From: Oxalobacteraceae bacterium OTU3CINTB1
GTDB taxonomy: Bacteria; Pseudomonadota; Gammaproteobacteria; Burkholderiales; Burkholderiaceae_D
Assembly (NCBI GenBank): GCA_024123955.1
Contig: CP099652.1
Span: 5,208,001 to 5,272,000 of the forward strand
Reading direction: 5' to 3'
DNA length: 64,000 bases
Position numbers and translations under genes: made by a program. A model generated the notes under the pieces. It had not been told where the DNA came from, made no database searches, and was given only the letters and a program-made list of their open reading frames with translations. Positions 1 through 64,000 of this stretch are shown here, one piece after another; within the stretch, counting starts at the first letter, position 1, and every line of letters begins with the position of its first letter.

Positions 1-1204
1 TACCGTTGGCCCAGAAGACGATCGACGGGTGATGCTGATCGCGCGTTACCAGTTCCCTGACCAGCGGCGTGGAGACATCGGTATCGTAGAACTTCTGCCA
101 CCCGGTCAACTCGTCGATGACGTATAGCCCCACTTCATCGGCAACATCAAGGAAATGCGGGTCCGGCGGATAGTGGGACATCCGCACCGCGTTCATGTTC
201 ATTTCCTTCATCAACTTGGCGTCTTGATAGCTAAGCTCCTTGCTGCTGGCGCGGCCCGATGTCGGCCAGATAGTGTGCCGGTTCGAGCCCTTCAAGCGAA
301 CCTTGTAGCCGTTGACATAGAAGCCGTCGCGCGGCCGCAGTTCAACGGTGCGGAAGCCGATCGTCTTGCTCACTTCATGCACCACCTTGTTGCCGCTGAC
401 CAGCTGGAAGTTGACCTTGTAGCGCTGGGGATTCTCCGCCGACCAAGGCGTCACCTTGGCGAAATTGCCCTTCAGTTGCGCCTTACCGCTGAGGACTTGC
501 GCTGACATCTGCTTGCCAAGCGCCTTGCCATCGAGGGTGGTCACGCGCGCGACGACTTTGCCGTCCGGCTGGCCGGCGAGGAAAACGTCGGCGCTGAAAT
601 CGCCATTGTGGCGCGCATCGAGGCTGATACGGTCGATATTGTCGAGGGGTTTGGCCTCAAGCCACACCGGCCGGTAAATGCCGCTGAAGAGCCAGTAGTC
701 GGAGCTACGCTCAGCGCGGTTGACCGACTTGTTGGCCGAGTAGCGGTTGACCGTCACCTCCAGCTGGTTGCTTTGCCCCGGCTTCAGCAGCTTAGAAATA
801 TCGTACCGAAACTCATAGAAACCGCCCTGGTGTACGGCGCCAGCAGGCTGTCCATTCACCTTCACCAGCGTATCGGTCATCGATGCGCCGAACACGATAT
901 CAATTTGCTTGCCCTGCCAGTCGGAAGGCACGTCGAACTTGTGGCGGTAGATGCCGGTGGTGTCAGGCGCAGGGTCCTTTTCCCAGTCGTTGTAATAGCG
1001 GTAGGTGCCGAAGCCCTCCATCTCCCAATTCGACGGCACCGGTATAGTTTTCCAGGAGCCGCTATTGCGCCCGCCGTTGACCATGAATTCCCAATCGACG
1101 CGATGGTCCTTGTCGGTACCGCTCAAATATCGCACTTGCGTGCCTTCTGCAAAAGCGAATCCGCCCAATGCCAGCAGCAGCATTCCAACCACAAGTCTTA
1201 TCAT
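1..1204 (-). CDS. Glycoside hydrolase family 2 (beta-galactosidase-like), N-terminal part
   Basis: The gene starts at an ATG at 1204 and runs off the left edge, so about 401 N-terminal residues are present. A signal peptide (MIRLVVGMLLLALGGFAFA) points to export to the periplasm or outer surface. It is followed by a GH2 sugar-binding domain with typical phrases (VPSNWEMEGFGTYRY, YRHKFDVPSDW, YWLFSGIYRPVWLE), the immunoglobulin-like domain (IGFRTVE), and the start of the TIM barrel (LKGSNRHTIWP, MKEMNMNAVRMSHYPPDPHFLDVADEVGLYVIDE). Family members are retaining beta-galactosidases, beta-glucuronidases or beta-mannosidases of about 800-1000 residues; the catalytic Glu residues lie outside the window, so the substrate cannot be decided. 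The family call is firm, the exact activity is not. Confidence 0.9.
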   Translation of the reverse strand, partial: MIRLVVGMLLLALGGFAFAEGTQVRYLSGTDKDHRVDWEFMVNGGRNSGSWKTIPVPSNWEMEGFGTYRYYNDWEKDPAPDTTGIYRHKFDVPSDWQGKQIDIVFGASMTDTLVKVNGQPAGAVHQGGFYEFRYDISKLLKPGQSNQLEVTVNRYSANKSVNRAERSSDYWLFSGIYRPVWLEAKPLDNIDRISLDARHNGDFSADVFLAGQPDGKVVARVTTLDGKALGKQMSAQVLSGKAQLKGNFAKVTPWSAENPQRYKVNFQLVSGNKVVHEVSKTIGFRTVELRPRDGFYVNGYKVRLKGSNRHTIWPTSGRASSKELSYQDAKLMKEMNMNAVRMSHYPPDPHFLDVADEVGLYVIDELTGWQKFYDTDVSTPLVRELVTRDQHHPSIVFWANG

Positions 1205-1709
1205 AGTTTTTCTCAAAATTGTCTCCACGCCACATCACGCGGTCAAAGCTTGTAAAGATTCAAAAGTTGAAGCACTCCGTCGCAATGTGGCATTGGTGGT
1301 GCAGGGCTTGCGTCATGCGCCGACGATACGATACGCCAAAGGTGCGGAGTAAATGCCTCCCGGATAGCAGTGCTGTCGCCATGATCAATATGGCTTCATC
1401 GTCAAACGCATTAGCTACAGTAGTTTTGCTGCGGCACGCACGCCGAGCACTTTACTTGCATTATGACTGGTTGGCAGTTTGCAATTCTTGCAATGCTGTT
1501 GCAATTGCGAAAATCACTAAAGGTCACTATGAAATTTAGCAAGTTCACTGACAGTTCCGGCGCGGCATCATGTGCCAACGACGGTGCCGCTGAACAGGTA
1601 GGCCTGTGTGCCCAATCACTGGTCAATTCGACAGGCCAAACGGATATGCTTTCCATTTCGCCGCTCACATACCATTTGCAGATCGCCGGCAAAACTCGCC
1701 AAAAAAAGA
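1205..1709. other. Intergenic region without a recognised gene
   Basis: About 500 bases between the 3' end of the cupin gene and the start of the GH2 gene. Short open frames occur on both strands, but none has a ribosome binding site together with a protein-like composition. The GH2 promoter should lie in the first 100-200 bases next to 1204; no clear operator was seen. Confidence 0.5.
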
Positions 1710-2168
1710 TTACTTGGGCGCGCCTTCAGGCGCCGTAGTAAGCACATCGTCGGAGCTGCTCCAGGCAGGCGAGGTAATCGCGTAGAACTCCAGCGCCACA
1801 CCTTTACTTGCGCGAATTGACCGCACGGTTGCAGGCTGTATCACGATGTAAGAGCCAGGTCTTACAGCTTGTACTTTGCCATCAGTCCATACCTCGCCCT
1901 CCCCTTTGAGTACAAAGAATGATTCTTCGCCGATTTTATTATGACTCCATGCGCTGGCTTTGCCAGGCTCTAGGTGAAATAAGGCAACACTGACAAGTTC
2001 ACTGCGGGCTCCTGCCGGCGCAGTCCGGCCGATCAACTCACGTAGAGAAACGCCAGGCGAAGTGGTGATAACAGCTTGGCTATCCTGATGTAACACCGGA
2101 GGCAGCTTCTCAGCGAATCCCAGGAGTGGGATCACTGCAATACTCGAGGCAAGCAAAATTTTACGCAT
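1710..2168 (-). CDS. Exported cupin-domain protein
   Basis: A 152-residue protein with a signal peptide (MRKILLASSIAVIPLLGFAE) followed by one cupin fold at about residues 40-135. The cupin motif 1 region is seen as HLEPGKASAWSHNKIGEESFFVLKGEGEVW, read here as separate pieces (WSH, EESFFVLKGEGE), and motif 2 as RPGSYIVIQPATVRSI. Only one His and a few Glu are placed where metal ligands normally sit, so the metal site may be incomplete. Such small periplasmic cupins are usually of unknown function or act as isomerases or dioxygenases. It stands alone, downstream of the DUF2141/crt block on the same strand. Start chosen at the ATG giving an intact signal peptide. Confidence 0.75.
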   Translation of the reverse strand: MRKILLASSIAVIPLLGFAEKLPPVLHQDSQAVITTSPGVSLRELIGRTAPAGARSELVSVALFHLEPGKASAWSHNKIGEESFFVLKGEGEVWTDGKVQAVRPGSYIVIQPATVRSIRASKGVALEFYAITSPAWSSSDDVLTTAPEGAPK

Positions 2169-2411
2169 TTTTTTGAGACCAATCGAATGTAATAGACATT
2201 AAGAAAAGCGCGCGATAACTGAGATTCTTCGTTAACATTACCCCCCCCTGCAACGATTTTAGCCAAGGTCAGATGATTGAGACAACAATTTGGCGAAGGT
2301 CGATCCCCCCAAGGCATCGGAACGATATTTTGATGAACAGATATTTGCTGTCGAAGCTGGCGAATTCGGTGTACCTCCGCTTTAGATTTCAGCGGTCCGA
2401 GAGCGTACAGG

Positions 2412-2852
2412 TCAAAAATTTTTCAATGCTATCGGCACAACAACCTTGTCGTCACCGATCTCGATGGCGGCGTCATTAAAGTCCGGCGGGCCGAACTTGC
2501 CGCGCGCATCGCGACTGAACGCATAATTTTCCGTGGGCATACCGATGAAATTGCGGTCCAGCTTGTTGTTCTGGTTTTCATCCTGGTACACCAGAACTGC
2601 CCATGTACCCTTCGGCACATTGTCGATGGTGACCTTAGTCTGGCCCGCTTTTGCTTGGGCCGAACCGGAGTAGGTGCAATCCTTGAGAAAGTGTTCCTTG
2701 TCGCAGACGGCGGCGTTGATCTTGCCCTTGCCTACGGCCACGCCGCTCACTTTTACTTCCACCGTGGCGGCCGAGGCCGAGCCGCCGAACAGGGCGCAGG
2801 CCAGCCAAAGCATGGCACGCGAGTAGTTCGGCTTGTGGTAGGCTGTATGCAT
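2412..2852 (-). CDS. DUF2141 family exported protein
   Basis: A 146-residue protein. I place the start at the ATG at 2852, behind a GGAAA ribosome binding site, rather than at more upstream starts that would overlap crtZ. A signal peptide (SRAMLWLACALFGGSASAA) is followed by a DUF2141 beta-sandwich containing VEVKVSGVAVGKGKINAAV, a Cys pair (VCDKEHFLKDC) and the family-typical DNVPKGTWAVLVYQDENQN with NKLDRNFIGMPTE. The function of DUF2141 is not established. The gene is divergent from crtZ with only 37 bp between start codons, so a shared promoter region and co-regulation with carotenoid synthesis are likely (inference). Confidence 0.85.
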   Translation of the reverse strand: MHTAYHKPNYSRAMLWLACALFGGSASAATVEVKVSGVAVGKGKINAAVCDKEHFLKDCTYSGSAQAKAGQTKVTIDNVPKGTWAVLVYQDENQNNKLDRNFIGMPTENYAFSRDARGKFGPPDFNDAAIEIGDDKVVVPIALKNF

Positions 2853-2889
2853 ATGGTTTCCTTTGTGTGATGAATGTGTTGGAGTGGTG

Positions 2890-3459
2890 ATGTTGACGAA
2901 TGCGTTATTGAATACGGCTATCGTATTGCTGACAGTGGTGTTCATGGAACTGTTTTCCATCTTCGCGCACAAATACATCATGCACGGCTTCGGCTGGGGC
3001 TGGCACCAGTCGCACCACGAGCCGCACACCGGCAGGTTTGAGAAAAACGACTTGTTTGCGGTGGTGTTTGCCTGCGTGGCCATCGTCCTGATTTATTTCG
3101 GTGCCGAAGGCCACGCGCCGCTGCAATGGCTCGGCGCCGGCATGACCGCCTACGGCGCCTTGTACTTCGTCGCTCACGACGGCCTGGTGCACCGCCGCTG
3201 GCCATTTTCGTACACGCCGCGAAGTGGCTACCTCAAGCGCCTGTACCAGGCCCACCGCATGCACCACGCGGTGCCTGGCAAGCATGGCGCGGTATCCTTC
3301 GGCTTCCTGTACGCGCCGCCGGTAGCCAGCCTCAAGCGCCAGTTGCATGCGCTTCATGGCGGCTCCCTCGAAGGCCGTCTTCAGCGCGATACCGTTCCGG
3401 CGGATGGCGCTTCCACAAGCCCGCAGGACGCTGCGCCATCTTCCGCAAGCGCGAAGTGA
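2890..3459 (+). CDS. crtZ: Beta-carotene hydroxylase CrtZ
   Basis: Di-iron membrane hydroxylase that adds 3-hydroxyl groups to beta-carotene, giving zeaxanthin. The four His clusters of the fatty-acid-hydroxylase family are visible: HKYIMH, HQSHHEPH, HDGLVH and HRMHH. Membrane segments lie at about residues 1-20, 55-75 and 80-95. I choose the ATG at 2890, preceded by GGAG, over an in-frame start 27 bases upstream; this gives 189 residues. The tail after about residue 155 is low in homology and overlaps the 3' end of crtB on the other strand by 128 bp. Order and orientation match the Pantoea-type cluster, where crtZ converges on crtB. Confidence 0.95.
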   Translation: MLTNALLNTAIVLLTVVFMELFSIFAHKYIMHGFGWGWHQSHHEPHTGRFEKNDLFAVVFACVAIVLIYFGAEGHAPLQWLGAGMTAYGALYFVAHDGLVHRRWPFSYTPRSGYLKRLYQAHRMHHAVPGKHGAVSFGFLYAPPVASLKRQLHALHGGSLEGRLQRDTVPADGASTSPQDAAPSSASAK

Positions 3460-4327
3460 GCGCACTCACGCCGCCCTTGAACAGCAACCACAGCTTAGCC
3501 GCTTTCGAGGTACCGACCCGCTCGTCCCACGCCCGGGCTCCACGCGCCTTGACCTCGATACCGATCTGCCGATACACATTGCGCGCAGTGGCAATCGCCC
3601 ACGCCGAGCGCAGTGATAATGCGACGATACCTTCATTGGCCGAGTCGTAATATGGTTCCGCGTAATCGATCAGCCGGGCCGCCACGGTGGCCAGCGCTGC
3701 GCGGTGTTCGGGTAGGGCCAGTTCACTTGGAGGGATACCCGCCTCCCGCAGCCAGGCGGCCGGCAGGTAGCAGCGGCCGATGTCCGCGTCAGCGACGATG
3801 TCGCGCGCCATATTGGTGAGCTGGAAGGCCAGGCCCAGGTCGCAAGCGCGGTCGAGCACATCCGCATTCTTGGCGCCCATGATGGTGGACATCATCAGGC
3901 CCACTACGCCTGCCACGTGGTAGCAGTAGCGCAGCGTGTCGTCGATGGTTTCGTACTGCGCATCATGCACGTCCATGGCAAAGCCGGCCAGGTGGTCGTA
4001 CGCGTATTGCGGCGCAATCGCGTGGCCCAGCGCCACTTCCTGGAAGGCGGCAAATGCCGGCTCGGCCATCGGCTCGCCCGCATAGGCGCGTCGCGTTTGT
4101 TCTTCCAGCGTGGCCAGTTCGGCATACGCGTCGTGGGCGGGGGCTGCGGTTGTCGGTGCGAAGCCGAGCTCCTGGCCGTCGACCACGTCGTCGCAATGGC
4201 GGCACCACGCGTACAGCATCAGTACACTGCGCCGCACGTCGGCCGGGAATAGCGTGGCGGCGGCCGCAAAGCTTTTGGAACCCACCTTGATGGTCTCGGT
4301 GGCGTGGTCCATCAACGCTTCGTTCAT
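3332..4327 (-). CDS. crtB: Phytoene synthase CrtB
   Basis: Condenses two geranylgeranyl diphosphate molecules to phytoene, the first committed step of carotenoid synthesis. It has 331 residues. The two Asp-rich Mg-diphosphate motifs are DDVVD at residues 46-50 and DIVAD at 176-180 inside the signature NMARDIVADADIGRCYLP. The start ATG at 4327 overlaps the crtI stop codon as ATGA, implying translational coupling as the last gene of crtEXYIB. The C-terminus (after about residue 285) is Arg-rich and longer than in typical CrtB, and its coding sequence lies antisense to the end of crtZ. Confidence 0.96.
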   Translation of the reverse strand: MNEALMDHATETIKVGSKSFAAAATLFPADVRRSVLMLYAWCRHCDDVVDGQELGFAPTTAAPAHDAYAELATLEEQTRRAYAGEPMAEPAFAAFQEVALGHAIAPQYAYDHLAGFAMDVHDAQYETIDDTLRYCYHVAGVVGLMMSTIMGAKNADVLDRACDLGLAFQLTNMARDIVADADIGRCYLPAAWLREAGIPPSELALPEHRAALATVAARLIDYAEPYYDSANEGIVALSLRSAWAIATARNVYRQIGIEVKARGARAWDERVGTSKAAKLWLLFKGGVSALTSRLRKMAQRPAGLWKRHPPERYRAEDGLRGSRHEAHATGA

Positions 4328-5823
4328 CGCGCCGTCCCCGCCAGATCGTCAATCATCAGGCCGGCGGTGGCCTTGGCCGAACCGACCACGCCAGGCACGC
4401 CCGCACCGGGATGGGTGCCGGCGCCAACCAGGTATAGATTGGCCAGGTCGGCATCGCGGTTGTGCGGGCGGAACCAGGCGCTTTGGGTGAGGATCGGCTC
4501 GAGCGAGAAGGCCGAACCGACGTGGGCGTTGAGCTGGTCGCGGAAATCGAACGGCGTGAAGAAGCGGCTGGTGACAAGCTGACTGCGCAGGCCCGGCATG
4601 TAGCGCTCTTCCAGGTAGGTCAGGATGCGGTCGCGATAGCGCGGACCTTCCACGTCCCAGTCGATGTCGGCGTTACCCAAGTGCGGCACCGGCGCCAATA
4701 CATAATGGCTGCCGCAACCGGGGGGCGCCAGCGACGGATCGGTCACGCACGGCGCGTGCAGGTACAGGGAAAAATCTTCGGCCAGCGTTTTGCCGTTGAA
4801 GATTTCCTTGATCAGGGGCTGGTAGCGCGGCCCGAAGCACACGGTGTGGTGCTGTAGCTGGCTGTGGTGGTGACTCAGGCCAAAGTACAGCACAAACAGC
4901 GAATTGGAATGGCGCTTGCCGGCCAGCGACTTGGCTTGCGCCGGGCCGCGCGGGTGCTGGCCCAATAGCTCGCCGTAGGTATGCACCACGTCGGCGTTCG
5001 ACGCCACTGCTTGCGCGGCAAAGACGCGGCCGTCTTCCAGCCGCACGCCGGTCACGCGGTTGCCGGACGTGTCGATCGCTGCCACTTTGGCACTGAGTTC
5101 GATCTTGCCGCCGATGTCTTCGAACAGTTTTACCATGCCGTTAATCAGAGCGCCGGTACCGCCACGCGGAAACCACACTCCCCACTTGCGCTCGAGGGCG
5201 TGGATCAGGGTGTAGATCGACGAGGTGGCAAACGGATTGCCGCCGACCAGCAGCGAGTGGAAAGAGAACGCCATACGCAGTTGCTCGTCCTTGATGAAGC
5301 GCGACACCATGCCGTACACGCTCTTCCACGCTTCGAGCTTGGCCAGTTGCGGGCCGGCCGCCACCATGTCGCGGATCGACAGGAACGGCACCGCGCCCAG
5401 TTTCAGATAACCCTCGTCGAACACGGCTTTCGAGTAGGCCAGGAAGCGCTGGTAGCCGGCCACGTCGTCGGGGTTGCGGGCGTGGATCTGGCGGTCCAGT
5501 GCTTCCTGGTCGTTGGCGTAGTCGAAGTGGATGCCGTCTTCCCAGCACAGGCGATAGAACGGCGCCACCGGCAGCATCTCGACATAGTCGGACAGGCGCT
5601 TGCCAGCGACCGTAAACAGTTCTTCCAGTGCCGACGGGTCGGTAATCACGGTAGGACCGGCGTCAAACGTAAAACCCTGGTCGTGGTACACGTAGGCGCG
5701 GCCGCCCGGCTTGTCGCGCTGTTCCAGCAGCGTGGTCTGGATGCCGGCCGCCTGCAGGCGGATGGCAAGCGCGAGGCCGCCGAAGCCAGCGCCGATAACA
5801 ACGGCCTGTTTTGCTTGGTTCAC
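4324..5823 (-). CDS. crtI: Phytoene desaturase CrtI
   Basis: FAD-dependent desaturase converting phytoene to lycopene at the membrane surface; 499 residues. The dinucleotide-binding motif GAGFGG is at residues 11-16, followed by LEQRDKPGGRAYVYHDQGF and FDAGPTVITDP, typical of CrtI. The C-terminal bacterial phytoene dehydrogenase signature is seen as LYLVGAGTHPGAGVPGVVGS. I place the start at the GTG at 5823, which overlaps the crtY stop as GTGA; an upstream in-frame ATG at 6000 would lie deep inside crtY and add an unrelated Arg-rich stretch. A four-step desaturation to lycopene is assumed from the neighbouring cyclase. Confidence 0.96.
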   Translation of the reverse strand: MNQAKQAVVIGAGFGGLALAIRLQAAGIQTTLLEQRDKPGGRAYVYHDQGFTFDAGPTVITDPSALEELFTVAGKRLSDYVEMLPVAPFYRLCWEDGIHFDYANDQEALDRQIHARNPDDVAGYQRFLAYSKAVFDEGYLKLGAVPFLSIRDMVAAGPQLAKLEAWKSVYGMVSRFIKDEQLRMAFSFHSLLVGGNPFATSSIYTLIHALERKWGVWFPRGGTGALINGMVKLFEDIGGKIELSAKVAAIDTSGNRVTGVRLEDGRVFAAQAVASNADVVHTYGELLGQHPRGPAQAKSLAGKRHSNSLFVLYFGLSHHHSQLQHHTVCFGPRYQPLIKEIFNGKTLAEDFSLYLHAPCVTDPSLAPPGCGSHYVLAPVPHLGNADIDWDVEGPRYRDRILTYLEERYMPGLRSQLVTSRFFTPFDFRDQLNAHVGSAFSLEPILTQSAWFRPHNRDADLANLYLVGAGTHPGAGVPGVVGSAKATAGLMIDDLAGTAR

Positions 5824-6995
5824 GCGGATGTCCTGATCTGTTGAGGTTGAGTTTTGAATGCGGCTGCCACGGCCTGGCCCACGGGCACCGGCGGCTTGCC
5901 GGACAGCACGCGCAGCTGGTCGCCCAGTGTCGGGTGGCCAGCATAGAAGCGGGCGATCAGGGGCGCGGACAGCGTATAAAAGCGCTGCATCACGCGCCAA
6001 CGGCGGTCGGCATCGCCGGCCAGGAAAAGCATGCGGTTAAGTAGGCGGAAAAAGCCCTGGCGGCGCCATTCGCCGTTGGCGTGCTGGCGGATGGCGGCAA
6101 ACAGCGCTGGCGCCCGCAGGTCGGTTTGTATGGCAATGCATTCGGCCAGTCGTACCGCGTGCGGCAGCGAGTAGCCGGTAGTTGGGTGGAACAGGCCAGC
6201 GCGCAGCCCTGCGCTAGGCTGGCCGCGCAGGTCGACCCAGTAGCCATCGTGGTTGGACGCCAGCGTGATCGGCAGCGCGCCGCGTTCTTCGCGCAGTACG
6301 GCCACGATGGACCATCTGCGCGCAGCCGCATAGGCGGCGATGTTGGCGCGCAAACGGTCGGGATCGAGCTCGGGCGCATCGACGTAATGGGTGTCTTCGA
6401 TCAGCAGCCGCTCCGACCCGAACGGCAGCACGTACACGAAGCGGTAGCCGCCTTGCTGGGCCACGCTGGCGTCCATCAGGATCGGCGCCGTCAAGCCGTG
6501 CGGTGCAGCCAAGCGTACTTCCTGGCCGAGAAATGTTTGGAAGCCCAGCGCCAGCCGGTCGCTATGGACCGGGCCGCGACCATCGATCACGGCGCCCGCG
6601 TGCAGCACGGTGCCATCGACCAGCGTGACCGAGGTAGGCGTGAGCGAGGCAATGGTGGTGTTGGTGCGCAGCGTGTCCCCCAGGGCCGGGGTGAGCAGGC
6701 GCGCGAAATCTTCGGACGCGATGCTTGCATAGCCGCCGTCCAGTGTGCGTTTCAGGTCCGGGAAGATCACGTCGTAGCGCGGCCAGCGGGCCGAGACGAG
6801 CGGCGCGATCCAGGCGCGCTGGGCGTCATCGAGGTCGCTGTCGTGGAATGACCAGGTATGGTTGCCGCCGAGGTGCGCGTCCTGTTCCAGCACCAGTATG
6901 CGCAGCTCGGGGCGCGCCGTACGCAGGCGCCAGGCGATCAGGCCATTGGCAAGGCCGCCGCCGGCCAGGATCAGGTCGTAGGGTTTTGCGCTCAC
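5820..6995 (-). CDS. crtY: Lycopene beta-cyclase CrtY
   Basis: Cyclises both ends of lycopene to give beta-carotene. The 391-residue protein begins with the FAD-binding motif (DLILAGGGLANGLIAWRL), followed by LEQDAHLGGNHTWSFHD, the hallmark of proteobacterial CrtY. Further family elements are VIDGRGP and the stretch around residues 265-285 (LRAGLFHPTTGYSLPHAVRL). It overlaps crtX upstream (ATGA) and crtI downstream (GTGA), each by 4 nt. Confidence 0.96.
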   Translation of the reverse strand: MSAKPYDLILAGGGLANGLIAWRLRTARPELRILVLEQDAHLGGNHTWSFHDSDLDDAQRAWIAPLVSARWPRYDVIFPDLKRTLDGGYASIASEDFARLLTPALGDTLRTNTTIASLTPTSVTLVDGTVLHAGAVIDGRGPVHSDRLALGFQTFLGQEVRLAAPHGLTAPILMDASVAQQGGYRFVYVLPFGSERLLIEDTHYVDAPELDPDRLRANIAAYAAARRWSIVAVLREERGALPITLASNHDGYWVDLRGQPSAGLRAGLFHPTTGYSLPHAVRLAECIAIQTDLRAPALFAAIRQHANGEWRRQGFFRLLNRMLFLAGDADRRWRVMQRFYTLSAPLIARFYAGHPTLGDQLRVLSGKPPVPVGQAVAAAFKTQPQQIRTSA

Positions 6996-8431
6996 GCAGG
7001 TTCTCCTGCCGGTGCGCGCGCCAGGGCCTGCTCAACGACATCGGCCGCGCGCGCAGTGCCGCCTGCCTGCGCCAGTTCGGCCGACAATGGCGCCAGGCTG
7101 CGCTGGTATGACGAATCGCTCAGCAGCGCGCGCAGGTGCGCAGCCAGCGTGCTGGCGCCGCTGATCCGGGCCGACGCGCGTCGGCCGATGCCCGCATGGC
7201 TCACGCGCGCGGCCACGCCGGGCTGGTCGAAGGCGATCGGCAGCGCCAAGATCGGCGTGGCGGTGGCGATCGCATCCATCACGGTATTGAGGCCGGCGTG
7301 GGTGACCACAGCGTTGGCGCGTGCCAGCGCCGCCTGCTGTGGCGCGAATGCGCAAACAAGGGTTGCGCCGGGCGTGCCGGCGTGTTCGATGGCTTTGGCC
7401 TGGTGTTCGGAAAGGCCGCCACAATGGGCCGCCAGCAATTGCACGTCCAGCGCGCGGCAGGCCCGGGCGATGCGCTTGAAGGCACCGAAGCGCTGGCCCT
7501 GCAGGGTGCCCAGTGACGCGAAGACTAGCGGCCGGCCCTGATCGAAGGCGGGCAGCGGCGTGATGGTGTCCTGGGTTCCCGAACCCGCCCGCAGTGGCCC
7601 CACGTGATAAAAATTGGCGGGCAGGTGCTGGCGCGGAAAGTCGAAGCCGGCGATGGTCTGGCTGATCTGCGCCAGCGGCGACAGGCACTCGTGCATAGCG
7701 CCGCGCGCAGGTAAGCCCAGCCGGCGCGCCTGGCGTTCGATGGCACGGCGGTGCGGAGTCATGATCCAGTCGTATACGCAGCTGCTGCCAGCCACCATTT
7801 GCAAGCCGCGTTCGCTGGCATCGTAGCCAAATGGCATCACCGGCAGCGGCACGCCGGCCTCGCGGTTGACGGGCAACGCGCACGCTACCGAGATCAGGGG
7901 CAGTTGCAGCGCCTCGGCCACCAACCCGGCGGCCGCTTCCATCTGGTCGCCCAGCAGGGCGTCGATGCGCAGTGCCTCGATGGCATTGGGTAATTCCTCG
8001 CACAGCATGTCGGTGGCAGCAGCCATGTCGAGGATGACCTCGCGCAGGCCCAGCGGACTGCCGGGGCTGGCAGCGCGGCGCAGTGCGACCTCCATCGAGC
8101 CAGGTGGGAAGCGTTGGATGCCCAGTGCCTGGAAGGCGATGCCGGAAATGAGCGTGCCTCCCGCGTCGCCGGCTCTACCGTGTAAGGTGCTGGCGATGCG
8201 GGTGCCCAGGTAGGCAGCCGCGTCGGGCCGGTGCAGGAACGTCACCCGGTGGCCACGCCGAATCAGTTCGCCCGCCAGCGCTGCTAGCGCGCTGAAATGG
8301 CTGGGGAATGCCGGCGCCACCACGCCGAAATGGCGCGGTGACAGCAATCCGGGCATGCTGGGCTGATGCGCAAACGCCGCCTTTGGCACGCCAGGCGTGC
8401 TTGCCCATGCGGGGAAAACCGCGCCGGTCAC
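6992..8431 (-). CDS. crtX: Zeaxanthin glucosyltransferase CrtX
   Basis: GT1-family enzyme that transfers glucose from UDP-glucose to the hydroxyls of zeaxanthin, giving the polar diglucoside. The 479-residue protein has the N-terminal acceptor domain (HFGVVAPAFPSHFSALAALA at about residue 34) and the C-terminal UDP-binding signature (THAGLNTVMDAIATATPILA, then PIAFDQPGVAARV). About 25 extra residues precede the usual start; an internal Met at residue 27 would give the usual length, but the ATGA overlap with crtE favours the longer form. Its presence predicts zeaxanthin glucosides as end products. Confidence 0.94.
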   Translation of the reverse strand: MTGAVFPAWASTPGVPKAAFAHQPSMPGLLSPRHFGVVAPAFPSHFSALAALAGELIRRGHRVTFLHRPDAAAYLGTRIASTLHGRAGDAGGTLISGIAFQALGIQRFPPGSMEVALRRAASPGSPLGLREVILDMAAATDMLCEELPNAIEALRIDALLGDQMEAAAGLVAEALQLPLISVACALPVNREAGVPLPVMPFGYDASERGLQMVAGSSCVYDWIMTPHRRAIERQARRLGLPARGAMHECLSPLAQISQTIAGFDFPRQHLPANFYHVGPLRAGSGTQDTITPLPAFDQGRPLVFASLGTLQGQRFGAFKRIARACRALDVQLLAAHCGGLSEHQAKAIEHAGTPGATLVCAFAPQQAALARANAVVTHAGLNTVMDAIATATPILALPIAFDQPGVAARVSHAGIGRRASARISGASTLAAHLRALLSDSSYQRSLAPLSAELAQAGGTARAADVVEQALARAPAGEPA

Positions 8432-9369
8432 GACGCGCGCGCAGCGGCCAGCGGGCTGGCGTTGCGGAACAACGTGCCCACTAGGCTGCGGGTGCCCTGT
8501 TTGCCGCCGATGGCGTCGCTCAGATGGATGTCGGCCTCGCGCAGGTGGTCGGCCAGGCGGCCGGCGGTGCGTTGGCGTCCCAGCGTGGCGTTGAAGGTGG
8601 CTTTGCCGGCGTCCTGGCCGGCGTCCTTGCCTGTGATGGTGGCGTCGGCGTCGTCGAGCAGGTCGTCCTTGATCTGGAACGCCTGGCCGGCCGACAGTGC
8701 AAACGAGCGTAATGCTAGCATCACGCGCTCGTCTGCTTCGGCGATGATGGCGGCCATTTCCACGGACAGGCCCAGCAGCACGCCGGTTTTCAGTTCGTTT
8801 GTGCGGGCGATGTCGTCGAGCGACCGGTGCGGGTTGCCGTGCAGGTCGAGGAACTGACCTCGCACCAGCCCCTGAGCGCCAACGGTATCGGCCAGCGCGC
8901 CGACCAGGCGGGTGCGTACGTGGGCCGGAATGCCGGACGCCTGCGACAGCAGTTGGAAGGCGCGGCTGAGCAGGGCAACGGAGGCCAGGATGGCCACGTG
9001 CTCGCCAAACTGGCGATGCACAGTGGGCATGCCACGGCGCAGCTTGGCGTCATCCATACACGGCAGGTCGTCGAGGATCAGAGAGGCGGCGTGCACCAGT
9101 TCCACCGCGCAGGCGGCGTCTAGCAAAGCTGGCGAGGTGCACCCGAGGTCGCGTGCAACTGCCATCAGGAGCAATGGGCGCATGCGCTTGCCGGTCCCGA
9201 GCGTGGCGGCGCGCATGGCGCCGGTGAGCGGGTCTGACCGTCCTTGGTCGGGCAAGGCGTGGCTAAGCCGCTCTTCGATATGGCGGCGCACATCTTCCAT
9301 GTCCGATGCCAACGAGTCATGGCATTGTTTGATATCGACGCTCCCCAAAGTTAACGTCTTGGTTGACAT
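8428..9369 (-). CDS. crtE: Geranylgeranyl diphosphate synthase CrtE
   Basis: Trans-prenyltransferase producing C20 geranylgeranyl diphosphate, the substrate of CrtB. It has 313 residues. The first Asp-rich motif DDLPCMD is at 100-106 and the second, DDLLDD, at about residue 240; GKRMRPLLL and the KTGVLL segment are also typical. It is the first gene of the crtEXYIB operon, with AAGGA about 8 nt before the ATG. No idi gene lies between crtE and crtX, unlike in several Pantoea clusters. Confidence 0.95.
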   Translation of the reverse strand: MSTKTLTLGSVDIKQCHDSLASDMEDVRRHIEERLSHALPDQGRSDPLTGAMRAATLGTGKRMRPLLLMAVARDLGCTSPALLDAACAVELVHAASLILDDLPCMDDAKLRRGMPTVHRQFGEHVAILASVALLSRAFQLLSQASGIPAHVRTRLVGALADTVGAQGLVRGQFLDLHGNPHRSLDDIARTNELKTGVLLGLSVEMAAIIAEADERVMLALRSFALSAGQAFQIKDDLLDDADATITGKDAGQDAGKATFNATLGRQRTAGRLADHLREADIHLSDAIGGKQGTRSLVGTLFRNASPLAAARAS

Positions 9370-10312
9370 TCCGTGTTTCCTTTTGCTGTGTGATCTGGAA
9401 TGGATTGGAGATAAAAAACTGCGTTAAGACTCGTTATTTCTCCTACTAGGTCTAAGTGCCCCTTTAATCGCCAACCCCATTTCGGCAATTCACATGAAAG
9501 CATGTATTGGCTGAATATTACCTTGAGGGAGGCGCTTCCAATTTGGCTATTCCACGCACACTACTCCGTGACTGTAATCGTCAACGGAGCTATTCTTTGT
9601 TATCAATGATTCCGAGCATGGCCCTTGGTTTTGATATACCAAAAACTGAAATCACATTCAGCGAGAGCGAATACATGAGCAACCTCAGTAATCTGAGATA
9701 GTCGCCTCTGTAATCGTCATCTCACGTATCGTTAAAAAACTTGAGCATAAGGCATTAGATGACAAGATTTCAGTCTATCTAAGTGCCTCGAGCTTCAAGC
9801 TATTACGTACTTCATTTCAGCAACGCTCGGTTAGTGCAAAGGATTACCATAAAAATATAAATTTTATAGAAACCCAACGGTTGAATATGTTAACCGTGAA
9901 CAGGCCTTCGGGCGTAGGCAAACCGCGACAAAAAACCAGCAAAGCGCGCCAATGAGAGTCCATGAAGACTGATATCTTCAGAACTATCGGGCCTTGTTGC
10001 CACCCTGCACGCCTGGCCCGTCTGCGCCGCCTCGGCAGCGACGATGACGCCGCCTTCTTATATTAACCGGAGGTGATAAATGTGGGCACTGTGCCTTTGG
10101 ACGACACGACAAAGGCCTGAGTCGGCAACATTACCTAACGGAAAGCTAGGGGCTTAGTGTCAATTAAGAACTTGAACAGGGCGAGTTGGCGAACTCGGTG
10201 CGCTGACCGCAAGGGAGAGCGGATAGTGCAACATGGTTTAACCGCGACCGCACCGTCCAACCAGCGAGTTTTCCCTCGTCCAAAGAGGGCATCTTCAGCT
10301 TCTCGACATATG
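9370..10312. other. Long intergenic region upstream of crtE, no gene recognised
   Basis: About 940 bases, visibly richer in A+T than the crt genes. It must hold the crtEXYIB promoter near 9370-9450. The 12-mer CTGTAATCGTCA occurs twice (9572-9583 and 9708-9719), which may be chance. Open frames at 9507-9701 and 10157-10387 lack ribosome binding sites and protein-like sequence. The part at about 9900-10270 is GC-richer and may be old mobile-element debris, but I could not assign it. Confidence 0.45.
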
Positions 10313-11107
10313 TTACCCCCCAGATTGATTGAGCCTCCGAACAGCTTCGGAGACCATAGATTCTCGCATTGCCCGGCGCTTGCCTGAATCTTTGAGTACG
10401 GCCGCGACTATTTCAGGTGGTGAGGTATATGGGGTGCCACCGACAAATGGCGGCGCCGGATCGTATTCCATGGCCAACTGGATCTTTTGCGCTGTGTCGA
10501 TGCCGGCAATATCAGCCACCACGCGAAGAGCCATATCAATGCCAGACGTCACACCACCGGAAGTATAGATATTACCGTCCAGGGTCATCCGGTCATTTGA
10601 TACTGTTGCCCCAAACTGCGTTAACAGGTCCCGCGCCTGCCAGTGGCCGCCGGCGCGCTTTCCTCTCAATACTCCTGCTGCGCCTAACAGCAGGGAGCCG
10701 GTACAGACGCCAAATACGTAGTCGCATTTTGCACTCTCCATGCGCACATACGCTACCCATTCAGGGTCCAGCATCGCCGCATCAATACCGGTTCCACCGG
10801 GTATGACTAAGATGTTGGACGGTTTGGCGGTAGCTCGCGTGACGTTAGGCACTAATCGCAATCCTCTGTCTGTACGGACAGCCTCTGGACTAGACGCAAC
10901 AAGGTCGACAGTCCAGCCCGGCGTTCGCGCGAGTACCTCAAAAGGGCCGGTGATATCGAGCTGCACCATGTCAGGAACGATGATGATGTTTACGTGAACG
11001 GGTCTGTTCTTTGAAACACCTTGGGCCAGCGATCTCGCCGTTACCGATGTTAAAAGTACGCTAGCAATGCTGCTCGCCTGCAAGAGCTTCCTGCGCTTTT
11101 CATCCAT
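10313..11107 (-). CDS. Exported DJ-1/PfpI-family protein (isonitrile hydratase-like)
   Basis: A 264-residue protein with an N-terminal RRKLLQASSIASVLLTS segment that fits a twin-arginine or Sec signal, then one DJ-1/PfpI domain (residues about 40-225). The nucleophile elbow is GVCTGSLLL, with the conserved Cys, and the DITGPFEV and LVIPGGTG motifs are present. The closest characterised group is isonitrile hydratase and the amidase-like domain of GlxA regulators. It is divergent from a GlxA-type regulator 65 bp away and is probably its target. Start ATG has a good AGGAG upstream. Activity is not provable from sequence. Confidence 0.85.
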   Translation of the reverse strand: MDEKRRKLLQASSIASVLLTSVTARSLAQGVSKNRPVHVNIIIVPDMVQLDITGPFEVLARTPGWTVDLVASSPEAVRTDRGLRLVPNVTRATAKPSNILVIPGGTGIDAAMLDPEWVAYVRMESAKCDYVFGVCTGSLLLGAAGVLRGKRAGGHWQARDLLTQFGATVSNDRMTLDGNIYTSGGVTSGIDMALRVVADIAGIDTAQKIQLAMEYDPAPPFVGGTPYTSPPEIVAAVLKDSGKRRAMRESMVSEAVRRLNQSGG

Positions 11108-11172
11108 GCTGATCTCTCCTAAACTTGTCGTATACTCTGATGCGGATTATGCGGAACAGTGCCGGAGGATGT

Positions 11173-12144
11173 ATGCCAGATAGCAGTCGAAAAATGCCAA
11201 TGCGGCGAGTTGTGATTCTAGTTTTTGACGGCGTGCAACCTATTGATTTTTCGGGCCCCGCTCAAGCACTGATCACTGCAAATGACGAAGGAGCGTCCCC
11301 TCTTTACTTGGTTAGCGTGCGCTCGCTTACCGGAAAAACAATTCAGACCGCGTCCGGATTTTCGATCAATTCCGACCCTGCTGACCTCAATCTCGATATC
11401 GATACCCTGATCATTCCAGGGGGGCCAGGAGTGCATGCAGCGGCCCAAACGAATGCCGAATTCAACAATCATTTACTTGAGTTATGCGGAAGGTCAAGGC
11501 GGATATGCTCCATCTGCACGGGAGCTTTCCTGTTGGCTCGTACCGGTCTGCTGGCGAACCGCCGTGCCGTGACGCATTGGCGCTCTTGCGAGCGTCTTTC
11601 GCGTGAATTTCCGGAAGTGCAAGTCGAGGCTGATTCACTTTTTCTGAAAGATGGAAAAGTATGGACTTCGGCCGGTGTGACTGCAGGAATCGATCTGACC
11701 TTATCGCTAATTCAGGAAGACCATGACACTATCCTTGCCGCAAAAGTCGCCAGGCGACTGGTGGTTTACTTACGCAGGCCAGGTGGCCAAAATCAATACA
11801 GTGATCCACTGTCTTTGCAGGAGGCGTCAGGTACGCAGTACGCCGATTTGCTCCAACAGATGATCAACAAGCCAGAATATTCGTGGACTGTTGAGCACAT
11901 GGCTTCGATAGCTGGCCAGTCGCTTCGATCCTTTCATCGACAATTCAAGGAGGAGGTCAAAACCACGCCTTCCAAGGCGCTGGAGAAGATTCGGGTCGAG
12001 CTAGCGCGATCTTACCTGCATACCACTGACATGAGAATGAAACAGATTGCCGCCAAAACAGGATTCAACTCTGAGGATTCAATGCGCGACGCAATTATTC
12101 GTCGGTTCGGACTGCCCCCCACGGAACTACGCGCACGTTTCTGA
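11173..12144 (+). CDS. GlxA-family AraC-type transcriptional regulator
   Basis: A protein of about 323 residues with an N-terminal DJ-1/PfpI-like sensor domain (VVILVFDGVQPIDFSGPAQ, LIIPGGPGVH, ICSICTGAFLLARTGLL) and a C-terminal AraC helix-turn-helix pair (SIAGQSLRSFHRQFKEEV and IAAKTGFNSEDSMRDAIIRRFG). I choose the ATG at 11173 behind GGAGG over an in-frame ATG at 11125. The DJ-1 half probably binds a small ligand rather than catalysing a reaction. It is divergent from the exported DJ-1 protein at 10313-11107, so autoregulation and control of that neighbour is the simplest model (inference). Confidence 0.88.
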   Translation: MPDSSRKMPMRRVVILVFDGVQPIDFSGPAQALITANDEGASPLYLVSVRSLTGKTIQTASGFSINSDPADLNLDIDTLIIPGGPGVHAAAQTNAEFNNHLLELCGRSRRICSICTGAFLLARTGLLANRRAVTHWRSCERLSREFPEVQVEADSLFLKDGKVWTSAGVTAGIDLTLSLIQEDHDTILAAKVARRLVVYLRRPGGQNQYSDPLSLQEASGTQYADLLQQMINKPEYSWTVEHMASIAGQSLRSFHRQFKEEVKTTPSKALEKIRVELARSYLHTTDMRMKQIAAKTGFNSEDSMRDAIIRRFGLPPTELRARF

Positions 12145-12706
12145 TCCACCATTAACGCATTAGGAGACATCCGTAGCGAAAAAGATGCAACCCTACACCC
12201 GTGTGGCGCAGTGCCCATCACCTTACTGACCGGGATGGTGTCGCTTTATCTCTTGGAGCAACGTCTGTGTCGTCATCGCCAGCGTAGCGCAGAGCAGAGC
12301 AGAGCAGCGGCAGGATCACGCTTTCCCAAACCGATTGGACAGGGTGGGACGGGTGCGTGCGCGCTGCGATAGTCCACTATCCTCCGATGCGACACACTTC
12401 TTTCAACACCATTTCCCTGCTCTTGTTTGCCACCGCCACCCTGTGTCGATTGTGAGGGATAGTTTGGCGGTGCCTCTCAGGAGTTCCTGGAAGGTACAGA
12501 AAAACGCTCTAGAAAGTAGCCTTATCTTCAGCGACAACCAGCGAGCACGCTTCTGGACTACCGATTGAGAGCCTTTTGTGCCAAATAGTTGGCCTCGGAC
12601 ATCAGCTACAAGCAACTCTTCGGCACGTGCAGATCTAAGCCCACGTCAGTCGACCAAGACTCGTATATTGCGAAAATTGATTTGGGCCCGCCTGACAGAA
12701 AGATCC
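12145..12706. other. Intergenic region, nothing recognised
   Basis: About 560 bases. A short low-complexity run of repeated AGAGC units lies at about 12290-12308. Short open frames on both strands lack ribosome binding sites and recognisable motifs. Confidence 0.45.
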
Positions 12707-12997
12707 TTATTTGATTAAAAAGTCTTCTTTGTTTTTACCATCCAGCCATCTTGGAGAACGGCCGCGACCAGTCCACTCTTGCCCAGTATCGACGTCTCGA
12801 TATTTGGCAGCAACTTCCTTCTTAGGCTTGGTGGTCTTTAGTTTTCCAGTAGGAACAATGTCGGCAATGGTCAAGCCGTAGGTTTTCATGATGTCACGGA
12901 TCTTTTCCAAGCCAGCCGCTGTCTCCGATTCACGGGCTGCCGCTGCCTGTCGTTTAAGTTCGGTGATCTGCTTTTGATAGTCCTGATATGTTGTCAT
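12707..12997 (-). CDS. H-NS-like nucleoid-associated protein
   Basis: A 96-residue histone-like DNA-binding protein. The N-terminal half (residues 1-35) is an oligomerising helix rich in Lys/Glu/Gln, followed by a linker and the C-terminal H-NS DNA-binding core: KYRDVDTGQEWTGRGRSPRWL at about residues 64-85, where the GRGRSPRW loop corresponds to the AT-hook-like QGR loop. Such proteins silence A+T-rich foreign genes. The gene stands alone with GGA 7 nt before its ATG. Given the large AT-rich accessory blocks in this window, a role in silencing them is plausible but inferred. Confidence 0.92.
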   Translation of the reverse strand: MTTYQDYQKQITELKRQAAAARESETAAGLEKIRDIMKTYGLTIADIVPTGKLKTTKPKKEVAAKYRDVDTGQEWTGRGRSPRWLDGKNKEDFLIK

Positions 12998-14081
12998 TTT
13001 ATTTCCGTAATAAAAGTTGTTTGATCCGATTATCCGCCATTACAACGTGAATCGTCCATGAAAATTCCAGAAAGTGTCGCCACCATCTAGAACCCTCATC
13101 CTAGTAGGACTGCGCTAAAGCAAGGGCGACCATGCTTTTTCGGAAGCTTATCAGAGAAGGATTTCACAACTTGTCGCGCTTTTTGGCCCCAACTTCCGAG
13201 TAGCCATATCGACATCGGGAACTCACCTCACCAAACCGCATATCTCATACGCGCAAAACCAGGCGTCTCTCCTCACTAGTCATTTCAGCGTAACGGCCGG
13301 CATCAACGACCATTCATTCTGGATAGGCGGCATCAGAACGAACATAGTGATGGTGCCCACTAACTTCAATCTATGCGGACGCCCTTCTCAACATCAATAA
13401 GAAACCCATCCTCTGACGAAGGAGGTATTTCTTATGACCCTGATAGCGTGGCTTTACGGACTATAATAAAAATAGACCTGAGGAATAAGTGCTGGAATTT
13501 TTTGCTGACCAAGTAGCTTAGGACTAACTGTAGAAGGTCTTGAATATTGTCTGCTCACCCGGTGACTTAGCCAAGCGCACATGTGCATTCAACCTCTTAT
13601 AGAGCCTGGACTTTTATTGGCTATTGATCGAGGTCATTATTACGCTCCACTAATCACGCAGATGCTTCAACAGCAAAGCGCCAGATCGAGGCATCACCTG
13701 ATCTTAGAAAAAACACTATCCGCATTTTTCAAAATCTCAACGTCGTTGTTGATAGCGCCTCGAAATCGTTGTTGGTGGTGTCTCGAAATACCAGTTCCGG
13801 CTTCTGACCTATGAAGGCAAAATAAGCTTGTTCATCTCCCTGCCACGTACGAACTGAAGTCAGTGACAGAAAACACTGGATAGCCAGAGTCACCCGTGGG
13901 ATGCATGGCTGGTGATGCAGGTGATGGGTGATGCAGACGTTTAGCGTGGTCCGCAGCAATGAACTTTCATGATTGAGCAAGCGCTGGTGCGTTATCGATG
14001 CAGGTTGCAGATGCCCGGCCAAGTGGCTGCCACCAGGATGCATCTGTGGCACCTTGGCGACCGGGGCATGCGTTCGTGAGT
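12998..14081. other. Long intergenic region; one tiny ORF with a strong ribosome binding site
   Basis: More than 1 kb without a recognisable gene. The only notable element is a 10-codon ORF at 13434-13466 (MTLIAWLYGL) preceded by GGAGG with 8-nt spacing on the plus strand; it could be a leader peptide or hydrophobic microprotein, or chance. Larger open frames at 13581-13814 and 13729-14052 have unnatural composition. Confidence 0.4.
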
Positions 14082-14534
14082 CTACTTTGCTTTAACGTGA
14101 CGGTGGGCTACACGCACGTAGCTGGCCGGCTTAATTTCCAGTGGCACCAGGTGCACATGGCCGTGGCGTACGCCGGTTTGCGACACCAGGCCGTCGGCGC
14201 ACGCCCGCACATCCTCGTAGCGGCCGCGCAGAATGACCGTTTCCAGGCAGTTGTCGTGGTCCAGGTGCACATGTTGGGAAGCAACCGCGACATCATGATG
14301 CTCATGCTGCATTTGCACCAGCCGATTCGACAACTGGCGTTCGTGATGGTCATACTGGTAAGTCACCGTGGCGACACACCACTTGACCTTGCCGCTGGCT
14401 AACGCGGCGTCACCAAGGTCCTTGCGAACCAAATCACGAAACGCCTCCGAGCGATTGAGGTAGCCCTTCCGCTCGACCAGCGCGTCGAACGCGTCCGCCA
14501 GATCGTCGTCCACCGAAATAGTTAAGCGCCGCAT
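14082..14534 (-). CDS. nikR: Nickel-responsive regulator NikR
   Basis: A 150-residue ribbon-helix-helix repressor. The N-terminal DNA-binding strand and helices are MRRLTISVDDDLADAFDALV with NRSEAFRDLVR. The C-terminal ACT-like domain carries the four high-affinity Ni ligands of E. coli NikR at the aligned places: His77, His88, His90 (QHVHLDHDNC) and Cys96. Start ATG with AAGGA 5 nt upstream. It lies 57 bp downstream of a TonB receptor on the same strand and probably forms an operon with it; a NikR-like dyad lies upstream of that receptor, which suggests feedback control of both genes by nickel. Confidence 0.93.
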   Translation of the reverse strand: MRRLTISVDDDLADAFDALVERKGYLNRSEAFRDLVRKDLGDAALASGKVKWCVATVTYQYDHHERQLSNRLVQMQHEHHDVAVASQHVHLDHDNCLETVILRGRYEDVRACADGLVSQTGVRHGHVHLVPLEIKPASYVRVAHRHVKAK

Positions 14535-14591
14535 GAGAGTCCTTCAAAAACGTAAAACGCCAGTCTAGTCGATGTTGTCGTCTGCCGCCGA

Positions 14592-16649
14592 TCAGAAATT
14601 ATGCGTTAGCGTGACTCGTAACGAGCGGCGCTCCACCGGATGGAAGTGGAAGTCGTTGACGCCATCGTCCGCCTCGCCCTTGAGCCGCGACGGGTAGTAA
14701 TAGTCGATATCGCTGGCGTGCTTGTCGAACAGATTAAACACGTCAACGGCGAGTCTGGTGTTCTTGCTGAACTTGTAGCCCGCACGCGCGTATGCAAGGG
14801 TGGTTGCCGACGAGCGCACGCTGTTGTCCTCGATTAGCGGACGCGGTCCGAAGTGGCGCAGATCGAAGCCCCCATACCAACGGCCCAGGTCGTTAATGGT
14901 GACGCCAAACGACGCAACACGGTCGAGCGAGCCGGGAATGTAGTTGCCGGAGGAATCATCTTGGGTGTAACGTGCGCGCGAAGCGGCCAAGTCTAGGTCG
15001 AACAGCAACCACGGCGCGGCAATGTAGTGGTTGTTCCACTCGACGCCTGTGCGCCGGCTCGATCGGCTCGGTTCGGTCTCGCCTGCGTCGCCGACGAAAA
15101 GAAGTTCGGACTCGATGTCGAGCCGCCACAAGGCTAGCGAGCTTTGCAGGCCGGGGACGACTTCGGTACGGACGCCAATCTCGCCACCCTTGGTCGGCAC
15201 CAGGGGTGTCACGGGTACCGACGCGCCGCCGTCCGCGAGGCGCGTTTGGGTGGTCCCCCTTGCATCGTTGCTGTGGAAGCCCTTGCCATAGTTGACGAAG
15301 TATTCGGTCTTGTCCCACGGTCCAAAGATCAGCGACAGTTTGGGCGAGACGATATGATCTTCAGCCTTGCCACTGTTGCCGTCGATGCTGCTGGCGACGT
15401 TAAACCGGTAGGTGTCGTAACGCACACCAGCAATGCTGCGCACCCAGGGCGCCCATTGGGTAACGTTTTCGGCATATAGGCCAACGCTTGCCTCGCGTAC
15501 GCGGTCTTCCCGAATAGTATTGGTGCGCACACGCGCGACGGTGTCGTAGATCCCCACGGGGGACAGGCGGTCGTAACGGGTCTGCAGGCCAATCTTGTTA
15601 CGCGTCTCAAGACCACCGACCGTGTTCACCCACGACTGGGCCAGGTTGGCGCCCGCCATGTTGCGGTGCTCACTTTGATTGAACTGGTCGCCTTGCTCGG
15701 GATCGGCCAGGAAGTAAGTGAAATTGCTGAAGAGGTCCAGCTTGGAGCGCAGCAAATAGGCGTCAAACTCGAACAATCCGTTGCCGCTGCGCTTGCGCAT
15801 CGCATAAGCCAGGCTATAGCGGGCGCTGTCGCCGCCATCGGTGGGATCAATGCTGCCGAAGCGACCGATCTGTCCCGATTCCACCGCCCGCAGCGGAACC
15901 TGATCCGTGGCATTCCAGCTGTTGTGATACGCCATCCCGGTGATGCTAAAGCCGTCGTCGGCACTGCCCTGGCTGTAGCGCAGCGTACCGCTGTACTTGC
16001 GTACGCGCTCCGGCGTCTCCCATGGCCCGTCGTTGCGATTGATCTCCAGCCCGTAGAGCAAAGTACCGTTGCCTGCGTTGAGCGAGTCGGCAAGCACGCC
16101 ACGCTGGTACCCGAAGCTGCCCAGCGACAAGCTGGCAAACCCCTGCGGCAAGGTGTCCGCCAGCCGGATGTGCGCGGCGCCGGCCGAGGCGAAGTCGCCC
16201 TCGTTGGCAAAGTAGGTTCCTTTTTTATAGTCAATGCGCTGCACCAGTTCCGGGATCAGGAAATTGAGGTCCGAATAGCCTTGGCCATGGGCATGCGAGC
16301 GCATGTTGACCGGCATACCGTCCACGAACGTGGCGAAGTCGGTGCCGTGGTCCAGATTGAATCCGCGCAGGAAATACTGGTTGGCTTTGCCGTCGCCACT
16401 GTGCTGGGTAACGATGAGGCCGGGGACAAATTCCAGCAACTCGCCCGTCCTCAAGGCGGGGCGATTGGCTATCAGGTCGGCGGTGATGGTGCCCGCGCTG
16501 GCGGCATCCGAGGTGCCCACCGCATTGTCGTAGTGGCCCGGCACTTTCACTACCGCGCTCACCGGCCCGACTTCATCAGCCCAAGCGTTCTGTTGACATG
16601 CGTAAGCGAACAATATCGCCAGATGGATTGCGCTTTTCTTACCGTGCAT
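14592..16649 (-). CDS. TonB-dependent outer-membrane receptor, probably nickel-regulated
   Basis: About 685 residues: signal peptide (HLAILFAYACQQNAWA), plug domain (GELLEFVPGLIVTQHSGDG, then NQYFLRGFNLDHGTDF and FVDGMPVNMRSHAHGQGY), 22-strand barrel, and a terminal beta-signal ending RRSLRVTLTHNF. I choose the ATG at 16649, with GGGAGA 6 nt upstream, over a start 27 nt further up. It is followed directly by nikR and preceded by a dyad resembling the NikR operator, so I infer uptake of chelated nickel. His residues in the plug (DHGTDF, RSHAHG) would suit metal handling. The receptor family is certain, the substrate is inferred. Confidence 0.9.
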   Translation of the reverse strand: MHGKKSAIHLAILFAYACQQNAWADEVGPVSAVVKVPGHYDNAVGTSDAASAGTITADLIANRPALRTGELLEFVPGLIVTQHSGDGKANQYFLRGFNLDHGTDFATFVDGMPVNMRSHAHGQGYSDLNFLIPELVQRIDYKKGTYFANEGDFASAGAAHIRLADTLPQGFASLSLGSFGYQRGVLADSLNAGNGTLLYGLEINRNDGPWETPERVRKYSGTLRYSQGSADDGFSITGMAYHNSWNATDQVPLRAVESGQIGRFGSIDPTDGGDSARYSLAYAMRKRSGNGLFEFDAYLLRSKLDLFSNFTYFLADPEQGDQFNQSEHRNMAGANLAQSWVNTVGGLETRNKIGLQTRYDRLSPVGIYDTVARVRTNTIREDRVREASVGLYAENVTQWAPWVRSIAGVRYDTYRFNVASSIDGNSGKAEDHIVSPKLSLIFGPWDKTEYFVNYGKGFHSNDARGTTQTRLADGGASVPVTPLVPTKGGEIGVRTEVVPGLQSSLALWRLDIESELLFVGDAGETEPSRSSRRTGVEWNNHYIAAPWLLFDLDLAASRARYTQDDSSGNYIPGSLDRVASFGVTINDLGRWYGGFDLRHFGPRPLIEDNSVRSSATTLAYARAGYKFSKNTRLAVDVFNLFDKHASDIDYYYPSRLKGEADDGVNDFHFHPVERRSLRVTLTHNF

Positions 16650-16679
16650 CTGTTTCTCCCGAGTGAGTTTGCCCAACGA

Positions 16680-16706
16680 ATATGAACAATTACGAAATTG
16701 TCATAC
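16680..16706. promoter_or_regulatory. Candidate NikR operator dyad
   Basis: Read on the minus strand this is GTATGA, 15 bases, TCATAT, with an inner perfect inverted repeat ACAATT/AATTGT around TCGT. The E. coli NikR operator is GTATGA-N16-TCATAC, so one half-site is identical and the other differs at one base, with a spacer one base shorter. It lies about 31 bp upstream of the TonB receptor start and would block its promoter when nickel-loaded NikR binds. The dyad is directly visible, the assignment is by similarity and context. Confidence 0.6.
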
Positions 16707-16864
16707 GTTATATTGGGTATATGCAGCTAGCGGTGCGGGCTAGATTGAAAAAAAATATATTTCGCACAGCTGTTTATTTTTTTTGATGAATGTGAAACCG
16801 AATGCACTCGGGGCGAGTACAAGCTCTGGGCGATTTTTGCCTGAGTCTGTATGCAAGAAAATTA

Positions 16865-16924
16865 TTAAAGGCTCCGCCCGAACAGCGATGCCGCCCGCCA
16901 GACGCTGCGAATCCGGGTGCTCAT
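16865..16924 (-). CDS. Possible 19-residue microprotein
   Basis: A small ORF (MSTRIRSVWRAASLFGRSL) with a strong ribosome binding site (GGGAGG, 7 nt before the ATG) starting 22 bp after the PepSY gene stop, on the same strand. It is basic and could form an amphipathic helix. Nothing matches it; it may be a real small protein of the riboswitch-controlled operon or a fortuitous ORF. Confidence 0.35.
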   Translation of the reverse strand: MSTRIRSVWRAASLFGRSL

Positions 16925-16946
16925 GGTCTGACCTCCCATGGGCTTG

Positions 16947-18419
16947 TCATTTTTTGTGAGCACGTCGAGATGGGCTAAGTACACGCCAGGCCAGCACGCA
17001 GCCAGTGAGGCACAACAACAGTCCGATCGCACAAAGCCCCAAGACCATTGTCGCTCGCAGCAATGGCCGCGCCAAGAGCGGCCCGAAGTCAAGGCTATGC
17101 AGGCCGTTGTAGAGGACGCGCTGCCACGGCGTGCGCGCGTCGGCACGCAGCAGCAGACGCGCCGATGCAGGATCCGCATAGATCCGGACGCCATCAGACC
17201 AGCTGGCACGCCAGACTGGCAACGGCCGGCTAAACGTCCCGGCCACTCCCGCCGGCTTCTGTGAGTAGTACAAGTCGTCGTACTGCGCCAGTCGTTCCAG
17301 AACCGGCGTACCCGCTTCTTCCAACCGCAGCAAATGAAGTGCATCGGTTATCGACGCGTCCGGCAATGCAGCAAGCGAAGCTTCTATCGCGCCACTGGCG
17401 CTGACCAGTACCTGGTCTGCAGGCCCGGCCCCGCCGCGTACGCGATACCAGGCCTGCCCACGCAGCTGCACCAGGTCAACCTCTCGTGGTGCGTCGATCG
17501 TCGCCAATGTGAGCGCACGAGCGGCGTTGACCATGATCAGCGCTTGTTGCCCCTTCCAGCTGGCGCTCTCCGCCGGCGTGGCGCCGCGCGGCGAGAATAT
17601 ACCAAAGGGGTTCATCGACAGCAATCCGGACAGTATCCAAGTCACGCTGATCAAACTGGCGGAAAGCCCAAGCATGTGGTGCCAGCGCATCCAGAACTTA
17701 CGGTAGGGGATCCGCCGGTTACGATTGAGATACAGCTGCCAGATGCCCAAAGCGACGCCGGTCACAGCCAACACCACGCCAGGCAGCGAAAGCCATACCA
17801 CGACGTTATGCCATAGATCGGGCCAGCGCCGCAGCTGAGTAAAATACAGCCAGTGCGGCACGGCCCCGACCCAGTTCCAAAAGCGCTCGGCGCGGCGCGT
17901 ATCGAGCACCACTTCGGCGGCGCCCGGCGATACATAGAGTTCCAGGCCGTCCGGCCCGTCCATCGTCACACGTACCAGCGGGCGGTGCGGGTTGTAGCCC
18001 TGCGCCACAGTCCACTGATCGCGTTCCAAGCGTTCCGTCGCCAGCGCGCGACGTCCGCTAAAGCGTTCAGCGACCTGCGCAGCTTGCGCGTCGGTCAATG
18101 CTGCGAGCGCGGCGCCGCTTCCTGCATCGACAGTAAGCCAGCGCTTATTGCTGCCCAGCAGGCGCCAGACCGGCAAAGGGCCGTGCATGCCAAGGCGCGC
18201 CTCGGTGAACTCAATGGTGGCACTTGCCGCTGCATCTTGCGCGCCTACACAGCAAGTGCCAGCGAGCTGTAGCGGCTGCATGCCAGCGAGACGTTCACCT
18301 GTCGCCAGCGTAGGGAATGGCACGTAATACATGACGATACCGCTGACAAACCACATCAGGAACAACAACGCCAGGCCAACGCCCAGCCACTTGTGCAGGA
18401 AGATCAGCGCTTTTTTCAT
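16947..18419 (-). CDS. PepSY-associated membrane protein
   Basis: A 490-residue inner-membrane protein with the PepSY_TM layout. The first membrane helix follows KKALIFLHKWLGVGLALLFL; two more lie around residues 205-230 (WHNVVVWLSLPGVVLAVTG) and 250-275 (WHHMLGLSASLISVTWILSG), and the last at about 455-480. Conserved His residues (LHKW, WHNV, WHHMLG, LHSLDF) resemble haem-binding positions in this family, whose members act as reductases of siderophores or other cargo taken up through TonB receptors. It starts 7 bp after the stop of the upstream TonB receptor gene, so it shares the cobalamin-riboswitch-controlled transcript. Confidence 0.88.
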   Translation of the reverse strand: MKKALIFLHKWLGVGLALLFLMWFVSGIVMYYVPFPTLATGERLAGMQPLQLAGTCCVGAQDAAASATIEFTEARLGMHGPLPVWRLLGSNKRWLTVDAGSGAALAALTDAQAAQVAERFSGRRALATERLERDQWTVAQGYNPHRPLVRVTMDGPDGLELYVSPGAAEVVLDTRRAERFWNWVGAVPHWLYFTQLRRWPDLWHNVVVWLSLPGVVLAVTGVALGIWQLYLNRNRRIPYRKFWMRWHHMLGLSASLISVTWILSGLLSMNPFGIFSPRGATPAESASWKGQQALIMVNAARALTLATIDAPREVDLVQLRGQAWYRVRGGAGPADQVLVSASGAIEASLAALPDASITDALHLLRLEEAGTPVLERLAQYDDLYYSQKPAGVAGTFSRPLPVWRASWSDGVRIYADPASARLLLRADARTPWQRVLYNGLHSLDFGPLLARPLLRATMVLGLCAIGLLLCLTGCVLAWRVLSPSRRAHKK

Positions 18420-18426
18420 GGCGCGA

Positions 18427-20565
18427 TCAGAAAGTGGTGCGGGCGGTCAGCTGGACAGTACGCGGTGCACCCAGCAGCCATCGCACGCCTCCGGCGCCTG
18501 AGAGCGCATAGTCGCGGTTGGCCAGGTTCTTCACGGCCAGCGTCAACGTCAAGGCCTCGGACTGACGCCATGCCAGCGATGCATCGAGCACGGTGTAGGC
18601 GGGCAGGTTCGCCGTATTGGCCACATTCGACTGGCGCATGTCGACATAGCGCGCGCCCATGCCCGCATCCCACTGCGGCAGGAACCGATAGCGGCTCCAG
18701 AGGCTTGCGGTGCGTTCCGGCACACCGGCCGGTGTGTTGCCGTCACGCGAGACTGGCTGGCCGTTGACGATCTCTTTAAAATCGTCGTAGCGTGCACGGA
18801 GCACAGCTGCATTGGCATCGATCGTCCAGCCTCGCACCGGTTCGGCGGCAAAAGCCACTTCAAGACCGGTGGAGGACTGCTGGCCGATTTGCTGTGCCAC
18901 CCCTGGATTGTCCGGATCGCGCGACAGCAAATTGCGTTTCTCGATTCGGTAAACAGCGACCGTCCATTCGCCCTTCACTGCCGACAAACCTCCTTTGGCG
19001 CCGAATTCCAGTTGCCGCCCACGAGTCAGATCGAAACTGACCGACCCATTCGGCAGCGCGAGCGCGCCGCTTAGCGGATCGGTCGCGGTGCCGAACTGGC
19101 CATACAGGGACAGCTCAGCGGTCGGCATCCATATCGTGCCTACACGGCCAGTAACCGGCGCATAGTTCTTGCCCAGTACGATCCTGGTACGCAGGTCCCT
19201 ATTGTCGAAATCCATCGCGTCGCGACGTAGTCCGACAATCAATTTCCAGTGCGTGGCGACATCGAGCACATTCTCGGCGAAGAAAGCGCGGTTTGCCAGC
19301 TCGGCTCGACGGCCAGGCGTGGTCGCAACAGGGCTGATGAAGTTGCCTGGCTCAAAATCTTTCGGATCGATGACGCTGGCGCCGCCGTAGGGTGAATTAT
19401 TGCTGTGAATGAGACGTGTGCGGTACCACTCGAAACCAATCACTGTCCGGTTCGTGAGACCTGCGATGCGGCCATCGATGACGGCGTCGAAGCGGTTGCC
19501 AGCCTGTTCCTGGTCGTGCAGGATTTCCAGGTAGTCGCTGCGATTGACGAGCGTGCCAGTGGCGTTCAGCGTGTACGTCTCAGCGTTGCGCCAGTGGCGG
19601 TTGCTGGTGAGATAATAACTTTCATTGCGCAGCAGCATACCTGGCGCTGCACGATACTCAAGTCGCAGTCGTCCGATCCGGTCGTTGTAGCGCACCAATG
19701 CATCATCGACGTTAAAGCTAGTGCGGCGCAGGCCAGGGTCCAGCTGCCTGCTGCGCAGCGGCGTTCCAAAGTAGCGCGCGTCGTCGTTGTGACCTGCGTC
19801 GAGCGACACCGTCGCCTTCAGGTCCGGGTTGATGCGCCATGCCAGCGCTGCCGAAACGTTCTGGCGCTCGTAGCCGTTGTCGCGACGGTAGCCATTGCTC
19901 TTTTCCCCATCCACGTACAAGGAGTAGGCCACACTGTCGCTGGCAGGACCGCTGACGCCGATACCGCTTTGTACGGTATCGAATGAACCGATGCCGAAAA
20001 AGGCTTCGCGGCGGCTGCGGTCGAAGCGCGGCTGCCTGGTGACATAGTTAATGGCCGCGCCAATGGCACCGTCGCCGTACAGTACCGATGCAGGGCCGCG
20101 CAATACTTCCACCGATGCCAGCGGCCAGGTGGAGAAGGGATAAGTGATGGTGCCGGCTGCAACGACCAGGCGGGTCCCATCAACTAGCTGAGCGACGGAA
20201 TTATGTCCTCCGAACCCGCGCACGGACAGGCTGGTACCGCCATTGCCAGGCGATGGTGCTTCGCTGATGCCGGGCATTCGGATGGCCACGTCTTGGGCTC
20301 GCGTAAGGCTGCGCTCGGCGATATCAGTACTGCCAAGCGCGCTCACGCTCGCAGGCGTTTCGCGTGCCGTCAATCCCAGCCGCGAGCCGGTGCCGTTTCG
20401 CTCGTCAAGCGACAGGCCACTGCCAGCCAGGTAACGTGATTCGGTGATCTCCACTGTGGTGAGGGACTGCTCTTGGGCCGCGCTTTCGGCACCAATGGCA
20501 AATCCCAGAGCGCCAGCGGCCAAGGCGGTCCTCTGCCAACGGCAGTTCTGCATACGTTTGTTCAT
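18427..20565 (-). CDS. TonB-dependent receptor under a cobalamin riboswitch
   Basis: About 712 residues. I place the start at the ATG at 20565 because it gives a signal peptide (RTALAAGALGFAIGAESAAQ); upstream starts add non-signal sequence. The TonB-box region is LTTVEITESR, the plug includes TARETPASVSALGSTDIAER and LVDGTRLVVAAGTI, and the barrel ends VQLTARTTF. The sequence resembles ferric-siderophore (FhuE/FpvA-like) receptors more than BtuB. A cobalamin riboswitch about 190 bp upstream and a PepSY gene downstream indicate repression by intracellular B12, so the cargo may be a corrinoid, a precursor or cobalt. Substrate is inferred. Confidence 0.92.
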   Translation of the reverse strand: MNKRMQNCRWQRTALAAGALGFAIGAESAAQEQSLTTVEITESRYLAGSGLSLDERNGTGSRLGLTARETPASVSALGSTDIAERSLTRAQDVAIRMPGISEAPSPGNGGTSLSVRGFGGHNSVAQLVDGTRLVVAAGTITYPFSTWPLASVEVLRGPASVLYGDGAIGAAINYVTRQPRFDRSRREAFFGIGSFDTVQSGIGVSGPASDSVAYSLYVDGEKSNGYRRDNGYERQNVSAALAWRINPDLKATVSLDAGHNDDARYFGTPLRSRQLDPGLRRTSFNVDDALVRYNDRIGRLRLEYRAAPGMLLRNESYYLTSNRHWRNAETYTLNATGTLVNRSDYLEILHDQEQAGNRFDAVIDGRIAGLTNRTVIGFEWYRTRLIHSNNSPYGGASVIDPKDFEPGNFISPVATTPGRRAELANRAFFAENVLDVATHWKLIVGLRRDAMDFDNRDLRTRIVLGKNYAPVTGRVGTIWMPTAELSLYGQFGTATDPLSGALALPNGSVSFDLTRGRQLEFGAKGGLSAVKGEWTVAVYRIEKRNLLSRDPDNPGVAQQIGQQSSTGLEVAFAAEPVRGWTIDANAAVLRARYDDFKEIVNGQPVSRDGNTPAGVPERTASLWSRYRFLPQWDAGMGARYVDMRQSNVANTANLPAYTVLDASLAWRQSEALTLTLAVKNLANRDYALSGAGGVRWLLGAPRTVQLTARTTF

Positions 20566-21203
20566 TTCTATCTTTCGACGAGGTGACAGACGCTCGCCGG
20601 TCCAGGACTGGTCGTGCAGACGCACCAACGGAGACATGTAAGTACGCGCGCGACAAAGCACACGGCACATCCACCGCAAAAAATAATCCCAGGTCTGAAA
20701 AAGCTAGAGCGTCCAATAGGCAAGACCACACCCCGGGTCTTTGCACAATGATCGTGACCGGCCGGTCTTCTGGCTCGCCGTCGTCCTCCCCGGTTCCTGC
20801 CTTCCCGCCCCATTAATTCAGGCAGTGGCGTTGAACCGGCTCGTCAGGCTTACAGCAGCGGGGGCTGCGCCGGAATGGCGGGGATGAATATCCCGCGCGT
20901 CACCGGCTTCCCGTTTCACCCCGCCATCGGTTGATGGCGGGACACCGTTCACTTAAGCGCTGGATTCTACAGGCAACGTTGGGCCTTTGTCACTCATCAA
21001 GTGCCGCCGTGAGGCTACACCAGGTATATAGCCCGAGCGAGACCGGCAAGTGTTTAACTGGTGGGTAATGACAAGGAGACTCACCTGCTTCCCGCACAAA
21101 GAAAAATTGCCAAGCGGTTACAAAATACGCACTTCTTGAGGCGACTTATCGGCTATATTCTGTGCCTAGAGGATTGTCTGGTCACGCTATTAAGGAGCGA
21201 AGC
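20566..21203. other. Riboswitch leader and intergenic spacer
   Basis: The part between the receptor start and about 20757 is the riboswitch expression platform; on the minus strand it has a small stem AAGACC/GGTCTT and T-rich tracts that could form a switchable structure. From about 20950 to 21203 there is a spacer marking the change from GC-rich core genes to the more A+T-rich accessory block. Confidence 0.5.
20758..20948 (-). promoter_or_regulatory. Cobalamin (B12) riboswitch
   Basis: On the minus strand the conserved elements appear in order: GGTGTC start (20941-20946), GGGAAGCCGGTG (20901-20912), GCAGCCCCCGCTGCTGTAA (20850-20868), the B12-box core GCCACTGCC (20821-20829), GGGAAGGC near 20800, and GAGCCAGAAGACC (about 20763-20776). 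These match the AdoCbl riboswitch consensus closely. Intracellular B12 binding is known to repress expression of downstream genes, here a TonB receptor and PepSY protein. Confidence 0.93.
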
Positions 21204-22235
21204 TTGGGTTTTTTCACGGATGACGAATTAGGATCGCTCAAAATTACAAACATGATCCTCCACGTTGTTGGTGGCGGTGAGTTCAATCCGGCGCCGGCCA
21301 GGGCGGTGGAGCACGAGCAGTTCTTCCTAGCCCGCATTGGAAACACTGATGCGTCGCCCGTGTACAGCTTTGCGGAGACGTCGCTGACAAAGGCGGAAGT
21401 GCAGCGCATGTTTACCAGCGAGATTTCTTTCGAAGACGGTGCGCAAAATTTGGCCCGAGAGTTTTCAAAGCTTCACGTTAAGACCAGCAGTGATGGAGCG
21501 CTCTTCATGTTCGAACTGTCGGTCAAGGATAAGAATACAAAACTGTATAGCCTTATCAAGTACGACTATCGCGAAGCCATTGAACAGCCCGATGGGGAAC
21601 ATGGGCTGTTGAGACGCATTGTCCATGCATTTATTGCTGACAAAAAGGCGATACAAAAATCAGCGATCATAAGGGTCAAGGATGGGGTAGCTGAGACCGT
21701 CATTTCGACAACCGATAGGATGAAGCAAGCACCGGCCATCGGCGACTACTTCGCGACGTTCCTTGATGCTACAAGGAGCCTTAGCGACGAAGAGCTCAAC
21801 CAAAAAACCGTTGACCTGGTTCGCAACTTGTTAGGTGAAAACAAGGAGCATCTGCCGAACAAGAATGTCGCGCTGGCGTACGGTATCGCCAAAAACGTTT
21901 TGCGCGATCGGCAGGAAATAAATGAAGAAGCGATTATTGATGCTGTCTTGGCAGCTGCGGGGAATCCGCAAGATGAAACTGTACAGTCCCGCCTGCGTAC
22001 CGTCACCGCGAGGAAGATTCGCGGCGCAAGACTCGATGGACTCGGCTTCAAGCCCAACCCTCGAATCCTCAAGCGCCCTACCATTCGCAAAGTTAGAACT
22101 GTAGAGGGCGTCACGATCACCTACCCTGAACAAGACGGGGCAGTTACCGTACTGAGGAAAAAAACCGATCGTGGTGGGGAGACGATTACGATCGAAACAG
22201 AGAAGGTGACGGAGGATTCAGTTGTCGGAAATTAA
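21204..22235 (+). CDS. NdpA/YejK-like nucleoid-associated protein
   Basis: A 343-residue member of the 37-kDa nucleoid-associated protein family. The opening GFFTDDELGSLKITNMILHVVG matches the family start, followed by FFLARIGNTDASPVYSF. I choose the TTG at 21204 because AAGGAG lies 6 nt upstream and because it begins where family members begin; a GTG at 21162 is in frame. The C-terminal third (residues about 260-343) is basic and rich in Lys/Arg/Thr. Accessory copies of this family occur in defence-type islands, unlike the core yejK. It overlaps the next gene by 14 nt, implying coupled translation with a membrane protein. Confidence 0.85.
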   Translation: MGFFTDDELGSLKITNMILHVVGGGEFNPAPARAVEHEQFFLARIGNTDASPVYSFAETSLTKAEVQRMFTSEISFEDGAQNLAREFSKLHVKTSSDGALFMFELSVKDKNTKLYSLIKYDYREAIEQPDGEHGLLRRIVHAFIADKKAIQKSAIIRVKDGVAETVISTTDRMKQAPAIGDYFATFLDATRSLSDEELNQKTVDLVRNLLGENKEHLPNKNVALAYGIAKNVLRDRQEINEEAIIDAVLAAAGNPQDETVQSRLRTVTARKIRGARLDGLGFKPNPRILKRPTIRKVRTVEGVTITYPEQDGAVTVLRKKTDRGGETITIETEKVTEDSVVGN

Positions 22236-23748
22236 GCTCGCCGCCGTGATTGACAGGCTAGTGGCCGCCGACGAAGCGTTCGTCGCTGAGACGCCCGAGC
22301 GCGTCACGTTGTCTCAGCTGAGCCTGCCGTCAGCGAACGAGCTGCGAGCTCTGATTTCGCAGGCCGGCTTAATAGCGCTTGTCTACGATGGCGCCAACGA
22401 AGACTGGTCGAGCCTTGATCTTGTGGAGGCGTATGCTCCTTACCGCATAACGTTTGCAAAACCTGCCGTCTCTGCGAGCGAACTACTCGTTCTTACGAAC
22501 ACGGCATTTTCTGCTTTTCTTAGAACCGAAAACCCAGCAGCGGTTTGGCGCATCGCCTTGCTCGGTGCGTCGATCTTCACTGAAGGACGAACATACACGA
22601 GCTGGGCTGACAAGGCGTCAGCCCCGCTCGCGGTGAGGAAGAAAAGCCCCCGGTCTCTCGTACGCGAGGCCAGCGGCAATCGAATTGTGCCTCCAACTGT
22701 GGCGCCTTGGACATTGGTTGACTCAAGTTTCGTCCCCCAATCAGCAGCAGCGGTCCTATGGGCAAACGCCAGCATTGCAGCATGCATGCGCTCCTTGGCG
22801 GACGATATTGATAGTGAAAGCGGCGAACTGAAGTTCAAAGGTCCGCCACGCCTTACATTTAAACTACACGATCAGCCGAACAAATACTTCGACGAACTCG
22901 GGTCTGACGGCTTCGCAGCCTTGCACCTCGCGACAGCTTGGGTTTTTGAGAACGAACGTGAAGCGGAGGTTCGCCATATACTTTTTGCCTGCGAAATTGC
23001 GCGGTCAAATGGCGCAGGCGATAGCGAGTTGCTTCTGTTCGGTAGGAATATCATGCCCGCACTCGATGGTGCCAAAATCGCCTACCAAATGTCGATTTCC
23101 GAGGTGGGAAAGGACACGCTAAAAAGCCTAGCGGACCTCCGAAAATCCGTAACAGAAGATACCTCGAAGGTCACAGAAGGTACAAGGCAAGTCGCAGCGG
23201 CTGTTGCGGGAGCGCTAGCGCTAGGATTTGGTCTCATCGCCGCTCGTCTCTCGACATCTACACCACGCTGGCTTCTCATAACTGTCATGGTCATCGTCGT
23301 GTTGTACGTTACAGCGATAATTTTTTCAGGATACGACTTCATACGTCTACAACGAAACATCAGACGGCAGTGGCAGTCTCGCTTGTATCGGTTTTTACCG
23401 CCAGAAGAGTACAAGTCGATGGTTGCGACCCCGACCGCGCACGCGGAGAGGACATTTAAAATAACAGCATGCGTTGGCGGGGTTGCAGTGGCATTGCTGG
23501 CTGTAGCAATCTTTTGCGATTGGGCCGCTGCCGCCTCTGCAACGGCGTCAACTGATGCGAATACCGAGGCGCCTGTCGAAGCTGGGGGAAAGGCAAAGGT
23601 TCAGGTTCCAGCTGCGGCAAATGCCCACACTTCGCTGCCGATATCTACCGGTGCGGCGAAACAGGAACTTGAAAAACAGGCTTCTTCTGCTGCCGCGCAA
23701 GAAGGCAAGGAAAAGGCACAGACTGTCCCCTCCACTGCCAAACCCTAG
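22222..23748 (+). CDS. Unknown three-helix membrane protein paired with NdpA-like protein
   Basis: A 508-residue protein not recognised. It starts at a TTG at 22222 with GGAGG 7 nt upstream, inside the end of the NdpA-like gene. Residues 1-320 are soluble and mixed alpha/beta; a heptad-like Ser/Thr/Lys stretch at about 290-322 precedes membrane segments at about 323-342, 350-370 and 413-433. The tail after 435 is low-complexity, rich in Ala, Glu, Lys and Thr. The layout (cytosolic sensor-like half plus membrane half, coupled to a DNA-binding partner) resembles two-gene abortive-infection modules, but that function is inference. Confidence 0.75.
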   Translation: MSEIKLAAVIDRLVAADEAFVAETPERVTLSQLSLPSANELRALISQAGLIALVYDGANEDWSSLDLVEAYAPYRITFAKPAVSASELLVLTNTAFSAFLRTENPAAVWRIALLGASIFTEGRTYTSWADKASAPLAVRKKSPRSLVREASGNRIVPPTVAPWTLVDSSFVPQSAAAVLWANASIAACMRSLADDIDSESGELKFKGPPRLTFKLHDQPNKYFDELGSDGFAALHLATAWVFENEREAEVRHILFACEIARSNGAGDSELLLFGRNIMPALDGAKIAYQMSISEVGKDTLKSLADLRKSVTEDTSKVTEGTRQVAAAVAGALALGFGLIAARLSTSTPRWLLITVMVIVVLYVTAIIFSGYDFIRLQRNIRRQWQSRLYRFLPPEEYKSMVATPTAHAERTFKITACVGGVAVALLAVAIFCDWAAAASATASTDANTEAPVEAGGKAKVQVPAAANAHTSLPISTGAAKQELEKQASSAAAQEGKEKAQTVPSTAKP

Positions 23749-23840
23749 CGTTCGTCACCGACTAACATGCTCAAGCAAATCAAAATTTTTCGCTGGTGCT
23801 GCGCGAGCGCGCACTTCGTTTAACGTAGGAGCTAATTTTC

Positions 23841-24116
23841 ATGATATCAATTTCAACTTGGCGATTCACCCGAAACCATCGTACACCTGCCGGCTTCTTA
23901 AACGCAAACCGGCCGAGTACGAATGCGCTGTCCGTGCTTTACCGCTGGCAAACCCTCGCAAAAAACAGATCTTTCGAAGTGACGGTCGACGAGGATGACA
24001 AACTAGAGGCAACCCTTTGTTGTAGCACCGACGACATGGCGGCAGGAAGCCAAATAGACGCGATGTGCTTAGAGCTAGGCGTTGTACGCGGGCCGGTCTC
24101 CGCTAGCCAAAGTTAA
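23841..24116 (+). CDS. Small hypothetical protein
   Basis: A 91-residue ORF with GGAGC 9 nt before its ATG. The middle (NALSVLYRWQTLAKNRSFEVTVDEDDKLEATLCC) reads like a compact beta-rich domain with Cys residues; nothing is recognised. It follows the membrane protein gene by 92 bp on the same strand and overlaps the 3' end of the convergent tcmP-like gene by 14 bp. It may be a third member of the NdpA/membrane unit or a spurious frame. Confidence 0.4.
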   Translation: MISISTWRFTRNHRTPAGFLNANRPSTNALSVLYRWQTLAKNRSFEVTVDEDDKLEATLCCSTDDMAAGSQIDAMCLELGVVRGPVSASQS

Positions 24117-24951
24117 ACTCGCGATTCTTCCCTTGTGCGACATCGCCCCAGATGCGATTAGGGAGCGGATGTCGACTAAAGAATACCAAGTGGTAAAGAG
24201 GGCGATTTGCATTGTCGCGGACTAGCGGCATTCTTTGACTAATTGTGAACCCGAGCGCCGCGACTAGCCCGCACCAGTAGTCGAAGAACGCCTCATCAGC
24301 GTGGCCGCTGACAAACGTGGCAGGATCTATATGATCGCGCCAGCCAGGGGCCGTCCGGTCGAAACGAGCCCGCTCCGGATTGAACTCCATGAGAACATTC
24401 CGGCGCAAATCCATCGTACTGAAATGAACCGCGAAGTCCACATACTGCAATTTAGCGAGCTTTTCTATCACACCAAAATCCAAGTATTGCAAGTTATATG
24501 GGTCAAGGTACGCAAGACACAGGGCACCACTGGGGACAGCTTTTAGGACATCATCGACTGTTTCATCTGCCGGTCCTGTCAAAGCTTCGACTGGCGCACC
24601 AAAATATCGCAACCTAGCCTCACATGCTCTCGCGCGCTCCGCATCCAAATCACCAACTAAGCAAGAAGTGAAATCCGCCCTACCCAACCGAGAGTGCTGC
24701 CAAGCGATGAGCGAGCCGCCGTGGCGACTAATGCTCTCGCCCTTAACCTGAATACGGCCGGGGCCGCAGAAAAGGTCAACAAACACCCTGCTATTGAACT
24801 TCTTGCGAGCCTCTCGCGTTCCCTCGATATACTTGGCTAGGAATGTGTGCTTCTGAGACGGAACCCAATCGCCGACGCCGTCACCATTTCTGCCTCGCTC
24901 AATAGAGAGCAATGGGAACGGATCATTGTCGTAAGATAAAGTGAATGTCAT
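24103..24951 (-). CDS. tcmP: Three-Cys-motif partner protein TcmP (short form)
   Basis: A 282-residue TcmP-family protein. Family landmarks are WVPSQKHTFLAKYIEGTREA near the N-terminus, FVDLFCGPGR at residues 57-66, LVGDLDAER at about 98-106 and AYLDPYNLQYLDF at about 147-158. The glycine loop and DPY element look like a methyltransferase-type Rossmann fold, but TcmP activity is not established. It starts with AAAGG 4 nt before the ATG and lies 14 bp after a second, larger TcmP, as the last gene of a six-gene operon containing the three-Cys-motif protein it is named after. Confidence 0.85.
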   Translation of the reverse strand: MTFTLSYDNDPFPLLSIERGRNGDGVGDWVPSQKHTFLAKYIEGTREARKKFNSRVFVDLFCGPGRIQVKGESISRHGGSLIAWQHSRLGRADFTSCLVGDLDAERARACEARLRYFGAPVEALTGPADETVDDVLKAVPSGALCLAYLDPYNLQYLDFGVIEKLAKLQYVDFAVHFSTMDLRRNVLMEFNPERARFDRTAPGWRDHIDPATFVSGHADEAFFDYWCGLVAALGFTISQRMPLVRDNANRPLYHLVFFSRHPLPNRIWGDVAQGKNREFNFG

Positions 24952-24965
24952 ATAGCCTTTAAATG

Positions 24966-26225
24966 CTAGAACAACTTGACCTGACCGGAGCGCTCAATAA
25001 GGTCGCTATCGCCCATGTAGCGTGAATGCCTTTGGCGTTTTCCCTTTTGAGTCGTTATGATGATTTCCTTCTCTGCGGCGAGCATGGCCAGTGCATCGTG
25101 GTACATCTCAGCTGTAGCTGGGGAGGTATTGCATGTCGAAGAGAATAGCTCTGCGATCGTCAGAGGGCCAGGCCTAGCCACAATGTTCTCGGCTAGTTGC
25201 TCTACAAGCGAAATCTTGGTCGCGGCCCTTGCGACATCGTCGAATTGGAACCCACCATCGAATTCCTGTCTGAAGCCCATCGTCTGCGGAGACAACATAT
25301 CCAATCCAGCGCCACCGTAATGCACAAAGTGATTTTGGAACTTCCAATGGACTTGCTTCATCACATCCTGAGCTCTGTGGTGCTGAGCCAAATGCACAAG
25401 CCAATATTCACCATGTCCGTTTCCTTGTCCCCGAATAAAAAACGGGGTAAAGAATTTAGCTCCGCAATTCTTCACGAGTGCTTGGTACAGGGCCCCCTGG
25501 ATAAATCGACGCCAGTCTGCATCGTTCGCTTTTATATCCTCTACAGACTGCCCCCTAAGCGCGGTACGAATATCGATCGCCAACGCCTTGCTTACGTGAT
25601 CAGTAAACTCGTCGTTCGTATAGGTGGCAAATGACGAAACATGAAAGGTCAGAACGACCTCACTATTTGGCAGGCCCGTAAAAATCTCTTTGATCAGCGG
25701 CGCGGGCACCTCCATATAACCATACTGATCCAGAAAGAATAGCGCTCGATACGCTTTGGGTGTATGGCGCGAAACACTGGCGATCGTCGCTGAGGCAGCC
25801 ACACCAAACTCTTCGCAAATCAAGTGAATGCTCTTCCCGATCTGTGCGCCGTATCCCTCTTCACCTAATACCTTCGACAGATGATTGATGGCGTGCTTGT
25901 CTTTATCGATGAAGATGTACTGCACATCCAATTTCAGCTTCTTCGTCCGGTCGCGATTGATGGCAAATTCGGCCTCCTCCACCGCCTTAATCATCCTTAT
26001 TGGAGAACCCCACGCCATTTCCGATGTTCCGCGAATCCGGTAGAGCCCGCCACCACAAAAGCCGTCAACCAACGTCAGACGGAATCGATCCATCGCCCTA
26101 GACTTCAATGTCCGCTGCTCAAAATACCGAATCAAATAACCCACAAGGACCTCATGCTTAGTGAGGCTATGAGCATCTAGCTCTGCCGGGCCATTTCTCC
26201 AGTCGTAATGCTTCCCCTGCGCCAA
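24966..26225 (-). CDS. tcmP: Three-Cys-motif partner protein TcmP (long form)
   Basis: A 419-residue protein related to the shorter TcmP downstream. The N-terminal YDWRNGPAELDAHSLTKHEV and VLVGYLIRYFEQRT lead to VDGFCGGGLYR (residues 53-63), FIDKDKHAINHL (about 105-116) and FFLDQYGYMEVP (about 163-174), where DQYG replaces the DPYN of the short form. A C-terminal domain (about residues 330-419) looks like a winged helix. It starts at a TTG with GGA 6 nt upstream, 26 bp after the three-Cys-motif gene. Two TcmP variants in one operon suggest a heteromeric complex or distinct targets (inference). Confidence 0.83.
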   Translation of the reverse strand: MAQGKHYDWRNGPAELDAHSLTKHEVLVGYLIRYFEQRTLKSRAMDRFRLTLVDGFCGGGLYRIRGTSEMAWGSPIRMIKAVEEAEFAINRDRTKKLKLDVQYIFIDKDKHAINHLSKVLGEEGYGAQIGKSIHLICEEFGVAASATIASVSRHTPKAYRALFFLDQYGYMEVPAPLIKEIFTGLPNSEVVLTFHVSSFATYTNDEFTDHVSKALAIDIRTALRGQSVEDIKANDADWRRFIQGALYQALVKNCGAKFFTPFFIRGQGNGHGEYWLVHLAQHHRAQDVMKQVHWKFQNHFVHYGGAGLDMLSPQTMGFRQEFDGGFQFDDVARAATKISLVEQLAENIVARPGPLTIAELFSSTCNTSPATAEMYHDALAMLAAEKEIIITTQKGKRQRHSRYMGDSDLIERSGQVKLF

Positions 26226-26251
26226 GTGAAGTCCTTTAAGGTGGCTACTCG

Positions 26252-27115
26252 TTATTTACTCTTCTGAACCTTCGGAAATTGATCCCAGTGTTTGCCGGAA
26301 AGGACTCGTCCGGCCTTTCCTTTGCCCACGGCAGCAAGCTTAATTTCCTTGTCGTCATGGCGAACAATGTGGATTACAGTCCTCTTCGTCATGGAGTCTG
26401 CCGCATGCTCCACTGGCGCCCAATGGCCCCACTGCTTGAAGTGAAATGCCACCTTTGCGGCGCCACACTGCTTGCGTAATGCATCAGGCCACTGCGGCTC
26501 CATTGGCCGAGCCCCATGCCCAGACTCTCCTCCAGCGATCACCCAATCCACCCGGATCCCGCTTTCATTCCGCTCCAAAAAGGGAGAAATATCGACTGGT
26601 CCCAACAGGGGTTCACATGACAGAAATCGTACAGCAGGCGTTGCAAAAGCCAGCAAATGACGAATTCGCTTATCAGCCTCTGCCTGGTTTTCCACCGTAG
26701 TACCCAGCCAAACATTCGCAGGAAAATCGTACCCTTTAGGCAATTGCTTCCTAACGAGGTGAATGCGCTTAGTGAGCAGCAGCCAATCAAGATGAGGAGT
26801 CTTCGAAATCAATTCTAACAGGCGTAATCGATGAGGAACCAAGTCAGGGCGATTTTCAAAAACATCCGCCATCGAAGCACAAAATACACGCTTACGAACG
26901 CCCTCCGCTGCTGCTTCTGCGTCCCACTTCAACGGCTCCTTCCAATGCGCATCAGAAAAAAACCGGCGTTCAGATTTTGGCCCCCACACGTCCGCACCTA
27001 ATCGCTTGGCCCATGTCTCTGCATAGCAATGATCGCAGGCAGCGGACACCCGGATGCACCCCCACCAGGGATTAAATGTGTGGTGCGTCCATTCAATTGC
27101 AGCGTCTTTCCCCAT
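26252..27115 (-). CDS. Three-Cys-motif protein, phage Gp37/Gp68 (DUF5131) family
   Basis: A 287-residue protein with the defining N-terminal signature IEWTHHTFNPWWGC followed by SAACDHCYAE: Cys20, Cys27 and Cys30 (C-x6-C-x2-C). Further family features are VFCASMADVFENRPD, LLLTKRIHLV, WLGTTVENQAEADKRI, FLSCEPLLGPVD and DWVIAGGESGHGARPM. The Cys spacing recalls Fe-S radical-SAM enzymes, and the TIM-barrel-like pattern fits, but the chemistry is not known to me. It sits between the AlkB-fusion gene (104-bp gap) and two TcmP partners, which is the classic pairing. Confidence 0.9.
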   Translation of the reverse strand: MGKDAAIEWTHHTFNPWWGCIRVSAACDHCYAETWAKRLGADVWGPKSERRFFSDAHWKEPLKWDAEAAAEGVRKRVFCASMADVFENRPDLVPHRLRLLELISKTPHLDWLLLTKRIHLVRKQLPKGYDFPANVWLGTTVENQAEADKRIRHLLAFATPAVRFLSCEPLLGPVDISPFLERNESGIRVDWVIAGGESGHGARPMEPQWPDALRKQCGAAKVAFHFKQWGHWAPVEHAADSMTKRTVIHIVRHDDKEIKLAAVGKGKAGRVLSGKHWDQFPKVQKSK

Positions 27116-27219
27116 TACTATGTTCTTCAGTTAGTCCCGGCAAGAAGCTCTGAGAAGCTGCGCGCCGAAGGTTGCGTATTAAATTTCTTATCTATCATGC
27201 ATGAAGCGTTGGAAGGATT

Positions 27220-29430
27220 TCAGGTCGAGACTTTTCGGAAGGTCACTGAGACTCGCCTACCCCGAATAACGCCGGCATCAGCTCGCTTCTTAGCAATTTC
27301 ATGACTCCATTTGCTACGAGCCTCTCCTGCTAGAATCACAGCGCTACCACGAGGCAACATCTGTCGGTACTTCTGTTCCTCACCTTTCAACTTCCGGCTG
27401 AACACCATCTCCCACGTCTCGCGAAGGCTTATCGTCACGACAGGACCGCTGAAACAAGAAGGGCAATCAATGTGTTTAGAAATGCCTTGCCCCCCAGTGT
27501 ACTCATTCACAATTACTTGGTCAGGCACTTCTGGAACCAAACCTTCCTCGTACAGGCGTTGCGCGATCACCTGAGCCCAACTTGGCAGCGGCCCCATATA
27601 CGCACTAGGGTCCACACGGCGGGCTTTGTAATCGTAACGCCACCCGTAATGCTGAACGCGCCGAGCCATACTTGCATCCCATAGATTTGAGTCGATTACC
27701 TCCAAAAGCGCAAACTCCTCATCTGGCTCCAAGAAGGCGGGAATAATCGTCAACCCAGAAGGCGGGTCTAGCGCAGGCACCGAGTTCTCTTCAGTCAAAC
27801 TCGATGAAGACCGACGGACGCTTTCGGTTGCCAGAAACGAGGTTTGCGGATGCTCTTCTTCACCTCGTACGCTTTCGCTCTGCTTCTGAGCCGGCCTCGG
27901 TAACTTAAAGGGAATCGAAGCAACTGTCAGCCAAGAGCGGAATCCATCAACGTCCAATTTCGAGCTTACAGCCCCTGAAGGAACAGTGATTTCAACAAAC
28001 CCTTCAACGCTTAAAGCTGCCTGTTTTGCGGCTGCCTTAATTTTTCCTTCACCCGAGTACTTGTAAATACCAGACGGCAGGGTCAACGTTTGCTGCACAA
28101 GATGCGGGCAAACCTCACGCGCCAATGCTGTCGCAGCAGCCCGTATTCCAGAGGCCAAAAGGTCGTTTTCATACCATAAACCCCGTTGGCTCATCCGGCG
28201 CGACCACAGACTTTCCTTGCCGATGTTGATTTGGGCATGTTCATCGACTGGCTTCCAAGATACTTTGTCTTTGCACAATTTCCCCCAAAAATCGATGCCA
28301 TCCGGCCTTGCGAGCTTCCAAGTCCGCAAGGACAAATGACGCCTTTCCGTGTCGCTTCCACGGAGCAAACCCGGCAGGCGGCTATATCCTGCAACGTAGC
28401 CAGTCAGAATAGCGCCAGTCCACCACGCTCCGGGCGGAATAGCTCGCCAATCTTCTTTCCATTTCATGTAGCGTTCTGGGTCAGGCCGTAATAGCACAAG
28501 CTGAAACACCAGTGCCACAATATTTTCATGAATACCGAGGTCTTGAATTGTTCCCCGATCCTGAAGCAGTAGCATTGTCGCATCCATGAGACTATCGATG
28601 AGGGCATCGTCCTCGCCTAGTTCCCTGGCACGCAAACATACATTCTCCAAAATTCGCTGCGCCCTCCAGTCATCGTAGATGTTCGGACTCGACAGCTCAT
28701 CAACTATGGCCCCCCAGAGCGGAGAGGCACCTCGTGTGCAATCTTCTGACCATAGTGCTGCACGCAGCCATGGGGCCTGCGCGAACTTCGTCGCATCACT
28801 TCGCTTACCCCCGGAAAGCGACTCACATAGGATTTGCAGCCAAGGTCCAATTGTGGGAACCGTTCCAAGTGCCATGGCCGCAGCCCCTCTCAAGTAATCC
28901 CAATTTAGTGGGTGAGCAATTTTCGAGGCCTGCTCGCACGGTGGACACTCTTCAACCTTGGCCACCATCTTCACTTCGACGGGCTGCGGGGGTACCTCCA
29001 TGTCAGAAAATCTCCGCACCATCCCCAAGAGGTGCAATCGAAACTCACTTGACTCTACGCTAAAGTACTTCGCGGCAAACAGAGGAAGCGGACCCGGCCA
29101 ACGGAGAATCCTATCTGCATCAGAGAGCCGAGAAAGCGCCTTAGGGCTCCAGTAGGACCCTTGCCAAACCATGACTTCAGCTTGCGGCAACTTAGCTACA
29201 TCAAACCAAACAACAACGACTTTCAACTCTGAATTAGGTGGCCGCTCAACGCAGTCAATGCCTGCGCGCACCCATCCTTCAGAGTTCGGAAATATCCAAT
29301 CCTCAACTAACGAATTCAAAAATGTATGGTGGTCCAAACCAACAGCAAGAACGTTCGTGTCGCGTCGCGTAGCGCCGGAATCGTTCGGTTCGCTGAGTAG
29401 CTCTAGTTGGCTCGGGGATTGATCATTCAT
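27220..29430 (-). CDS. Large protein with C-terminal AlkB-type 2-oxoglutarate dioxygenase domain
   Basis: A 736-residue protein. Residues about 560-736 are an AlkB-like Fe(II)/2OG dioxygenase: VNEYTGGQGISKHIDCP supplies the HxD iron ligands (His653, Asp655), WSHEI the second His (710), and RVSVTFR the 2OG-binding R-x5-R (726, 732). AlkB enzymes remove alkyl groups from bases in DNA or RNA. Residues 1-550 are unrecognised: a Trp-rich N-terminal region (YWSPKALSRLSDADRILRW), a Cys pair (ECPPCEQ) and long helices, then a polar linker. Start ATG overlaps the helicase stop as ATGA. Usual AlkB proteins are about 200 residues, so this is a fusion. Confidence 0.88.
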   Translation of the reverse strand: MNDQSPSQLELLSEPNDSGATRRDTNVLAVGLDHHTFLNSLVEDWIFPNSEGWVRAGIDCVERPPNSELKVVVVWFDVAKLPQAEVMVWQGSYWSPKALSRLSDADRILRWPGPLPLFAAKYFSVESSEFRLHLLGMVRRFSDMEVPPQPVEVKMVAKVEECPPCEQASKIAHPLNWDYLRGAAAMALGTVPTIGPWLQILCESLSGGKRSDATKFAQAPWLRAALWSEDCTRGASPLWGAIVDELSSPNIYDDWRAQRILENVCLRARELGEDDALIDSLMDATMLLLQDRGTIQDLGIHENIVALVFQLVLLRPDPERYMKWKEDWRAIPPGAWWTGAILTGYVAGYSRLPGLLRGSDTERRHLSLRTWKLARPDGIDFWGKLCKDKVSWKPVDEHAQINIGKESLWSRRMSQRGLWYENDLLASGIRAAATALAREVCPHLVQQTLTLPSGIYKYSGEGKIKAAAKQAALSVEGFVEITVPSGAVSSKLDVDGFRSWLTVASIPFKLPRPAQKQSESVRGEEEHPQTSFLATESVRRSSSSLTEENSVPALDPPSGLTIIPAFLEPDEEFALLEVIDSNLWDASMARRVQHYGWRYDYKARRVDPSAYMGPLPSWAQVIAQRLYEEGLVPEVPDQVIVNEYTGGQGISKHIDCPSCFSGPVVTISLRETWEMVFSRKLKGEEQKYRQMLPRGSAVILAGEARSKWSHEIAKKRADAGVIRGRRVSVTFRKVST

Positions 29431-30542
29431 CTTGTGAGAATAGGGGGTTGGGGAAGTGAGTTTAGTTGCTGCTTGTTAAGTTCCTGGGGGCCATTGACGA
29501 GCACTAGCGTATCGCGAGCCCGTGCGCAAAGCATGTACATCCTGCGGCGCTTGATTGGCGTGTTAGCAGGAAGAGAGCGATCTAGGTCCTGCAAGAACAT
29601 AGTATCAAATTCTAACCCAATAGCAGACTCGCCGGAAAGAACAGTTACCCCCTCATCCCGCATCTGTATGCCAAACTCATCACCTTTACCCCGTTTCTTT
29701 GTGTACCAATCGACTCGGTATCCCTTTAATCTTTTCGTTAATAGCTGAGTCATAGATTCAACGTCTTCAATAGCAAAACAAATTACACCTACAGACTCTC
29801 GCCGATTAACAAACCTATTCGCCACAGCATCTGCGAAAGAGTTCCAGCTATCAAGCGTCAAGACATAGGGAACATCTCCAGCTAGACGGCTTGGCATAGC
29901 TTGGGGAACAATCCTGTCAACGTGAAAATGCCCAACAACCTTCGCAATATTGGCGGTATTACGATGATTATGCAGGAGGACAAACACGTTAGGAAATCCC
30001 AACTTCGAAATTTCCCCTACGCTGGCACCATCACTCATAGTCGTTTGATGCTCATCTGCAAAAATCGATATTTTTTTTGATCCAAATCTCATAGCCCATT
30101 CAAAAAATTTTAAGGGCAAATTTTGACCTTCATCAATAATTAAGTGATCTAACGAAGGCGCGACGTTTGCGCCTTCATAATTCGCAATTATTGTATTCCA
30201 ATCCCAGGAATATCCACCGCCGTAGGGAAGTGTTGGGACGTCACATCCGAAGCGGTTGCGGTAATCTGTGGAAACAAACCGATGCATCGTGTTCGTTTCG
30301 AGTTTTTTACTTTGCTCTTTCCCTAAGTGACTAGCAATTGCAGTAAGCAATCGCCCTCTAGTTATTAAAATAACTTTTAAATTGTGCTCTTCTGACGTTA
30401 AAGTTAGCGCTCGCCAGATTGCCATAGAAGTTTTGCCAGATCCAGGCGGACCCGAAACAAGCATCGACTCATATGGAGAATGCTCATACACTGCGAGCTG
30501 ATCTTTCTCTTTTATAACATCTCTAAATCGGGGAAGTCTCAT
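29427..30542 (-). CDS. Superfamily 1 helicase-like ATPase
   Basis: A 371-residue protein, short for a UvrD/Rep-type enzyme. Walker A is GPPGSGKT at residues 31-38, Walker B IIDEGQN at about 135-141, motif III-like ISIFADEHQTTM at about 163, motif V SAIGLEFDTMFLQD at about 308 and motif VI RRMYMLCARARDTLVLV at about 345. The accessory 1B/2B domains of true UvrD are largely missing, so it may be a remodelling ATPase rather than a processive helicase. Overlaps of 4 nt (ATGA) with both neighbours show tight coupling with the methyltransferase-like and AlkB-fusion proteins. Confidence 0.88.
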   Translation of the reverse strand: MRLPRFRDVIKEKDQLAVYEHSPYESMLVSGPPGSGKTSMAIWRALTLTSEEHNLKVILITRGRLLTAIASHLGKEQSKKLETNTMHRFVSTDYRNRFGCDVPTLPYGGGYSWDWNTIIANYEGANVAPSLDHLIIDEGQNLPLKFFEWAMRFGSKKISIFADEHQTTMSDGASVGEISKLGFPNVFVLLHNHRNTANIAKVVGHFHVDRIVPQAMPSRLAGDVPYVLTLDSWNSFADAVANRFVNRRESVGVICFAIEDVESMTQLLTKRLKGYRVDWYTKKRGKGDEFGIQMRDEGVTVLSGESAIGLEFDTMFLQDLDRSLPANTPIKRRRMYMLCARARDTLVLVNGPQELNKQQLNSLPQPPILTR

Positions 30543-31372
30543 ATTTGAAATTGCGAACTTGAAATTTTTGAAATAACCGGCCTGACGAACAACGCGTAAT
30601 GAATTTTTCGCGGCTTGTCGGTATCGATGAAATTCTCTACGCAGTCGGCCTCAATTGTAAAACCCTCACTAATCATCTTGTCTCTAAAAGCGGGGAAATT
30701 AGCACCAGCTGCCTCTCGAGTCGTGTTGGTATAAAAGACGAAAACCGGCCCCCATCCAATCTTCTTACAAGCCTCAATAATCTCATCTGCCAAAGCATTG
30801 ACGTCAATAGTCGCACTAGCGAAGAGATACGAAAGGATAACAACAATGATTTTGTTAGGTGGTTGCTTCGCAAATTGCACATCATTGAGGCTTTCATGAA
30901 ACGAAATCCATGTCTCAGGATGCGTCTCATTCACCTCACGAACTTTTGTCGCAAACATAGAGCCAACGTCTCGCATGGATTTACATCGGTCTATACCATG
31001 ATAAATAAACGACTCTTGAGGACCAACGATGTTAGCCAAAGCAAGCCCCGCAGTAAATGGCCCGCAGCCGATATCTAAGACCGTAATGCCTGCCATATCG
31101 GCAGGTCCACTCACCAACTGATTGAAAGCATGAATTAATTCGTCAACGTGCGCTTTCTGATTAAAATAGGCATAAAGCATTGCACGATCCCTAGGCTTAA
31201 GATTGTCTACTTCTTCATCGAAATCAGCCTGTCCTCCGCCGATACCAATCCGAAAATTCCAATCTGGGCTGTGCCCAAAAATCTCGTTATTCTTTGTCCT
31301 GGGATCCTCGCGCAACGGCGTAACAATCTCGTCGCGCCTGAACTTTTCGAGCCAATCTTTTCTTTGATACAC
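30539..31372 (-). CDS. SAM-dependent methyltransferase-fold protein
   Basis: A 277-residue protein. I start it at the GTG at 31372, which has GAGGAG 5 nt upstream; a TTG 15 nt earlier is possible. The SAM-binding loop is GITVLDIGCGPFTAGLALAN (about residues 95-114), preceded by a helical region with RDRAMLYAYFNQKAHVDELI, and followed by IYHGIDRCKSM and IIVVILSYLFAS strands. The class I methyltransferase fold is clear; the substrate is not. It is the first gene of the operon leading to the helicase, AlkB fusion, three-Cys-motif and TcmP genes. An inverted repeat lies 71 bp upstream. Confidence 0.8.
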   Translation of the reverse strand: MYQRKDWLEKFRRDEIVTPLREDPRTKNNEIFGHSPDWNFRIGIGGGQADFDEEVDNLKPRDRAMLYAYFNQKAHVDELIHAFNQLVSGPADMAGITVLDIGCGPFTAGLALANIVGPQESFIYHGIDRCKSMRDVGSMFATKVREVNETHPETWISFHESLNDVQFAKQPPNKIIVVILSYLFASATIDVNALADEIIEACKKIGWGPVFVFYTNTTREAAGANFPAFRDKMISEGFTIEADCVENFIDTDKPRKIHYALFVRPVISKISSSQFQI

Positions 31373-31747
31373 AGTCTCTCCTCGCAAATATGAAAATTTC
31401 GACAGCTACTCAAGAATTAGCCGCCCGCCTATTTCTGTTGCCCATCATCTAGGGATGATGTTGCACTGTAAATTCGCTGAAAATCTATCGAAATGTCACG
31501 GATGAAGAATTTTTTATTGCAAAAATGACGACTCCAACCAAAAAAAGTCACGTTATCGCCCCCCTGAAACACAACAAGCATGTATCAGAAAATGTTCAAG
31601 CGTTCGCACAGGCTCTGCACTGATTAAAGTACATATTGGGTGTCGCGCTTTGCAGTCACCGAATCAAGGCACTGAGAGAGAGAAGCAGGGACAGCTAGAG
31701 TAAGACTTTTGAAATTACGGGGGCATACAAATGAAACTTGGAGAACC
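31373..31747. other. Intergenic region upstream of the methyltransferase operon
   Basis: Contains the likely promoter of the six-gene operon near 31390-31470, including the inverted repeat CATCATC-TAGG-GATGATG. A 32-codon ORF at 31525-31623 on the plus strand has no convincing ribosome binding site. Nothing else recognised. Confidence 0.45.
31443..31460. promoter_or_regulatory. Inverted repeat, candidate operator of the methyltransferase-helicase-AlkB-TCM operon
   Basis: Perfect 7-bp inverted repeat CATCATC/GATGATG with a TAGG spacer, centred about 80 bp before the first gene's start codon. No regulator gene lies next to it. It could be an operator or part of an mRNA leader hairpin. Confidence 0.35.
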
Positions 31748-34700
31748 TTAAAGAGGCAGGTCAGCCTTGCGCGGTACGCCTTCCATGCGCCAAGTATTGC
31801 GTCCGGCCGACTTAGCCTGGTACAGCGCCAAGTCGGCCGCCTTGTACAGCGAGTCGACATCCTGCTGATTGAAGAAGGCGGCGCCGCCGACGCTTGCGCT
31901 CACGCGCATCGCAACGTCATGGTGCATGATCGGCCGCGCCATGTCGTCGACGATGCGTTGGGAAATCACCCCGCCGACGTTCGTGTCGCCAAAGGGTGCT
32001 AACAGAACCGCGAATTCGTCGCCACCCAGGCGCGCTACGCGATCCCCTTCGCGCACGGCGCTACGCAACCGATCGGCGGCCTCGACCAAAAGGGCATCGC
32101 CGGCATCGTGGCCGAATGTATCGTTGATCTCCTTGAAGTGGTCCAGGTCGATCAGCAACAAGGTGAACGGCACGCCATCGCGCTGGGCTTGCACCGCCAT
32201 GCGCCGGATTTCGTCGGTGAACAAGCGGCGGTTGGGCAAGCCGGTGAGCGGGTCACTGTATGCCATGGTTTCAAGGTGCGTCTGGGTGGCGCGCAGTTCG
32301 GCAGTACGCGTAGCCACCGTGGCTTCCAGTTCGCGCTTGTGACGGCGCAGCAGCGCGGTACGCGCCTGCACCACTCCCACGACAAAGCCGAGCAAGGCCA
32401 GCAGCGCCAGCGCGCGCACCCAGTCCTGCTGGTGCCAGGCGGGCAGCACGCGCACCGGCACGTCGAGCCGCACCGGCGCGGCGCCGTCGGCATCGCCTTT
32501 GCGCAACTGAAGCGTGTAGTTACCCGGCGCTAAGTTGGTGTAGCTGACCGGGCGCAGTGCGTTTTCGGTGTCGATCCAGTTGCGATCGAAGCCGGCTAGC
32601 CGGTAGCTATAGCGCTGAGGCCTCGGAAAGGCGAAATCGAGCGCGGTGTATTCCAGCGAAAAGCCGCGCTCGCGGTCGTCCGGCGCCAGCGTCAGCGGTG
32701 ACGGCGCCTTTGCGCCGAGGTTGAAGGGGGCTTCGGGCAGCTTGCGCCCACCGAGCATGATGCCGGTGACCGCCAGCGGCGCGATATCGTGGCGCTGCAC
32801 CATGCGGGCCGGGCGCACGACGGTGATGCCGGTCAGACCGCCGAATAGGATGTCGCCGTTGGACGCCTGCGCGCGCGAACCGAACCAATAGGTGGGGATG
32901 TGCATGCCGTCGGACGCGCCCAGCTTGCGTATCGCCAAGGTGTCCGCCGCGATGCGCGCCAGGCCGTTGTCGGTGCTGAGCCACACGCTCCCGTCGCGCT
33001 CGGTCACGAGCGCGTTGACGCCGTTGTCGGGTAGTCCTTCGGATACGCCGAGGCGGCGGAACCAGCGACGTCCGGATGCGTCGGTGCGCTCCAGCATCGC
33101 GACGCCTCTGCCGTAGGTGGACAGCCAAAGCCGGCCCTGGCGGTCCAGCGCCAGCGAGGAAATATAGCCCGGCGCGACGCGGGTAGTGTCGCCCGCGTCG
33201 GTGGGCAGCAGCTCGACCGCGCCGTTGTCGGCCGGCATGCGCGCCAGGCCGGCGCGGGTGCCGATCCACGCGGAACCATCGTCGAGCGGGAGGATGGCGC
33301 TCACGCGCATATCGCCCAGCAGCGTGTCTTCATGTCGAAGCAGCGCTTTGGCGCCGACGCGATCCAGCGACATCACCCACACGCCATCGAGGCCCCCCAC
33401 CCACAGCGTGCCGTCGCGGTAGGCGAGCGCGCCAACCGGCGCGTCGTCGGCGCGAGTGGGTATGGCGACACGCCGTATACGGCCGCCGTCGCCATCGCTT
33501 ACGAAAAGCCCTTGCTGGGTGCCCAAGTAGACACTGCCGTCCGGACCGTTCACCATCGACTGCACCCGGCCCTTGGCCAGACCGCCGCCCGTGATATCGG
33601 CCCTAGGCAAGATTTCGCCAATCTGGCCGTGCAAGGGATCGACGATTTTGACGGCGCCGCCAATCGTGGCGATCCAAACCCTGCCGTCGGGCCGCACCAG
33701 TATTTGGTGGGCGCTCATTTTTATCCCGTCGGTGCCGGTGAAGCGAATGGTCAGGAAGCCTTGCGGGCGCGGGTCGTGCACGCTCATGGCCTGCGAGGTG
33801 GCAACGAAGATCTGTCCCGACCGCTCGCGGAACATGGCGACCGCCTCGTCGTCGTACAGACTGTCCGTGGCATCGGACTGATGGCGGATGCGGCGTATCT
33901 GTCCATGCGCCGGATCAAATTCGACAATGCCGCCTCCCTCGGTGCCGAACCAGAGAATGCCTGGCAGTTTTTCGACCATCGAGAAGATCTGCTCGCCTTG
34001 CACGGCCGGCCGGCGGTGGGCGCCCAGCACTTGGTGCGCGTGCCCTTGGGCATCGATAGCGAAGGCGCCATGGGCACGGGTGCCAATCCAGACGCGCCCG
34101 CTGCCGTCCTGGTACAGCGAAGTGATCGCCGGCTCCGCTGTGCCGGGCGCTGTCAGCGCCACGGCTTCCAGCGGCAGCCGCCCGCTGCGGCGCTGGTACA
34201 GGCCCTGCCGGGTGCCGATCCAAAGCGTTCCGGCACGGTCGCGCAACAGCATCGAGATGCCGCCTTTCAGCAGGACAGTGCCGGCAATTTGCGGCGCGCC
34301 GCTGGCGGCGGCATACACGCGGCCATCCGCGCCGACGCGTTCCAGCCCGCGCGCCGTGCCGACCCATATGCCGCCGCTTCCGTCATCGGCCAGCGCCGTT
34401 GCGCGGGCGTGGCTCAATCCTCCGGCGCCTACGCCAATCGTCACAAAAGCATCGCGCGCGGCATCGTAGCGGGCCAACCCGCCGCTGCTGGTGCCGACCC
34501 ATAGACGCCCGTCGCGGTCCACCAGCAGCGAAAGGATGTAGCTGTCGGGCAGGGAACCCGGGACACTGGCATCGCTGACGTAACGGCGCATGCGCACGCC
34601 GTCCCATCGCACCAGGCCGTTTTGGGTGCCCAACCAAATGAAGCCGGTCCGGTCTTGCGCGAACACTGTGCCAAAGCTGAACGCTGTCTCGGTCTGGTGG

Positions 34701-34834
34701 CGGAACGCGGTATGGGCCATGCCTGACCAAGGTTCGGCGGCATTCTCGGCACGGGTTGCTGGCGCGCAGAGCGCCAAAGCCAGCAGCGCGAGGTGGGCGA
34801 GGACGATGCAGGCGTTACGAAGGAACGTCATCAT
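31748..34834 (-). CDS. Two-component-type beta-propeller sensor with GGDEF domain
   Basis: About 1028 residues starting at the ATG pair at 34834/34831, where a signal peptide begins (ACIVLAHLALLALALCAPATRA). Two seven-bladed propellers are built from repeated motifs such as FIWLGTQNGLVRWDG, LWVGTSSGGLARYD and WIGTRAGLARM, followed by a Y_Y_Y domain (FSLEYTALDFAFPRPQRYSYRLAGFDRNW), one membrane helix (ALALLALLGFVVGVVQA) and a cytoplasmic GGDEF domain. The active motif RLGGDEF and an upstream RxxD inhibitory site (REGD) are intact, so it should synthesise cyclic di-GMP in response to a periplasmic signal. No EAL domain is present. It stands alone; an IS5 remnant lies upstream. Confidence 0.95.
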   Translation of the reverse strand: MMTFLRNACIVLAHLALLALALCAPATRAENAAEPWSGMAHTAFRHQTETAFSFGTVFAQDRTGFIWLGTQNGLVRWDGVRMRRYVSDASVPGSLPDSYILSLLVDRDGRLWVGTSSGGLARYDAARDAFVTIGVGAGGLSHARATALADDGSGGIWVGTARGLERVGADGRVYAAASGAPQIAGTVLLKGGISMLLRDRAGTLWIGTRQGLYQRRSGRLPLEAVALTAPGTAEPAITSLYQDGSGRVWIGTRAHGAFAIDAQGHAHQVLGAHRRPAVQGEQIFSMVEKLPGILWFGTEGGGIVEFDPAHGQIRRIRHQSDATDSLYDDEAVAMFRERSGQIFVATSQAMSVHDPRPQGFLTIRFTGTDGIKMSAHQILVRPDGRVWIATIGGAVKIVDPLHGQIGEILPRADITGGGLAKGRVQSMVNGPDGSVYLGTQQGLFVSDGDGGRIRRVAIPTRADDAPVGALAYRDGTLWVGGLDGVWVMSLDRVGAKALLRHEDTLLGDMRVSAILPLDDGSAWIGTRAGLARMPADNGAVELLPTDAGDTTRVAPGYISSLALDRQGRLWLSTYGRGVAMLERTDASGRRWFRRLGVSEGLPDNGVNALVTERDGSVWLSTDNGLARIAADTLAIRKLGASDGMHIPTYWFGSRAQASNGDILFGGLTGITVVRPARMVQRHDIAPLAVTGIMLGGRKLPEAPFNLGAKAPSPLTLAPDDRERGFSLEYTALDFAFPRPQRYSYRLAGFDRNWIDTENALRPVSYTNLAPGNYTLQLRKGDADGAAPVRLDVPVRVLPAWHQQDWVRALALLALLGFVVGVVQARTALLRRHKRELEATVATRTAELRATQTHLETMAYSDPLTGLPNRRLFTDEIRRMAVQAQRDGVPFTLLLIDLDHFKEINDTFGHDAGDALLVEAADRLRSAVREGDRVARLGGDEFAVLLAPFGDTNVGGVISQRIVDDMARPIMHHDVAMRVSASVGGAAFFNQQDVDSLYKAADLALYQAKSAGRNTWRMEGVPRKADLPL

Positions 34835-34980
34835 AAGTCGCAATTGTCGACAGGAATACCTACTATATACTTGGAGGTTGGAAACATCTAGTGCGACGCT
34901 GGGCCGATCGAGGGAGCCGGTGAGCTGTTGTGACATTTCAACACTTCAGATCGTCCCCGCTCCGATGGTAAATGTATGGT

Positions 34981-35998
34981 TTCGTTGCACAAATGCCCGA
35001 GTCGTCCCTAAATCGAGGCGCTGGCGGACTCTAGATGGGTTCACCGAGAAACCGAAATATCGAAGACGAATTGGAAGTAGCTTCACGCGGCGCGAATGGG
35101 GTGTGATTCGCTGCTAATCTGGCTGGACCAGGGCTTCTGCTGGGAAGGCGCTGCCATTACAGGCGTAAGCTCAGCCACCAATATAGGTAGGCGGCGATCC
35201 AATCTTGCCGGACCATCAAGGCTCTATTGAACTTGGCTTTGTGGGATGAGATGGCAGGATGCAAAGCTTGCTGAAGCTCGCTGGCCTCGATTGCGAAGTT
35301 CCGGACGAAGCACAGTGAGGTGCCGAAATAAGCATTTCGTCGTTCCGATTACAGCCAACCCAACGACTAGTAAATGCGTTTACTAGTCGACAGGACCGGT
35401 GTCAAAATGTGGGCGATTGGGCGTGGAAAACGCAGCATGTTACCGACTTCCGCCGTCAGTGGCGTAAGGTGCACCATAGTATCGACGCCATGATCCCGGA
35501 TCAGGCTATTGAAGTTACGGACAACACCACCGGCGATTCGCACATGCTGCAGTGCCTGCTCGACAAGGTTGACTTAAGCCAAGCCATCGCTGGGTGAAAG
35601 GCGATGGTGCCGACGACAACAAAGCCTGCCGTGAGGCGAGCGCCTTTCGCGCACACGCCAGCGTCCCAAGGCGTAAAAACGGCAAAACCCGAATTGACTG
35701 CCGACCTAGGGCTGAAGAGAGCAACGCGATACTGCACCTCATACGGCGCTCTGGTCGCAAGGTATGGAGGAAGTGAACCGACTACCATCGGTGCAGCCTG
35801 GCGGAAATCCAAATGGCTGCTTAACGCTACTAGGAGAACGACTGATGGCACGCTAGTTTGACAGTCAGGACGCCGAGTTGCAGATGCAGGAATCAGGTAT
35901 CAACGGCTTCACCCAACTCGGCGTGCCGACGACGGAGCCATGGACTAATTACGCTTGGGAAGAGAGGGATTAAGCTCTGAGTTTATTTGTGCAACAAA
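34981..35998. mobile_element. Degenerate IS5-family insertion sequence
   Basis: About 1 kb bounded by inverted repeats: TTCGTTGCACAAAT at 34981-34994 and ATTTGTGCAACAAA at 35985-35998 (13 of 14 bases match). Such GTTGCACAAA ends are typical of IS5-group elements. The interior encodes broken pieces of a DDE transposase in several frames. No clear target-site duplication was seen. The element lies about 150 bp upstream of the propeller-GGDEF gene. Confidence 0.8.
35034..35945 (+). pseudogene. IS5-family transposase, multiply frameshifted
   Basis: Pieces in shifting plus-strand frames match the conserved order of IS5 transposases: VDRTGVKMW (about 35385), FRRQWRKVHHSIDAM (about 35450), a GDGADDNKACREA block (about 35600; intact genes have GDGAYDTKACH), PRRKNGKT and EESNAILHLIRRSGRKVW (about 35665-35775), then LGERLMAR and INGFTQLGVPTT at the C-terminus. 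At least three frameshifts and several stops exclude a working enzyme, and the Tyr of the GDGAYD block has been lost. Confidence 0.8.
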
Positions 35999-36041
35999 GG
36001 CGATGCCGTGTGAAGCTTTCACAGCAGACTTTTCGTCACCT

Positions 36042-36596
36042 TTACGCTCCGAGATTTAGACTCGACACAATCAGCGGTCGATATGTCGTGTCGATTTGCG
36101 CCGGCGCCAGCTCCACATAACGCTTGGCACGTTCGTATGATTCGCCAGTTAGCTGTGCCAGATGTGCTAGTACTGCGTCTTCTGTCGGCATCACGCCGCG
36201 ACTATTACGCAATCCGCATGGGAGATTTGTCCAGACAACTCCATCCAAGCCTCGCGTCTTCGCCCATTCGGCGATTTCTGCGTCACAGCACCCGTAAGAC
36301 TTATCGTCCACCAAATTCCAGCGACCTATGTCCTTTGCCATCCGCGAAGTGATGCCCTCACGATGAGCCAGCGCCAGCATGGCGGCACTCACATCCTCGA
36401 CTGCCAGAAAGCACCAGTATGACTGCACCGCTTTTACGCCATCACAAAGCACCAGCGTGATACGGCCGTCATTTGATTCTCGCGCAAATTCGATCGGCAA
36501 CATCGGGCCGTCTGCTCTCCACTCACCTACGACGGGCAGGCTCCTAGGGTCCCAGACGAGCGATCCCCACCCAATGCAAGCTATTCCAATACCCAC
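36042..36596 (-). CDS. Conserved hypothetical protein, GWGSLVWDP type
   Basis: A 184-residue protein if started at the GTG at 36596, which follows a run of nine G and AGA; longer starts add unlikely sequence. The opening ACIGWGSLVWDPRSLPVVGEW and PMLPIEFARESNDGRITLVL are characteristic of a family of conserved bacterial proteins that recall gamma-glutamyl-cyclotransferase-like folds, but no activity is assigned. The C-terminus has TGESYERAKRYVELAPAQIDT. It lies upstream of the IS5 remnant and downstream of a double-HTH regulator on the same strand. The poly-G tract next to the start is prone to slippage. Confidence 0.7.
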   Translation of the reverse strand: MGIGIACIGWGSLVWDPRSLPVVGEWRADGPMLPIEFARESNDGRITLVLCDGVKAVQSYWCFLAVEDVSAAMLALAHREGITSRMAKDIGRWNLVDDKSYGCCDAEIAEWAKTRGLDGVVWTNLPCGLRNSRGVMPTEDAVLAHLAQLTGESYERAKRYVELAPAQIDTTYRPLIVSSLNLGA

Positions 36597-36793
36597 TCTC
36601 CCCCCCCCTTTATTTACATAGACGGCCGCAAGCGGAAATAGGGCCGCCCAAGATGCGACGTTCCTGTGCAATGCGGACGAAATCAGAGTTTCTGTTGCAT
36701 AGGACAGGCATTGGTAAAGGGGCGCCAATGGAAAAATCTCAGCGAGATGGAGGACACGCGAAACCCTAGAGCCAACTTATTGAGTCTATCCGC

Positions 36794-37312
36794 TTAGGCT
36801 AGAGGGGAGGATTCGCCGCTTTCGCTCTCAATCTGAAACCTGTGAAAGGACTTACTTATCGCGAGAAGCCTGACTTCAAGGTCATCTCCTTCTAACCCTT
36901 CGATAGCGAACTCACCCGTGGTACCCAGGGCTTTCACTAAGACGTCGAGAAGATCCAGCGTCGCGTTGGTGGTGCCGCGCTCCATCCTACTCAGGTGCAA
37001 TATCGAAACGCCACAACGTTCAGAGATCGACTCTTGGCTCCATCCCTTACCTTTTCGAACTTGCCGAATGCGCTCACCAACCTGGCTGCGTAGAGGAGAT
37101 TCGTAAGGTGCACCTCGAATTTGAACAAGCATAGATTCCAAGGTATCTAAGGTGTAACTTGCGCCCTTCTCTAGAGTCCATAGATATTGCCGGTGCAACC
37201 CAACCTGACGAGCGAATTCTGCAAGGGACAAGCCTTTGTGTGCTCGCCACTCTCGGATCACTATCGCATAACGTAGACGAAGGGGTATTTGTAAACAGGT
37301 TCTCTCGCTCAT
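36794..37312 (-). CDS. XRE-type regulator with two helix-turn-helix domains
   Basis: A 172-residue protein started at the ATG at 37312 (a GTG at 37327 is possible). Two Cro/C1-type HTH domains sit in tandem: the first at about residues 12-60 (REWRAHKGLSLAEFARQVG, LHRQYLWTLEKG), the second at about 75-125 (RIRQVRKGKGWSQESISERC, ILHLSRMERGTTNATLDLL). The acidic C-terminal 45 residues may be a dimer or ligand part. It is divergent from the unknown operon beginning at 37529, and a tandem 15-bp repeat in between is a likely binding site. Two HTH domains in one chain could read both repeats. Confidence 0.85.
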   Translation of the reverse strand: MSERTCLQIPLRLRYAIVIREWRAHKGLSLAEFARQVGLHRQYLWTLEKGASYTLDTLESMLVQIRGAPYESPLRSQVGERIRQVRKGKGWSQESISERCGVSILHLSRMERGTTNATLDLLDVLVKALGTTGEFAIEGLEGDDLEVRLLAISKSFHRFQIESESGESSPLA

Positions 37313-37359
37313 GCGCGAGAGGGTCACTCAAAAAATTGAAAAGCACCATATCCTAAAAC

Positions 37360-37389
37360 ATGACATACTATTTCATGACATACTATTTC
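37360..37389. repeat. Tandem 15-bp direct repeat, candidate operator
   Basis: ATGACATACTATTTC occurs twice head-to-tail (37360-37374 and 37375-37389), 48 bp upstream of the double-HTH regulator start and about 140 bp before the divergent operon. Tandem sites suit binding by the two HTH domains of the neighbouring regulator. Each unit also holds a TACTAT -10-like box. Confidence 0.65.
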
Positions 37390-37528
37390 TTTACAACAGA
37401 AGGGCTCTAGGCGTACACTTCGCGCACGTCGTAAATTTTTTCACCCGGACTTCCTCGCCACCGCCGCCCCCTTTCAACTTCCAATCAGGATTTGAAAATG
37501 GCGGCGTTGAGAGTGGCCTCTGACGAAC

Positions 37529-38233
37529 ATGCTTAACACACGAATTACTTACTCCGCTAGCGGCGCACCTTCTCATACGTTGCAACTAACGATGACGCCG
37601 GTGTGCAGCGCTCTAATTACCATCTCAGGCATGCAGATTGAGGTGGCCCACGGCATTGCCCATTGTGGACAAATCCGGACCGTCTGCAAAGGACTACTCA
37701 ATGATTATCACGCGTGGTCGGAAAGCCCTGTCGCATTAACATTGCGTGCATTGCATACTCTTCACACACAATGGCACGTAAGCGTCCCGGTAGGACTAAT
37801 CAATGCAAGCACGACGGGCTTAGAGCTAGTCATCGAGTACCGTGCCTCAAACGAAGATGCTTACGTTGCATTGCATTCTGTGTCGCTGTGCCGAGAGTTC
37901 GGCGCAGCGGGGGCTTATAGAATCTCGCATCCCGCCGAAGCAGCTAGTGACTGGCCAATCGAGATACAGGCCGCAGATGCGCAGCCTCTGGCCGTTGCGC
38001 TCAAACTTCTGGCCTTCGAACACGCGTCCTGGATAGACTTCAGCAGCTACCCTCCTGCTCCCGAACGGACGATAGACACAGAGGTAATGGGGCACCACAA
38101 GGAGGTTACCTCAATCGTGCCAGAGTATGCGCGTGCCGCATTCCGTGCATTCATGAAATCAGCAAAGGGGCAAGCGCATGCCGACACATTGGTGGGGCGA
38201 AAACGTGCATGGGAGCTGTTCTTGTGCACCTAG
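37529..38233 (+). CDS. Unknown protein, first gene of accessory operon
   Basis: A 234-residue protein not recognised. Predicted mostly beta with alternating hydrophobic strands (LQLTMTPVCSALITISGMQIEV), several Cys and His, and a segment GLLNDYHAWSESPVALTLRAL that shares its AWSES core with the protein encoded at 38644. No signal peptide or membrane segment. The ribosome binding site is weak. It heads a run of five same-strand genes ending in a HAD protein, facing away from a double-HTH regulator. Confidence 0.6.
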   Translation: MLNTRITYSASGAPSHTLQLTMTPVCSALITISGMQIEVAHGIAHCGQIRTVCKGLLNDYHAWSESPVALTLRALHTLHTQWHVSVPVGLINASTTGLELVIEYRASNEDAYVALHSVSLCREFGAAGAYRISHPAEAASDWPIEIQAADAQPLAVALKLLAFEHASWIDFSSYPPAPERTIDTEVMGHHKEVTSIVPEYARAAFRAFMKSAKGQAHADTLVGRKRAWELFLCT

Positions 38234-38321
38234 TTGGAACTGATTCCTGGGTGAAGGCAACGCTAACGACACTGATGATGCCGGGTACGCAATTGAACAG
38301 CACAGGCGAACGAGGGGAACT

Positions 38322-38585
38322 ATGGGCACTCACGACGAACCGAATAACGAAGCAGTAATTACAAAGGGCAAGCCTACGGAGAGCAGCTCCCCTGCAACGC
38401 TAGAGGACATCGAGGCCATGGCCGCTGACGGCACTTTAGAGACATTCCTGTCCGAACACGCCGTACCCGAACGTGACACGAAGTCAAAGCCCCGCGAATT
38501 GCCCTTTGCCTCGATAGAGCCATTTGATCGCAATACCTTTGACTACGCCAAGCATTGTGATTCCATGGCCGCCCGGGAAAAATAA
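38322..38585 (+). CDS. Small acidic unknown protein
   Basis: An 87-residue, polar and acidic protein with GAGGGG just before its ATG. The sequence (THDEPNNEAVITKGKP, SPATLEDIEAMAADGTLETF, FDRNTFDYAKHCDSMAAREK) looks largely disordered with one helix, as in small adaptor or antitoxin-like proteins. No family recognised. It lies 88 bp after the first gene and 58 bp before the next in the accessory operon. Confidence 0.6.
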   Translation: MGTHDEPNNEAVITKGKPTESSSPATLEDIEAMAADGTLETFLSEHAVPERDTKSKPRELPFASIEPFDRNTFDYAKHCDSMAAREK

Positions 38586-38643
38586 CATTCCGGGACTACG
38601 CAGCCAACGACGTCTCAACCTTCCCCTTAATAGGTAAACCTCC

Positions 38644-39417
38644 ATGCTACAACTCGAAATTGACTACACACTCACCGACGGCTCTGCCGGGACATTTGGC
38701 ATCGCGGTCCTAAACAAAAACACTAAAGCCATGGGCCGAATTCAATACAGTGTTGAGGCCACGAGCGGCTCGTGCTACGGATCGCTCGATCATTACTGGG
38801 CGTGGAGTGAGTCGCACTACATTTGCATAGCGCGAATCATAAATGACAAGGGAGAGTTCCTCCGCGATCACCTGGGTCGCGCACCGGTCGAAGCGATGGA
38901 AATCCGTATTGCCGGCGTTTCACCGTACGGCGGCAGCGCTAAGCCTGTGGAGATGTCTCGGATCACCTTGATTCGCACTTCGTCGGGCACCGTTCGCGCC
39001 ATGGCCGACGGAGCCATCTGCCGAGGCGCGTGGCCGCTGTCGCTAGAAAAATCGAACGAGGACATCCCGAACCAGATCACTGCTCTTTGCCTTATGTGTA
39101 ATCATCAGTACGCAGTCGAGTTTGCAGCGTGTCCGGCGCTACCACCGCTTCATAGCAAGCTGCTGACGGGCAGTGATGCTATGTTGTTCCTGGAGGACTA
39201 TCCATTTGGAATAGCGCCTTGGGTACATGCGTTTGTTTCCAATTTTTACCCAATGGCACTTCACAGGGAAGGCCAAGTGATCGATCGTGCCGCTTGGGAT
39301 AACCTGGTTCTCCCCTCGACCCTTTACCACCGCGCCGCAGCGGTGAATAGCTTCCAAACTAATACTTATGCCACCGCTGAAAATGCCAATAGCAATCCCG
39401 CCAGACTTCCCGGTTGA
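38644..39417 (+). CDS. Unknown protein with AWSES motif
   Basis: A 257-residue protein not recognised. The N-terminal half is beta-rich (QLEIDYTLTDGSAGTFGIAVL) and contains GSLDHYWAWSESHYICIARI, related in spacing to a stretch in the first gene of the operon. The C-terminal half holds a Cys-x-x-Cys (LCLMCNHQY) and a Trp/Phe-rich part (FGIAPWVHAFVSNFYPM). No signal peptide. It overlaps the following gene by 50 nt in another frame. Confidence 0.6.
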   Translation: MLQLEIDYTLTDGSAGTFGIAVLNKNTKAMGRIQYSVEATSGSCYGSLDHYWAWSESHYICIARIINDKGEFLRDHLGRAPVEAMEIRIAGVSPYGGSAKPVEMSRITLIRTSSGTVRAMADGAICRGAWPLSLEKSNEDIPNQITALCLMCNHQYAVEFAACPALPPLHSKLLTGSDAMLFLEDYPFGIAPWVHAFVSNFYPMALHREGQVIDRAAWDNLVLPSTLYHRAAAVNSFQTNTYATAENANSNPARLPG

Positions 39418-39742
39418 ACAGCCAGTGGCCGCGCTCACCGGCGCGCAGCCGAAGATAGCGGTCCGCTACGACGCTCACAGCGGGTCATACACGACAGCAC
39501 TTCCAGATGCAGAACTGCTAGCTCGCTACGAAATGTGCGAGGACCTCGCGCGGCAACTGGAACAGAAGTGCCGGAAAAATCGAGACACAAAATATTCTCA
39601 AATGTCTGAGTCGGAAATTCTGATATCGCTGCTCAGTAAGTTGCTCCAGGCAGGCTGGGGATCTAATGCCGAAATGAGATGGGTGATCCGTCGCACCGCC
39701 GAAATTCTCGGGTGGCCCGCTCCAGCAGCGGCCAATGCGTAG
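39368..39742 (+). CDS. Small unknown helical protein
   Basis: A 124-residue protein whose start is uncertain (ATG at 39368 or 39383), overlapping the previous gene. After a Pro-rich beginning it is mostly helical: DAELLARYEMCEDLARQLEQKC at about residues 47-68 and SEILISLLSKLLQAGWGSNAEMRWVI at about 80-106. This resembles proteins of about 100 residues that accompany effectors, but no family is recognised. It ends 6 bp before the HAD gene. Confidence 0.55.
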   Translation: MPPLKMPIAIPPDFPVEQPVAALTGAQPKIAVRYDAHSGSYTTALPDAELLARYEMCEDLARQLEQKCRKNRDTKYSQMSESEILISLLSKLLQAGWGSNAEMRWVIRRTAEILGWPAPAAANA

Positions 39743-39748
39743 ATAAAG

Positions 39749-40342
39749 ATGAATTTGCAACTTGACGACAGAGATTCGAAAAACATGCAAAATCTAAAAT
39801 CGGAGGCTGCTTCTGAGCAAAGACGGCCGTTAGTCTTCTTAGACATTGACGACGTCCTATGTGTGGATCGCACACTCAACACTCGCCAGGTCTCGGCTGC
39901 ACTTGCTGGCGACGTCACAGTGAACGCAGATGAAGTGTGGAAGCATATCTTTCACGCAGCTGCGGTGGAAAATCTCCGACAGCTGCACGCCGAGTATGGC
40001 CCGGATTACGTAGTCAGCTCATCATGGACGCTACACCTCAGCAGAGAGCAGCTGTGTGCCACATTTCAACTTACCGGATTGGATTTTGTAGCAGAGAATC
40101 TACACCAATTCTGGTGTTGCCCACGCGACGAGGGAAGTTGCCGCCTTTGGGAAATTGAGGCGTGGCTCGACACCCATTTGCCTAAGGGGGCCATGCCATT
40201 TGTGATTATCGACGATGTCATAAGCGGCGGGTCGTTAGTTGGGTCCGACCTCGAGACGCACACTGTTTTTTGCAATGCCAGCGCAGGTTTCATGTACCCG
40301 CAGCTGCAGGCCGCCCGGAAAATTTTATCCGCCAATATGTAA
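39749..40342 (+). CDS. HAD-superfamily phosphatase-like protein (HAD_SAK type)
   Basis: A 197-residue protein with the HAD motif I VFLDIDDVLCVDR (nucleophile Asp32, general acid Asp34), motif II-like DYVVSSSWTLHLS and motif IV-like FVIIDDVISGG. The layout (long insert after motif I, SSSW motif) is that of HAD domains described in Swiss-army-knife RNA-repair proteins, where they are predicted to remove phosphates from RNA ends. It closes the accessory operon starting at 37529. Other small HAD phosphatases are possible, so the RNA link is tentative. Confidence 0.75.
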   Translation: MNLQLDDRDSKNMQNLKSEAASEQRRPLVFLDIDDVLCVDRTLNTRQVSAALAGDVTVNADEVWKHIFHAAAVENLRQLHAEYGPDYVVSSSWTLHLSREQLCATFQLTGLDFVAENLHQFWCCPRDEGSCRLWEIEAWLDTHLPKGAMPFVIIDDVISGGSLVGSDLETHTVFCNASAGFMYPQLQAARKILSANM

Positions 40343-40861
40343 GCACAAGGCAAACTCATATCCAACAAATGCACAGCCCGCCCACCTTCGCCAAATGGCG
40401 CAGCATCGGATCAAGACTAGCGCTCTAGCTCACCAGATTTGGGCGGCGCGCTTAGAGGTGGATACCGTGAACGAGCGCGCCGTCAACAAGGCCAGGCTCA
40501 TGTTCACCCATAATCTAGCATTGGGGATACATCTATCCGCGACGTCATCATGGCATACTGGCCATAGACCATCCTTGGCCGCATCGTACGACACAACCAC
40601 CGCATTAGGCTCAACGGCGATTCATTACGTGCCGACGGCCCAGGACGGTGGAAAGGAGATAAACACCGCCCTTTCGTGCCGTCCATCAATTACAACTTTA
40701 CCGCTTAGCACCATCTCATGCGCAGCCGGGCACAATAGGTCGAAATGGGTGGGTACGTTCATCGAAATACCCATCTAGGACGACAATTACCGTGTCATAG
40801 CGTAAATCCGTTTTAACTGACCGTTTTTACGTCTTGAGTTTCGCTGTGAAACGAAGCCCCC
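40343..40861. other. Region without an intact gene, possible decayed ORF
   Basis: The minus strand holds a 49-codon ORF (about 40627-40776, containing FDLLCPAAHEMVLSGKVVIDG) and, after a stop, a further stretch in another frame with protein-like composition. It may be the remains of a gene, but I recognise no family. Confidence 0.35.
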
Positions 40862-42811
40862 TTACGACTTCAGGATATCAGGCACGTCACAGAATAATAA
40901 GTGACTATCGTACGTTCCGCCGAAGTGGATGATGTGCTTGCCTTTGTTACGTGTTCTAGGGCGCAAGGTCTGCATACGTGTCGCCATGGCTTCCTTGGGA
41001 CCGCCCAGACTGAGCATCGCACCTGGATGGCCCGGTACAAACGTCAGTCCATCGGCTGGATAGGGAATTGGGGCTTCGCCAAAGCTAAACGGTATAAAGG
41101 CCGGAAAGCGAAACGCCGTCACCGCCAATTCAAGTACTTCACCTGCGCTGTATCGCATTGCCATCGGCGACAGAGCGATATCAACCGGCACAACGTCACC
41201 GGCTTTTAACCGCAGCTCGCGGCGCATCGCGAGCACGGGGTTGAGCGTCGTTGACCGCTGCGTATCAAGCTCCCGCAGTGATACGCGTAGCAGACCAGTA
41301 GAGGTATTGCTGTCAGGCGCCCCCGGCAGTAACTCCTTGAGGCGTGCCGCCAAACCCGGGCGCTTGCGCACACTGACGGCGATATCCATATCGTCCGCGC
41401 CGTCAGCCTCTACCCATAGCCGCAAAGTCATGTAACCACTGATTTCGCTATCATCTGTAAAAGTATGCAACCAGACCGTTTTGCCATTGTCCGCCGAGTG
41501 TTTTGACTGTTTCGCGCTTGGGGCAGCCGTTGGCGCCAGGCCCTGTGATTGCAGAAATAACTTCCTGGTTATCGCCCGCGCTGGCGGAAACATCGACTCA
41601 CTGCGTCCGACTATGTCCTTGCCGCCCGGATTTAGAACAGCCATGCGCACCGGCGCAGTATTTATCCACCCATTCTGCTCGCCCTTTGCATAGTAATCGA
41701 AGAACCGCCGAAGATCTTCCACATTCTCAGGCGTGTAATAATCCGTCCACTCTTGCGTGTTGTGTACGCGAAGCCATTTGTGACTGCTTCCCAAGTGCCG
41801 CCATGCGTCAAAGGTCCCGACCGTATGCGCCATATTGGTATAACTCGCGACGACATAGACTGGGACCTCAATTCGTTCCACCCGCGCACGCCGGTCTTGC
41901 CAGAAGGCGTTCATCAACGGATTGTCGAGCAACATCCTCGGCTGATCTTCAACATAACCTTGGCCGGCGAGGCTCTGGATAATTATCTCGCCAAACATTA
42001 CCGGTGCCGGCACGCTAGCTGGCCCCTGATCCATTAGCCCCTCCCAAGGAGCGATGGCGACCAAGTGCGGCGGGCGCTCGGCGGCGATGAACCACTGCGA
42101 CACAGCGAGCCATGAATTGCCTGACATGACAACTTTGCCGTTACACCACGGTTGCGCAGCAATCCACTCTATGAAATCGTATCCGTCCTCGGCTAGTTGT
42201 CGTCCCCAGTAATTAACATTTCCTTCGGAGTTCAGCGCTCCACGTGGATCGGGGTTGACCACCGCATACCCATGGGCGCACCAGTACGCGGGATCAGCGC
42301 CCTCGAAACGTTGCAACTCGGATACTAGGTTAAGCGGAACACCCGAGCGGTTAGGCAAGTCGTCCAGCCATTGTCCCCCCATCGCCTTGCCATAGGGGCT
42401 CCAACTGAAAATGGCTGGTGCTTTTGCGTCATTGGCCGGACGAAATACATCGGTGTAAATCGTCGTACCGTCCCGCAATTTCATGGGCACGTCGCGTTCG
42501 AAAATAATATCGACGGGTAACGCCCGCGCGCCCTCCCGCCTTACGGTACCTGCTTTTAGAGTCCATTTTCCAGGCTTGAATCCGGGATAGCGGGCACGCG
42601 CTGCGGTCACTGGAAGCAGCTTGCGATACGTCACGGGAAAAATCCCTTCCGGCGCTTCTGGCGTAGGATACACCTTCGTCGGTATCACAATAACGTCGGG
42701 CGTGGCGCCGGGGTATCGACTGCCAGAGGCCGTGACGAGGGACGGCAATGCGCTTGAAGCCAGCAAAGAGCTCAGACGTATCAACAGGTTGCGTCGAGTA
42801 ATGGATTCCAT
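40862..42811 (-). CDS. Exported CocE/NonD-family (X-Pro dipeptidyl-peptidase S15) hydrolase
   Basis: A 649-residue alpha/beta hydrolase. I start it at the ATG at 42811 behind AAGGAG; the N-terminus TRRNLLIRLSSLLASS fits a twin-arginine signal. The catalytic domain includes DVPMKLRDGTTIYTDVFRP, SWSPYG, NPDPRGALNSEG, and the nucleophile elbow VVMSGNSWLA with Ser233. The C-terminal jelly roll (SGYMTLRLWVEADGADDMDIAV) is typical of CocE/S15 enzymes that cleave esters, amides or beta-lactams. The gene is divergent from a MarR regulator with repeated operator-like sequences between them, so it is likely inducible by a substrate-like ligand (inference). Confidence 0.9.
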   Translation of the reverse strand: MESITRRNLLIRLSSLLASSALPSLVTASGSRYPGATPDVIVIPTKVYPTPEAPEGIFPVTYRKLLPVTAARARYPGFKPGKWTLKAGTVRREGARALPVDIIFERDVPMKLRDGTTIYTDVFRPANDAKAPAIFSWSPYGKAMGGQWLDDLPNRSGVPLNLVSELQRFEGADPAYWCAHGYAVVNPDPRGALNSEGNVNYWGRQLAEDGYDFIEWIAAQPWCNGKVVMSGNSWLAVSQWFIAAERPPHLVAIAPWEGLMDQGPASVPAPVMFGEIIIQSLAGQGYVEDQPRMLLDNPLMNAFWQDRRARVERIEVPVYVVASYTNMAHTVGTFDAWRHLGSSHKWLRVHNTQEWTDYYTPENVEDLRRFFDYYAKGEQNGWINTAPVRMAVLNPGGKDIVGRSESMFPPARAITRKLFLQSQGLAPTAAPSAKQSKHSADNGKTVWLHTFTDDSEISGYMTLRLWVEADGADDMDIAVSVRKRPGLAARLKELLPGAPDSNTSTGLLRVSLRELDTQRSTTLNPVLAMRRELRLKAGDVVPVDIALSPMAMRYSAGEVLELAVTAFRFPAFIPFSFGEAPIPYPADGLTFVPGHPGAMLSLGGPKEAMATRMQTLRPRTRNKGKHIIHFGGTYDSHLLFCDVPDILKS

Positions 42812-42904
42812 GACAACTCCTTTAGTCCTCGTGGATCTCATGGCGCCCCCTCGTCCCAAAAAAAACCATGATTGTGGTTGAGCCAGCATAATGAGATAAT
42901 GATT

Positions 42905-42934
42905 GAACTCTATCATGTACATAGAACTCTATCA
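42905..42934. repeat. Direct repeats between CocE-type hydrolase and MarR gene
   Basis: GAACTCTATCA occurs at 42905-42915 and 42924-42934, a 19-bp period, with the palindrome ATGTACAT between them. The position between divergent hydrolase and MarR genes, just before the MarR start at 42947, fits an operator. Confidence 0.5.
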
Positions 42935-42946
42935 ATAAGGAATTAC

Positions 42947-43453
42947 GTGCGATCAACTCCCCGCCTCAGCCCGGCTGACCATGCTCCCCCCAATCACGCG
43001 CGCGCCCCGCTCGGTTTCCTGTTGAGGCAAGCGGCAGCCGCACATAGGCTGGACATGGAGCGGGCCCTTGCTGACCTCCAAGTAACGCCACCGCAGTTTC
43101 TGGTACTGCGCCTGCTCGCGGAGCATCATGGCAGTTCAAATGCAGAGTTGTCCCGCATGACGGGGCTGACGACGCCGACCGTTACCGTTATTGTGAACAA
43201 CCTAAAACGCAGGGAAGCTTTGGTGAGCCGCGCCCATGCCGTCAATGGCCGGGTGAGGCATCTTGATCTGACAGCGACAGGCGCCGAATTGCTATCGGCT
43301 TGCAAACTCCGCGCGGCCAAGGTTGAACAGGGATTGGAAGCAGGATTATCCCCTAGTGAGGTTGCAATCATCTCGCGCTGGTTGCTGCGCTCGGAATTAG
43401 GTTTAACGGGCGAGGGTTCCGATCGTGAGCATCGACCGACCGTGAGTGATTAA
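42947..43453 (+). CDS. MarR-family transcriptional regulator
   Basis: A 168-residue winged-helix regulator. I choose the GTG at 42947 with AAGGA upstream; an ATG at 42872 is in frame but would overlap the operator region. The helix-turn-helix and wing are seen as FLVLRLLAEHHGSSNAELSRMTGLTTPTVTVIVNNLKRREAL, written here in parts (SNAELSRMTGLTTPTV, IVNNLKRREALVSRA) and HLDLTATGAELL. Divergent from the CocE-type hydrolase gene, which it probably represses. Confidence 0.87.
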   Translation: MRSTPRLSPADHAPPNHARAPLGFLLRQAAAAHRLDMERALADLQVTPPQFLVLRLLAEHHGSSNAELSRMTGLTTPTVTVIVNNLKRREALVSRAHAVNGRVRHLDLTATGAELLSACKLRAAKVEQGLEAGLSPSEVAIISRWLLRSELGLTGEGSDREHRPTVSD

Positions 43454-43674
43454 CTAGCTTTTCTTTTTAAATGGACTGCTTTGCCGTCTTTACGATTATC
43501 CAGTTGGTCTGGATACGGTTTATGGTGCCCAGTGCAAGCATCCCGCAACAATAGAAGTCTGTCGATTCGCATCGTAATCCGCTCCACTTCTTCGCATAAT
43601 TCGCAAGCGAATTTGATCCACATTTAAGACGCGGCCCTGCTTTTTACATTAATCGCGGACTTGGAGTAATCGAC

Positions 43675-43980
43675 GTGGAATTACTAGTCATTATTTGGAT
43701 GCTACTGCATTTGAGAGCAGATCTTGTTGAAAGAGACGCCAGGCGGCTTGGCAGCTCCAGAAACACCGTGACCGCTACATGCACGTCGAAAACGGTCTAC
43801 GCTGAGCGGCAATACACCCGCGACATCGACAAACACGCGTTCCAGCCTCAGGCGCTCCACAAGATCGAGGCAACTAAGTCGCGCAATCAGCGGCGCACGC
43901 TTAAAGAGATCCATGATGACCTAAAAAAATGGGGAGCTCGTGGGGCTCACGACAGGGTCGAGCCATCCGCGAGGACCTAG
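43675..43980 (+). pseudogene. Possible IS21-type transposase (IstA) remnant
   Basis: The reading frame contains VERDARRLGSSRNTVTATC, like the N-terminal HTH of IstA (ARRLGxSRNTV), and RRTLKEIHDDLKKWGARGAHDRV, like the segment preceding the DDE domain. The stretch between is far too short and no DDE residues remain. A similar piece (RRTLKRIHEGLKELGFES) occurs near 46118-46171. I read both as debris of one element type; low certainty. Confidence 0.4.
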
Positions 43981-44343
43981 CAGGAGAGCCAGGCTGAGAG
44001 GGTCTATTTTGCGAACAAATGAACACGCGTAACTCAGGCCGTCACTCCCGCAGGCGGGTGAGATACGAGTGTTGTTAGCAGACGCGCAGGCGATGCCCTC
44101 CCCGGCGCCCCCGGCCACAATCGACGTGAAGCCGGCTGCAGCAGTCCATATATTACACTTGCCGTTGGTATAAGCGTCGAACACGCCGCAGTGGGCCGAT
44201 GAACCCGAAGCCGTGATACCGTAACCAACGCGCGAAACTCCTGCGGCTTGAACGAAAGGTGCAGTCAAGCAGAAAAGGAGAGCGACTAGCGCGACCGCAA
44301 AACGGCGAAAATCTTCATGTTTGATGCCTTGGTATTTGAACAA
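43921..44343 (-). CDS. Small exported protein of unknown function
   Basis: About 140 residues with a hydrophobic signal (RFAVALVALLFCLTAPFVQAA) followed by a Cys-rich mature part of about 75 residues (YGITASGSSAHCGVFDAYTNGKC, GEGIACASANN, SPACGSDGLSYACSF), which suggests two or three disulfides in the periplasm or outside the cell. The start is uncertain: a TTG at 44343 is the most upstream in-frame start with sense, and the ribosome binding site is poor. The last 35 residues are less convincing and overlap the transposase remnant. It follows the PEP-CTERM gene on the same strand. Confidence 0.5.
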   Translation of the reverse strand: MFKYQGIKHEDFRRFAVALVALLFCLTAPFVQAAGVSRVGYGITASGSSAHCGVFDAYTNGKCNIWTAAAGFTSIVAGGAGEGIACASANNTRISPACGSDGLSYACSFVRKIDPLSLALLLGPRGWLDPVVSPTSSPFF

Positions 44344-44413
44344 CCGTTACTGACATTGCAAGCCATAAGTCGAAATTCGCCAATGCATCTCGGCAAGATT
44401 AGCCACAACCTTG

Positions 44414-45049
44414 TCAAGCGATGTCGCAAAGGACCCGCCTGCGCCGAACTGCTCCGCCAATGACTCCGAGGCCAACAATCAGCATTGCCCAAGAGGCAGG
44501 TTCCGGAACTGCCGATGGAGAGACGTTGATGTTGTCAATTGCAAACTCCGGAAACTCATTTCCTCCCACGATTGTCAAGGATGAAATATTAACGAAGTCG
44601 ACAAACTTTAAACTCGAAAATGTTTTGGCCGCATCAGCGTCAATGAAGATTTTTTGTGTCACATCGCCATTAACTCCCGTCGCAGTCAATGTTAATGTTA
44701 AGGGTCGATTGTTCCCAATAAATGTCTGAGCCACATCAAACGAATTCAAGGAAAAAACCCCCTTGTTCTCGAGATCTATAGTGACACTACTTTCGTTCAT
44801 AGAATAAAAAGCAGTCGTTCCGTTCGAGGCGCACGCCGGATTACACTGACCCAGATGATCAGCTGGATCATCAATCAGATAAAACCCGAAAACACTAATT
44901 GGAGAGTAAGTTACTCTAAACCCATCCTCTAAAAAACTGTAGTTCGAGTAACCGTAGCCACCATCCTGCGACTCAAAGTCAATAGTCTCGGCCGCTGCAG
45001 AAGTGGTTAAAACAGCCGCTGCGATAGACAGTAATACTTTTCGGATCAC
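44414..45049 (-). CDS. PEP-CTERM sorting-domain protein
   Basis: A 211-residue exported protein: signal peptide (MIRKVLLSIAAAVLTTSAAA), a beta-sandwich body (ETIDFESQDGGYGYSNYSFL, SVTIDLENKGVFSLNSFDV) and the C-terminal sorting signal VPEPASWAML with hydrophobic helix and RRRR cluster (residues about 183-206). Exosortase and PEP-CTERM systems are known to cleave and anchor such proteins in exopolysaccharide-forming Gram-negatives. No exosortase gene lies in this window. Six residues follow the Arg cluster. Confidence 0.9.
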   Translation of the reverse strand: MIRKVLLSIAAAVLTTSAAAETIDFESQDGGYGYSNYSFLEDGFRVTYSPISVFGFYLIDDPADHLGQCNPACASNGTTAFYSMNESSVTIDLENKGVFSLNSFDVAQTFIGNNRPLTLTLTATGVNGDVTQKIFIDADAAKTFSSLKFVDFVNISSLTIVGGNEFPEFAIDNINVSPSAVPEPASWAMLIVGLGVIGGAVRRRRVLCDIA

Positions 45050-45473
45050 GGTTATTTCCTTTATGAGATGGAAGAATTATTTAAAAATGCAATTATTTTA
45101 AACTTCGCAGACCTTTCAGAATCTCATGCAAACTACCAAAAAAACAATATTTATTATTTTTTTACAGCAACCTTAAATGCTTACGCTCATGCACGTGTGA
45201 ATAGCTACCATACCGAACTATAATTTAAATGCTTGGGCGCCCTGCTACTTAAAACTATATCGAAGGGGGACTGCTTGACCGCTATTCACATCGTTTTGGC
45301 CGGATGAGCCAACGGGCCGGACTTTTCATTTATTCTTAATATTATAATAGTATTATTATTATCGGGTAGTCAAGCAATCTTCTGCATACCGATGAGGATT
45401 TAACATCTTTCTTGTTCAACCGACACGATTTCGCAGGAACTGCACGGCCGATCAGACGCTAGATCTACGAACA
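45050..45473. other. A+T-rich intergenic region
   Basis: More than 400 bases of strongly A+T-rich sequence with poly-T and AT runs (for example 45340-45362). It should contain the promoter of the PEP-CTERM gene. No gene or clear hairpin recognised. Confidence 0.5.
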
Positions 45474-46062
45474 ATGTCGTTCAACCAGTCCAGACTGACG
45501 CTGATTCAGAATGCCAAGACCTTAGCTCCTTCAAATAGACAACGCGGCGCATACGACTGCGATGAATCGCCAGCTATCGCTGAGTTCAAGGGCGTGTTGC
45601 AAGCCGATGCCTATGCCAGCTTCGACACCATATTCGAGGACGTCACGGTTCGAGAAGCCGCCTATTGGGCGCACGCGCGGCGCAAATTCCACGACCTGCA
45701 TGCGGCACGACCAACGCCGCTGACCACAGAGGCTCTGCGCCGGATTGCCGAGCTCTATTTGATCGAGGCGGAGATACTGGGCTAACCGCCCGAAGACCGC
45801 AGAGAAGTTCGGCAAGCCCGCTCTCAAGCAAGTCGATGACCTAAAGCGCTGGCTGCGTACCACGCTCGAAACGCTCTCGCGCAAATCCGACACGGCCGGG
45901 GCAATCCTGTACGCGTTCAAGCTGTGGTCGGCGTTGCTGCGCTATTGCGACGACGGCGCCATTGAGATCGATAACCCTTCGGCCGAACGCGTCTTGCGTG
46001 GCGTAGCCATCGGCCGACGCAATTAAGTGTTGACCGGCGCAGACAGCGGGGCGAGGTCCCCA
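45474..46062 (+). pseudogene. IS66-family transposase (TnpC) remnant
   Basis: Two frames together match the C-terminal half of IS66 transposases: FKGVLQADAYASFDTIF, AAYWAHARRKFHDLHAARP and LTTEALRRIAELYLIEAEI in the first frame (stop at 45785), then VDDLKRWLRTTLETLSRKSD, AILYAFKLWSALLRYCDDG and IEIDNPSAERVLRGVAIGRRN in a second frame, ending at a stop where intact genes continue YLFAGADSGGE. The N-terminal half and terminal repeats are missing, so it is an inactive fragment. Confidence 0.82.
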
Positions 46063-46283
46063 AACGGTAGTAGGCAAACGCTTTCGACCGATTCGGCTAA
46101 GTCGCGCATATAGCGGCGCACCCTAAAACGGATCCACGAGGGCTTGAAGGAATTGGGATTCGAGAGTGGTCGTAGTACGGGGTCGCGGCGTTCGCTAGGA
46201 ACTGGAGAGAAGGTCAATCCAGTTACCCGTTTCACACAAGCCTCCTGTCCCTCATCCGAATTCAGTTGACCGCTCGCACCGTC

Positions 46284-46760
46284 TTATGCAACCTCTTTGC
46301 CCGCTAACTCGGCATCTAGACGCGAAAGCAACGTAGCCAATACTCGCTTCATAGCTTCAATATCCTCAACATCAATATCTGAAGACAACTTGTTCATCCA
46401 CGGGGTCTTTAGTTCTATAGCGTTGTCAAAGGCTTCTCGACCTTTGTCAGTTAGCAACACTAGCGAGGCTCTTCGATGGTGGGAATTGGGAGCCGTACAA
46501 ACGTAGCCTTCTCGCAACAAATCATTGACGACCCGCTGAACGTTTTGTCGGCTAGCTCCCATGTCGCGCGCCAGCCACGCGACAGGTTGAGGGCGTTCCG
46601 CCGCGACGATTGTACCCAGCACCTGCCACCGCGAACTCGTCAATCCAAGGGGGGCAACTAGACGGTCTCCTGCGGCCATCAAACTGTTAGAGGCCCTAAA
46701 CAAAGCTAATACTGTTTCACTGAGGGCGGCAGCGGCCGCCAAAGAGGTATTTTTTTTCAT
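46284..46760 (-). CDS. MarR-family transcriptional regulator
   Basis: A 158-residue winged-helix protein: dimer helices at both ends, HTH around residues 55-85 (PVAWLARDMGASRQNVQRVV, NDLLREGYV) and wing SHHRRASLVLLTDKG. It is divergent from a SnoaL-like gene, and a perfect 30-bp palindrome lies 30 bp upstream of its start, overlapping the neighbour's promoter. I infer that it represses the SnoaL-like gene and perhaps itself until a small ligand is bound. Confidence 0.9.
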   Translation of the reverse strand: MKKNTSLAAAAALSETVLALFRASNSLMAAGDRLVAPLGLTSSRWQVLGTIVAAERPQPVAWLARDMGASRQNVQRVVNDLLREGYVCTAPNSHHRRASLVLLTDKGREAFDNAIELKTPWMNKLSSDIDVEDIEAMKRVLATLLSRLDAELAGKEVA

Positions 46761-46790
46761 TAACGGATTTTAACACCACTGCTCAACGAT

Positions 46791-46820
46791 CCCAAGTTGA
46801 CATCATGATGTCAACTTGGG
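46791..46820. promoter_or_regulatory. Perfect 30-bp palindrome, MarR operator
   Basis: The left half CCCAAGTTGACATCA is followed directly by its exact reverse complement. It sits between divergent MarR and SnoaL-like genes and covers the -35 box and spacer of the plus-strand promoter. Length and symmetry suit a MarR dimer or pair of dimers. Confidence 0.85.
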
Positions 46821-46826
46821 TACAAT
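46797..46826 (+). promoter_or_regulatory. Sigma70-type promoter of the SnoaL-like gene
   Basis: TTGACA, 18-bp spacer, TACAAT, with consensus -35 and near-consensus -10. The palindromic operator overlaps it fully, so repressor binding would exclude RNA polymerase. The coding start is 32 bp downstream. Confidence 0.75.
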
Positions 46827-46857
46827 ATGTCTTTCCGAAACCAACATAGGAATTATC

Positions 46858-47331
46858 ATGACATTACTGAAAGACGACACCTCCCGCCGCTCTGCCGCCC
46901 AGCATGCTGTAGCCGAACACCTGCGCCTCACTTCCGCTGGATTAGTAAACGAATGGGTAAAGCTTTTCGCCCCAGACGCAGTGCTCGAATTTCCGTTCGC
47001 CCCAGCAGGCGTACCAAAGAAGGTAGTCGGCCATGAAGCATTGGTGGCACATATGGCCAACTTCCCCAAAATCTTCGATGTCAAGTTCGTCGACATGGTG
47101 TTTCACGATACAGTCGACCCGAGTCTGGTAATCACCGAATTCCGTTCCACAGGTACCGCAATCCCTACCGGCAAAGCGTACGAGCAAACTTGTATTTCCG
47201 TAGTTCGCACCAATGACGAAGCGCTTATCACTCACTATTTGGACTACTGGAATCCTCTGGTAGCCATCGAATCGCTGACGCCTCAAGATACCTCTTCTCA
47301 CCCTGCATCTGGCGTTACTTTCGCTGGATGA
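46858..47331 (+). CDS. SnoaL-like/NTF2-fold protein
   Basis: A 157-residue small cone-shaped NTF2-like protein. The ATG at 46858 is chosen because AGGAA lies 5 nt upstream; a GTG-like upstream start at 46816 lies inside the operator. Typical elements are HAVAEHLRLTSAGLVNEWVKLF, LFAPDAVLEFPFAP and YEQTCISVVRTNDEALITHYLDYWNPL. Relatives act as isomerases, cyclases or hydrolases, or bind ligands (PhzA/B, ketosteroid isomerase); no catalytic assignment is possible here. Regulation by the divergent MarR is likely. Confidence 0.82.
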   Translation: MTLLKDDTSRRSAAQHAVAEHLRLTSAGLVNEWVKLFAPDAVLEFPFAPAGVPKKVVGHEALVAHMANFPKIFDVKFVDMVFHDTVDPSLVITEFRSTGTAIPTGKAYEQTCISVVRTNDEALITHYLDYWNPLVAIESLTPQDTSSHPASGVTFAG

Positions 47332-48042
47332 TATTTTCCCTGCCAGAGCGGGCATCTAGCCTGCTTCGGCTAGGCGAGGCCGGATAAACCGCAGAACATG
47401 TCCTTTACGCTTACTCACCGATGTTGAGAAGGCAGCATGTGTTCACAAATCATCGCGCGCCAGCTGATGCGCGAAGATAGCATGGCTTATTCGGCTTGAA
47501 AATCCACCAATTGCCATGACCGGCGGCACCCGTGTCAAATCTGCTCCTTAGCACTGGGATGCCTGGCCAAATCATCTGCGTGCCAGCGCTGACTCAGCAG
47601 TTCATACGTTTCTCTTCAGGTAAATATGAGCACATGTTGGACAGCAATTTGTTGGGCGAGATGCCGATCTGGTAAGGCAGGCCAGAGGCGCCGCGCACCT
47701 CCTACTTAATGCGATGCGCCAGTTCGAGCGTTCCGCCCTACACGCGGGTCAGATCGGTATAGATCTCATCGACGCACGGGTGTTCGATATGAGAGAAGGC
47801 CAATGCGGCGCGAAGCTTCGATCTATTCATTAAAGTTGCTCCTGTCTTAGAAAATGTGCCTGCACGCCCGCACGAATTGGCTTGCATAGCGTCATGTTTC
47901 ACATAGGCCCACCTTGATTCCCCTTTCGCCCCTGACACCATCAGGGATGCCTGAAAAATCTTGAAACACCCGGACACAACCGAAGCGCCGCATGCGAGAG
48001 AAACCCTTATAATTTGCATACCACAATCTGACTACATGTTTT
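47332..48042. other. Intergenic region with dinB debris
   Basis: About 700 bases. Apart from the dinB fragment at 47615-47818 I see no gene; the part at about 47340-47600 has scattered coding-like pieces without an intact frame, and 47830-48042 should hold the promoter of the hybrid kinase. Confidence 0.5.
47615..47818 (-). pseudogene. Fragment of a Y-family DNA polymerase (dinB-like)
   Basis: The minus strand reads AFSHIEHPCVDEIYTDLTRV, stop, GGTLELAHRIK, stop, EVRGASGL, then QIGISPNKLLSNMCS. This is the palm/active-site region of DNA polymerase IV, where intact proteins have a DEAF/DE(I/V)Y-D-type motif and SIGISxNKLLAK. Two in-frame stops and missing ends show that it is a dead fragment. 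It is surrounded by IS remnants. Confidence 0.65.
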
Positions 48043-49959
48043 ATGTCGCTGTCATTTCCGTTCGAATCGCTCTTCATGCATTCTCCTATTGCGAGTTGCC
48101 TTCTTTCGCCAGGCAGAGAAGCGAAAATTTTGACCGCAAACGTTGCGTATCTTGAAGTCACAGGCCGTACTCGTGAAGAACTGATTGGCGTGTCCCTCTT
48201 TGAAGCATTTCCTGGGAACCCGGAGGATGATGCTGACACAGGGGTCCAGGCATTGCGTAAAACAATGGATGAAGTTTTGGATACAGAGCAGCCTCATAAA
48301 ATGCCGTTGCAACGTTATCCCATAGCAGTGACTCACCCTAACGGCTCAACAGCTTTCGAAGAGCGCTATTGGAGTGCGGAGATCACCCCTATTTTCAATG
48401 AGGACGGGAAGCAGGTCTTCATCATGCTCACTATCGCTGACGTAAGCGAACGGGTGCGCTCGGATGTAGCACTTAAGGAGAGCGAAGGACGTATGCGGGC
48501 GTTCATGACCGCCTCGGCTGATGTGGTCTATCGAATGAGTCCGGACTGGCGATTCATGCACGGACTTGACGGACGCGGCTTCTTAAAGACCACTGCCTCT
48601 TGGGATGAGTATCGTATAGAAGAATACGTTCACGCCGCAGATGTTGAGCTGGCCCGAAACGCAATCGCAACTGCGATTAGAACAAAAAGTGTGTTTGAAC
48701 TTGAGCACCGCGTGATACGCGTTGATGGAACTGAGGGCTGGACCTATTCCAAAGCCGTTCCATTGCTCGACGAGACCGGTGACATTCGCGAGTGGGTAGG
48801 TGCAGCTAGCGATATTACCGAACGCAAACGTGTAGAACTAAAACTGAAGGAAGCCGACCGCCGTAAAGACGACTTTCTAGCTATGCTTGCGCACGAACTC
48901 AGGAACCCGCTAGCGCCGATAAGCTCGGCGGTGGAACTATTGCCCCGTTTAACAAACAACCCGGACCAGGTCTTCTCAATTAGCCAAGTCATCACTAGGC
49001 AAGTTCGTCACCTTACCATGCTAGTAGACGACCTCCTGGACGTCGCCCGCGTAACTAAAGGGATGGTGGAGATTGAAAGCAACGTGGTGAACATTGCAGA
49101 AGTGCTGACAGACGCAAGCGAACAGGTTTTGCCTCATTTTCAAAGCCGGAGGCAGGTGCTCACGTGGGATGCGTCCGCAGCCCCCTTGTATGTTCGGGGC
49201 GACCACAAGCGATTGGTTCAGGTGCTTACCAACTTGCTCAACAACTCTTCAAAATACACCCCAGAATCTCAAACTATCTCTGCGAAAATTTGGAAGGTCA
49301 ACCAAGAAGTTCGAATAGAGGTTCAAGATACCGGCATCGGCATCGAAGAGGAATTTCTGCCGCATGTTTTCGACCTATTCGTTCAGAGTAAGCGAAGTTT
49401 GGCTAGGTCGGAGGGTGGGCTTGGGCTAGGACTGTCGCTGGTTAAGAGCCTAGTAGAGTTACACGGCGGATGGGTCACGGCGGAAAGTGCCGGCCCGAAC
49501 TTGGGCAGCCGCTTTACTATTAGCCTTCCACTAGAGAACGACAATGGAGAGACATTGGCGAGTCCTGCAACTTCACAAAGCTCCTGTGAGATACCGAAAG
49601 CGATTCGTTTTTTGGTTGTCGATGACAACGTAGATGCTGCTGAGGTCACTGCAGCTTATATTGAGGCAGTTCGGTACTCTGCCCACACGGTCAACGATGC
49701 TCAGGCAGCGATTGCGTTGGCCGAACATACCTATTTTGATGCTTGTCTTCTGGACATCGGCTTACCGGGCGACATGAACGGATATGACCTCGCGCGTAAA
49801 CTGAGAGGTATGCCCAATACCGTTGGCTCTTTACTTATCGCAGTCACGGGGTATGGTACTGCGGAGGATAAGGCGAAAGGCGCTGCAGCTGGCTTTGACC
49901 ACTATTTTGTCAAACCGGTGAAGATACAACAAATTATCGAGCTCGTACAAAACCTGTAG
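48043..49959 (+). CDS. Cytosolic PAS hybrid histidine kinase with receiver domain
   Basis: A 638-residue protein with no membrane segment. Two PAS-type sensor domains (about residues 5-135 and 150-262, each ending in a D(V/I)(S/T)ER PAC motif), a HisKA domain with phospho-acceptor His284 (FLAMLAHELRNPL), a HATPase_c domain with N-box LVQVLTNLLNNSSKYT and G-boxes VQDTGIGI and EGGLGLGLSL, and a C-terminal receiver with acidic pocket LVVDDNVDAAEV and phospho-acceptor Asp571 (CLLDIGLP). It should relay phosphate intramolecularly in response to a cytoplasmic signal. No separate output regulator adjoins; the next gene encodes an unknown protein. Confidence 0.94.
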   Translation: MSLSFPFESLFMHSPIASCLLSPGREAKILTANVAYLEVTGRTREELIGVSLFEAFPGNPEDDADTGVQALRKTMDEVLDTEQPHKMPLQRYPIAVTHPNGSTAFEERYWSAEITPIFNEDGKQVFIMLTIADVSERVRSDVALKESEGRMRAFMTASADVVYRMSPDWRFMHGLDGRGFLKTTASWDEYRIEEYVHAADVELARNAIATAIRTKSVFELEHRVIRVDGTEGWTYSKAVPLLDETGDIREWVGAASDITERKRVELKLKEADRRKDDFLAMLAHELRNPLAPISSAVELLPRLTNNPDQVFSISQVITRQVRHLTMLVDDLLDVARVTKGMVEIESNVVNIAEVLTDASEQVLPHFQSRRQVLTWDASAAPLYVRGDHKRLVQVLTNLLNNSSKYTPESQTISAKIWKVNQEVRIEVQDTGIGIEEEFLPHVFDLFVQSKRSLARSEGGLGLGLSLVKSLVELHGGWVTAESAGPNLGSRFTISLPLENDNGETLASPATSQSSCEIPKAIRFLVVDDNVDAAEVTAAYIEAVRYSAHTVNDAQAAIALAEHTYFDACLLDIGLPGDMNGYDLARKLRGMPNTVGSLLIAVTGYGTAEDKAKGAAAGFDHYFVKPVKIQQIIELVQNL

Positions 49960-50041
49960 AGCTTCCGACCTGAACAGAGTGACGCTTCGAGCGGTGGATG
50001 GTAAGCTTAAGAATGCGATGCGTTCGCAAACGGAGCGACCA

Positions 50042-50440
50042 ATGGCAGCCTGGCAATTTGACCTATATGTAGTCTATTCCGATGCTCGGTCACCAGGCTT
50101 ACCCAGCGAAGGCTGGGAGCCCTCTCCGCTTCCCCTGCACTTGGCTTACAGCTTCCAAAAGGAGCTTGCGTATTACATGGGACCACCGTGGCAGATGCTC
50201 GAGAATTGGCTAGTATTTGGCCCAGAAAATGGCAGTCGTATCGACCTACTCTTCGAACTCGATAAGGGTGCATCTGTTTCATTTCGATGCGACGTTCGAG
50301 ACGAGGCCCCTCAGTTTCTCGTGCTCATAGTAGACATCTGCCGCTTTCACGGGTGCCAGTTCTTCAGCCCCAATACGCGCGAATTCATAAGGCCCGACTT
50401 GGAACTAGTCCTTGGCGCAATTCGAAGAAACCACGGCTAA
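50042..50440 (+). CDS. Unknown small protein
   Basis: A 132-residue protein started at the ATG at 50042 with GGAG 6 nt upstream. It is compact alpha/beta: AAWQFDLYVVYSD, HLAYSFQKELAYYMGPPWQML, SRIDLLFELDKGASVSFRCD, FLVLIVDICRFHGCQFFSP. The proportions and the conserved-looking aromatic residues recall immunity-type proteins, without a match. It follows the hybrid kinase by 82 bp on the same strand, but co-transcription is unclear. Confidence 0.6.
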   Translation: MAAWQFDLYVVYSDARSPGLPSEGWEPSPLPLHLAYSFQKELAYYMGPPWQMLENWLVFGPENGSRIDLLFELDKGASVSFRCDVRDEAPQFLVLIVDICRFHGCQFFSPNTREFIRPDLELVLGAIRRNHG

Positions 50441-50563
50441 GATTTCGAGATGGCGGCGAAGCACTGTCCTTGCAAAGTGCGCGACTACACCAGCGGCTGG
50501 CCTCCAGTGGCGTAGAGCCTACTCCTACCCATGCGTTTTCAACTACGGACATATTTAACATAG

Positions 50564-50592
50564 AAAAAGAAGAGCGCTTGTGCGCTCTTCTT
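50564..50592 (-). terminator. Intrinsic terminator after family A gene 1
   Basis: Perfect 11-bp stem AAGAAGAGCGC/GCGCTCTTCTT with a 4-nt loop at 50567-50592, followed in the minus-strand direction by a short T-run. It ends the transcript of the gene at 50607-51230; the stem may also work for plus-strand transcripts from the left. Confidence 0.8.
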
Positions 50593-50606
50593 CGTCTCCA
50601 ATCAAA

Positions 50607-51230
50607 TCAACGCAAGCCTTTCAGGCCAAGCGGCGAACGTAGCATCGAAACACGCCAACGCGTTTTGCCACCAACAATTGTAGAGCTCGGCGCATGTGAC
50701 CAATCCACGTCATTCGCCCATTGAGGCCCCCCCTCTACGAACTCCTCATCCTCTAGACCAGCCAAGGCCTCAACAAGATGCTGCCGCCTGATGGTATAAC
50801 TGGCAACCGTCATCTCCGCCTCACCGACGAATACGACGACGAGGCGATGGTCGCGTAACAAATACAGGGGCACCTGCATAGCCTCGACGTTCAGCTCAAG
50901 CCCATGCTTCGTACCGTCTAACACCAAGCACGCGCACTTATGCTTTAGCCACCGCTCAGCCACCACTTCGATACACAGCGGCTGCGCTGCCCAAGCTTCG
51001 ACCTCACCTTCCATTTTTTCAGGCACCCCAACCACAAAGACCGGTGCGGGGAATTCGCCCACAACCGCAGGAAGAAATAAATCCTTATCCCACGCCCACG
51101 CTCCAACGGGAGCAGTGCCGTCGTCGCCTACCGCAGCACCGCGCGCAGCATCGACGAGTTCCGCAATTGCACTGCCGCCGTCTACCAACTCTCCATAGGC
51201 AAATCGCCCTACTATTGTTCCCTGCATCAT
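50607..51230 (-). CDS. Unknown protein, paralogue family A (copy 1)
   Basis: A 207-residue protein started at the ATG at 51230 behind GAGAGG (7-nt spacing). It is paralogous to the protein at 52629-53285: GTIVGRFAYGELVDGGSAIAEL, APVFVVGVPEKMEGEVEAW, CACLVLDGTKHGLELNVEAM and LLRDHRLVVVFVGEAEMTVASY align along the whole length. No signal peptide, membrane segment or known motif. The C-terminus (residues about 170-207) differs from copy 2. Both members lie on either side of a family B gene, on opposite strands. Function unknown. Confidence 0.7.
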   Translation of the reverse strand: MMQGTIVGRFAYGELVDGGSAIAELVDAARGAAVGDDGTAPVGAWAWDKDLFLPAVVGEFPAPVFVVGVPEKMEGEVEAWAAQPLCIEVVAERWLKHKCACLVLDGTKHGLELNVEAMQVPLYLLRDHRLVVVFVGEAEMTVASYTIRRQHLVEALAGLEDEEFVEGGPQWANDVDWSHAPSSTIVGGKTRWRVSMLRSPLGLKGLR

Positions 51231-51268
51231 TCGTAGACCTCTCAATAATTTGAGGCGACCAACCGCTC

Positions 51269-51508
51269 TCATCCTCTGTATAGGAACAAATTATGAGGCG
51301 CGTACAAGGGCATGCCAATGTCCGATATGACAAACGCTGAAGCCACAGTAGCAGGCTTGTACAGCGGTAGCAGCTCAGATTTGGTCCATGGGTGGTGGGC
51401 CAAGTTTTCCTCAGGCGCTGCAACGTCATATATCGAAAGGGGAAAATTAATGTCGGCATCGTCGAGAGAATTTTCACTCCGGTCGAATCCACATCGGCGT
51501 GTGAGCAA
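51269..51508 (-). CDS. Possible small protein upstream of family A copy 1
   Basis: A 79-residue frame from a TTG at 51508 whose end (HHPWTKSELLPLYKPATVASAFVISDIGMPLY) has protein-like composition. Its stop overlaps an in-frame upstream ATG of the next gene as ATGA, and it ends 38 bp before that gene's preferred start. It may be a coupled small gene or the tail of a lost one; a competing plus-strand frame at 51312-51704 looks less natural. Confidence 0.3.
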   Translation of the reverse strand: MLTRRCGFDRSENSLDDADINFPLSIYDVAAPEENLAHHPWTKSELLPLYKPATVASAFVISDIGMPLYAPHNLFLYRG

Positions 51509-51625
51509 AGCGGCTGGACGAGGGGTGTTGCGGCAGAGTCACACCAGCCTGAGCTTCAGCAATTTCTTATTTTTGTTGGTGAAACAGGAATTTGAACCGT
51601 TGTCTAAAAACGATTTCTATGCTGG

Positions 51626-51644
51626 TAGTCAACATCGACATCAA
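51626..51644 (+). promoter_or_regulatory. Shared 19-nt leader motif (copy 1)
   Basis: TAGTCAACATCGACATCAA lies 13 nt before the start codon of family B gene 1 and occurs identically before family B gene 2 (61770-61788). It may be a regulatory RNA or operator element, or a remnant of the duplication that produced both genes. Confidence 0.55.
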
Positions 51645-51657
51645 ATTAGGAGTCATT

Positions 51658-52422
51658 ATGAAAAATCTCGCTTTAACCCAAGACACCAAGGCCAAAAATC
51701 TTAGCTACGGCACCAATGCCGACGAGGAATGCACTAAATCGTTTATCCCGTTTGTGAAGCCAGCTATCGATGTCTGCTTGGTAGACAGTCACGATGCGTT
51801 TAACTACCTGCCGCGTTTCAGAGACATTCAGCAGCGGCTCTCCAAAGCCTGCGCCGCCGCAGGGGCTGATACTTCGGCTTCTGCGCTGCTGCTAACCCAG
51901 GATAGTGTCGGCGTGAACATCGCTCACAGCCCGGGACCAGTTTTAATCGCGAACATTCCGCCGTATCTCGAGCCCCTGCTGAGCAAACTAGCTGGTTTCG
52001 CGCCAGAGTTAATGAACTGGCCGACGCTGGACCTGAGGGAGAACCATACCGTCTTGATGTGGAGCGCTCGCGACGACGACGGTCAGCTGCACACCGTGGC
52101 CGTCAACGCGGATGTTCTAACCATGTTGCCGACCCCGGAGCTAATCGACGGACAGCGAGAACTCTCATTTGCACGCATCGTTTTTTGCTGCAACGACTCG
52201 GTCGCTTTTACCGGATTTTGGGTTGATGAATCCGATATAGCGGAGGCCCAGGCTGCGCAAATGTGCGGGCTTGAATACTGGCAGTACTCCGACGACGAAC
52301 AGGCCGCTGCCGATGAGAAAGCAGCTCTGGCAGGCTCTCCAACACCGTGGCTTGGCGCCCCTTGGCGCGATGCTGATGACGGAAGCACGCTAACGGTGCT
52401 GCGTTTATTCGTCCCTAGTTGA
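51658..52422 (+). CDS. Unknown protein, paralogue family B (single-domain copy)
   Basis: About 254 residues, started at the ATG at 51658 with GGAG 5 nt upstream. One copy of a 200-residue domain: FNYLPRFRDIQQRLSKAC, ASALLLTQDSVG, VLIANIPPYLEPLLSKLAG, VLMWSARDDDGQLHTVAVN, FARIVFCCNDSVAFTGFW, and SPTPWLGAPWRDADDGSTLT at the end. The same domain occurs twice in the protein at 61803-63383. No signal peptide or catalytic motif is seen; the repeated PWLG-PW end and Cys-Cys are the best landmarks. Function unknown. Confidence 0.7.
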   Translation: MKNLALTQDTKAKNLSYGTNADEECTKSFIPFVKPAIDVCLVDSHDAFNYLPRFRDIQQRLSKACAAAGADTSASALLLTQDSVGVNIAHSPGPVLIANIPPYLEPLLSKLAGFAPELMNWPTLDLRENHTVLMWSARDDDGQLHTVAVNADVLTMLPTPELIDGQRELSFARIVFCCNDSVAFTGFWVDESDIAEAQAAQMCGLEYWQYSDDEQAAADEKAALAGSPTPWLGAPWRDADDGSTLTVLRLFVPS

Positions 52423-52628
52423 TTCAATCTGCCTCGCAGACGTTAGGCACCTCCGGCGCAGGCCGCGTTGCCTGACCACTCTTGGGGGATTTGCCGTCGC
52501 ACACCTACGTGAACTGAGACGTAGGGCCAAAATATTTTCACTGATATCTAAAAATGCCGCCATCAAGTGGCTATACAAAGCATGTCGCGTGCAATTACGC
52601 AGGCGGCTATAAAGGAAAGGGATTTGAG

Positions 52629-53285
52629 ATGTACGCAGGCAAAATTTTGTCGAGACATTCGTTGCGCGCTCTGGAGCAAGCGGGCTCAGGCGTCAGCTGG
52701 TTGTTGGATGCAGCGCGCGAAGAAAGCGGAGCGGGGACAACCGGCGAACCAATTGCACTAACGTGTTGGTCATCTGTGCTGTCACACCCGCAGCTAGAAA
52801 AAACTCGCGCGGCACCTTTGCTCGTGTTGGGGTTCCCCACAACAATGGGTAATGATGCGGAGGCGCTCGCGACGTCTGCGCTGCGCGTTCAAATCGTTGA
52901 GCACGCTGGAGGTGAAGAGCGAATGACATGCCTCGTGATGAGCGGCCGAGAAAATGTAATCAGGCTGCGGTGTGAGCAATTGCTTCCCGTGATGCGCAGC
53001 ACAGCAATAGGCGCACTGCTTTTAATTATTGTATGCGGCGACGACGTGCTCTTCGTCGAGCACTTTTTTGACCGCAGAAGGTTTCTCGAGGTTTGTCATG
53101 AGCTGCATCTAGATGCACTAGCTAAGGGCGATGGTGCCGATGATTCTGATGATGCCTGGTGGAACTCGCCAAGAGTTGAAAAGTGCAACGGAATCTCGAC
53201 GTACTGGCCACAAATTCAGGAAATCGACACCGCCGAGGAGTTCTACTATGGAGTTGTTCGCTCCGATGAGTCTGCTAGTATTTAG
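52629..53285 (+). CDS. Unknown protein, paralogue family A (copy 2)
   Basis: A 218-residue protein, started at the ATG at 52629 with GGAAAGGG upstream. It aligns with copy 1 (50607-51230): GKILSRHSLRALEQAGSGVS, LLDAAREESGAG, APLLVLGFPTTMGNDAEALA, MTCLVMSGRENVIRLRCEQL and LLLIIVCGDDVLFVEHFFDR. The C-terminus is acidic (GDGADDSDDAWW). No family recognised. It lies 206 bp downstream of the single-domain family B gene on the same strand, so A and B proteins may act together (inference). Confidence 0.7.
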   Translation: MYAGKILSRHSLRALEQAGSGVSWLLDAAREESGAGTTGEPIALTCWSSVLSHPQLEKTRAAPLLVLGFPTTMGNDAEALATSALRVQIVEHAGGEERMTCLVMSGRENVIRLRCEQLLPVMRSTAIGALLLIIVCGDDVLFVEHFFDRRRFLEVCHELHLDALAKGDGADDSDDAWWNSPRVEKCNGISTYWPQIQEIDTAEEFYYGVVRSDESASI

Positions 53286-53327
53286 TACGAAACCGCAGGT
53301 GCTCGAGAAAAATAATTTCTGATTTCT

Positions 53328-53353
53328 GCCGCCGAACCCATATGTTCGGCGGC
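53328..53353 (+). terminator. Terminator-like hairpin after family A copy 2
   Basis: Perfect 10-bp stem GCCGCCGAAC/GTTCGGCGGC with a 6-nt loop, 43 bp after the stop. The T-run that should follow is weak, so termination strength is uncertain. Confidence 0.6.
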
Positions 53354-53553
53354 ACTCTCTTCATACTTATAAAATCGTCTGTCTCCAAGGTGACGATCGC
53401 CCTGCCATCCAGAAATGAAGGAAGAAGAAACCTCATTGACGCGTCTTCGTTCACACCAAAAGTTTATCGCAAGCGTCGCTGCGCTGCCTGCTGTGCATGC
53501 GAGGTGATTCAGTTCAACGACGAGAGTGGATGACCGCGTTGCATTGAAACACT

Positions 53554-55251
53554 CTATTCCAGCACTAGCAATGTCACCCCTTGACGGGGCAACGTCAAGC
53601 GAATGGTGGCGGCACCATCGCTGATGGCCGGCGCCGGCAGCGTGGTCGCACGCATGACAGAAGCCTCTTCAAGTTGCACATATTGCTTTTCATTCGGCGA
53701 TTGCGGTGCGCCCATAGCCTTCCAAGCACTGAACGCGTTTGAGGTCGCTCCGTCCACGCGCCATTGGGTTGCTGCGGTTTGGTGGGTCAGCCCGGAAAGT
53801 TTAAGTGCGATCGCGGCGTCCGGCCCTGCCACGTCGTCGTCATGGTAGTGCCACATCATCACTGCCACCTTGCCATCTTGCGTGCGCGAGGCAAGCACAC
53901 CCACGTCGGCCTTCTCACGCACACCATTCTTCAAAATGTCGTCCAGCGCTGTTTCGCCATCGCTGTGGGCGACTAGTTGCGTAGCACCTAGCTTGGCGAA
54001 CATGCGAAATACGTTGAGCACCGGCAGGTCCACCCCATTGGTGGCCAATTGGCGATAGCCAGCAAACCAAGGCTGGTCCTCGAAAGTGAATGCCCAAGTC
54101 AGTGCACCGTCCAAATTAACCTTATTACGTGCAGCCAGTTGCCAGATGCGCTTGTAACTCGCCGCAGTGTAGCTCGAATACATGGTGCCGTTGCGATATC
54201 CATTTCTCGGGCCCGGGCATGCAGCGCATCCTTCAGGATCGTTCTCGCCGATTACGATCGCCTTGTCCCTAAGCTTAGGTACACCGACGATTCGGCGAAA
54301 GCCTGCTTCAACACCCTGCAGCTGGCTGGCAATACCCATGCGTACGTGGCCGTTAACGAAGGTCGGACTGCCTTTGGCGTGGAAAGCCAAAAAGTCCGTG
54401 GGCGTGCCAATTTCTCCGGTGGCGTGGTTGGTGCCGTTTGCCACATGCTCGAGAAAGTCATCCATGAATTTGCCGCCTGAGCCGGCCACGTCAGGCCCGC
54501 CCACGCGGGCCTCCGGCAAAGCACGGCGCACGCCGGCGATGGCGTAATCATGCAACTTGTTGAACTCGTCTTGGGTGCCGGTCCAGTACGATTTCCCATT
54601 GGGTTCGTTCCACACCTGAAAGTACCAGGTTTTCACTTCTTCGCGCCCATACCGCTCCACATTATGTTTAGTCCACTGGTAAGCCAGTTCACCCCACTTG
54701 GTGTAGTCCTTAGGGGGCGAGTTCCAAGCGCCCGCAATCGACTCGTACGCGAATCCAGGTCGCCAGCTGTGTTGATAAGGAGTTCCCGGTTTAGCGCTCG
54801 ACATTGCCTCAGGCATGAAGCCGATCTGCAGGTAGGGCCGCACGCCGCGTGCCAGATAGGTATCGATGATGCCGTCAACGACAGTCCAGTCATACACCGG
54901 CTTGCCGTCCTTGTCTTCGGTGTAGGCATTGGTGCTGCCCCACTTGAACGCGCCGGTGCCATCGCCGGTGTTAAGGAGGTTGTGGGTGCGGAAATATACT
55001 TGTCCTGGGCGCAGATCACCAAGGTTCTTGAGCAACTTACGCCCGTCTTTCATGGTGGCATAATTAGGCTCATCGGCGCCGAAAAAGCGCCAGATCGGTG
55101 TGAGCAAACCGGCCGATCGGCTGGCATTGACCTCAATGGTCACGGGAAACGGTGTGGCGATGGGTGACTGAACCTGAGCTTGAACAGCTGCAGGGAGCAG
55201 CGCCATGGCGACCGCAATGGCCATGACAGAGTGATTGATTGCAGTGCGCAT
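53554..55251 (-). CDS. Exported GH39 beta-xylosidase-like glycosidase
   Basis: A 565-residue protein started at the ATG at 55251 (GAGGAA upstream), with signal peptide (VMAIAVAMALLPAAVQA). The GH39 TIM barrel opens with GLLTPIWRFFGADEPNYAT; the acid/base Glu216 lies in YFQVWNEPNGKSYW and the nucleophile Glu336 in VIGENDPEG. A C-terminal beta-sandwich begins near residue 460. GH39 enzymes act on beta-xylosides or iduronides with retention. With the GH2 gene at the window start it suggests plant-polysaccharide use. No transporter or regulator adjoins. Confidence 0.92.
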   Translation of the reverse strand: MRTAINHSVMAIAVAMALLPAAVQAQVQSPIATPFPVTIEVNASRSAGLLTPIWRFFGADEPNYATMKDGRKLLKNLGDLRPGQVYFRTHNLLNTGDGTGAFKWGSTNAYTEDKDGKPVYDWTVVDGIIDTYLARGVRPYLQIGFMPEAMSSAKPGTPYQHSWRPGFAYESIAGAWNSPPKDYTKWGELAYQWTKHNVERYGREEVKTWYFQVWNEPNGKSYWTGTQDEFNKLHDYAIAGVRRALPEARVGGPDVAGSGGKFMDDFLEHVANGTNHATGEIGTPTDFLAFHAKGSPTFVNGHVRMGIASQLQGVEAGFRRIVGVPKLRDKAIVIGENDPEGCAACPGPRNGYRNGTMYSSYTAASYKRIWQLAARNKVNLDGALTWAFTFEDQPWFAGYRQLATNGVDLPVLNVFRMFAKLGATQLVAHSDGETALDDILKNGVREKADVGVLASRTQDGKVAVMMWHYHDDDVAGPDAAIALKLSGLTHQTAATQWRVDGATSNAFSAWKAMGAPQSPNEKQYVQLEEASVMRATTLPAPAISDGAATIRLTLPRQGVTLLVLE

Positions 55252-55816
55252 GGCGTTCCTCGACTGACAGGTTGATATTGAAGGCGGCCCAGTGTAGCCG
55301 AGACACCCCAAGCCATGCGAAGGCGCCGCAATTTGCTCATAATCTTGATCAGCCTCGGGGGACGTCTTGATCCGCCTGCGTGGCCGCAGCGCCCGCTGCT
55401 ATCTATTTCCCTGCACCGAGAGCTGCGGCACGCGAACCGCCGCGACCTACTCGCTGATGGGCATGGCCTAGTTGGGCGGTGGTGATTCTGACCTTGGTCG
55501 TGTCGCGTGTTGGCGATCATCGTGTCAAACGGGTGATGGTTTATTGTCCTAGAACTGCGACCTGGAAAGCACTATCAAATTACTCGGCATCCCATAGGTG
55601 TGAGCCATCGTTGCCCAAACCACAGCACTCAAAATTTTCCGCCGACATGCGGATTTGGCCTCGCCGTTGCCGGATACCAGCACTGAGATGGCTATATTGC
55701 TCAACATGCTCGACTTCCTCTGCAATTCGTGGAAAGTTTTGCCCCACTCTTGCGCGACGCAAAAAATGCGAATAGCTGTACCATAGCCTGGGCCGCCACA
55801 GCTTTAGGATGAGAAC
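55252..55816. other. Intergenic region, nothing recognised
   Basis: About 560 bases with the GH39 promoter at its left end and the PilZ gene promoter at its right end. Open frames on both strands are Arg/Ser-rich and unlike proteins. Confidence 0.45.
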
Positions 55817-56140
55817 ATGAGCGAAGAAAGACGAGAAGGACTCCGAAAGGTGTTGCGAGTACGAGCGACGATACAAATCGCAGAACATGCGGCAGAGGTT
55901 CGGACGCACGATATAAGTTTGACAGGTATATGTTTACTCCTGCCTTTCCCGTCAAAGCTAGGCGGAACAGCAAAAATTCAATTTTCGCTGTTCCACGAAG
56001 GAGTACTCAAAGAATTGACAGTGTCAGGGAAGGCGATGCATTCAAGCCTTAGTGCAGACAAGTTCCGCACAGGTTTTTCATTTACTGTTATCAGTCCAGA
56101 GCACTTTAAGATCATCGCTAATTACTGTAGAGACCGATAG
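55817..56140 (+). CDS. PilZ-domain protein (cyclic di-GMP receptor)
   Basis: A 107-residue single PilZ domain. The binding elements are the N-terminal Arg motif (RREGLRKVLRVRA) and DISLTGICL, corresponding to (D/N)xSxxG, followed by the beta-barrel (TAKIQFSLFHEG, FRTGFSFTVIS). It should bind cyclic di-GMP and act by contacting another protein. It is unlinked to the GGDEF gene at 31748-34834 but could sense the same pool. It stands between a GH39 gene and a chemotaxis receptor. Confidence 0.9.
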   Translation: MSEERREGLRKVLRVRATIQIAEHAAEVRTHDISLTGICLLLPFPSKLGGTAKIQFSLFHEGVLKELTVSGKAMHSSLSADKFRTGFSFTVISPEHFKIIANYCRDR

Positions 56141-56566
56141 TTGAATTAACTGACTGCCCAGCTGTGGACCGACTACTGGGTTGCCAACGGGCGCCTAACG
56201 ATGTAGAGGAAGCTGCGGTTTGGCTACCAGGCAATGGGGCAGGTTTTGTGAAGGTTAAACGCATCTTGCCGACGGTTACTTCAACATCGCAGGCCAACAC
56301 CAAATCGCTTGTGCACGCCCGACCAAGGTACAGGGACCTAAGCCTACAATCATGAAGCGCGTCTTCAGCATGCGCACGACTTTCCATGGGTTAGAACAGA
56401 TCCACATGTGCACCCACACCGGCACGCCTCTGTCAGACACTCGCACCCGAGCTACACGAATATTCATCATCAGCACCGACGCTAAAACAGATTGCGGCTC
56501 TGCCAAGAGCTCCCTCAGACGACAGCTGGTGCAGCGCCTTTGCGGCCGCATAAGGGCATAGCTGAC
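56141..56566. other. Intergenic region, nothing recognised
   Basis: About 425 bases between the PilZ gene and the 3' end of the chemotaxis receptor gene. No intact gene, repeat or clear terminator recognised. Confidence 0.45.
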
Positions 56567-58237
56567 CTACCGGGAACGGGACACCATTGGCAGCCGATTC
56601 GAAGTGCGATTTCCCTGATGCGATTCGCGGCCGCTGGTTGTAGCCGAAGGCCCATACATTATCGCGCCACTTGCCAAACGCTGGTTCAACACAAACCTAC
56701 CGACCACCTCTGCGAGCGCAACAGCCTGCCCCTGCAGCGACTCAGCAGCTGCCGCCGACTCTTCGACCAGAGCGGCATTCTGCTGCGTAACGCCATCCAT
56801 CTGAATGACAGCTTGATTGATCTGCTCGATTCCCAGGCTCTGTTCCCTGCTCGCGGCGGTGATTTCGGTGATAATGTCGCTCACGCGCCGCACGCTTTCT
56901 ACCACCTCGGTCATCGTCTCGCCCGCCTCGTTAACCAGCCTGGTTCCCGACTCGACCTTCGATACAGAATCATTGATGAGGGTTTTAATTTCCTTCGCCG
57001 CCGAAGCACTTCGCTGAGCGAGATTGCGCACTTCCGTGGCGACCACCGCGAACCCTCTGCCCTGTTCGCCAGCGCGCGCTGCTTCGACCGCCGCGTTCAA
57101 CGCCAAGATGTTAGTCTGGAAAGCAATGCCATCAATGACGCTGATTATCTCGACGATTTTCTTTGAAGACGCGTTGATCGCACCCATCGTACCTACCACA
57201 TCGCTTATGACCGCGCCGCCTTTCGTCGCGACTGCGGACGCGGCGCTGGCAAGGCTGTCAGCCTGACGCGCGTTGTCGGCATTTTGCTTGACTGTGCTAG
57301 TCAGCTCCTCCATGGACGATGCCGTCTCCTCAAGCGAACTCGCCTGTTCCTCAGTGCGAGATGACAGATCCAGGTTGCCGACAGCGATTTCCCGCGACGC
57401 CGTTGTCATGGTGTCAGTTCCGGCGCGAACTTGACTGACTATTTTTTCGAGGCTCTCGTTCATCAGCTTCAACGCTTCGAGCAGCATGGAAGTCTCATCC
57501 TTGCCTGTTATCTTGATCTCGCTGGTGAGATCACCCGTAGCAACAGTGCGGGCGATCGTAACCGCACGATTGATGGGGATCGTAATGCTACGAGTAATGA
57601 GCAGAGCAATCAACCCTCCGGACAACACTGCCAATGCTGCAATTCCGATCATCATGTTCCGTGCCAGCAAGTAGGTCGCATCTGCAGCGGCAGTAGCCTC
57701 TTCGTTTTGCTTCTTCTCGGTCGCGACCAGTGCTGCTAGATTTTTTTGCCAACGCTGCTGGACCGCACGTAAATCACCCATCAAAATCTTAACGGCGACC
57801 GGCGTATTATTTGCCACTCCGAGCATCTGGACCTTTTCCATCAAGGGCAGCGCTGCCGCGCTCGCCTCCTTAATTTCATCCAGCAGTCTAGTCTCATCCT
57901 CCTGTATCCCATACACGGCAAAAGTTGCGCGTAGGTGTTTCTCTGCCTCGTCGTAGTCAGCGGCCTGCCTCCTAATCCGCTCGACTTGGGTTTGCATCTG
58001 AACCGCATCATCAAGCAAAACGATATTGCGCAGCGCGATCATGCGATCATCAACGCTGAGTCGCATTGCCGAGGCCAAACTCGACTCGACGTCGTTACCT
58101 TTTGTAATTTCCACCATCGAGTTCTGAATCGCTGCCATCCGCGTCACTCCCAGCAAGGCGACCGCGATCAACATCACCAAGACTATGCTGAAGGCCCCAA
58201 TCAGGCGGGGCCCAATTTTCAAGTTTTCGATTTTCAT
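56567..58237 (-). CDS. Methyl-accepting chemotaxis protein
   Basis: A 556-residue receptor started at the ATG at 58237 behind AGGAG. Membrane helix 1 is at about residues 10-30, a four-helix-bundle periplasmic sensor (4HB_MCP_1) at about 35-185, helix 2 at about 190-212, then HAMP and the cytoplasmic signalling domain. The conserved hairpin tip [20 protein letters not shown] and [19 protein letters not shown] are intact, and methylation-region Glu/Gln pairs are present ([20 protein letters not shown]). No C-terminal CheR-binding pentapeptide is seen. The ligand is unknown. No other chemotaxis gene lies nearby. Confidence 0.95.
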
Positions 58238-58908
58238 GACTGCTGCTCCTGACATTATCGTCGACGGACCGCTGTACTAGTACAGCGCGCAACTTGCGCG
58301 AAATGATAGTCCGAGTGAGTGGTGAGCGGCGGGCGCGGGGCCGAGAGATACATCGTCGCGAGACGACAATGGTGATACTTGCACTATTGGCAGGACCTGC
58401 CAAACAATCCGAGAGTCGATCGGCGCGGGCTTGGGCGACGAGAGTCAATCCAAGAATTTTACCCAAATTTCCATATGGAAACAACTTCTTTTAAAAAGCA
58501 TAGCTTCCGTTGCCGTTGTGCTATCGCCGAGCACCATCAAGATGACCGCATCCTCTTCATTTCCTCGCCGGATTGAATCTCTCAAATTTGATCCTCCCTC
58601 GATGCTGGCGAAGGCTGCGACGCAATTCTCAAACTCCAAACCCGTGAACACGAACACGACCACCCAGCGATGGATCATATGCACCAATATAGTCATGACA
58701 GCCACGGTCACATGCCCGCGAATTCCCGTGGGACGGTAGCGAATTCACACGCATACATGTACGCCTAAGTATTGCTTGGGCCGAGTTGACTCGACCGAGA
58801 GTGACGTAGTTGAGCAAGTGCGAAAAAACGCGCCGCAAGGGCGCGTTGAATGACTTTACGCTGTAGGTGTCCCGAGGACGCTACATGCAGCACTACCCCG
58901 GAGGCCTA
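58238..58908. other. Intergenic region with the terminator of family C copy 1
   Basis: About 670 bases. The left part holds the promoter of the chemotaxis receptor. Open frames (for example 58445-58711 minus) are not convincing. The only assigned element is the hairpin at 58823-58847. Confidence 0.5.
58823..58847 (-). terminator. Intrinsic terminator after family C copy 1
   Basis: Perfect 8-bp stem AACGCGCC/GGCGCGTT with a 5-nt loop, followed on the minus strand by a run of T (A-run at 58823-58828 on the plus strand). It lies 61 bp after the stop of the gene at 58909-59496. Confidence 0.8.
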
Positions 58909-59496
58909 CTAGGAGCACTGAAGTGCAACGTATGTTGGCTCCCCCCTTGCGCCTACAAACCGATATTCTTCATTGCTGAGCAACGGAGGGAACTGAGCGT
59001 GTAATGACTGAATATACTCTTCATCTGGCACAAATCTATCAGCCGCCAGCGCTCTAGTCGTGCTGTACCAGTAGTCTTCGAAGTCCCTATCCACATGGAA
59101 CGTTTGCACCGAAACAGATTTCCGCGTTACCCAAGCAACGTAAACTGTTTTGCCCTCACCGTAGAGCAAATCGACGACGTCAGAGAGCGCGGTTGCTACC
59201 GACATTTCTCCATCGCCCCATGCCAAATATGGTGAGGTACCAAACTCGTTTCCGCAACCGTTGATGGCAAAGGATGGACCGTCAGACGTGCCCCCCCAAT
59301 CCTCTGGAATACGTTCTGACCGAATAACCAACATGGTGGCTCCCGACATTTCCTCTGGAACCAAGGCTGGCAACAACGCTCCAGTGGTCAATAACACGCC
59401 ATGGTGTGCCTTCTCAAGCTGACGTACCGCCCTTGCAAATTCTGCTGATTTACGCTTCGCGTCCGCAAGTTTGCATCTCAAAATATTGCTACTCAA
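58909..59496 (-). CDS. Unknown protein, paralogue family C (copy 1)
   Basis: A 195-residue protein starting at a TTG at 59496 with AGGAAG 5 nt upstream. It aligns with the protein at 60872-61483: MLVIRSERIPEDWGGTSD, SPYLAWGDGEMSVATALSDV, TVYVAWVTRKSVSVQTFHVD, RFVPDEEYIQSLHAQFPPLL and RGEPTYVALQ. A helical N-terminus (residues 1-35) leads into an alpha/beta domain. No signal peptide or known motif. The two copies flank an orphan DNA adenine methylase and both point leftwards with their own terminators. Confidence 0.7.
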   Translation of the reverse strand: MSSNILRCKLADAKRKSAEFARAVRQLEKAHHGVLLTTGALLPALVPEEMSGATMLVIRSERIPEDWGGTSDGPSFAINGCGNEFGTSPYLAWGDGEMSVATALSDVVDLLYGEGKTVYVAWVTRKSVSVQTFHVDRDFEDYWYSTTRALAADRFVPDEEYIQSLHAQFPPLLSNEEYRFVGARGEPTYVALQCS

Positions 59497-59623
59497 TTTT
59501 CTTCCTTTCGGTTACGTACAAAATATGTATAGCAACCGCGATGACCATTTTTATTCAACTAAGAATTTTTTTTCATAGAAAGCTCATGGCTGAACTTGGA
59601 TAAAAAGGGTTGCTGCACTTGGG

Positions 59624-60751
59624 ATGAAAAATTCCAAGTACACCCGACCGCCACTACGATGGGCTGGCGGCAAACAGCGCATCCTCTCAAGGGTGCTCCC
59701 TCACATCCAAGGCTCAGGAAGACTGATAGAGCCATTTGTAGGCGCTGGGTCGGTGTTCACAGCAGCAGGTGAGCGCGACATCATCATCAACGACGCTAAC
59801 GCCGACCTCATTGAGTTCTATCAATGCCTGAAAAGAGACGTCAACGGTTACATAGAGGCTGCTGCCATCTTCTTTACCGAGGCAAACAGGAGCGTCGAGG
59901 CATACGTCGCAAATCGCGACCGATTCAATAAAAGCGAATCCGGCGTCGAACGTGCGGCCCTCCTTCTTTACCTCAATAAATTCGGTTTTAACGGGCTATA
60001 CCGAGTCAACAAGCGGAATAGCTTCAATGTGCCGTATGGCCATCCCAAAAAACTTCCTGAGTTTCCTCGCCTGCAGCTCCTGGAAATGGCGGTGAAACTG
60101 CAAAAGGTGCAAATCCAGCACGGTGATTTTACGGCTGCTATAGCTCTCGCATCTGCTGGGGATGTCGTCTACTGTGACCCGCCCTACGCTGATGCGTCCG
60201 TGGCCAAACGCTCTTTCACCGCCTACACCTCCGATTCGTTTAGCTGGCAACAACAGCAGCAATTGGTCGATGTCTCGCACGCAGCGGTTGCGCGAGGTGC
60301 GACCGTGGTCATCTCGAACCATGACAACGAGGTCACTCGTGCGTTGTATAAGGGGGCAGAGATTCATTCGTTTGATGTGCGCAGAAGTGTCGCTGCTAAT
60401 GGCGAAGCGCGCACGGCCGCACGGGAATTGATAGCAGTCTTCCGTCCATCTGCAGTATCAAGGTCCACAGCTGGCCAATCGATTCCAGCTAAGGATGCCG
60501 TTGAGGCTAATATTCCCGGCTCCAATTCGAACTCCAACGCAGCGGCTAGCACAGAGTATTTCGATATATTTGAGCTGTCAGAAGTCCTTGGAATTTCTGT
60601 GGCCAAATTAAGAGCTCTGGGTAGGGAGGAAGGATGGCGATTGCCTCCGCCTGCGAACTTCGGCAGTAACATCGGCATCGTAAGATGGCGAGCCCATGAA
60701 GTGAGCCAATGGATGGTTGAGACCGGTTTTTCCGCCAACGGCGGGCACTGA
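59624..60751 (+). CDS. Dam-type DNA adenine methylase with C-terminal HTH-like domain
   Basis: A 375-residue class alpha N6-adenine methyltransferase. The N-terminus PPLRWAGGKQRIL and FVGAGSVF (residues 38-45) form the SAM site, and VVYCDPPYADAS carries the catalytic DPPY (185-188). LYLNKFGFNGLYRVNKRNSFNVPYG is typical of Dam/DpnM-type enzymes, which recognise GATC; the specificity here is assumed from family. After about residue 275 comes an Asn/Ser-rich linker and an extra domain (about 310-370: FDIFELSEVLGISVAKLRAL, WRAHEVSQWM) like an excisionase or MerR-type winged helix. No restriction enzyme lies next to it. Confidence 0.9.
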   Translation: MKNSKYTRPPLRWAGGKQRILSRVLPHIQGSGRLIEPFVGAGSVFTAAGERDIIINDANADLIEFYQCLKRDVNGYIEAAAIFFTEANRSVEAYVANRDRFNKSESGVERAALLLYLNKFGFNGLYRVNKRNSFNVPYGHPKKLPEFPRLQLLEMAVKLQKVQIQHGDFTAAIALASAGDVVYCDPPYADASVAKRSFTAYTSDSFSWQQQQQLVDVSHAAVARGATVVISNHDNEVTRALYKGAEIHSFDVRRSVAANGEARTAARELIAVFRPSAVSRSTAGQSIPAKDAVEANIPGSNSNSNAAASTEYFDIFELSEVLGISVAKLRALGREEGWRLPPPANFGSNIGIVRWRAHEVSQWMVETGFSANGGH

Positions 60752-60831
60752 TGCTTTAGTGCTGCATTTTTTCCGGTTTATCCAACCGCCGTAGCAGGCA
60801 GGCCGAACAACGGCTTATCCAAGAGTCATAC

Positions 60832-60860
60832 AAAAAAAGCTCCCCAATTTTTTGGGGAGC
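60832..60860 (-). terminator. Intrinsic terminator after family C copy 2
   Basis: Perfect 9-bp stem GCTCCCCAA/TTGGGGAGC with a 4-nt loop, followed on the minus strand by seven T (A-run 60832-60838). It begins 11 bp after the stop of the gene at 60872-61483. Confidence 0.85.
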
Positions 60861-60871
60861 CAACTCGACAA

Positions 60872-61483
60872 TCAAAGAATTCTCAAGGGTTCTAGGCTTT
60901 CCATGATGTACAGGGGACCACCACGCTCATTCACAGTGCGTTGCTCTCCATCTGAGAGCAACGCAGGAAAATGCGCCATTTTTGAAGCAGCGTATTCCTT
61001 ATCCAGAATAAAGCGGCCAAGCCGCCAACTATTCGCTGCAACTTCAATTCGATTGTCAAAATTCTCAGTTCTGTCAATGGAATGAACGACGACTTCTGTT
61101 TTCGTCACCCAAACCACAAACATCTTGTCAGCCAATGGGTGGTCCTCAAGAAGTGCCGCGATTGACTCAACCGGAATTCCGATTGCCAATTCGTCGTCCA
61201 TCCAGGTCAGATATGCCATGACGCCCATAAAATCTACCTCAAAAACATCGAGCTGGACATCACACTCGCAGATTGTCCCAGCCCATCCATCAGGAACCCG
61301 GCTCGACCTAACGATAATTGTTGGCACTGGGCCGTCTTTTGGGGATATAAGCGAACGCAGCTGAGTGCTGTCGGCTACGCAAAAGGCGCTAGCCTTAGTT
61401 TCTAGCTTCTGCAGGCACGTCAAAAGGTGTGATTCCTTTTTCATTACTGCGGACAATTTAAATTTTTTAATGCCATCAATCAT
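60872..61483 (-). CDS. Unknown protein, paralogue family C (copy 2)
   Basis: A 203-residue protein started at the ATG at 61483 behind GAGGGA (an ATT/ATG-type start 18 nt upstream is less likely). It is paralogous to copy 1 at 58909-59496, matching at TIIVRSSRVPDGWAGT, MAYLTWMDDELAIGIPVESI, KMFVVWVTKTEVVVHSIDRT, GRFILDKEYAASKMAHFPALL and RGGPLYIMESL. Sequence divergence shows an old duplication. No known family. Its 5' end faces the two-domain family B gene across a 319-bp intergenic region. Confidence 0.7.
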   Translation of the reverse strand: MIDGIKKFKLSAVMKKESHLLTCLQKLETKASAFCVADSTQLRSLISPKDGPVPTIIVRSSRVPDGWAGTICECDVQLDVFEVDFMGVMAYLTWMDDELAIGIPVESIAALLEDHPLADKMFVVWVTKTEVVVHSIDRTENFDNRIEVAANSWRLGRFILDKEYAASKMAHFPALLSDGEQRTVNERGGPLYIMESLEPLRIL

Positions 61484-61802
61484 AGTTCCCTCGGAATTCA
61501 ATGTGCGAACTATGTGTAAGCACGACAGCGCCTAAATTTTAGATTTCCCTGAAATTTAATTTCACCCGTCCAAATTCTCTCCGCCAAGCCAAGGTCCTTT
61601 CTGAGGACCATCCTCATTGCATGAGAAAATAGGATGGAACTTTTCCTATTCGAGCACTTCGAATTGATGCCCCCCTCCTGTACGTGTCGAGGCATCAAGA
61701 AGAAGATATTAACGGCGAGTTCTGGACTTTGCCCATGTAAGCGCGTTTAAACCCTAATTCATACTCTCCTAGTCAACATCGACATCAACATGGAAGATAT
61801 AT
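61484..61802. other. Divergent intergenic region between family C copy 2 and family B copy 2
   Basis: About 320 A+T-rich bases holding promoters for both directions. The shared 19-nt motif sits next to the right end. No gene recognised. Confidence 0.5.
61770..61788 (+). promoter_or_regulatory. Shared 19-nt leader motif (copy 2)
   Basis: TAGTCAACATCGACATCAA, identical to 51626-51644, 14 nt before the ATG of the two-domain family B gene. The sequences on both sides differ, so this block is conserved beyond its surroundings. Confidence 0.55.
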
Positions 61803-63383
61803 ATGAAATCGCCCGCGCCAATCCCCCGTTTCGCTAGCTCCATTGAAAATCAAGCTTCGAAATCTGAGCATCTGGGGAGCAAGCCTTTTGAAGTAAATGA
61901 GTGCACTTCTAATGAAAATGGTGACAAAAATTATTTAATCTTACCCTCGCAGATAAATCCTGCAAGCGTCACGGTAATGCACCGCGCGCGCGCATTGGAG
62001 CATTTCCCTCGGTTAAACGAGTTTCAACAGCAACTGATAGAGACCTATCCAGATGAGGAATTCAAACAACTGCATGCGGTATTCTGTGTAAGTCAGGAAG
62101 AACTGCTGCAAGACGGTTCGCACAGTCAAAGCGGCCTTCTGGTAGCAAACGTACCGGATTATCTTTCGCCAATGCTTGACAAATTGTTTGGTTCCCCGCC
62201 TGAGGTCGCGAACATAGTTAGATTAAATCGAATCACATGCTCGACCGTTTTGATGTGGAGCGTGCAAGACGAGCGCGGTATTTTGCATTCTGTCGCGATT
62301 AGCGCGGCACTTCTGTCACAACGGCCAATTAAAGGGGCTAAGCCTAGACCGTCGCGTATCGTATTTTGCTGCGCAGACCTTGTTGCCGTCGGCAGCTACG
62401 TGATTGATAACGATGCCATTCACGAAGCGCAAACGGAGGCAATGCTAAATCGGTACTATCGGAACTCTCCAAAAGAGGAACTAGCAAGAGCTGATGCTGA
62501 TGCAGTTTCGGCTGGGTCAGATGAACCATGGCTGGGAAAGCCATGGAAAACTAATGACAGAGGTTTTCTGACCCAAATCGCGCATGCCGAGCTTGGTGTG
62601 GCTAGGCTGTCCCAACGTGCTACTGGCTACGCCCAGGAGTACTTCATAAAGGACGAATATGGATATCGTGCTGAAGATTATTTTCGCCCCCAAAAACCAG
62701 CTCTTGAGGTGAAAATTATTGAACGCAGCAACGCAACCCAATTTCTGCCGAATTTTGATGAGCTTCAACTGCGGCTTGCGAACAGTTGCATGCTTAGTGG
62801 AACCACCGCGAAAGCTTCCGCGTTATTTGTCATGGATGACTCTGCCGGGGACTACGAGACTCCGCTCACAGTCGACCCGCTATTGATTGCGAACTTGCCG
62901 GACTATCTCGCCCCGTTAATTGAAAAATTGGCTAGCACTGCGCCGGTACCCGTTAACCTGCCGTGGCTTGACCTTAAAGATAACGAAACGCTCATGATGT
63001 GGAGGGTTCGCGATCACGAAAATCGCCTACACATTGTCGCGATAGATTTCGGAATGGTGCCGCTCCTCACAAGCCGCATCTCAGCACATGGAGAACTTCA
63101 TGTCGCCCGTATCGCCCTCTGTTGCGCAAACCAGGTCGCATTCAGTAGCCTGTGGATTGATAACACGGACTATTTAGAGGCCTATGGGGCTCAGGAAAAT
63201 GGCTCGCAGTACGGTTGCTACGATGAGCTAGAAAAGGCGGGAGCAGCACTTAGAGCCTCTAAGGCAGGTTCGGCAAGGCCTTGGTACGGCAAGCCATGGT
63301 GCGATGAGAACGGTACGACGTTGACGCAGCTCGTGCTCTTCACGTCAGACCTCTCTGGTGAGCGATTTGACAATAATGATTGA
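61803..63383 (+). CDS. Unknown protein, paralogue family B (two-domain copy)
   Basis: A 526-residue protein started at the ATG at 61803 with GGAAG 6 nt upstream. After about 45 polar residues it has two tandem copies of the domain found at 51658-52422. Copy a: LEHFPRLNEFQQQLIETY, LLVANVPDYLSPMLDKLFG, TVLMWSVQDERGILHSVAIS, RIVFCCADLVAVGSYV, EPWLGKPWK. Copy b: TQFLPNFDELQLRLANSC, LLIANLPDYLAPLIEKLAS, TLMMWRVRDHENRLHIVAID, RIALCCANQVAFSSLW, RPWYGKPWC. The second copy is closer to the single-domain paralogue, notably in ASALF/LL before an acidic stretch. No family recognised. Confidence 0.75.
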   Translation: MKSPAPIPRFASSIENQASKSEHLGSKPFEVNECTSNENGDKNYLILPSQINPASVTVMHRARALEHFPRLNEFQQQLIETYPDEEFKQLHAVFCVSQEELLQDGSHSQSGLLVANVPDYLSPMLDKLFGSPPEVANIVRLNRITCSTVLMWSVQDERGILHSVAISAALLSQRPIKGAKPRPSRIVFCCADLVAVGSYVIDNDAIHEAQTEAMLNRYYRNSPKEELARADADAVSAGSDEPWLGKPWKTNDRGFLTQIAHAELGVARLSQRATGYAQEYFIKDEYGYRAEDYFRPQKPALEVKIIERSNATQFLPNFDELQLRLANSCMLSGTTAKASALFVMDDSAGDYETPLTVDPLLIANLPDYLAPLIEKLASTAPVPVNLPWLDLKDNETLMMWRVRDHENRLHIVAIDFGMVPLLTSRISAHGELHVARIALCCANQVAFSSLWIDNTDYLEAYGAQENGSQYGCYDELEKAGAALRASKAGSARPWYGKPWCDENGTTLTQLVLFTSDLSGERFDNND

Positions 63384-63420
63384 GCGATAAGTATCGGTTC
63401 CCCGATTTTGCAATACAACT

Positions 63421-64000
63421 TCATCGAAGAGCTTGGTAAGTGCTTATAACCGGCGACAAATTGCCATAGACGGTGGCCACCGACAGGCCGACCTCGGTCA
63501 CCATGTCGCGCCACATCAGCACTTCCCGGCGCGAAAAGCAGATGACGGCGTCGCCGCGCCGCAGGTTGGTCAGCTTGCGCACGGCCGACGGCTCCATCGA
63601 CAGCGGCCCCTTGCGCTTCAACACATGCACTTCCAGCTCGCATTCCAGCCGCGCGGCCAGCACTTCGATGGCGCGCCGCGCTTCCGGCGCCCCGACCAGG
63701 TAGACGGTGTGGGCCGGGGCGCCGCAGACGGCGGCGGTCCAGGCCGAGCCGCGATCGCGGTCGGCCAGCATCTGGATCTCGTCGATCACCGCCACATCGA
63801 CCGGCGTGCGCGTATCGAGCATCTCGACCGTGCTGGCGACGTGGGTGGCGCCGGCCACCAGGCGCCGCTCCTCGCCGGTGACCAGGCTGACGGCCAGCGG
63901 CCTGCCATGCTGCTCCATGCCCTGCAGGCGTTCGTAGTTTTCCAGCGCCAGCAGCCGCAACGGCGCCAGATAGACGCCGCTGGGCGCCTTGGCCAGCGCT
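63421..64000 (-). pseudogene. Suv3-like helicase, truncated at its 3' side and by the window edge
   Basis: The minus strand enters from the right edge with helicase motifs of the Suv3 type: GVYLAPLRLLALENYERL (motif Ia), TVEMLDTRTPVDVAVIDEIQMLAD (motif II DEIQ, here split), VYLVGAPEA (motif III) and AVICFSRREVLMWRDMV (motif IV), then TVYGNLSP. Intact relatives continue with a Glu-Val-Arg-rich stretch and motifs V and VI; here the frame changes at about 63450 to nine unrelated residues and a stop. It is strongly GC-rich, unlike the sequence left of 63450. The N-terminal half lies outside the window. Confidence 0.8.

Follow-up and report, generated by a model that had tools for sequence, protein, structure and literature searches.

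A conserved methyltransferase, SF1 ATPase, and AlkB-fusion triad, probably a nucleic acid modification or defense system, beside a DUF5131-TcmP-TcmP cassette

A run of six genes in Oxalobacteraceae bacterium OTU3CINTB1 looks like two modules, a methyltransferase-SF1 ATPase-AlkB fusion core and a DUF5131-TcmP-TcmP cassette. The core triad is probably a nucleic acid modification or defense system. In the window (the whole stretch of 64,000 nucleotides that was analyzed, from whose first position all coordinates are counted), the interval 24103..31387 holds six confirmed open reading frames (ORFs) on the minus strand (31387-30539, 30542-29427, 29430-27220, 27115-26252, 26225-24966, and 24951-24103). 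These coordinates bear out the layout given in an earlier note, with 4-bp ATGA overlaps at the first two junctions and gaps of 104, 26, and 14 bp at the later ones. That note had also spoken of an A+T-richer block, which holds against the upstream neighbor (GC content of 0.46 to 0.53 over 24 to 32 kb versus 0.66 to 0.67 at 32 to 35 kb, in 2-kb windows) but is not unique, as most of the region from 36 to 64 kb also has values of 0.48 to 0.56. In the relative G023, a flanking sensor gene shows 81% identity, and no insertion boundary could be drawn from an empty-site comparison because its remaining neighbors differ.

Protein components of the triad

The first gene encodes a class I SAM methyltransferase of 277 amino acids (aa) (30539..31372, minus strand) with an intact motif DIGCGPFTAGLA and with Pfam, PDB profile, and PADLOC matches. 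Its translation more likely starts at the GTG codon at 31372, which has a GAGGAG box upstream, than at the TTG codon that opens the ORF at 31387, and its closest relatives are likewise 277 aa long. The Pfam matches are weak, the best one (17.6 bits) falling below the cutoff, as does the match to Rsm22 (E = 0.0085). In the PDB, the best match is trans-aconitate methyltransferase (E = 5.7e-5), with METTL17 at E = 0.096, and the PADLOC model C3a159 is matched at 3.1e-11. The second gene codes for a small HelD/UvrD-like SF1 ATPase/helicase of 371 aa (29427..30542, minus strand), identified by Pfam (AAA_19, 30 bits) and PDB profile and carrying GPPGSGKT and DEGQN boxes that presumably play the usual Walker roles. 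It resembles HelD/UvrD-type SF1 ATPases by profile (top match HelD, 6wvk, E = 1.2e-19) but is about half the size of the 774-aa HelD chain; several PADLOC models match it weakly.

The third gene (27220..29430, minus strand) encodes a 736-aa protein for which the earlier label "AlkB fusion" suits the C-terminal part, the remainder comprising ADP-ribosyltransferase (ART)-like, ADP-ribosylglycohydrolase (ARG)-like, and third domains. The ALKBH8-like AlkB dioxygenase was modeled at about residues 550 to 736 (27223..27783, minus strand), within which the Pfam stretch covers residues 597 to 732. Its Fe(II)/2OG residues are intact, and N642, Y644, H653, D655, H710, R726, and R732, with roles that we presume from AlkB enzymes in general, are invariant in 46 sequences. 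Human ALKBH8 is its best PDB sequence match and ties with ALKBH6 for the top structural score, with E. coli AlkB among the weakest PDB sequence relatives. The "demethylating arm" of the earlier note stands as an AlkB enzyme, but demethylation is a guess, since the closest relative is an enzyme that hydroxylates and methylates tRNA.

Neither the N-terminal half of the fusion in Pfam nor the whole protein among the PADLOC 2.0.0 (2023) models had any match. What is new here is that this half is predicted to fold as a DarT/Tpt1-KptA-like ADP-ribosyltransferase domain (residues 22 to 158; 28957..29367, minus strand) followed by an ARH3/DraG-like ADP-ribosylglycohydrolase domain (residues 174 to 380; 28291..28911, minus strand), the modeled structure agreeing with both folds. 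Identity to these enzymes is only ∼10% in sequence, and both domains apparently lack catalytic residues. Judged by eye, rather than by residue-level structural alignment, no catalytic Glu is conserved at the expected ART strand, and the ARG metal-site positions, also judged by eye, read RGAAAMALGTVP and PPGAWWTGAILTGY, with the acidic pairs absent and the metal-binding Asp positions seemingly lost. The positions compared are those that we take to be catalytic in DarT and ARH, and we infer that ART and ARG catalysis has been lost. Residues 390 to 503 (27922..28263, minus strand) form a third alpha/beta domain, to which a limited comparison assigned no fold, followed by a low-confidence linker in the model (residues 517 to 553).

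This pair of folds, ART before ARG, also characterizes the 2CompART/2CompARG proteins of Pfam (PF22546 and PF22545), whose genes stand with those for an SF1 ATPase, a methyltransferase, and AlkB in 7 loci. The window fusion differs from them in having AlkB fused and in matching neither family, as do all 36 fusion N-terminal halves scanned (E limit of 10, HMMER filters on). The Bacteroidota-type 2CompART/ARG proteins of these loci do match PF22546; aligned with the window N-terminal half by hhalign, they gave insignificant scores (E of 0.03 to 0.05, probability of <2%), with short motifs agreeing in order and nothing more. Searches of the open-licence PMC literature did not turn up where the name "2-Component" comes from.

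Human ALKBH8 (RRM-AlkB-methyltransferase) has in common with the window fusion an ALKBH8-type AlkB domain with intact residues. It differs in its N-terminal RRM, which Pfam scans found neither in the fusion nor in the 36 N-terminal halves, and in carrying its methyltransferase in the same chain, whereas the window methyltransferase is a separate gene product with only generic or weak matches; the matches that bear on a possible Trm9-like character are these generic ones and the weak ones to Rsm22/METTL17. The ART/ARG-like half and the SF1 partner have no counterpart in ALKBH8.

Distribution and genomic neighborhoods

In support of the earlier note, the AlkB fusion, SF1 ATPase, and methyltransferase stay together across genera and phyla: neighborhood comparison found 39 loci bearing the fusion, from eight phyla by record titles, and the SF1 ATPase and methyltransferase genes accompany it in 37 of them. 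In sequence, the three proteins have diverged in step with one another. The triad is patchy, being present in 3 of 74 genomes in the genus, and its neighbors differ between genomes; it is apparently a rare bacterial unit that has been much transferred. The same parts occur as separate genes (SF1 ATPase, 2CompART/ARG protein, methyltransferase, and AlkB) in the 7 Bacteroidota-type loci, and the methyltransferase and AlkB also occur in 9 loci that lack the other parts. At the related locus L127, the place where AlkB is expected is taken by a three-Cys DUF1848 gene. The gene content of L135 was read by eye. PF22546 was detected in 4 of 345 Bacteroidota-sample genomes, counting the genome used as center; its absence from 249 genomes of the window's phylum is uninformative, as 0 of 14 controls were detected. 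Scoring in large genome samples was confined to the few best candidates that a first look gave for each genome.

No named system with this methyltransferase, SF1 ATPase, and AlkB fusion was found, in agreement with the earlier note: PADLOC 2.0.0 (2023) has no system model covering the triad proteins, and the open-licence PMC literature gave no name for the gene set, an earlier description elsewhere being possible. Some triad loci adjoin named defense genes. Among 10 neighbors chosen by eye beforehand, rather than as a random sample, 4 had a match (type IIG in L137 and those in L036, L059, and L128); an L006 neighbor had SMODS below the cutoff (23.9 bits) and NTP_transf_2 above it, and the MukB match of an L125 neighbor (21.6 bits) was below the cutoff. 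By eye, L023 contains type I RM genes and L008 contains rpoB/rpoC-like genes.

In a crude tally that excluded proteins of >1100 aa, up to two neighbors per side at 35 fusion loci (118 proteins) were set against up to three per side at 25 other AlkB loci (129 proteins). The fusion side excluded L038 (a copy of L019), L012 (a near copy of L011), and L009 and L034 (no methyltransferase); the 29 control loci were reduced by L042, L051, L080, and L083, left out for a partial triad, for size, or as viral, and two control loci, L048 and L070, group with the fusion side in the tree. There was no clear excess of defense genes, the two lists, which are family tallies capped at 25 families, looking alike, and the claim of enrichment was dropped. 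As far as sequence comparison goes, the patchy distribution and some defense neighbors make an anti-phage role plausible.

Possible functions of the triad

With confidence a little short of even, the triad is read here as an accessory writer-plus-oxidizer of nucleic acid bases acting in conflict, beside a separate cassette; its nucleic acid substrate, sequential action on one base, and defense role are what we infer. The SF1 ATPase would open or track along nucleic acid, and the tandem ART/ARG-like folds, their catalysis seemingly lost, may serve as a reader or clamp recognizing the target strand. The methyltransferase and the ALKBH8-like dioxygenase could act on the same exposed base in succession, by methyl transfer and by hydroxylation or oxidative removal, in analogy to the two enzyme activities of ALKBH8 on tRNA. 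The patchy spread and the defense genes that neighbor some loci would point to conflict with phages or other elements as the setting in which the unit acts. In a bolder and doubtful form of this proposal, the triad would serve prokaryotic immunity by marking foreign nucleic acid with a hypermodified base, its methyltransferase and ALKBH8-like oxidizer being loaded by the SF1 ATPase and aimed by a dead ART/ARG reader.

AlkB is a classical direct-reversal enzyme family, and with its active-site residues intact, the unit could instead reverse lesions or ADP-ribose-type adducts left by toxins or phages on DNA or RNA. Such a repair function is unlikely, as is the division of labor it would entail, with the SF1 ATPase and ART/ARG-like folds finding the damaged base, AlkB removing the damage, and the methyltransferase restoring or protecting the base. 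The DUF1848 gene in AlkB's place in L127 speaks for it, as do ARG enzymes, which act on ADP-ribose conjugates according to PMC9503650; against it, E. coli AlkB is a distant relative, a repair pathway needs no dedicated methyltransferase, and the ARG metal ligands seem lost.

It is similarly improbable that the triad is a horizontally spread RNA modification pathway outside defense, the equivalent of ALKBH8 in bacteria, with tRNA or rRNA hypermodification as its task. The ALKBH8 matches in sequence and structure favor this, along with the 9 loci limited to methyltransferase and AlkB and the weak resemblance of the methyltransferase to Rsm22/METTL17; PMC7694415 describes ALKBH8 as an enzyme that methylates as well as hydroxylates wobble uridine derivatives. 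The very patchy occurrence in the genus argues against it, as do the generic best PDB match of the methyltransferase, which is not a tRNA methyltransferase, the absent RRM, and the SF1 and ART/ARG-like parts foreign to ALKBH8.

The adjacent cassette and implications

The cassette comprises a DUF5131 (Gp37/Gp68, three-Cys) gene (26252..27115, minus strand; Pfam score of 274 bits, 1.7e-81), a TcmP gene whose product has a C-terminal GMT-wHTH domain (TcmP 1; 24966..26225, minus strand), and a second TcmP gene (TcmP 2; 24103..24951, minus strand), the two TcmP genes having Pfam scores of 219 and 157 bits. DUF5131 and DUF1848 are both taken by us to be radical-SAM-like. In PADLOC, DUF5131 matches PDC-M41B (2.9e-54) and PDC-M30B (4.7e-54), TcmP 1 matches PDC-M30A (5.4e-22), and TcmP 2 matches PDC-M41A (2.3e-6). 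Adjacent DUF5131 and TcmP genes are common to the cassette and the PDC-M30 and PDC-M41 candidates, from which it differs in having two TcmP genes and in lying, in this window only, beside the triad. Its gene order is the same on the Acidovorax plasmid p1-T1, and its closest relatives in the plasmid collection, where cassette relatives were sought, adjoin other genes, type IIG RM and DUF262 among them. Viral contigs, searched for TcmP 1, yielded no relatives. In Sinorhizobium meliloti, a TcmP gene is grouped with the Hna defense helicase (PMC12445080).

That all six genes form one system, the three-Cys and TcmP genes included, as the earlier note had proposed, is very unlikely. The common strand, the short gaps, and a 104-bp spacer (27116..27219) with no minus-strand terminator-like site listed would fit it, and the DUF1848 gene of L127 means that three-Cys enzymes can join such operons. 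Yet single-sequence profiles found the cassette proteins in none of the 82 other loci (39 of them fusion-bearing; some flanks short), the six-gene set was seen in this window only, and each module occurs without the other. Given the absence from those loci and the plasmid relatives with other neighbors, the six-gene unit was rejected; the cassette looks like a separate mobile one that only appears to be part of the triad. A genomic-island assortment without joint function, as the A+T-rich region and varying neighbors might suggest, is the least credible reading in view of the co-conservation and parallel divergence of the triad genes and the same parts standing together in Bacteroidota.

The triad links ALKBH8-branch AlkB dioxygenases, DarT/ARH-type ADP-ribose folds, and helicase-methyltransferase operons, which are seldom discussed jointly, and the analysis tells this conserved unit apart from a DUF5131-TcmP cassette, a mobile one found next to other restriction-type genes as well. 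The triad places the Pfam 2CompART/2CompARG domains in a genetic context of SF1 ATPase, methyltransferase, and AlkB, and it could be used in bacteria as a testable model of how methylation and hydroxylation of a base are paired. Should the immune reading be true, this would be, to our knowledge, the first defense unit in which an AlkB enzyme is joined to ART and ARG domains put to a new use, and no earlier bacterial counterpart of the methylase-hydroxylase pair of ALKBH8 would be known to us.

Six genes of the window

An earlier note proposed that six genes of the window form one operon and possibly an anti-phage system, and its ORFs, strand, overlaps and gaps were all borne out by an ORF check of the sequence. 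The first gene, encoding a methyltransferase (MTase; 30539-31372, on the minus strand like the other five), more likely starts at the GTG at 31372 than where that note placed it; a GAGGAG box lies just upstream, and the resulting 277-aa product equals its nearest relatives in length. This MTase matches Pfam Methyltransf_23 (17.6 bits) and Rsm22 (16.0 bits) weakly, both below cut-off, and PADLOC C3a159 (3.1e-11). It is followed by an SF1 ATPase (29427-30542; AAA_19, 6.2e-7 in Pfam) and a 736-aa fusion (27220-29430) with a modelled ART-like and ARG-like N-terminal half and a C-terminal AlkB domain (residues 597-732, Pfam 1.2e-17) but no PADLOC match. The adjoining cassette consists of a DUF5131 protein (26252-27115; Pfam 1.7e-81) and two TcmP proteins (24966-26225 and 24103-24951; NCBIfam TIGR04474 scores of 219 and 157 bits), all of them matching PADLOC candidates PDC-M30/M41.

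The plus strand of the window also carries an NA37 nucleoid-associated gene (21162-22235; Pfam 5.6e-6), overlapped by 14 bp by a gene (22222-23748) whose product looks membrane bound by eye, and, ∼8 kb from the triad of MTase, SF1 and fusion genes, a HAD_SAK_2 domain gene (39749-40342; PF18143, 5.2e-18), of a family named after Swiss Army Knife RNA repair proteins.

Conservation and distribution of the triad

In homologue searches, relatives of the three triad proteins were found on contigs matching in size. Species genomes were scanned with the fusion alignment, and the best 80 of 206 confirmed loci were retained; 38 of these (L002-L038 and L040) match well into the N-terminal half of the fusion, and L082, from a viral-contig scan, brings the fusion-bearing loci to 39. 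MTase and SF1 genes adjoin the fusion in 37 of the 39 loci so selected, whose record titles (tree labels) come from eight phyla; many are MAGs, so single odd phylum placements may reflect misbinning. No MTase gene accompanies the fusion in L009 or L034; L034 retains an SF1 fragment, and the sole SF1 match in L009 is weak and 2.4 kb away. Frame breaks occur in L011, L021, L031, and L040, L037 is truncated where its contig stops, and L019 and L038 are two copies from one MAG. The MTase gene lies at the opposite operon end in L017 and L024; the association thus withstands rearrangement. For the 31 loci whose ORFs are close to full length, correlations between the pairwise distances of the three proteins range from 0.88 to 0.92, a level that none of 2,000 permutations reached; shared species history contributes to this agreement. 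L082 is a 91.9-kb contig, filed as viral, that carries the whole triad.

The earlier note had suggested searching for neighborhoods that keep the AlkB fusion, SF1, MTase, and TcmP-type genes together. The first three do stay together; however, neither DUF5131 nor either TcmP protein was found in any of 82 other loci (L002-L083, the 39 fusion-bearing loci included) by single-sequence profiles over flanks of up to 10 kb, shorter in some loci. The observed six-gene arrangement stands, but only three of the genes make up the conserved unit.

Within the window's genus, 3 of 74 genomes match the profile of the N-terminal half, the window's genome among them, as do 1 of 349 in an order sample (again the window's) and 3 of 348 genomes congeneric with a Pseudomonas carrier; PF22546 (2CompART) detected 4 of 345 in a Bacteroidota sample, centre genome counted. 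No phage record matched. None of the 106 matching plasmid records reached 80% fusion coverage, and the 15 of these 106 that were listed match its AlkB part only.

Unfused relatives and the AlkB tree

Seven Bacteroidota-type loci (L053, L054, L059, L063, L065, L125, and L128) encode SF1, a 2CompART protein, an MTase with an N-terminal extension, and AlkB as separate genes, the AlkB gene being divergent in L063 and L128. In L126, which lies at the end of a contig, SF1 and the ART protein are seen. In L127 (3950-9870), a DUF1848 gene occupies the AlkB position; it is preceded by SF1, 2CompART, and a gene resembling the MTase that the family profile barely detects. Nine further loci have MTase and AlkB alone. 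A Pedobacter genome, G335, carries two four-gene sets, with a second, convergent AlkB gene beside one of them (L065 9947-11282 and L128).

When 84 AlkB domains were placed in a tree, a branch with 100/99 support separated the 38 fusions and four short AlkBs from the seven tetrads, which require three label changes. This tree is compatible with a single fusion origin; being unrooted, it does not choose between an AlkB link acquired more than once and an ancient one that was lost in places.

Cassette relatives and a candidate role in defence

The best matches in the plasmid collection for DUF5131 (79%) and TcmP 1 (65%) are both on Acidovorax plasmid p1-T1, where the same DUF5131-TcmP-TcmP order lies 54 bp downstream of a GIY-YIG nuclease gene. 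Ahead of it (L137, 1942-8040), genes for a type IIG restriction-methyltransferase (PADLOC, 7.6e-266), a DEAD/DEAH helicase, and the nuclease stand in tandem, the latter two without a PADLOC match at 1e-8. One TcmP gene is divergent on both a Burkholderia glumae plasmid, with translesion-polymerase genes nearby, and Paraburkholderia pSYMBR3459, with DUF262 genes nearby; Methylobacter has DUF5131 followed by one TcmP. From these plasmid neighbors, the cassette occurs without the triad, sometimes beside restriction-type operons. Near the pair, the Methylobacter plasmid also has a gene annotated as nucleoid-associated that overlaps its neighbor (L140, 17970-19260), comparable to the NA37 pair of the window. 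In Sinorhizobium meliloti, a TcmP gene and the Hna defence helicase are assigned to a single putative transcription unit (PMC12445080).

Neighbors of some loci include DUF4297 (L036), Dsr2 (L059), LmuB (L128), and an ABC-3C middle component (L114), and a SMODS nucleotidyltransferase (L006) and MukB (L125) are matched less strongly; L008 and L135, read by eye, are set among housekeeping genes. A tally of PADLOC families gave no clear enrichment among locus neighbors relative to a control set. Defence is the favored, though unproven, candidate role of the triad. No name for the three-gene set was found in the open-licence literature searched. The triad is a rare, co-inherited, and patchily spread set whose domain architecture is unusual; parts of the set are related to ALKBH8 and the 2CompART and 2CompARG (PF22545) families.
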